Virus record (IMG/VR): IMGVR_UViG_3300025666_000043
Span: 1 to 24,216 of that record
Direction: 5' to 3' (one strand)
Length of the DNA stretch: 24,216 bases
Source of the DNA: a virus
The position numbers were made by a program, and so were the translations under genes. Below, in pieces: positions 1-24,216 of the stretch; positions within the stretch are counted from its first letter, which is position 1; each line of letters starts with the position of its first letter. The notes under the pieces are model-generated. The model was not told where the DNA came from and searched no databases. It saw only the letters and a program-made list of their open reading frames with translations.

Positions 1-1
1 A

Positions 2-70
2 ACTTGTAGTGCTTGTAGTTCTTCTCAAAAGAATTGTGATGCATATGGAAGTTTAACAATAACAGAATAA
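2..70 (+). CDS. C-terminal end of an upstream gene (partial)
   Basis: An open frame enters from the left edge and stops with TAA one base before the next ATG. Only 22 residues are visible, including four cysteines (CSAC near the start, then one near the middle) and ending in LTITE. The spacing to the next gene matches the rest of the operon, which is the main support for this frame. Another frame stays open to about position 56 but leaves a longer gap. The tail is too short to assign a function. Given its position before the lysis genes it could be a virion protein. Confidence 0.5.
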   Translation, partial: TCSACSSSQKNCDAYGSLTITE

Positions 71-71
71 G

Positions 72-404
72 ATGGATTTAGAATCTATATTAAGTGTGCT
101 AAAAGACTACGACTTACCTACTATTATATTAGGAATATATGTGTACATGCACATAAACAAAAAATTGACTGTAGTAGATAAAGCTGTCAACTGTAGAAAA
201 CCAGATGCTATGACAATTAGCCAGGAGGTTAGTGAGATTCATAGAAAGGTTGATGTAAATGCTACGACACAAGCAAGAAATATAGAATACCTAAAAAACG
301 AAATGGATAATAATAAAGATTCAAATAAAAAGCAATTTTCAGCTATTGGGAAAGACATTAAAAGTTTAAATAAAAGAATGGCTATTATAAATAAAACAAT
401 TTAA
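72..404 (+). CDS. Small membrane protein with coiled coil, lysis-cassette member
   Basis: A 110-residue protein with one probable membrane segment at about residues 15-31 (LPTIILGIYVYMHINKK). It is followed by a polar helical stretch (about 50-105) rich in Lys, Asn, Asp and Ile with coiled-coil character. It lies 2 bases before a holin-like gene and two genes before the endolysin, so a part in lysis is likely, for example as a holin partner or regulator. The membrane-plus-coiled-coil form is loosely like XhlA-type proteins, though those carry the membrane segment at the C-terminus. I do not recognise the family. The ATG directly follows the stop of the upstream frame, with no Shine-Dalgarno sequence. 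Confidence 0.8.
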   Translation: MDLESILSVLKDYDLPTIILGIYVYMHINKKLTVVDKAVNCRKPDAMTISQEVSEIHRKVDVNATTQARNIEYLKNEMDNNKDSNKKQFSAIGKDIKSLNKRMAIINKTI

Positions 405-406
405 TT

Positions 407-601
407 ATGGATAAATTATACAACTTTATAGGAGGAAGAAAATTAACTTTTGCGTTGATTTTAACAATATTAGCAACAGTATTTGTTTGGTTTAACAAGG
501 CAAGTTCTGACGAGTGGATAGGCTTTATGCAGTGGGTTTTTGGAATTTACGCAAGTGGAAACGCAACAGAGCATATTGCTAAGGCTCTTAAAAAGAAATA
601 A
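407..601 (+). CDS. Holin-like small membrane protein
   Basis: A 64-residue protein with a Gly-Gly-Arg-Lys turn (residues 9-12) leading into a strong membrane helix at about 13-29 (LTFALILTILATVFVWF). A second, weaker hydrophobic stretch lies at 37-49 (WIGFMQWVFGIYA), and the tail is positively charged (KALKKK). Size, topology and the charged C-terminus fit small phage holins, which make holes in the inner membrane so that endolysin reaches the cell wall. It sits 2 bases after the preceding membrane gene and 2 bases before the amidase gene, the classic holin-endolysin arrangement. The assignment rests on topology and neighbours. A non-holin membrane protein cannot be excluded. Confidence 0.7.
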   Translation: MDKLYNFIGGRKLTFALILTILATVFVWFNKASSDEWIGFMQWVFGIYASGNATEHIAKALKKK

Positions 602-603
602 AG

Positions 604-1317
604 ATGAGTAAGTTAGTAAAGTGTCCTCACTGCGGATCTAAATATGATGTTACATTAACTCCTCAACCTGCTAAACCAGACTCGAATTATCTTTGGATTT
701 TTGATAATGGTCATGGAGGTATAATTGACGGTGTTTATCAAACAGCTGGTAAACGATCTCCATTATGGCCTGACGGAGAAATCTTATACGAGGGCGAATT
801 TAACAGAGGTATTGTAAAAAGGTTAGTTAAATTATGCGCTGAAGCTGGAATTGAATGCGTCAATTTAGTAGACACTCAAAAAGACGTTCCTTTGTCAGAA
901 CGAACTGATAAAGCAAACGATATTTATCGTCAACAAAAAGATAAAGACGGAAAGGATTGTATATACGTTTCTATTCATGCTAACGGATTTAGCAGTGAAA
1001 CAGCTAACGGCTGGTCAGTATATACGTCAGAGGGAGAAACTAAATCAGATTTAATTGCGTCTGTGTTATTTGACAAAGCTTCAAAAGAATTTCCATACGA
1101 GTACATGAGAAAAGATACATCAGACGGTGACAATGATAAAGAGTCTAATTTTTGGGTATTGAGAAAGACAGTAATGCCAGCAATATTATCAGAAAACTTT
1201 TTTATGACTAACTCAGATAATTGTCATAAATATTTATTAAGCGAAGAAGGTAGAGACAGAGTCGCAAAAATCCACTTTGAAATGATACAGCAAATAGAAA
1301 AAGAAAATATAATATAA
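604..1317 (+). CDS. N-acetylmuramoyl-L-alanine amidase endolysin (Amidase_3 type)
   Basis: A 237-residue zinc amidase expected to cleave the bond between MurNAc and L-alanine in peptidoglycan during lysis. The Amidase_3 pattern is visible: DNGHGG with His37, GEF with Glu65, VSIHANG with His125 and ILSENFF with Glu197. These supply two zinc-binding His and one zinc-binding Glu, plus the catalytic Glu near the C-terminus. No signal peptide is present, consistent with release through the preceding holin-like protein. The first 17 residues hold an extra CPHCGSKYD sequence, half of a zinc-ribbon motif, followed by a Pro/Thr-rich linker (19-27), which is unusual for this family. The family call is strong. 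The role of the N-terminal CxxC is unknown. Confidence 0.92.
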   Translation: MSKLVKCPHCGSKYDVTLTPQPAKPDSNYLWIFDNGHGGIIDGVYQTAGKRSPLWPDGEILYEGEFNRGIVKRLVKLCAEAGIECVNLVDTQKDVPLSERTDKANDIYRQQKDKDGKDCIYVSIHANGFSSETANGWSVYTSEGETKSDLIASVLFDKASKEFPYEYMRKDTSDGDNDKESNFWVLRKTVMPAILSENFFMTNSDNCHKYLLSEEGRDRVAKIHFEMIQQIEKENII

Positions 1318-1321
1318 ACCT

Positions 1322-1810
1322 ATGAAAGTAAAGGATCTTATTTTAATACTTGGCGTTATAGCTATTATTCTACTTCTTGTTTTTAGGGGGAATGATAAAT
1401 CTATTTATAAAGTTGCACCAATAAAGAAAATTGAAACGAGAATAGAGGGCAAAGAAACCATAATCAAAACGATTGAAAATAGGATTGGCAACGAAAAAGA
1501 AATAATCAGTAAAATCTCAACAGAGATAAACTTATTAAGAGCCGATTTAGACGATTTTAAGAGCCTTAGAGACACGGTACATATAATTCAAATACAAGAT
1601 ACCATTATAGAAGTTTTAACCTCTGAGAACTTACATTTAAAAAGCGTTGTTAGTGATCAAGATAGTGTTATAACTTTCCAGCGTTATATTATAAATTCAA
1701 AAGATACAATTATTGATGTGTTAAAATCAGATACAAAAAGATTTAAAAAGCAAAGAAACATTTCAGTATTAATAAATGCACTATTAACAGGTGCGGTTAT
1801 TCTAAAATAA
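1322..1810 (+). CDS. Membrane-anchored coiled-coil protein, possible inner-membrane spanin
   Basis: A 162-residue protein with a strong N-terminal membrane helix (about 5-22, LILILGVIAIILLLVF) and then a long helical region (about 35-135) rich in Ile, Glu, Lys and Asp, with heptad-like hydrophobic spacing. A second hydrophobic stretch ends the protein (ISVLINALLTGAVIL). It begins 4 bases after the endolysin stop. In phages of Gram-negative hosts, an N-terminally anchored coiled-coil protein after the endolysin is often the i-spanin, which with an outer-membrane lipoprotein fuses the membranes. I found no lipobox o-spanin gene inside or just after it, so the call is tentative. The second hydrophobic end is not typical of spanins. 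Confidence 0.6.
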   Translation: MKVKDLILILGVIAIILLLVFRGNDKSIYKVAPIKKIETRIEGKETIIKTIENRIGNEKEIISKISTEINLLRADLDDFKSLRDTVHIIQIQDTIIEVLTSENLHLKSVVSDQDSVITFQRYIINSKDTIIDVLKSDTKRFKKQRNISVLINALLTGAVILK

Positions 1811-1854
1811 AGCACGTCATTAATATTTAATTTCTTCAGGTTATTAAAATTTGT

Positions 1855-1862
1855 TATATTTA
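1855..1862 (+). promoter_or_regulatory. Candidate Bacteroidota -7 box (TATATTTA)
   Basis: The 69-base gap 1811-1879 between the lysis genes and the packaging block contains TATATTTA, one base off the TAnnTTTG consensus, 17 bases before the ATG at 1880. A TTTC at 1831-1834 lies 20 bases upstream, where a TTTG-type -33 element would be. The region between box and ATG is almost pure A/T. The match is imperfect and A/T-rich gaps produce such words by chance, so this is only a candidate. Confidence 0.3.
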
Positions 1863-1879
1863 CCATTAAATTAAATATA

Positions 1880-2143
1880 ATGGAACAAAATCAAGAAAAA
1901 TTATCAAACGAAGAGTTGAGTGAATTAAGATCACACCACGACAACTATAATTCTTCAAAGGACAACCTAGCGTTAATAGAGGTAAGAATAAGCAGGCTAA
2001 AGAACCAAAAAGTATTAGGGCTTGAGATGTTTGAAAAAACAGAGGCGTCTTTAGATGGCTACGAATCAGAGCTCCGAGAAACTTACGGGGAAGGTATATC
2101 TATAAACTTAGGAGATGGAGCTATTACAAGATCGGCAGACTAA
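1880..2143 (+). CDS. Small coiled-coil protein of unknown function
   Basis: An 87-residue, mostly helical acidic protein. Residues 10-75 show coiled-coil spacing of Leu and charged residues, followed by a short Gly-rich end (YGEGISINLGDGAI) that looks like a beta hairpin. I recall similar small coiled-coil proteins with a YG..INL.DG ending near the head genes of marine phages, but no function is known to me. It is the first gene of an overlapping block (1880-3234) before the terminase, with an A/T-rich leader and no Shine-Dalgarno sequence. The next gene begins 29 bases before its end. Confidence 0.75.
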   Translation: MEQNQEKLSNEELSELRSHHDNYNSSKDNLALIEVRISRLKNQKVLGLEMFEKTEASLDGYESELRETYGEGISINLGDGAITRSAD

Positions 2144-2363
2144 TATTATACGTAGGTTATGTGTAGGGCCAGACTACTTTAAGAGCATGAAGTATACCTC
2201 TGGTAGTCCTTGTTTAAGAAATGAATTTACTATAATCGAGATTGTAGAGATAAATAATAACGACTTCGAGATACATATAGAGAATGGTGAAAAGGAAGTA
2301 TTCTTATGGAAGACCATAAGAAATATGCCTGTATGTGTAGAGTACAATATTGACTTTGAATGA
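2115..2363 (+). CDS. Small protein of unknown function
   Basis: An 82-residue protein that I do not recognise. From about residue 15 it has a beta-rich pattern: CVGPDYF, FTIIEIVEI, FEIHIENGEKEVFLWKTI and CVEYNI. That suggests a small beta-barrel or ubiquitin-like fold of about 65 residues. The ATG at 2115 lies inside the end of the previous gene in another frame, an overlap of 29 bases. The next in-frame ATG (2187) would cut into the conserved-looking beta region, so the earlier start is preferred. Its stop overlaps the next start in an ATGA junction, which suggests translational coupling. Confidence 0.65.
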   Translation: MELLQDRQTNIIRRLCVGPDYFKSMKYTSGSPCLRNEFTIIEIVEINNNDFEIHIENGEKEVFLWKTIRNMPVCVEYNIDFE

Positions 2364-2929
2364 AAGCTTTAGGACAGTTTATAGTAAAACCAGCAGCAGG
2401 GAAGTTGTATGACAACAAGAGAAAAACCGAAAATGGTAGTTACTTAATAAACACAAACTTTGAAAATCATGAAGCAACAAATAGAATTGCTATAGTGATA
2501 TCTACACCTATAAATTACAAGGGCAATGTAAAGGAGGGGAGCGAGGCTATTGTGCATCACAATGTATTCAGGAAATACAATGACATAAGAGGCGATGAGT
2601 CGTATAGCTCAGGGCTAATAAAAGGTGATTTATATCTGGTAGATGCAGAAATAGAGATATATGCACATAGGGAATCTAAAACGGATTTATGGACATCTAT
2701 ATATCCGTATTCTTTTGTAACCCCAATAAAGAACGACTCAAACCTATACAAAGTTGAGGCTGAGAAAAATCTTTACGGGATAATGAAAATTACAAATCCA
2801 TATTTACAATCAATAGGGGTTGAGGTCGGTGACGAAATATGTTTTAAGCCTGACAGTGAGTACGAGTTTAATATTGACGGTGAGAAAATGTACCGTATAA
2901 ATTCAGCGAATATATGTCTAAAACCATAA
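2360..2929 (+). CDS. GroES-like (co-chaperonin fold) phage protein
   Basis: A 189-residue protein with features of chaperonin-10. Residues 43-75 (IAIVISTP, VKEGSEAIVHHNVF) resemble the GroES core, in which a beta strand is followed by VK.GD.V. The C-terminal part (about 138-189) repeats the theme: GIMKITNP, VGVEVGDEICF-like GD motif, then EYEFNIDGEKMYRI and INSANICLK. This matches the GroES ending in which a DGE..Y.I hairpin precedes the final .DI. strand. Phage co-chaperonins such as T4 gp31 help the host chaperonin fold the capsid protein, and the position shortly before the terminase and head genes suits that role. No clear mobile-loop sequence can be identified, so it may be a structural relative instead. 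It starts with an ATGA overlap. Confidence 0.58.
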   Translation: MKALGQFIVKPAAGKLYDNKRKTENGSYLINTNFENHEATNRIAIVISTPINYKGNVKEGSEAIVHHNVFRKYNDIRGDESYSSGLIKGDLYLVDAEIEIYAHRESKTDLWTSIYPYSFVTPIKNDSNLYKVEAEKNLYGIMKITNPYLQSIGVEVGDEICFKPDSEYEFNIDGEKMYRINSANICLKP

Positions 2930-3234
2930 GAGAGTTAAAGGAGGACTTAATTTCGGCTGGTAAAACTGCTGCTGGTGAACTTGTAAAGGTAGCTAAAAAA
3001 ACTCTAACTACGGAGTACAAGGAAGACGATGAGTTAAGCCTAGACAAGTTAAAGAACGCAGCCTCAGCTAAGAAGATGGCTATATTCGATGCGTTTGAGA
3101 TATTAGCAAGGGTTGAACTAGAGCAAAAGAATCTTGACGAAGAGGACAAGACGCCAAAAAATAAAAACGGAGATAAGGTAGTATTAGAAGAGAAACCATT
3201 AGACTTTAAAAGTGCGGAAGAACGAACAGGATAA
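2914..3234 (+). CDS. Possible small terminase subunit or terminase-associated protein
   Basis: A 106-residue, highly charged helical protein. It has a predicted helix at about 3-33, a second region at about 42-72 (LDKLKNAASAKKMAIFDAF and following) and an acidic or mixed tail. It overlaps the preceding gene by 16 bases and the large terminase gene by 23 bases. The place directly before the large terminase is where the small subunit, which recognises DNA for packaging, is usually encoded. No DNA-binding helix-turn-helix is evident, so the assignment rests on size, helical content and position. Confidence 0.42.
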   Translation: MSKTIRELKEDLISAGKTAAGELVKVAKKTLTTEYKEDDELSLDKLKNAASAKKMAIFDAFEILARVELEQKNLDEEDKTPKNKNGDKVVLEEKPLDFKSAEERTG

Positions 3235-5464
3235 ATTTACGTGGCCAGATTTATATATTTTGGAGAATGATTTTATCAGTAAAGATAGGATAGCTAAAAA
3301 GAACCGTAATAAATCTTGGGAGTATGGCTATGATAAGTTAAACGATGTTGTAATTATATCCAAAGACGGTACTATAGGTGACATTTATAATATAAATGGT
3401 ATAAGAATAGCCTTACCAAAGGCTCCTAAATATGTCTCTACCTTGAAGAACAAGTGGGTAGTTTCCGAATTACCTAAAGAATTAAAAAGGATCAAGAGTG
3501 TATTTGAATGGCGTAAACGTAGTAAAGAGTTTAAGGCAAAACATGTAGACTATATAGAGCAAGAGTTTTTTAGAAGAGAGAATGGTTATTGGTTTACTAA
3601 TAAGGGTAAGAAAACATATATTACAGGTGGTAATTATATGTACCTTCAGCATACTAAGATTGATGTTGGGCATCCTGATTTTCGTGAGGCAAATAGAATA
3701 TACTACATATATTGGGAGGCGTGTAAAGCTGATAACAGATGCTACGGTATAGTATATCTAAAAATAAGACGTTCAGGCTTTTCTTTTATGGGCTCCTCAG
3801 TTTCGGTAGAAACGGCTACACTTGCAAGAGATTCAAGAATTGGAATGTTGTCTAAGACTGGCCCTGATGCTAAGAAATTATTTACTGATAAAGTAGTCCC
3901 AATTTCATTAAACTACCCATTCTTTTTTAAGCCTTTACAGTCAGGTATGGATAGACCTAAGAGTGAGATTTCTTATAGCTTGCCAGCACAAAAGATCACA
4001 AAAAACAACATGTATGATGATCACAATGAAACTGAAGAAGAGGGTCTTGACACGTCTATTGATTGGAAGAACACAGACGACAACAGTTACGATGGCGAGA
4101 AGTTAAAATTTTTACTTCATGATGAAAGCTCTAAATGGGTAAAGCCACTTGATATAAAGAAAAACTGGCGTGTAACCAAAACTTGTCTACGTTTAGGAAG
4201 TAAGATTGTTGGTAAGTGTATGATGGGCTCTACCTGTAATGCACTAGCGAAAGGTGGTCAAAATTACAAAGATCTGTATGAAGACTCAAACCCAAGAACT
4301 AGGTCAAAAAACGGACAGACTAAGTCGGGTCTTTATTCTTTGTTTATACCTATGGAGTGGAACTTTGAGGGGTACATAGATGAATATGGGTGGCCTGTAT
4401 TTGAGACACCAAAAAGAAACGTATTTGGGCCTGACGGTGAGCAAATTACAACTGGAGTTATTGAGTATTGGAATAATGAGGTTGACGCAAGAAAAAGTGA
4501 TCCTGATGATTTAAACGAATTTTACAGACAGTTTCCACGCACAGAGTCGCATGCATTTAGAGACGAAAGTAAGGCTTCTATATTTAACTTAACAAAGATA
4601 TACCAGCAGATTGACGAGAATGATGGAACGCTAATGGCTCAGACATTATCTAAGGGTTTTTTTAGTTGGAAGAATGGGGAGAAAGATACAGAGGTAATAT
4701 GGACACCTGATCCTAGAGGCAGATTTTTATTATCATGGATTCCAGATAAGAAGTACAGGAACAATGTAACAATAAAGAATGGTGTAAAATACCCAGGGAA
4801 TCAAGGCTTAGGGATGTTTGGCTGTGACTCTTATGATATATCAGGTACTGTAGGTGGACGAGGTTCCAATGGATCACTTCATGGTTTAACTACATTTAAT
4901 CTTAACGAAACAGTGCCTTCTAATTATTTCTTTTTAGAATACATAGCAAGGCCAAGTACTGCTGAGATATTCTTTGAGGAGGTATTAATGGCTATTGTAT
5001 TTTTTGGTATGCCAATATTGGTTGAGAATAATAAGATTAGGCTTCTTTATCATTTAAAAAATAGGGGCTATAGGGGATACTCTATGAATAGACCAGACAA
5101 GGCACTATCAAAACTATCAAAAACAGAACGAGAACTTGGTGGAATACCAAATACATCTGAAGATGTAAAGCAAACACATGCTAACTCAATAGACTCTTAT
5201 ATTGAAGAATATGTTGGTTATGACGAAGAGGGAACTTATCGTGACTCGGAGACGTGTGGGAGCATGCCATTTAATAAGACACTTGCTGATTGGGCAAAAT
5301 TCGACATAGCAAATAGAACGAAATTTGATGCATCAATTAGCTCTGGTTTGGCTATTATGGGTACAAGAAAACATAAATTAACCCCTGAGACAAAAAGATC
5401 GCAAATAAAGTTTAACTTTGTAAGATATAATAATTCAGGTAATCATAGCGAAATAGACAGGTAA
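3212..5464 (+). CDS. terL: Terminase large subunit (packaging ATPase and nuclease)
   Basis: A 750-residue DNA-packaging motor protein that docks on the portal and pumps and cuts DNA. The ATPase half has a non-canonical Walker A (KIRRSGFSFMGS, residues 184-196). It lacks the usual GK[ST] lysine, with an upstream Lys184 possibly substituting, as in the lambda type. Walker B is LLHDESSKW (301-309, Asp304-Glu305) and the coupling motif is MGST (338-341). The RNase H-like nuclease half shows three acidic positions: Asp539 (FGCDSYD), Glu605 (LVENNK) and Asp706 (KFDAS). The length fits crAss-like and related large terminases. The start is GTG at 3212; no in-frame ATG lies upstream of the conserved region. 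Its stop overlaps the portal ATG by one base (TAATG). Confidence 0.93.
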   Translation: MRKNEQDKFTWPDLYILENDFISKDRIAKKNRNKSWEYGYDKLNDVVIISKDGTIGDIYNINGIRIALPKAPKYVSTLKNKWVVSELPKELKRIKSVFEWRKRSKEFKAKHVDYIEQEFFRRENGYWFTNKGKKTYITGGNYMYLQHTKIDVGHPDFREANRIYYIYWEACKADNRCYGIVYLKIRRSGFSFMGSSVSVETATLARDSRIGMLSKTGPDAKKLFTDKVVPISLNYPFFFKPLQSGMDRPKSEISYSLPAQKITKNNMYDDHNETEEEGLDTSIDWKNTDDNSYDGEKLKFLLHDESSKWVKPLDIKKNWRVTKTCLRLGSKIVGKCMMGSTCNALAKGGQNYKDLYEDSNPRTRSKNGQTKSGLYSLFIPMEWNFEGYIDEYGWPVFETPKRNVFGPDGEQITTGVIEYWNNEVDARKSDPDDLNEFYRQFPRTESHAFRDESKASIFNLTKIYQQIDENDGTLMAQTLSKGFFSWKNGEKDTEVIWTPDPRGRFLLSWIPDKKYRNNVTIKNGVKYPGNQGLGMFGCDSYDISGTVGGRGSNGSLHGLTTFNLNETVPSNYFFLEYIARPSTAEIFFEEVLMAIVFFGMPILVENNKIRLLYHLKNRGYRGYSMNRPDKALSKLSKTERELGGIPNTSEDVKQTHANSIDSYIEEYVGYDEEGTYRDSETCGSMPFNKTLADWAKFDIANRTKFDASISSGLAIMGTRKHKLTPETKRSQIKFNFVRYNNSGNHSEIDR

Positions 5465-7890
5465 TGGCAAATAAAAATAGATCTATAAATATCAATCCAA
5501 TGGACTTCCCTAACCACAAAACACCTGACAAAGAGAAGGCTGGTGAGGATTACGGATTAAAGGTAGCGAAAGCTATACAGTATGAATGGTTTAATAAAAA
5601 CGATGGTGCTTGTAGATATTACTCTCAACAGTCTGATTTTTATAGGTTAAGGCTATACGCCAGAGGTGAACAATCTGTAAAGCCATATAAAGAAAAATTA
5701 TCTATAAACGGATCAACTGAGCAACTTAACCTTGACTGGAAACCACTTCCTGTTGTTCCTAAGTTTGTTGATATAATGGTTAACGGCATGAATGACAGGC
5801 TCTTTACGCCAAAGGCATACGCTGAAGACATAACCTCATCTGAGGATAGAGATAGATACCAAAGAACTATTGAGGCAGACATGATAGCAAAAGATCTATT
5901 GATTCAAACAAAAGATGATTTTGGCATAGACGCATTTAACGTAAACCCAGACGATTTACCAAAAACTAATCAAGAGCTACAGCTTCACATGCAGCTTGAC
6001 TATAAGCCTTCTATTGAGATAGCAGTAGAGACAGCTATTTCTACTGTTTTTGAAATGAATAATTTTCAAAATGTAAAGTATAGATATAACAAAGACCAAG
6101 TAACACTTGGCATTGGTATCGCTAAACATGAGTATTCATTCAATGAGGGAATAAGAATAAAATACGTAGACCCTGAGAATTGCATATATAGTTATACAGA
6201 AGATCCGTTTTTTGAAGATGTGTTTTATTGGGGTGAGGTAAAAAGAGTACCTATTTTAGAATTAAAAACAATAAATCCTAAATTAACACAAGAAGACATT
6301 GAAGATATTAGAGCGACTAGCAGTGCTTGGTCAACCGCATATTCAACATCACAACCTTATGGAGATACTATTTTTGATAAAGACACTGTCAATGTATTGT
6401 ACTTTAACTATAAGGACGATAAGAACTTCATTTACAAGAAAAAAATATTAGCAAACGGAGGAAGCAGAGTAATAAGAAAAGATGAGGATTTCAATCCTGA
6501 AGAAGATAGCGAATACTTCACTAAGATTGAAAAAAGAATTGATGTATGGTATGAGGGGGCTTTAATTTTAGGGTCAGAAAGACTTATAAAATGGGGCCTA
6601 TCAAAAAACATGGTACGCCCAGAGGCAGCATTTCAGAAGACATATTCAAATTACGTAGCTGTTGCACCTAAGATGTACAAGGGTAGATTTGATTCACCTG
6701 TACGTAGAATGATTTCACCAGCAGATCTTCTTCAGATGGCGCATTTAAAAGCACAACAAGTCTTATTAAAGATAGTTCCTGATGGTGTATTTATTGATGC
6801 TGACGGTATAAATGAGGTAGACTTAGGAAACGGTGGAACTTATTCCCCCCAAGCTGCATTGGACTTATACTTTTCTACGGGTAGTGTTATTGGTAGAAGT
6901 TATACTGGTGACGGAGAATTTAACAATGCTAGGGTTCCTATACAGGAACTGAATAGTAGTAGCGGCCAAAGTAAGTTACAGTCATTAATGGGTGCTTATG
7001 ATAAGTACTTGAATATGATCAGAGATGTGACGGGTATAAATGAAGCTGTTGATGCTTCTAGCCCTGACCCACATTCATTGGTTGGTCTGCAAAAGATGGC
7101 AGCATTGAACTCAAATACAGCAACGAAGCATATCCTAGAGGCAAGTTTATTTATGACAAGGCGTATGGCTGAATGCATTTCTTTACGTATCTCTGATGTG
7201 CTAGAGTACTCTGAAGACAGCGAGGAGTTTGCTAATCAGGTGGGTGGATATAACTTAAACATATTAGAGGATATAAAAAATTTACATTTACATTCCTTCG
7301 GTATTTTTATTGAAGTTTCTCCAGACGAAGAACAAAAAGCTGCGTTAGAGCAGAATATACAATTAGCATTATCGAAGGGTGGTATTGATTTAGAGGATGC
7401 AATTGATGTGAGAGCTATCTCCAATTTGAAAATGGCAAACGAGTTGTTAAAACTTAAGAGAAAGCAGAAAATTGCTGCTGATCAAGAACGAGAGATGCAG
7501 AGGATTAAGGCTCAGGGTGCAGCTAACACAGAATCAGCTCAAGCAGCAACTGCTGGCAAAATGGAGTTACTAAACGCAGAGACACAAAGTAAGATGGCTA
7601 TTAAAAAAGCTGAATCTGCTGGCAAAATTGAAGAGTTAAAAGCTGAGGCTCAACTGAAACATGGGTTAATGGAGAAGGAGTTCCAGTATAACATGTCTCT
7701 TAGGTCTGCTGAAAGTAATATAACTGAAAAAAGAGAAATTGACAAGGAGGACAGAAAAGACAATAGAGTTGATAAGCAGTCCTCTAATACGTCTAAATTG
7801 ATAAAGCAAAGACAGGATGGAACACCTCCGACTAATTTTGAATCAAGCGAAGATACTCTTGATGGTTTAGGCTTTGATGGGTTTGGTTAA
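5464..7890 (+). CDS. Portal protein
   Basis: An 808-residue portal, the dodecameric ring at the capsid vertex through which DNA enters and leaves. The portal-like pattern includes PVVPKFVDIMVNGMNDRLF (about 96-114), the start of the wing, and a stem/clip region around 520-555 (VTGINEAVDASSPDPHSLVG, then QKMAALNSNTATKHI). That pattern is familiar from portals of large marine and crAss-like phages. Residues 657-778 form a long Lys/Glu/Ala-rich coiled coil, probably the barrel or an internal extension, followed by a Gly/Asp-rich tail. Direct coupling to the terminase gene supports the call. The family call is confident, the domain borders are approximate. Confidence 0.9.
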   Translation: MANKNRSININPMDFPNHKTPDKEKAGEDYGLKVAKAIQYEWFNKNDGACRYYSQQSDFYRLRLYARGEQSVKPYKEKLSINGSTEQLNLDWKPLPVVPKFVDIMVNGMNDRLFTPKAYAEDITSSEDRDRYQRTIEADMIAKDLLIQTKDDFGIDAFNVNPDDLPKTNQELQLHMQLDYKPSIEIAVETAISTVFEMNNFQNVKYRYNKDQVTLGIGIAKHEYSFNEGIRIKYVDPENCIYSYTEDPFFEDVFYWGEVKRVPILELKTINPKLTQEDIEDIRATSSAWSTAYSTSQPYGDTIFDKDTVNVLYFNYKDDKNFIYKKKILANGGSRVIRKDEDFNPEEDSEYFTKIEKRIDVWYEGALILGSERLIKWGLSKNMVRPEAAFQKTYSNYVAVAPKMYKGRFDSPVRRMISPADLLQMAHLKAQQVLLKIVPDGVFIDADGINEVDLGNGGTYSPQAALDLYFSTGSVIGRSYTGDGEFNNARVPIQELNSSSGQSKLQSLMGAYDKYLNMIRDVTGINEAVDASSPDPHSLVGLQKMAALNSNTATKHILEASLFMTRRMAECISLRISDVLEYSEDSEEFANQVGGYNLNILEDIKNLHLHSFGIFIEVSPDEEQKAALEQNIQLALSKGGIDLEDAIDVRAISNLKMANELLKLKRKQKIAADQEREMQRIKAQGAANTESAQAATAGKMELLNAETQSKMAIKKAESAGKIEELKAEAQLKHGLMEKEFQYNMSLRSAESNITEKREIDKEDRKDNRVDKQSSNTSKLIKQRQDGTPPTNFESSEDTLDGLGFDGFG

Positions 7891-7901
7891 AAAATTATGA
7901 T

Positions 7902-7909
7902 TACCTTTG
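7902..7909 (+). promoter_or_regulatory. Candidate Bacteroidota promoter -7 box (TACCTTTG)
   Basis: TACCTTTG matches TAnnTTTG exactly and lies in the 45-base gap between portal and scaffold genes, 26 bases before the ATG at 7936. A TTTG at 7882-7885 is 16 bases upstream, slightly short of the usual 17-23 spacing. The leader (7910-7935) is nearly all A and T. A promoter here would give extra transcripts of scaffold and capsid protein, which are needed in large amounts. Confidence 0.45.
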
Positions 7910-7935
7910 TTTTAAATTGAATTTAATATAATATT

Positions 7936-9081
7936 ATGGGAGAAGTAAAAATAGAAGAAGTTGACTCCAACGGGAAGTCACCACAGCAAATTGAAAAAGA
8001 CATTTTAGATAATCACGCAAAAGATATGTCGGCCAAAGATGACATAGTTGCTGGTAATAGTAGCGATGGTGTTTTAGAGGTTAAATCTGACATCGGTGAT
8101 ACTAAAGAGCAAGGCATTAATGATGATACTGCTTTAGACTATTTAAAAAAGAAGTACAACAAAGAAGACTTGACATACGATAGTCTTTTACAAGTGAAGA
8201 TAGAAGAAAAAGAAGTAATAAAAGAAGTGGAAAGAGAACTTCCACCTGATGTTAGTGCTTTTTTTAAATATAAACAAGAGACAGGTAGAGGTATGAAAGA
8301 CTACGTTAAATCAGTAGTTGACATAAGTACCATGTCTGATGATAAAATTATAGCCAAAGACATCGCTATTAAGAATCCTGAGTTTGATTCTGAAGATGTT
8401 AAATTCGAAATGAACAGGCTATTTGGTGTAGACGAGATGGATGATGAGTCCGAGATTAGAGAAAAGTCTATAGCAAAGAAAAGAAAATTAGGTGAAGCAA
8501 GACAATCTATGTCTGAACATTATGAGAAATATAAATCTCCACTTGAGTCAAGTGATGGTTTATTCTCTATGGAAGACAGAGAATTATTGATGAAAGCTAA
8601 GAGTGAACAACAAAGTCAGAAAGATTTATCTGATTTATCAGTGAAGAAGCAAAAACATTTTTCAGCTAAGACAAATGAATTATTTTCTGACAAGTTCAAA
8701 GGTTTTGAATTTACTGTTGGTGAAAATAACTCCAAATCTTTTGAAGTTGAAGATGTTGCTAAAACGAAAGAGAACCAGTTATCGGCTTTGAATTTCGTAA
8801 ACTCTCATTTAGATGAGAACGGAATGTTAAAGGATGCTAATAAGTATCACAAGGCTATGTATGCTGCTCAGAACACGGATAAATTAGTAAAATGGGCTTA
8901 TGAACTAGGGGCAAGTGAAGCTGTCGAGTCGGACGCTAAGGAAGCGAAAAACATTGAGATGGGTAAGGGTAAGAAACCTGTAGCTCAAAACAAAGACGGT
9001 GTTCAAGTTGTTGAAGTGAATAACCCAGGTAGCAATATCAGAAAAGACGGTGGTTTACGAATAATGGGAAGAAAAAAATAA
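7936..9081 (+). CDS. Probable capsid scaffolding protein
   Basis: A 381-residue, extremely hydrophilic protein, rich in Lys, Glu, Asp and Ser. It has coiled-coil-prone segments around 60-100 and 170-250 and a basic end (residues 368-381, RKDGGLRIMGRKK). Its place between portal and major capsid protein, its composition and its basic C-terminus fit scaffolding proteins, which line the inside of the procapsid, bind the capsid protein through a positive tail and leave before DNA fills the head. No protease domain is seen. The sequence does not resemble a specific known scaffold, so the call depends on context and composition. Confidence 0.72.
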   Translation: MGEVKIEEVDSNGKSPQQIEKDILDNHAKDMSAKDDIVAGNSSDGVLEVKSDIGDTKEQGINDDTALDYLKKKYNKEDLTYDSLLQVKIEEKEVIKEVERELPPDVSAFFKYKQETGRGMKDYVKSVVDISTMSDDKIIAKDIAIKNPEFDSEDVKFEMNRLFGVDEMDDESEIREKSIAKKRKLGEARQSMSEHYEKYKSPLESSDGLFSMEDRELLMKAKSEQQSQKDLSDLSVKKQKHFSAKTNELFSDKFKGFEFTVGENNSKSFEVEDVAKTKENQLSALNFVNSHLDENGMLKDANKYHKAMYAAQNTDKLVKWAYELGASEAVESDAKEAKNIEMGKGKKPVAQNKDGVQVVEVNNPGSNIRKDGGLRIMGRKK

Positions 9082-9089
9082 TTAACAAC

Positions 9090-9100
9090 TTAAAACAAAA
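9090..9100 (+). promoter_or_regulatory. A-rich translation leader of the capsid gene
   Basis: The 11-base word TTAAAACAAAA lies 2 bases before the major capsid ATG. The same 11 bases recur at 22710-22720, 5 bases before another virion gene. There is no Shine-Dalgarno sequence in either leader. A-rich, unstructured leaders are known to favour translation in Bacteroidota, so this may mark strongly translated late genes. Confidence 0.4.
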
Positions 9101-9102
9101 AA

Positions 9103-10509
9103 ATGGCAGGTTCAGTTCAGGTGTCGCCAGGAGCACAAATTACTCCAGCACCAAGTCAGGTAGCATTACCGACAAATTACATTACAAATTTTGATTTTTT
9201 AAATCAATATCTTCCAGATACTTATGCGGAAGAGTTCGAACGATATGGTAATCGTTCGGTAGCATCATTTCTTAGATTGGTAGGGTCAGAGTATCCAACT
9301 AATTCAGATATGATTAAGTGGTCAGAACAAGGGCGTCTGCACACAAAGTATACTGATATAACGGCTGCTGGTACTGGTGGTGATACGACATCAATTTGCA
9401 CAGTTGCAGGAGGTACGTGTACGTTCCGTGTAGGGCAAACAGTATTCTTATCAGACAACACTGTTGATTCATCAGCTAAGGGTGTTATTACAGCTGTTGG
9501 TACTGGTACTTTCACAGTAGCTTTTTATAGTGATGCTGGTTTACCAGCTGCTCTTGCTAGTTCTACTGGCATTACAGCTTTCGTTTACGGGTCTGAGTTT
9601 AGAAAGGGATCTCCTGGAATGGATGGTTCTTTAGAGGCTGAGTCTTCGTTTTTTGACAACAAGACAATAATCCTAAAAGACAAGTACGAGGTTTCAGGAT
9701 CTGATATGGCTCAAATTGGTTGGGTTAAGGTTACAACTGAAAATGGAGCAGATGGTTTCTATTGGTTTATTAAATCAGAGCATGAGACAAGACTTCGTTT
9801 TGAAGATTACTTAGAGATGTCAATGGTTGAAGGTGTTCAGGCTGACTTCGGTTCAGGTGCTGAGGCTGAATTGTCTGACAACTCTGCTGCTGGTACTGTG
9901 AACGCAGGTACTCAAGGTATGTTCGAGTCGATTGAGACTAGAGGAAATGTTTGGGACGGAGGAAATCCTGAAACAATGACAGAGTGGGACGAAATGATGG
10001 CTCGTTTAGACAAGCAAGGGTCTATCCGTGAAAACGTATTGTTTTTAAACCGTGAGTTTAGTAATGATCTGAATGACATGATTGCTGCTCAAAATTCTTA
10101 CGGAGCAGGTGGAACTTCTTACGGATTGTTTAACAATTCTGAAGAAATGGCTATCAACTTAGGTTTCGATGGTTTCAAGAGAGGTTATGAGTTTTACAAG
10201 ACAGATTGGAAGTACTTAAACGATGCTACATTAAGAGGTGGATTAGTTGGTGGTGCAATCAATGGCGTTATGGTTCCAGCAGGATCTATGACAATATACG
10301 ATCAAGTTCTTGGTCAAAACGCAACACGTCCATTCTTACACGTTCGTTATAGAGCTTCTGAGCATACAGACAGAAAATTCAGAACATGGGTTACTGGTGG
10401 TGCTGGTGATGCTCAAACAAATGATACTGATACTATGTCAGTAAATTATCTTTCTGAAAGAGCGTTATGTACTATGGGTGCGAATAACTTCTTCGTGTTT
10501 AAAGGGTAA
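9103..10509 (+). CDS. Major capsid protein (HK97-like fold)
   Basis: A 468-residue capsid subunit. After an N-terminal arm, residues about 87-160 form a Gly/Thr/Val-rich beta insertion (FRVGQTVFLSD, then GVITAVGTGTFTV), likely a surface domain. There follow VYGSEFRKGSPGMDGSLEAE, KDKYEVSGSDMAQIGWV and EHETRLRFEDYLE, and near the end FYKTDWKYLNDATLRGG, RPFLHVRYRASEHTDRKFRTW and a final ANNFFVF. These blocks are familiar from capsid proteins of crAss-like and other large marine phages. The gene has an A-rich leader, and a strong terminator lies 20 bases after its stop, so its transcript can end there. Confidence is high from sequence pattern, length and position. Confidence 0.93.
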   Translation: MAGSVQVSPGAQITPAPSQVALPTNYITNFDFLNQYLPDTYAEEFERYGNRSVASFLRLVGSEYPTNSDMIKWSEQGRLHTKYTDITAAGTGGDTTSICTVAGGTCTFRVGQTVFLSDNTVDSSAKGVITAVGTGTFTVAFYSDAGLPAALASSTGITAFVYGSEFRKGSPGMDGSLEAESSFFDNKTIILKDKYEVSGSDMAQIGWVKVTTENGADGFYWFIKSEHETRLRFEDYLEMSMVEGVQADFGSGAEAELSDNSAAGTVNAGTQGMFESIETRGNVWDGGNPETMTEWDEMMARLDKQGSIRENVLFLNREFSNDLNDMIAAQNSYGAGGTSYGLFNNSEEMAINLGFDGFKRGYEFYKTDWKYLNDATLRGGLVGGAINGVMVPAGSMTIYDQVLGQNATRPFLHVRYRASEHTDRKFRTWVTGGAGDAQTNDTDTMSVNYLSERALCTMGANNFFVFKG

Positions 10510-10528
10510 CAAGTAGAGTTAAATTTTT

Positions 10529-10562
10529 AAAGCAGCAGGGAAACTCTTCCTTGCTGCTTTTT
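10529..10562 (+). terminator. Intrinsic terminator after the capsid gene
   Basis: Left arm AAAGCAGCAGGGAA (10529-10542), loop ACTC, right arm TTCCTTGCTGCTTT (10547-10560). The 14-pair stem has a single G-U pair and is followed by a T run (10558-10562). The A/T-rich flank on the left gives a T run on the opposite strand too, so it could stop transcription both ways. It lies between the capsid stop and the next ATG. Confidence 0.87.
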
Positions 10563-10586
10563 ATTAATCAAATAAAATATAATATA

Positions 10587-11351
10587 ATGAAAAGAGGTGG
10601 AAAAGTGTACAGATTAAACAATAATAAGTCACCGTTGACTTATACTATCCAGACTAAGGATAAAAGAAGAAAGCCATTACTATGGTGGGACGCTGAAAAG
10701 CAAGAACAAAGAGCCTTAAGGTTCTCAAACAATCAAAGGAGTATTTTTATTGATGAACAGGATGATCATGCTAGATTGTCTCCTGTTGTATTTAAAGACG
10801 GGACATTATTTGTTGGAGATAGAGAGACAGCTCTACAGGCTTTTTTATTTCATCACCCTGGGAACATGGCAAATGGCGGAGGTGTGTTTTACGTTATGGA
10901 TCATGAGGCTGAAAGTAATCAAATCATTGCTCAGATTGACTTCGAGCATAGTGCTCAAACATTAGCTAGAGAGCTTACAATGGATGAGATGGTTGCTTTT
11001 ATTACTAAGGTAGATCCTGGCAATGTAGACAGAATGGATTCTCACGATATTAAGAGAGATGTTAAAGTTTTTGCTAGAAACAATCCAAATGATTTTATGC
11101 AGCTGGTTGATAGAGATTTAAAGCAAGAAGATGCAAGTGAAAGAGTGGAAGACTTCTCAGAAATGGTAATTAGTGAAAAACTTATCCAGTTCCGAAGTAA
11201 CAAGACACAGGTTTTCTTTAACTTGCCTGACAACAAGTCTATGATGATGAGAGTGCCTGAAGGACAAGATCCTCATGAAGCTTTAAGAAATTATTTTATG
11301 ACGGATGAAGGGGTAAAGTCTTATAAAAAATTAGAAAAACTACTCCAATAG
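10587..11351 (+). CDS. Conserved-type head-region protein of unknown function
   Basis: A 254-residue protein. A TTG start at 10551 would extend it, but that codon lies in the terminator stem, so the ATG at 10587 with its A/T-rich leader is chosen. The N-terminus is basic (MKRGGKVYRL, KDKRRKPLLWWD), the middle has beta-like stretches (SIFIDEQ, SPVVFKDGTLFVGD), and the C-terminal half is helical with KRDVKVFARNNPNDFMQLV (about 155-173) and an end reading NYFMTDEGVKSYKKLEKLL. I recall similar proteins after the capsid gene in other marine phages, with no known function. It is isolated between two strong terminators and no good promoter box is visible before it, so it may depend on readthrough and be made at lower level than capsid. 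Confidence 0.83.
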   Translation: MKRGGKVYRLNNNKSPLTYTIQTKDKRRKPLLWWDAEKQEQRALRFSNNQRSIFIDEQDDHARLSPVVFKDGTLFVGDRETALQAFLFHHPGNMANGGGVFYVMDHEAESNQIIAQIDFEHSAQTLARELTMDEMVAFITKVDPGNVDRMDSHDIKRDVKVFARNNPNDFMQLVDRDLKQEDASERVEDFSEMVISEKLIQFRSNKTQVFFNLPDNKSMMMRVPEGQDPHEALRNYFMTDEGVKSYKKLEKLLQ

Positions 11352-11372
11352 TATTATAATAGAACAATAATT

Positions 11373-11401
11373 AAAGCCTACTAGAAATAGTGGGCTTTTT
11401 T
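11373..11401 (+). terminator. Intrinsic terminator with GAAA tetraloop
   Basis: Left arm AAAGCCTACTA (11373-11383), loop GAAA, right arm TAGTGGGCTTT (11388-11398). The 11-pair stem contains one G-U pair and runs into six T (11396-11401). GAAA is a stable GNRA loop. It lies 22 bases after the stop of the preceding gene and just ahead of a promoter box. Confidence 0.87.
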
Positions 11402-11404
11402 ATT

Positions 11405-11412
11405 TATCTTTG
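11405..11412 (+). promoter_or_regulatory. Candidate Bacteroidota promoter -7 box (TATCTTTG)
   Basis: TATCTTTG matches TAnnTTTG exactly. It lies 3 bases after the T run of the terminator and 16 bases before the ATG at 11428. Transcription would start about 11417-11421, giving a leader of roughly ten bases. No TTG-type -33 element is visible at the normal distance, which falls in the terminator stem. The position right after a terminator makes a real promoter likely, because the following genes would otherwise be cut off. Confidence 0.55.
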
Positions 11413-11427
11413 TGTAAAACAAATACA

Positions 11428-12135
11428 ATGATTAATGAAGTAAGGAATACGGTATTATTTATTTTGAACAAGGATAATAACGGTTACATTACTCCATCTC
11501 AATTCAACTTGTATGCGAAACAGGCCCAGACAGAAATATTTGAGGGTTACTTTCACGACTACAGCCGAGCTGTAAACAAGAGAAACGTACATGGACATAC
11601 AAGTGGATTTAGTGATATCCCAAAGAGATTAGAGGAAGTGATTGATAGGTTTACGTCTGTTGGCTTTCCTGTGTATTCAGGAGTAACAGGTACGTTCTCG
11701 ATACCAAGCGATGCGTATTCAATGGGCACGGTAACACTTGCAAGTGGATTAGTTGATGTTGACAAGGTGTCACAAGGGCAGTTAGCTAGGCTTAGGTCTT
11801 CTTTGGATACGTCTCCATCAGTAAATTATCCTGTATACACTATAAATGAGAATGGGCTTCAGGTGTTCCCTACAACGTTTAGTACTACAGGTGATATAAT
11901 AGCTAATTACGTTAGATACCCAGCCACACCGAAATGGACATATAATTCCTTTTCTGGAGGCGAGCCATTATTTAATCAAAGTGCCGTAGGATATCAAGAT
12001 TTTGAATTACCTTCATCAGATGAGATGAACTTGATAATTAGAATATTACAGTACGCTGGGGTAGAGATTAGAGAGGCTGATGTTGTTAAGATGGCTACGG
12101 CACAAGAAGTTCAAACAAAAATGGAAAATCAATAA
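11428..12135 (+). CDS. Head-tail connector / neck ring protein (probable)
   Basis: A 235-residue protein. A frame opening at TTG 11410 overlaps the promoter box, so the ATG at 11428 is used. The N-terminal half is helical (INEVRNTVLFILNKDNNGYI, then FNLYAKQAQTEIFEGYFHDY) and the middle is beta-rich, with FSIPSDAYSMGTVTLASG and NENGLQVFPTTF. A short C-terminal helical pair closes it (EMNLIIRILQYAGVEIREA). Its place after the capsid genes, followed closely by a second protein of the same kind, fits ring or adaptor proteins between portal and tail in podoviruses. It is a virion component by context and family memory. The exact ring is not known. Confidence 0.66.
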   Translation: MINEVRNTVLFILNKDNNGYITPSQFNLYAKQAQTEIFEGYFHDYSRAVNKRNVHGHTSGFSDIPKRLEEVIDRFTSVGFPVYSGVTGTFSIPSDAYSMGTVTLASGLVDVDKVSQGQLARLRSSLDTSPSVNYPVYTINENGLQVFPTTFSTTGDIIANYVRYPATPKWTYNSFSGGEPLFNQSAVGYQDFELPSSDEMNLIIRILQYAGVEIREADVVKMATAQEVQTKMENQ

Positions 12136-12138
12136 GAC

Positions 12139-12984
12139 ATGGCATATTTAACTGATTATCAATATTTCGACAACGGAGGTGTGTCACCTGTTACAGCTAA
12201 TCAAGGCTCGTACCAGTATATACCAATACTTGATATTGTACGTAATTACATATTAAACTTCACAGGTCAAGACCAACTTGTAGATAATGTAAAGACTAAT
12301 ATTGTTCGGTTTCATGCAAAACAAGCAATAAAAGAGCTTAACTATGATTCGTTAAGGGCTATAAAAGCTGTGGAGATAACAATAAACTCTAGCTTAAAGA
12401 TGATTTTACCTCAAGATTATGTTGACTTCGTAAGAGTTTCTACGCTTTCTGCTGGAGGTAATTTAACTCCGATGACAGAGAATCATTCATTAGCAACAGT
12501 GGCTTCATACTTACTTAACTCTTCAGATGAGTTAACCTTTGACGGCAGTGGTAATGTTCTTTTTGGCACAGACAAAACAGTAAACATGGCAGGTGGATCA
12601 AATGATAACGAATCCTGTAATAGTTATTCTATAGGTACAAAAGCAAGCATAGACCCATCAGTGGTTCGTTCAGGGCCAAGATTTCATATAAATAGAAACG
12701 CTGGAGTTATAGATTTTAGCTCTACTATGGAAGGTTCGACAATTGTTCTTGAGTACATAACAGATGGCATGGAGGGTGGAGATGATAGTTTAATTAAGGT
12801 AAACAAGTTTTTTGAGAAGTACGTCTACGCTTACATTACTTATGAGATACTAGACGCTAAATTTGGAGTACCTGCCGTACATGTAGAACAGGCAAGAAAG
12901 AAAAGACGTGCGCTACGTGCAAACGCAAAAATAAGAATGAGTAATATTCACCCATCTGACTTAATAACGAGATCAAGCACTTAA
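12139..12984 (+). CDS. Head-tail adaptor / connector protein (probable)
   Basis: A 281-residue protein. Residues about 28-70 are helical (ILDIVRNYILNFTGQDQLVD, then VRFHAKQAIKELNYDSLRAI), followed by a beta hairpin and MILPQDYVDFVRVS (about 88-101). The later part has YSIGTKAS, RSGPRFHINRNAGVIDFSS and a helical, basic C-terminus (about 225-270). The order of a helical bundle with a LPxDYV strand recurs in neck/connector proteins of large marine phages and crAss-like phages. It starts 3 bases after the previous gene and 9 bases before the nozzle gene, so the three are likely made together. Confidence 0.7.
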   Translation: MAYLTDYQYFDNGGVSPVTANQGSYQYIPILDIVRNYILNFTGQDQLVDNVKTNIVRFHAKQAIKELNYDSLRAIKAVEITINSSLKMILPQDYVDFVRVSTLSAGGNLTPMTENHSLATVASYLLNSSDELTFDGSGNVLFGTDKTVNMAGGSNDNESCNSYSIGTKASIDPSVVRSGPRFHINRNAGVIDFSSTMEGSTIVLEYITDGMEGGDDSLIKVNKFFEKYVYAYITYEILDAKFGVPAVHVEQARKKRRALRANAKIRMSNIHPSDLITRSST

Positions 12985-12993
12985 TATTTTATT

Positions 12994-15900
12994 ATGGCTA
13001 AACTTAGTAGAAATTTCTTGAAAGGGGTTATGAATAAAGACGTTGATGAACGGCTATTGGCTGACGGTCAATACCGAGACGCTTTAAACATTGACGCTAT
13101 TACATCCGAAGGCTCAGACGCAGGTACGGTTCGTAACATAGCTGGTAATAGAGAGGTAGCCGATTTAGGTAATGCAGCTGGGGAGCCTGCTGTAAACGCA
13201 CGTACTATTGGTGCTGTGACATCAGACATTGATAATATTATATATTGGTTTGTTACGTCTGACAATTATGACGGTATTTACGAGTACAATGAAACAACAG
13301 GGGATTCTAATAGAATTTTACAGTCGTCAACAGGGCAGTTAAATTTTAGTAAAGACTATATAATCACTGGACTAAATTATATTGATGGGTTCCTGTATTG
13401 GACAGACGACTTAAATCCACCAAGAAAAATAAATATATCTACAGTTAGAGAGTGGACTGTCAGCGATCCTAGAATAGATGATTACATATCTGTAATTGTA
13501 GCACCGCCATTAAGAGCACCGTCAATAGAGATGTTGCTGCCGAGTGATGAGTCAACAAATATGGAGGACAAATTTCTTCAGTTCGCAACAAGATACAAAT
13601 ACAGTGACGATCAATACAGTGCCTTATCTCCGTTCTCACCAACGGCATTTATTCCAGGGGATTATGTTTTTAATTTTGCTTCTGGGAATAATGAAGCGAT
13701 GGTGAATACTAAAAATAAAGTAAATATAACCTTTGAAACAGGAGGTAGATTTGTTGAAGAGGTTCATTTATTCTTTAGAGACTCAACGAGTTTAAATGTA
13801 AAAAGAATAGAGAAATTTAATAAGGAGACGTTAGGTATTAACAATAATACATCTTACCAATTTATTTTTAAAAATAGCAAAGAGTACTCAGTCCTTGCTG
13901 ATTCACAAGTGACAAGGCTATATGACAATGTACCCTTAAAGGCAAAAGCGCAAGATGTTGTAGGTAGAAGATTAGCTTATGGAAACTACGTTCAAGGTTT
14001 TGATATTACTGATTGTTCAGGAGTAGATGTTGGGATAGACTACACTGTTGATTATGTTTCTGAAGAAGTAGCTAATGGTACGCCTATACAAACATTCAGA
14101 AGTGATAGGGACTATGAGATTGGTATTGTGTACTGTGATGATTACGGAAGAACAACAACTGTACTTACAACACCTATAGTTAATGGTGAAGATAATAATA
14201 ATAATATATACATACCGCCAACTGCGTCTGACACTGGGAATAGTCTTGTGGTAAAAATTAAACACAAGGCTCCTTGCTTTGCTACTAATTATAGATTAGT
14301 ATTAAAGGAAAGTAAAAGAAATTATTACAATGTATTTCCTGTGCTTTATTACGCTGACGGAACTTATAGGTATTTTCTAATAAACAAATCAGATATAGAT
14401 AAGTTCTCTATTGGAGAATATCTTATTTTTAAGTCCAATGCTTCTGGTGTTACATATTCAAACAAAAAATACAAGATCTTAGATGTGGAATCAAAGCCGA
14501 CAAATTTTTTAGGTGGGTCACAAGTTTCTGGGATATATTTTAAAATTAATGATGATGACAATGATTTCTCGCCATCAGCATTAACTACCTACTATAGTTT
14601 AGGAAAAGGTTCAGCAGGAGCATTTAAGAATCCTGATAATATTTTTGATGATATTTATTGTTACAGGGACACTAGGGCTGCTATAAACCCAGGTACTGAA
14701 TTTAAAATGATCGAACCCCCTATTTTTTACGGCCAAGGATTGGATGGATTATCTATTTCTATGGTTACTGCTATAGATTCTTCTGGTTCCGCTACAGGTG
14801 GTTATGATTATTTTGATACGTTTGAAGCTCGTGACATGAGAGTTGAGATACAGATAGAAACATCTACAACTTTTAAATATAGAATACATCAAGATGTAGG
14901 CCCGTTTGCAGCGTTTAATCCTGGTTGGATAGGGAATCCAATACCTATATCAACTATTCCACAAGGGTTAGCAATATCAATAAATTCGAATCAAACTGGC
15001 ATTCCATTTAATATCGTATTTTCCCAGTCATCTGGATATACAGTAGGTGATAGGTGGATAATAAATTGCAGAGGAGAGGAGATAGATCTATCTTATGCTG
15101 TAACACAATCAAACCCAGGTCTTAATTGGATCGAAGGATTGGGTTATCATTCAGGTGTTGCCATTTCTAATCTTGGAGATATTCAAATCCAAACAGGTGC
15201 TATAGTTACGATTACCATTGCGGCTACTAATGTTGGGGGTGTGTCTGGGCAAGCACAAGTTTTTCCTCCTAGTAGTAGGGCGTATGAAAACATAGAAGAA
15301 TGGTTCTATGAGGAAGGAGCTTCAGGTACAATAATAAATTACGAAGGAGCTTCACCATCCAACACTGGCAGTTCTAGGATGTATTTCAGAAGGGGTAGTA
15401 ATTACGAACAGAAGTATGCATCCCCAAATCCAGGGTATCTAGCAGATAGTATTACCCAAAGAGGTATGGATGAGCAGGTTAGAATGATGATTACTGGTCA
15501 AGGAATAACCCAATATAATACTTGTACTAATGCGCATATTCAAGTAGCATGGAGGGTAGATCAATTAGATAATTCATTATTAGCAGAAACAGAGCCAAAA
15601 TCAATAGACACAGAAATATTCCATGAGCTAGGTAGAACAATGCCGATTATAGGCAACGACCATCAGGTGATGTGGCGATACTTAGACTATACAAGTGCGT
15701 CTGGTGTTTGGGGTAATGAGACATGGTATGCTTCGTTACCTAGTAATCAAACAAATATAGGTATGCTCAGTCCATCAGGTGATCCATCTGTAACTGATAT
15801 GCCTCACACCTATATTGCTGGGGATATTATTTATGTAAATAATGATTCAACAATATTAGGGCCTCCCACTGGTGAGTACGAAGTTCTGTATGTTCCTAAT

Positions 15901-17064
15901 GCTTATAATGTAATAATAAATGCTCCTTTTACTGCCGCTGGGCCTTCTACTGGTGGTGGCGCATGTTTTTATAGTGTGGATGAGATAACCGTTGAGCAAA
16001 ACCAGGTCGGTATAACAACGCCTGCTATCATAAAGATAAACCATCCCCAGACACGTAATAGTTATTATAACGCCTATGCTTTTGGAAATGGCTTGGAGTC
16101 AAATCGTATACGTGATGATTTTAATGAAACTATGCTTGAGCAGTCGATACGTGCCTCGGTAATTATTGACGGGTACAAGGAGGAGAGAAAAGAAGCCTCT
16201 ATTTGTTACAGTGGTGTATATAGGAATAATTCATCTATTAATAGATTAAATGAGTTTAACTTATCTATAGGCAACTACAAAAATCTTGATGTAGAATTTG
16301 GTAGCATTCAAAAAATGCATGCCAGAGATACGGATTTAGTAGTGCTTCAGGAGGATAAAATTAGCAATGTATTAAATCAGAAAAACATACTAAAGGATGC
16401 TGCTGGTGGTGGTCAGGTATCTAGTGTAAATGCAGTATTAGGAACCCAAGTCCCTTTCCCTGGAGAATATGGAATATCTACAAACCCAGAGTCGTTTGCA
16501 GAGTGGGGAGGCAATATGTTTTTCACAGATGAAAGAAGAGGAAGCGTTATAAAGATTGAGAATGGACAAATAGGTGACATCTCAGAGTTGTGGATGAAAG
16601 ATCATTTTCGAGATTTATTTAGCAGTGCTCCGAAAACACAAAAACTTGGAGTGTACGATCCTTATAAGCAACAATATATAATAGCGTCAAACAATAACCC
16701 TTCTTTAGCGTGTAGATTATCACTAAGGGAAAATTATGCTAATTACCCTTCAGAAACTTCTGGTGGGATATATGTAAACAACAACAAGCCCGACATAATA
16801 GTGCTTAGTAACACATCTTGGACAGTTTCTATTGTTTACTCAGGGGGGTCTGATTGGGTGACAGGGTATCCTTCATCTGGTTTTGGTGATGAAAGTATAT
16901 ATTTAGGAATAGCAGACAACATTAGTAATTTTTCAAGAACAGCCATAATTAAATTTACATATTGTGACACATCCTATGTTGAATTTACTATTACACAGGC
17001 AGTAGGAAACTCGCTGACGGTTACACCTTTATTATCATATAACGGTAATTTTAAAAAATTTTAA
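12994..17064 (+). CDS. Large tail nozzle/hub-like protein with C-terminal BACON domain
   Basis: A 1356-residue tail protein. Its start, GVMNKDVDERLLADGQYRDA (about 11-30) and then SEGSDAGTVRNIAGN, resembles the opening of tail stabilisation or nozzle proteins of marine and crAss-like phages. It follows the same logic as the start of T7 gp12 (loss of wild sequence around a list of positions, then a 'reference' name). The middle is mainly beta, probably propeller-like, with repeated IYWFVTSDN and FLYWTDDLNPPRKINI-type strands. Residues 1265-1336 form a BACON domain: SNTSWTVSIVYSGGSDWV, PSSGFGD, RTAIIKFTY and the closing FTITQA. BACON domains are common in Bacteroidota glycan-related proteins and occur in crAss-like phages. 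The position before the fibre gene suits a tail hub with a surface-binding domain. Confidence 0.82.
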   Translation: MAKLSRNFLKGVMNKDVDERLLADGQYRDALNIDAITSEGSDAGTVRNIAGNREVADLGNAAGEPAVNARTIGAVTSDIDNIIYWFVTSDNYDGIYEYNETTGDSNRILQSSTGQLNFSKDYIITGLNYIDGFLYWTDDLNPPRKINISTVREWTVSDPRIDDYISVIVAPPLRAPSIEMLLPSDESTNMEDKFLQFATRYKYSDDQYSALSPFSPTAFIPGDYVFNFASGNNEAMVNTKNKVNITFETGGRFVEEVHLFFRDSTSLNVKRIEKFNKETLGINNNTSYQFIFKNSKEYSVLADSQVTRLYDNVPLKAKAQDVVGRRLAYGNYVQGFDITDCSGVDVGIDYTVDYVSEEVANGTPIQTFRSDRDYEIGIVYCDDYGRTTTVLTTPIVNGEDNNNNIYIPPTASDTGNSLVVKIKHKAPCFATNYRLVLKESKRNYYNVFPVLYYADGTYRYFLINKSDIDKFSIGEYLIFKSNASGVTYSNKKYKILDVESKPTNFLGGSQVSGIYFKINDDDNDFSPSALTTYYSLGKGSAGAFKNPDNIFDDIYCYRDTRAAINPGTEFKMIEPPIFYGQGLDGLSISMVTAIDSSGSATGGYDYFDTFEARDMRVEIQIETSTTFKYRIHQDVGPFAAFNPGWIGNPIPISTIPQGLAISINSNQTGIPFNIVFSQSSGYTVGDRWIINCRGEEIDLSYAVTQSNPGLNWIEGLGYHSGVAISNLGDIQIQTGAIVTITIAATNVGGVSGQAQVFPPSSRAYENIEEWFYEEGASGTIINYEGASPSNTGSSRMYFRRGSNYEQKYASPNPGYLADSITQRGMDEQVRMMITGQGITQYNTCTNAHIQVAWRVDQLDNSLLAETEPKSIDTEIFHELGRTMPIIGNDHQVMWRYLDYTSASGVWGNETWYASLPSNQTNIGMLSPSGDPSVTDMPHTYIAGDIIYVNNDSTILGPPTGEYEVLYVPNAYNVIINAPFTAAGPSTGGGACFYSVDEITVEQNQVGITTPAIIKINHPQTRNSYYNAYAFGNGLESNRIRDDFNETMLEQSIRASVIIDGYKEERKEASICYSGVYRNNSSINRLNEFNLSIGNYKNLDVEFGSIQKMHARDTDLVVLQEDKISNVLNQKNILKDAAGGGQVSSVNAVLGTQVPFPGEYGISTNPESFAEWGGNMFFTDERRGSVIKIENGQIGDISELWMKDHFRDLFSSAPKTQKLGVYDPYKQQYIIASNNNPSLACRLSLRENYANYPSETSGGIYVNNNKPDIIVLSNTSWTVSIVYSGGSDWVTGYPSSGFGDESIYLGIADNISNFSRTAIIKFTYCDTSYVEFTITQAVGNSLTVTPLLSYNGNFKKF
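16786..17001 (+). other. BACON domain coding segment
   Basis: This segment encodes residues 1265-1336 of the nozzle-like protein. The BACON pattern is clear: Trp in TSWTV, a second Trp in SDWV, PSSG..GD, an N.S..SRTA strand and the final ITQ. In Bacteroidota this fold is linked to carbohydrate- or mucin-related proteins, and a direct glycan-binding role is often assumed but not proven for all members. Its placement at the C-terminal end, with a linker of about 15 residues before it, suggests an added, exposed domain. Confidence 0.82.
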
Positions 17065-17067
17065 TAA

Positions 17068-19950
17068 ATGGCTAAAACGGCAACATATAAATATAGTTAC
17101 ACTGGAAGTGTAGATTATTCTTTCTCAAATGTAGTTATGAGTGATAAAAATAAACTATTATCTAATAACAAGCTGAGGGGACTAGAAGGAATAGACGCTA
17201 TACCTTATGATGGATCTACCGTAACCATGACTGCTAATGCTAATGCAGTCAGTGGGCAAAAAGATTTTGAGCCAAGTGCTAACAATAAGATGTATTGGCT
17301 TATTACAAATGATATTTATTCTGACAGCGATTATGACACTTTTATATCCCTAGCCACAGAGGTACTACCTGTATTCGATGCAGTTGCAAATGAGTTCGTT
17401 GGTCAATTCGTGTTTACTAATCCCAATAATTTCAAGGAGTTGTATATGATATGGGACTACAGAGACAACTTAGGCACAGGGGCAGCGTCTCATGATGGTT
17501 CAGACTTTGTTAAATATTTGGATGTAGAATATGGATCTGATATAGGGAGAGCTGGTGTTGGATATGAGATTACAGATGTGCCTGTACGGATAAAGGTGCA
17601 ATGGAAAGATGTTGTCGTTGCTGATACGGGGTATGTTGGTCTAAACTCACTGGCTAACTACAACGATTTAATAGCGGCAGGTGTTGTTGATGACGATATA
17701 AACCTATCTTTACCTTATGATGGCACTGTAAATAACGGAACGGGGAGTATTTATTTTAACAAGTATACTACTGACTCAGCAGCTATTATAAAAATAGAGA
17801 CACCTTTATCTACAGCGTCTATAAAGATTGAGACAGTAGTACCTTCATTAAATTCATTTTACATTGAAACAGTTGGAGGAACTTTAGCTGACGTTTGTAA
17901 TCAGTGTCCTACAACTCAGTATTACCATAATGGTAGTTTACCTGAGCCAGTAATCGGAGACATTATATTCACAAACTCAGACGGGTCTACAGCTTTTGTA
18001 GGGAGGAATGGGTATCACTTAATGGACTCTGTCGCTTGTGCTGGCGCACCTATATCTGATGGTATGTGGTTGCTTATAGATGAAAATGGCCGTGTATTAC
18101 AGTCTGACACATGTAATTGTCAGGTATTCGCACCACCTGTTATTACCCCTGTTGATTATGAATTTAAAGTCAATGATGTTGTTGACATTACACCAAAGAC
18201 ATCAGGGACACCTACATCTTGGGAAATTGTTACAACTTGTAAGGAGTATACGATAGCTGATACACTTGAGGGTTTAATGTATACATATACAGACTGTAAA
18301 GATTCGCCAAAAACAGGTATAGTTGGATCACTATTGTCTAATACTGTGATATCGTCAACTTTACCAGTAATCACTTCAGGAACAGGAACTGTGACGCTTA
18401 TAGGTACAACTGATCAAGGAGACTTGCCTAATGGATTAAAATTTTCAAAGAGCTCTGGGGCATTTACAGGACTACCTACAAGCACAGGTGTATATGATAT
18501 TGTCTTAAGAGCTACAAATTGTTTTGGCACTAGCAATGAGGTTACGATTGGTGTATCAGTAGTCATGGATGTATTATTAAAACCGTTTGCTATTGACTCA
18601 GGAGAGCCAAAAAATACAGGTGATGCTGCATGTGCCTTGAATGCATTCTCATGTGAAATAATGTATCATAATGGAAAAGGTTTGATCCCTGTATTGAATG
18701 ATGTTATATTTACGAAATCAGGAGGTACTGGGCGATTAATGGGTGGTGACATGTGGTTTTTCATAGCTAACTCTACTTATAGCATTAAGATAGACGCAAT
18801 AGGTACGGTAATAGAGATAAGTGAATGCCCTGTGTCAACTACAACTACAACTACAACTACTTCAACTACTACAACTACTACCTTGCCTGTTGGAGACTAC
18901 TTCACTGCTACATTGTGTTCAGATGGAACAACAACGGCAGTCATATTTGATTCAACAGCATCAGGCCTTGTCGCTACGAATATAGTAAAGGCAACGGACG
19001 GTAACTGCTGGACGGTAACTGCTGCAACAACGGCATCTTATCCGTATACAGCTATAACAAACCCAGCAACGACTTATGCTAGTTGTGATATTTGTTTAGG
19101 AGTAACAACAACTACGTCCACGACAACCACAACAACAGCTAGGGTTATCACTGCGTTTGACTTAAACCCTTCTATTTACACAGATTCTGGGGATGCGTGT
19201 ACTCATGGCGGTGGCCCTTATACAGCTTATTACCATGACGGTTCTTTGGCAAAGCCAGTGGTAAATGATTTCATATTCACAGACGCATCAGGGCTACTTC
19301 CTTTTGATGGGGCTAGTGGATTTTATTACATGCCTAATTCTGGTGACTGGGTTATACAAGTTTCTGCTACAGGGCAGGTGTTATACGCTTCAGCTTGTGC
19401 AGGTATTACAACGACAACAACGACAACTACTATCGCTGTTACCTATTATGACGTTGAGAGATGTGACAATGCAGCTACTGCTGTTATTGATAGTACTGGG
19501 CCCGTTATATCAAATGGCACGGTAGTAAAAGCAGATGACGGAGTTTGTTATAATATTTTAAACATCTCAGTTTCTGTAACGGCCATAGCTTCGGTCTTGT
19601 TTACGTATACAAACTGCGATGATTGTATTGGAGTTACGACTACAACGTCAACAACGACAACAACTACAACTACAACAACTACAACTACAACAACAACTAC
19701 AATCCCCCCATTAACAAGGTTAGTTATGAATTTCGCAGCAACTCAGGTGGGGGCATGTACAGGCTTGGCAATTCAGGTGTGGGCTGATGGGCCTATAGGG
19801 GGGCCTACTGGTTTCATATACACAACAGAGGATGGAACCATAGAGGCAGCTTCAGGGTATTACAAATCTTTTTATGGGTCAACAGTTTATGAGTACGTTA
19901 GAAAACAACCAATAACGGGCTGGCAAGCTGGATCATATGAATGTCTATGA
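17068..19950 (+). CDS. Modular tail fibre/adhesin with polythreonine linkers
   Basis: A 960-residue protein starting 3 bases after the nozzle gene. Residues 1-263 are a beta-rich N-terminal part, probably for attachment to the tail. Module A1 spans 264-351. Residues 352-499 look like a He_PIG immunoglobulin-type domain (SGTPTSWEIV, then LPNGLKFS, FTGLPTSTGVYDIVLRATN) with a Cys-containing insert at about 389-447. Then comes A2 (507-589), Thr tract, B1 (611-679), Thr tract, A3 (697-780), Thr tract, B2 (791-856), a 22-codon Thr tract and a diverged A4 (882-960). A modules share Y[YM]H[DN]G, [DN].IFT, G..[YF] and a final Cys; B modules share Cys, GxC and CxxC. The role in host binding is inferred from position and modularity. 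Confidence 0.8.
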   Translation: MAKTATYKYSYTGSVDYSFSNVVMSDKNKLLSNNKLRGLEGIDAIPYDGSTVTMTANANAVSGQKDFEPSANNKMYWLITNDIYSDSDYDTFISLATEVLPVFDAVANEFVGQFVFTNPNNFKELYMIWDYRDNLGTGAASHDGSDFVKYLDVEYGSDIGRAGVGYEITDVPVRIKVQWKDVVVADTGYVGLNSLANYNDLIAAGVVDDDINLSLPYDGTVNNGTGSIYFNKYTTDSAAIIKIETPLSTASIKIETVVPSLNSFYIETVGGTLADVCNQCPTTQYYHNGSLPEPVIGDIIFTNSDGSTAFVGRNGYHLMDSVACAGAPISDGMWLLIDENGRVLQSDTCNCQVFAPPVITPVDYEFKVNDVVDITPKTSGTPTSWEIVTTCKEYTIADTLEGLMYTYTDCKDSPKTGIVGSLLSNTVISSTLPVITSGTGTVTLIGTTDQGDLPNGLKFSKSSGAFTGLPTSTGVYDIVLRATNCFGTSNEVTIGVSVVMDVLLKPFAIDSGEPKNTGDAACALNAFSCEIMYHNGKGLIPVLNDVIFTKSGGTGRLMGGDMWFFIANSTYSIKIDAIGTVIEISECPVSTTTTTTTTSTTTTTTLPVGDYFTATLCSDGTTTAVIFDSTASGLVATNIVKATDGNCWTVTAATTASYPYTAITNPATTYASCDICLGVTTTTSTTTTTTARVITAFDLNPSIYTDSGDACTHGGGPYTAYYHDGSLAKPVVNDFIFTDASGLLPFDGASGFYYMPNSGDWVIQVSATGQVLYASACAGITTTTTTTTIAVTYYDVERCDNAATAVIDSTGPVISNGTVVKADDGVCYNILNISVSVTAIASVLFTYTNCDDCIGVTTTTSTTTTTTTTTTTTTTTTTIPPLTRLVMNFAATQVGACTGLAIQVWADGPIGGPTGFIYTTEDGTIEAASGYYKSFYGSTVYEYVRKQPITGWQAGSYECL
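18838..18882 (+). repeat. Threonine-codon tract 1 in fibre gene
   Basis: Fifteen codons, 14 Thr (mostly ACA and ACT) and one Ser, encoding residues 591-605 between modules A2 and B1. The + strand lacks G here. Confidence 0.95.
19105..19137 (+). repeat. Threonine-codon tract 2 in fibre gene
   Basis: Eleven codons, ten Thr and one Ser at the fifth place, encoding residues 680-690 between B1 and A3. The codons mix ACA, ACT, ACG and ACC. Confidence 0.93.
19408..19431 (+). repeat. Threonine-codon tract 3 in fibre gene
   Basis: Eight consecutive Thr codons encoding residues 781-788 between A3 and B2. It is the shortest of the four tracts. Confidence 0.92.
19636..19701 (+). repeat. Threonine-codon tract 4 in fibre gene
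   Basis: Twenty-two codons, 21 Thr and one Ser at the fifth place, encoding residues 857-878 between B2 and the C-terminal A4 module. The later part alternates ACA and ACT and is the most repetitive DNA of the window. Slippage by whole codons would change linker length and keep the frame. Confidence 0.96.
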
Positions 19951-20876
19951 AAAAATTAAGGTTAATATCAGCACAACCTGCCACTGATTATTACGCATGG
20001 CAGGTAGAGGTTTATTTACATAACTTTCTTGACCTTGGATACAACGGTAATTACATTGACGTGCTTGGTGCTTTTAGTGATGAAGGTATACCCCAGTCTT
20101 GGTTACTACTACAGCAGAAGTTTCCTTTTGTGCGTTTCTTTTTTTATAGAGATGACATGAAGGTAAGGAATTACCAGCCAGCAATTCAGGCAAACATCAT
20201 GAAGAAACATTTTCACTCTCATCCTGAGTTAAAAGATGAGGCAATATTTTTTCATGACAGCGATTTTATATTTACAAAGTATTTTGATTTCGATAAATTC
20301 TTAGGTGATGATATATGGTATTTCTCAGACACGATCTCTTATGTTGGGGGTGAATATATAGAGAGCAAAGGAGAGGGTCTACTGGAGGGAATGTGTTCGG
20401 TGGTAGGTTTGTGTGCCTGTAAGGTAAGATCATCACAGGAGCACTCCGGGGGTGCTCAAAAGCTAATGAAAAATCTAACTCCTGAGTATTGGGAAGAGGT
20501 GGAGAACGATTCTATAAATCTATATAATTGGCTACTACAAAAGAAAGATAATTATGGAGACGCTGAAGTGAATGACATTCAAATATGGACAGCTAGTATG
20601 TGGTCTGAACTATGGAACGCATGGAAGCATGGTCATGAGGTAAGAGTCCCAGTTGAGTTTAATTTCTGTTGGGCTACATGTCCAATTGAAAAGTGGGATT
20701 TATTAAGCTTTTTCCATAACGCAGGAGTAGTAAACGAGAAGACAGGTTTATTTTTCAAGGCTGGTTATATCAATAAACTTCCATACGAAACAGATATAGA
20801 CGTTAATAAAAAACACTGCTCGTATAATTATTATAAGGCTGTACTCGATACAGGTAAAAAAACAGTATTAATTTAG
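19947..20876 (+). CDS. Glycosyltransferase-like protein (GT-A type)
   Basis: A protein of 309 residues from the ATG at 19947, which overlaps the fibre stop as ATGA; an ATG at 19941 would add two residues. Numbering from 19941, residues 100-112 read EAIFFHDSDFIFT. This is a hydrophobic strand ending in Asp106-Ser-Asp108, the DxD metal and nucleotide-sugar motif of GT-A enzymes. Further pieces are FVRFFFYRDD (63-72), WYFSDTISYV (126-135), HSGGAQKLMKN (168-178) and a late His259 in FHNAGV. There is no signal peptide or membrane segment, so it acts in the cytoplasm. I recall related proteins near tail genes of marine phages. The sugar and acceptor are unknown; the overlap with the Thr-rich fibre suggests the fibre as a possible acceptor. 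Confidence 0.68.
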   Translation: MKKLRLISAQPATDYYAWQVEVYLHNFLDLGYNGNYIDVLGAFSDEGIPQSWLLLQQKFPFVRFFFYRDDMKVRNYQPAIQANIMKKHFHSHPELKDEAIFFHDSDFIFTKYFDFDKFLGDDIWYFSDTISYVGGEYIESKGEGLLEGMCSVVGLCACKVRSSQEHSGGAQKLMKNLTPEYWEEVENDSINLYNWLLQKKDNYGDAEVNDIQIWTASMWSELWNAWKHGHEVRVPVEFNFCWATCPIEKWDLLSFFHNAGVVNEKTGLFFKAGYINKLPYETDIDVNKKHCSYNYYKAVLDTGKKTVLI

Positions 20877-20884
20877 TAACTTTA
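20877..20884 (+). promoter_or_regulatory. Candidate variant -7 box (TAACTTTA)
   Basis: TAACTTTA differs from TAnnTTTG only in the last base and fills most of the 12-base gap between two genes. It lies 4 bases before the ATG at 20889. A promoter here would give a leaderless or nearly leaderless mRNA. The upstream bases carry no clear -33 element. Support is weak. Confidence 0.28.
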
Positions 20885-20888
20885 CATT

Positions 20889-21653
20889 ATGGGAATTGAA
20901 ACAGTAAGTTTTTCGCCAAGAGCTAAAGGATGGAATACTTTTCATTCATTCGTGCCTGACTGGATGATAAACATGAATAGCTCATTATATACATGGAATA
21001 ATGGAGACCTGTATCTACATTATACAAAAGACCTAGCCTCAAATAATATTTATAACAGATATTATGGTGTTTCTTATCCCTCTACTATAACAACTGTTTT
21101 TAATAAAAATTCAACCGATGCAAAGGTTTTTAAAACAATATGTTTAGAGAGCAACAGGGCCTGGAAGGCAGAGCTTACTACTGATTTATCTACAGGTATA
21201 ATTGAGCAGGATTATTTTATAGAGAAAGAGGGAGATTTTTATGGCTATATAAGAAGACCAGAAGGTGATTTAGATGTAGAGATGCTATCAACACAAGGAA
21301 TAGGAGAGCTAACATCTATAGCGTCACTTACACTAACATTTAATTTTGATTTTGATACTGTTGGGGAGGGGGATGCATTATATATTGTAGGTATTCCTAC
21401 AGGATCATTTGCTAATCAGTTTACTTTTATAGGTAATGTAACAACATATACTAGCAATACAATAACTGTAGACGCTATAACAAACGCACCTGTACCTACG
21501 GATTTTATTGTAACAGCTAAGAGCAGTGTTGCTGAGTCATATGCCCCTAGAGGTTATTATATGGAGGTTAAATTAACAGACACACCAGCTTTTAATGCAA
21601 AAAGTGTAGAATTGTTCTCAATTTCTTCAGAAGTATTTAAAAGTTCACCTTAA
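20889..21653 (+). CDS. Virion structural protein of unknown role
   Basis: A 254-residue protein. The start (VSFSPRAKGWNTFHSFVPDW) leads into NSSLYTWNNGDLYLHYT, a block of short strands, then VFNKNSTDAKVFKTICLES and IEKEGDFYGYIRR (about 109-121). The second half (about 150-250) is a beta-sandwich-like unit with VGEGDALYIVG and GYYMEVKLTD. I recall this W.SF.P / NGDLY.H / FIEKEG..Y.YI arrangement from structural proteins of large marine phages, where it may be part of a longer protein. It has no catalytic motif I can see. It lies between the GT-like and GNAT-like genes, so it belongs to the tail region. The N-terminus looks conserved, which supports the start chosen. Confidence 0.62.
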   Translation: MGIETVSFSPRAKGWNTFHSFVPDWMINMNSSLYTWNNGDLYLHYTKDLASNNIYNRYYGVSYPSTITTVFNKNSTDAKVFKTICLESNRAWKAELTTDLSTGIIEQDYFIEKEGDFYGYIRRPEGDLDVEMLSTQGIGELTSIASLTLTFNFDFDTVGEGDALYIVGIPTGSFANQFTFIGNVTTYTSNTITVDAITNAPVPTDFIVTAKSSVAESYAPRGYYMEVKLTDTPAFNAKSVELFSISSEVFKSSP

Positions 21654-21658
21654 TTTGT

Positions 21659-21666
21659 TATCTTTG
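21659..21666 (+). promoter_or_regulatory. Candidate Bacteroidota promoter -7 box (TATCTTTG)
   Basis: TATCTTTG is identical to the box at 11405-11412 and lies in the 20-base gap before the GNAT gene, 7 bases upstream of its ATG. Transcription would begin at or next to the ATG (21674). No TTG is found 17-23 bases upstream. An in-frame ATG at 21692 could serve if the mRNA starts slightly later. Confidence 0.5.
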
Positions 21667-21673
21667 TGGGTAT

Positions 21674-22087
21674 ATGGGCTTTGATGTTAGAATGATAATT
21701 GATGGTGACTATGAGAATATTCTCTGTAAATGGTGGAAAACATGGAGATGGACACCGCCCGTAAAAGATTTGCTTCCTGAAAATGGAAATGGAGGCATAA
21801 TGGTATCTAAAGATGGGGTTGATATTTGTGCTGGGTTTTTATTTTTAACAAACTCAAAGACAGCATGGAGCGAATACATAATCTCCAACTTTGAGTACAG
21901 AGACGAAGACAGGAGTGAAGCTATTGAATTTTTAATAAACACATTATCGTATATGGCAAAAGACAGGGGTTACACTTATGTTTATGTTTCGTTAAAGAAT
22001 AATCCGTTAATTGATAGGTATACTAATTGTGGATATGTAAAGGGTAGTACAGGTTGTACCGAAATGATTAAAATATTAAATAATTGA
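21674..22087 (+). CDS. GNAT-like N-acetyltransferase
   Basis: A 137-residue protein with the layout of a GNAT acetyltransferase, which moves an acetyl group from acetyl-CoA to an amine. An N-terminal strand and helix (VRMIIDGDYENILCKWWKTW) are followed by strands GGIMVSKDG and ICAGFLFLTNS, then SEYIISNFEYRDEDR, where acetyl-CoA usually binds after the fourth strand. A helix (EAIEFLINTLSYMAKDRG) and YVYVSLKNNPLIDRY.NCGY complete it, the latter the typical GNAT end. The classic Q/RxxGxG/A is not clear: the loop reads EYRDEDRSEA. The substrate is unknown. A second ATG (21692) would remove six residues. Confidence 0.66.
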   Translation: MGFDVRMIIDGDYENILCKWWKTWRWTPPVKDLLPENGNGGIMVSKDGVDICAGFLFLTNSKTAWSEYIISNFEYRDEDRSEAIEFLINTLSYMAKDRGYTYVYVSLKNNPLIDRYTNCGYVKGSTGCTEMIKILNN

Positions 22088-22091
22088 AAAT

Positions 22092-22667
22092 ATGGCATAT
22101 GGGACAGCAGTAGCAGCAATCGTTGGCGGAGCATCAGCTATCATTCAAGGACAAGACGCTAAGAAAGATCAAAAAGCAGCTGAGGCCGCATCAGCAGAAG
22201 CAGTTCAAGGTATACTGAATATAGAAGAGGAAAACGCATTCAAAGCACTTGAAGCGGTAAAAGCTCCAAATATTGAGACGATAGCATCAGACAGACAACA
22301 GCAGATCACAGCAGAAGGTGCAGAGCTACTTGCAGATCGTGGACAAGATGGGGCTGCAGGGGTGACTGAATTAGTGAAAGATGCTAGGGCTACTACTCTA
22401 GATACTGCTGAAAAACAAGCAGCCGCTAAGTATAAACATGAGATGGATGTTGCTGAATCTATAGCGACAGAAGAGGCCAGAATAAGCGAAGATGCTGCAT
22501 TGCGTGAAGCAGGTGTTTACGAAGAACAAGCAGTAGGAGCAGGGTTGGCTGCAGCTGATGCTAAGAAAGCAAAAACAGTTGCCGACAATGCTCTCTTCGC
22601 TAGCGCAGGTAGTTTAGCTGGTGGATTCGAGAATTTATTAGGTGACGGAGGTGATGATATGGTATGA
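22092..22667 (+). CDS. Ala-rich internal virion / ejection-type protein
   Basis: A 191-residue protein, very rich in Ala, Glu, Lys and Gln. It starts with a hydrophobic Ala/Gly segment (about 2-20, AYGTAVAAIVGGASAIIQG) and continues as one long helical, coiled-coil-like stretch to about residue 165, ending in a short Gly-rich hydrophobic part (SAGSLAGGFENLLG). A hydrophobic start with a long Ala-rich helix resembles podovirus internal virion proteins such as T7 gp14, which enter the cell envelope during DNA ejection. The place before two more late genes in the same order agrees. The resemblance is in form only. Confidence 0.6.
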   Translation: MAYGTAVAAIVGGASAIIQGQDAKKDQKAAEAASAEAVQGILNIEEENAFKALEAVKAPNIETIASDRQQQITAEGAELLADRGQDGAAGVTELVKDARATTLDTAEKQAAAKYKHEMDVAESIATEEARISEDAALREAGVYEEQAVGAGLAAADAKKAKTVADNALFASAGSLAGGFENLLGDGGDDMV

Positions 22668-22709
22668 GATTCAGAAACATCGAGTTGGCGGACATAAAAC
22701 GATAAAAAA

Positions 22710-22720
22710 TTAAAACAAAA
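22710..22720 (+). promoter_or_regulatory. A-rich leader shared with the capsid gene
   Basis: TTAAAACAAAA, identical to 9090-9100, lies 5 bases before the ATG at 22726 in a 58-base gap (22668-22725) that otherwise shows no promoter box, hairpin or Shine-Dalgarno sequence. Confidence 0.35.
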
Positions 22721-22725
22721 CGCAA

Positions 22726-24177
22726 ATGCCTGAATACTATGGATATGTAAAAAGAGAAACTCCAGGAACAGATTGGTCTGGCCTTATTGGTGATTTAGGT
22801 GAAAAGGTTCAGAGTGCTATAGACCGTCCAAAACGTGACCGTGATGCTCGTCTTTCTATCCTAGAAAAGAACGAGGCTATACTTAATGAGTATGAGTTAG
22901 GTAGTGACCCTACAATGAATAAGGTAGTTACAGACGGTGTAGATGCGTTACGTACTCAGATGTATGAGTGGAAAAAGCAGGCAGATGCTGGCAACATGTC
23001 TAGGGCTGAATATAACAGCAAATTTAATACAGCGATGAGTGGCTACAAGGCTTTCTCTACTGCTAGTAAGGGATACTTAACTCAAATAGAAGCGTCTACG
23101 GCACGTGAACAACCAGATCCAAAAACTGGTCTTGTACCAGCCAGTCCAAAGGAGATGTATATGAATAGGTATAATGCTAGGCTAGGTGATTTGAGTAACA
23201 CGTCTATGGTTACAAACCCAGATTCAGGCAAGGTTTACTTAGTGAAAAAAGATGAGCAGGGAAATATATTATCTCAAAGAGAATCTCAATCACTGCTTCA
23301 ATATGGTAATCTTACTTCAAATAATTTTGATTTGAATGGATTCCTTGACGGACAAACAAAAGAAATTGAGACTTGGGCTATAGAGACGCCAGGTAAAAGA
23401 GGTGGCTCTACCACAGTGGACGCTGCAAGTTTAAATGAGGAGAACTACATTAAAGTAAAGAACGCTACAATACGAGGGGCAACAAATGATATCAATAACG
23501 CAGCTACAATATTAATGAATTACGGTGAAGGATATGATTTCTATGTAGAGACAAAAGACAACACTGAATTAAATTCTATACTGGATGAAACAGTTGAGAA
23601 TGCGAGGCTTGACGCTGAAGAGGCAGGATTAGATTTTGATGCAGACAAGGTACGTCAAGATAAGTTCGAAAAGATGATAAAACTGAGTCCAGATGGCACT
23701 GGGGTTATGCAGCCTAATATGACAGATAAGCAAAAGCAAGGCTCCAAGGACATAGTCGCAGCTGGTTTCGAGATGAGAATGGGTCGTAAGGAGACATCAA
23801 TTGCAGAAAGAGCACCGAAAACGATTTCACCGAAAGACCCAAAGGATCAAGAGGTATCATATACGTATAATGCAATAAACAGAGCGTGGGATAATAAGTC
23901 TGGGCCTGAAATGGCGGCTTTGATGAAACCTGGACATACGGTTAAAGTTGAAAAATTCAAGGATAATAAAGGAAAATGGCAAGTTAAGTTTAATGTTTAT
24001 AAGCAAGTCTCAGGGACAGGGACAACTGCCGCAGCTAGAGATTTTATTTTTTCAGCCAGAGATCCTGAACAATTAGCCACTTATATATATAGGTCTAAGT
24101 CTGGAGCTGAAGCGATACAAGACTACAAGGAAGAAGAGAGAATATCAAAGGGAAATAAAAAACCAAAACCATATTAA
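22726..24177 (+). CDS. Probable internal virion / ejection or cargo protein
   Basis: A 483-residue hydrophilic protein without membrane segments. Residues 10-130 are helical (GDLGEKVQSAIDRPKRDRDA and following), and 150-290 are mixed, with VYLVKKDEQGNILSQRE, NNFDLNGFLDGQTKEIETW and AATILMNYGEGYDFYVE. The last part (about 385-450) has a beta pattern, GHTVKVEKFKDNKGKWQVKF. The sequence is not familiar as a named family, though marine phages encode proteins of this type after the tail genes. Its position between an Ala-rich ejection-type protein and another open gene suggests a component packed in the head and ejected with DNA. The start is the ATG after the A-rich leader. Confidence 0.58.
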   Translation: MPEYYGYVKRETPGTDWSGLIGDLGEKVQSAIDRPKRDRDARLSILEKNEAILNEYELGSDPTMNKVVTDGVDALRTQMYEWKKQADAGNMSRAEYNSKFNTAMSGYKAFSTASKGYLTQIEASTAREQPDPKTGLVPASPKEMYMNRYNARLGDLSNTSMVTNPDSGKVYLVKKDEQGNILSQRESQSLLQYGNLTSNNFDLNGFLDGQTKEIETWAIETPGKRGGSTTVDAASLNEENYIKVKNATIRGATNDINNAATILMNYGEGYDFYVETKDNTELNSILDETVENARLDAEEAGLDFDADKVRQDKFEKMIKLSPDGTGVMQPNMTDKQKQGSKDIVAAGFEMRMGRKETSIAERAPKTISPKDPKDQEVSYTYNAINRAWDNKSGPEMAALMKPGHTVKVEKFKDNKGKWQVKFNVYKQVSGTGTTAAARDFIFSARDPEQLATYIYRSKSGAEAIQDYKEEERISKGNKKPKPY

Positions 24178-24180
24178 GAT

Positions 24181-24216
24181 ATGGACGAAGATAAATTAAA
24201 GAAAGCATACGAAAGC
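24181..24216 (+). CDS. Start of a further gene (partial)
   Basis: An ATG 3 bases after the preceding stop opens a frame of 12 codons (MDEDKLKKAYES) to the window edge. The charged helical start and tight spacing suggest the next virion gene, perhaps a large ejection protein, but too little is seen to assign it. Confidence 0.55.
   Translation, partial: MDEDKLKKAYES

Follow-up and report, generated by a model that had tools for sequence, protein, structure and literature searches.

Directly after the muzzle ORF of a virus record (IMG/VR IMGVR_UViG_3300025666_000043), analysed here as a window of 24.2 kb (24,216 nt), lies a fibre ORF (17068–19950, + strand, 960 aa) in which a sequence-only reading had described two types of module, A and B, in strict alternation and joined by Thr-rich linkers. 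The locus raises the questions of whether this repeat is real, where the fibre sits on the virion and what the linkers are for.

The window includes TerL, portal, capsid and muzzle genes that identify it as part of a crAss-like phage. The Pfam muzzle families that mark Crassvirales were both found, crAss_MUZ (PF25731, E=2e-14) in the ORF at 12994–17064 and crAss_MUZ_C (PF25729, E=9e-16) in the ORF at 20889–21653, each above its curated cutoff, and primase and other Crassvirales markers were not seen within the 24.2 kb, which is a genome fragment. The nearest TerL is that of an unclassified Manatee Spring phage (64 %), followed by those of the Flavobacterium elemo phages (43 %) and then of Cellulophaga phages; phi13:2 served as an outgroup in the PhiCrAss001 study (PMC10172136). 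A 137-aa ORF at 21674–22087 (phrog_17252) keeps the same position in the Manatee Spring phage, where its counterpart carries an annotation as a subunit of an N-terminal acetyltransferase complex.

The fibre repeat and its relatives

The fibre, encoded throughout on the + strand, begins with an N-terminal domain (17068–17832, residues 1–255) recognised by tblastn and from fusions in the related loci L008 and L056, followed by module A1 (17845–18123, residues 260–352) and a He_PIG Ig domain (18124–18582; PF05345, 30.2 bits against a cutoff of 24). The remainder consists of A2 (18583–18828, residues 506–587), a disordered Thr/Ser linker of 16 residues (linker 1, 18835–18882, residues 590–605), B1 (18886–19104, residues 607–679), a Thr/Ser linker of 11 residues (linker 2, 19105–19137, residues 680–690), A3 (19138–19404, residues 691–779), a Thr linker of 8 residues (linker 3, 19408–19431, residues 781–788), B2 (19432–19635, residues 789–856), a Thr/Ser linker of 22 residues (linker 4, 19636–19701, residues 857–878) and A4 (19711–19950 including the stop codon, residues 882–960). 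The A modules are about 85 aa long with a Cys pair and the B modules about 70 aa with four Cys. The phrog_21885 profile matches the fibre in three stretches (E=1.8e-16), and A3 is its best match. At 27 % identity, the N-terminal domain resembles a domain found in FPSV proteins of Flavobacterium psychrophilum phages, and it also resembles one in vB_FspS_tant8-1. Nested in the Ig domain is a Cys-containing insert (approximately 18238–18423, residues ~391–452) that is absent in relatives L025 and L040; the Manatee Spring phage (L219) has a comparable block at the end of its muzzle.

The internal A/B repeat was confirmed. When module pairs were scored against 500 shuffles per pair, significant internal similarity was found between A1 and A3 (p=4e-11), A2 and A3 (p=5e-9), A1 and A2 (p=8e-6), and B1 and B2 (p=1e-7), all four pairs lying far above the shuffles, and no similarity above chance was seen between A and B. 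The further A copy that had been placed ahead of the He_PIG-like region is hence genuine, and A2, A3 and A4, said to begin about 190 residues apart, start at 506, 691 and 882. A4 pairs weakly with A3 (p=0.004), and a profile of 27 A4-like C-terminal domains matched the A profile (hhalign single-pair E=5e-5, probability 67 %) and gave no match to the B profile, in agreement with its description as a diverged A. In an AlphaFold2 model of the fibre built from 25 aligned sequences (mean pLDDT 80), the order of strands and helices is identical across A1–A4, and likewise across B1 and B2, as a shared fold within each type would require, while each of the four Thr tracts has pLDDT values below 50. 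On homology and predicted secondary structure together, the A modules are argued to share a fold, and so are the B modules. A Foldseek comparison of the whole fibre with the PDB returned only weak and uninformative matches to multi-Ig and cadherin ectodomains (TM ~0.1), and no solved homolog of A or B was found there. All four Cys noted in the B modules occur without exception in the 27 modules compared, and the first and last Cys of the A modules form a pair that is nearly invariant across 51; the SG[FY]Y-like turn attributed to the A modules is clear in A3 and A4 and not in the others.

IMG/VR scans combined with iterated module profiles yielded about 50 loci with 34 distinct AABAB fibres; an alignment of 51 A sequences was too diverse to serve as query for the locus search, and bacterial genomes scanned with the A module gave no relatives. 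The usual order, seen in about 35 distinct relatives, is N-A1-Ig-A2-T-B1-T-A3-T-B2-T-A4, the last A4 being optional, and the proposed alternation from A2 to A4 is therefore a conserved arrangement of homologous modules. Natural variants lack A4, lack B2, have only A modules or have no linkers, as expected if the modules could be found in other orders. A4 is missing from L004–L006, L046, L050 and L052–L054; a single B and a C-terminal A4 occur in muzzle-length ORFs in L042, L048, L056–L058 and L061–L064; L068 and L069 have three A and no B; and Cellulophaga phi18:1 gp62 has one A module. Across phages, each of B1 and B2 is orthologous to the B module at the same position, B1 of the window sharing 66 % identity with B1 of L010 and 28–40 % with B2 of the window. 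The conserved order, this positional orthology and the variant arrangements support the view of an old modular fibre selected at the protein level.

The closest relative, L002, contains a single in-frame TAG (6741–6743) in module A2. Stop-codon recoding was considered and rejected, as the L002 muzzle is intact and two genes of the window end in TAG; because that muzzle is intact, the TAG is read as a nonsense mutation or an assembly error.

A neighbouring predicted glycosyltransferase and virion Thr tracts

Two features lie beyond the sequence-only reading: the fibre is located inside the muzzle gene, and the next gene, for a predicted glycosyltransferase, is a partner to its Thr linkers. The linkers themselves, though disordered, are under amino-acid selection. 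Between the window and L002, 72 of 73 linker amino acids are kept and only 30 of 73 codons, and the linkers after B1 and B2 do, as had been observed, have the same residues in differing, mixed codons. Linker lengths across the relatives are specific to position, namely 11–12 residues for linker 2 (33 of 34 relatives), mostly 8 for linker 3 (23 of 34) and 22–27 for linker 4 (27 of 28).

The gene at 19941–20876 (+ strand), which overlaps the 3′ end of the fibre gene by 10 nt, belongs to phrog_4417 ('unknown function') and is predicted to encode a GT-A glycosyltransferase with a DxD motif at residues 106–108. The matches listed for its AlphaFold2 model (pLDDT 93.6) in the PDB are glycosyltransferases, the top folds being WbbM, glycogenin-1, UGGT, XXYLT1 (xyloside xylosyltransferase) and a1,3-GalT (E ~1e-6, probability 1.0), with TM-scores to known glycosyltransferases of about 0.5. 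Both D106 and D108 are invariant in 26 homologs, as is the histidine of an HNAG motif downstream, and six homologs from Gram-positive phages have the equivalent D95/D97 and the histidine. From the model, the PHROG 4417 product is predicted to have the GT-A fold, and the resemblance to retaining glycosyltransferases hints at an α-linked sugar.

A gene with a Thr tract lies immediately upstream of the PHROG 4417 homolog at 59 of 64 loci in a first sample, at 79 of 80 viral loci, and at 33 of 38 loci in Firmicutes bacterial genomes drawn from a one-genome-per-species collection. Only 45 of about 545 other ORFs in the Firmicutes sample have such a tract (Fisher p ~4e-27, uncorrected for relatedness); the enzyme loci are related to one another and raw counts overstate their independence. 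Among isolates, the major tail proteins encoded just 5′ of the enzyme in Lactococcus CHPC971, Enterococcus phiFL1A and Arcanobacterium TPWB06 are Thr-tailed, and a Thr-tailed protein is found just upstream of the homolog in Chryseobacterium MA9V-3. The reverse sample, 58 loci picked with a DNA pattern for poly-Thr, is weaker and points in the same direction: eight include the enzyme, in every case immediately downstream. The other 50 show no PHROG 4417 enzyme in the stretch examined, so such tracts occur in its absence as well. Among the families encoded downstream of a random sample of poly-Thr viral ORFs, phrog_4417 ranks first (8 of 42); it is not among the upstream families listed for those ORFs, and Pfam found no other glycosyltransferase family in the downstream genes.

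Two divergent homologs (L256 and L257) have no Thr tract nearby. At several loci scored as lacking a tract, one was found in another reading frame or in a small ORF that separates the capsid gene from that of the enzyme. The major capsid ORF of Enterococcus phage 9183 and of a Lacticaseibacillus prophage (L230) ends beside the slippery heptamer CCCAAAA, and the −1 frame leads into a Thr tail. Such tails after the major capsid ORF, with CCCAAAA just before the stop, are located at 3788 in L018 and 6896 in L230, where the sequence makes programmed frameshifting to produce tagged capsid subunits likely; further tracts are at 6801 in L222, 3035 in L238 and 3744 in L021. Within a single prophage, the capsid, connector and tail proteins often carry near-identical C-terminal Thr tags, among them TTTTTTTAAV, TTTTTTSHA, TTTTTTTQA and TTTTTTSA, as in L239 (3690–4853, 4872–5204 and 6365–6991) and likewise in L221, L226, L227 and L236.

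Since relatedness inflates locus counts, tail proteins from phages that have the enzyme were compared with homologs from phages that lack it. In family 1 (phiFL1A-type major tail proteins) a Thr tail is present in 4 of 4 members with the enzyme and 0 of 19 without (Fisher p=1e-4), and the members lacking both include proteins 82–88 % identical to the phiFL1A tail protein. In family 2 (Bacillales-type prophages), which was collected by the body of the tail protein alone, the figures are 6 of 6 and 0 of 25 (Fisher p=1e-6), counting C-terminal tails only; two members without the enzyme pass the T-count threshold at other sites in the protein, and the tail of L356, which has the enzyme, is short (GTTTSTTSA). 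There are at least three label changes on the tree of each family, and in family 1 three are forced by well-supported branches; the label is clustered on the trees, and the events hence number a few, not dozens. Within the lineage of the fibre, L008 has no fibre Thr tract, no B module and no enzyme, and neither an enzyme homolog nor a fibre Thr tract was found in the stretch examined of the Manatee Spring and elemo phages. The enzyme family and virion Thr tracts are thus linked by presence and absence.

The Thr tracts might instead be plain flexible spacers, with the glycosyltransferase acting elsewhere, for instance on phage DNA or, in seroconversion or superinfection exclusion, on polysaccharide of the host surface. 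The majority of sampled poly-Thr loci do lack the enzyme in the stretch examined, and known phage glycosyltransferases often target the host surface or DNA, according to PMC12619734. This explanation is unlikely, as it does not account for homologous tail proteins that are Thr-tailed only when the enzyme is present, for the same C-terminal Thr tag on capsid and tail proteins of one prophage beside the enzyme, or for the near-complete conservation of linker residues. On the sequence evidence, O-glycosylation of virion Thr tracts by the enzyme would be the parsimonious mechanism. We consider it reasonably probable that PHROG 4417 serves as a dedicated O-glycosyltransferase of virions and is gained and lost together with a transferable Thr tag in phages of Bacteroidota, Firmicutes and Actinobacteria. 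The same C-terminal tag would mark capsid and tail proteins as well as connectors, at times apparently through a −1 frameshift at CCCAAAA, and in the crAss-like lineage it would take the form of internal fibre linkers.

An interrupted muzzle gene

The muzzle of the elemo phages is a single protein of 1493 aa. In the window, its first part (12994–17064, + strand, 1356 aa; phrog_14478, E=7e-193) matches the elemo muzzle by blastp, residues 1–1230 corresponding to 1–1238, and the C-terminal part, corresponding to elemo residues 1260–1491, is a separate gene (20889–21653, + strand). Near the C-terminal end of the first part, at approximately 16840–17001, is a weak BACON-like domain (PF13004, 21.7 bits, below the cutoff of 25). 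As the flanking ORFs are the two halves of the elemo muzzle, the BACON-like segment, the fibre gene and the gene that follows it lie at a break in an ancestral muzzle gene. Muzzle and fibre are fused in one ORF in L008 and L056, and the module-profile search found more muzzle-length fusions among the relatives; in L008 the fibre ends after A2 and the C-terminal part of the muzzle follows directly.

The interruption and the fusions support attachment of the fibre to the muzzle. In PhiCrAss001, tail fibres attach to collar hubs and not to the muzzle (PMC10172136), and the fibre of the window is without a solved counterpart, so that it might belong to the head or collar and have no more than the operon in common with the muzzle; a single ORF for muzzle and fibre in two relatives and a fibre–enzyme cassette inserted into the muzzle gene make this improbable.

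A proposed role and known systems

Slippage at DNA repeats, leaving the Thr tracts as neutral filler between modules, is a very improbable origin. Short tandem repeats were detected at the DNA level, but the codons are mixed, synonymous changes are many and amino-acid changes almost none, and linker lengths follow position across relatives.

Because the enzyme gene adjoins the fibre gene and its homologs are almost always beside a gene for a Thr-tract virion protein, the phage probably sugar-coats its own linkers. Our preferred reading, to which we give a probability of roughly 0.7, is that the fibre is a muzzle-attached modular adhesin of a crAss-like phage with Thr linkers O-glycosylated by a dedicated phage enzyme. 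The N-terminal part would probably attach to the muzzle, and the C-terminal part would form a string of small β-rich beads separated by disordered poly-Thr spacers of a length fixed by position. The PHROG 4417 enzyme would most likely act in the host cytoplasm and attach sugars to the linker Thr residues ahead of assembly or in the course of it, and the sugared linkers may then become extended, protease-resistant, mucin-like rods that keep the beads apart for surface binding. We infer the glycosylation of Thr, its cytoplasmic timing, the stiffening, the binding to the host surface and the pairing of the Cys.

Virion glycosylation is known from mycobacteriophages Che8, Corndog and Myrna, in which capsid and tail-tube proteins are modified at their C-termini by phage-encoded glycosyltransferases (Freeman et al. 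2023, cited in PMC12619734 and PMC12363180). A phage-encoded glycosyltransferase, here a predicted one, is common to both systems. However, Che8 gp108–110 belong to phrog_8858, 1721 and 854 rather than PHROG 4417, and comparison with PHROG 4417 profiles by hmmsearch and hhalign gave no significant match. The Che8 glycosyltransferase genes are at the far end of the genome, whereas the enzyme gene of the window adjoins the fibre gene, and the capsid and tail proteins of Che8 have TGS/DGS rather than Thr tracts at their ends, whereas the target in the window would be internal fibre linkers. A search of the open-access literature returned nothing relevant on poly-Thr together with a phage glycosyltransferase.

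The muzzle of the window is homologous, by Pfam crAss_MUZ and crAss_MUZ_C, to gp44 of PhiCrAss001 (Bayfield et al. 2023, PMC10172136) but, unlike that of gp44, its gene is interrupted by the fibre–glycosyltransferase cassette. The A module is homologous to PHROG 21885 (145 aa, unknown function) and to phi18:1 gp62; in the latter one A module ends a short protein, whereas the fibre has four, alternating with B modules and Thr linkers. The BACON-repeat tail protein of p-crAssphage (PMC10136315) is also a repeat-built crAss-like tail protein, and the window has the weak BACON match before the fibre, but the repeats of the fibre are A and B modules, and Pfam gave no BACON match within it.

Virion sugars are reported to alter antibody recognition of phages (Freeman et al., as cited in PMC12363180), and a sequence tag that predicts them would for that reason be useful. 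The proposed role would give a testable function to a common phage family, now labelled 'unknown function', that is found in phages of several host genera and at the 38 Firmicutes loci, and would predict which phage proteins carry sugar, and where. For the crAss-like phages, it would represent an unusual design of receptor fibre, with beads on probably glycosylated rods at the tail tip.
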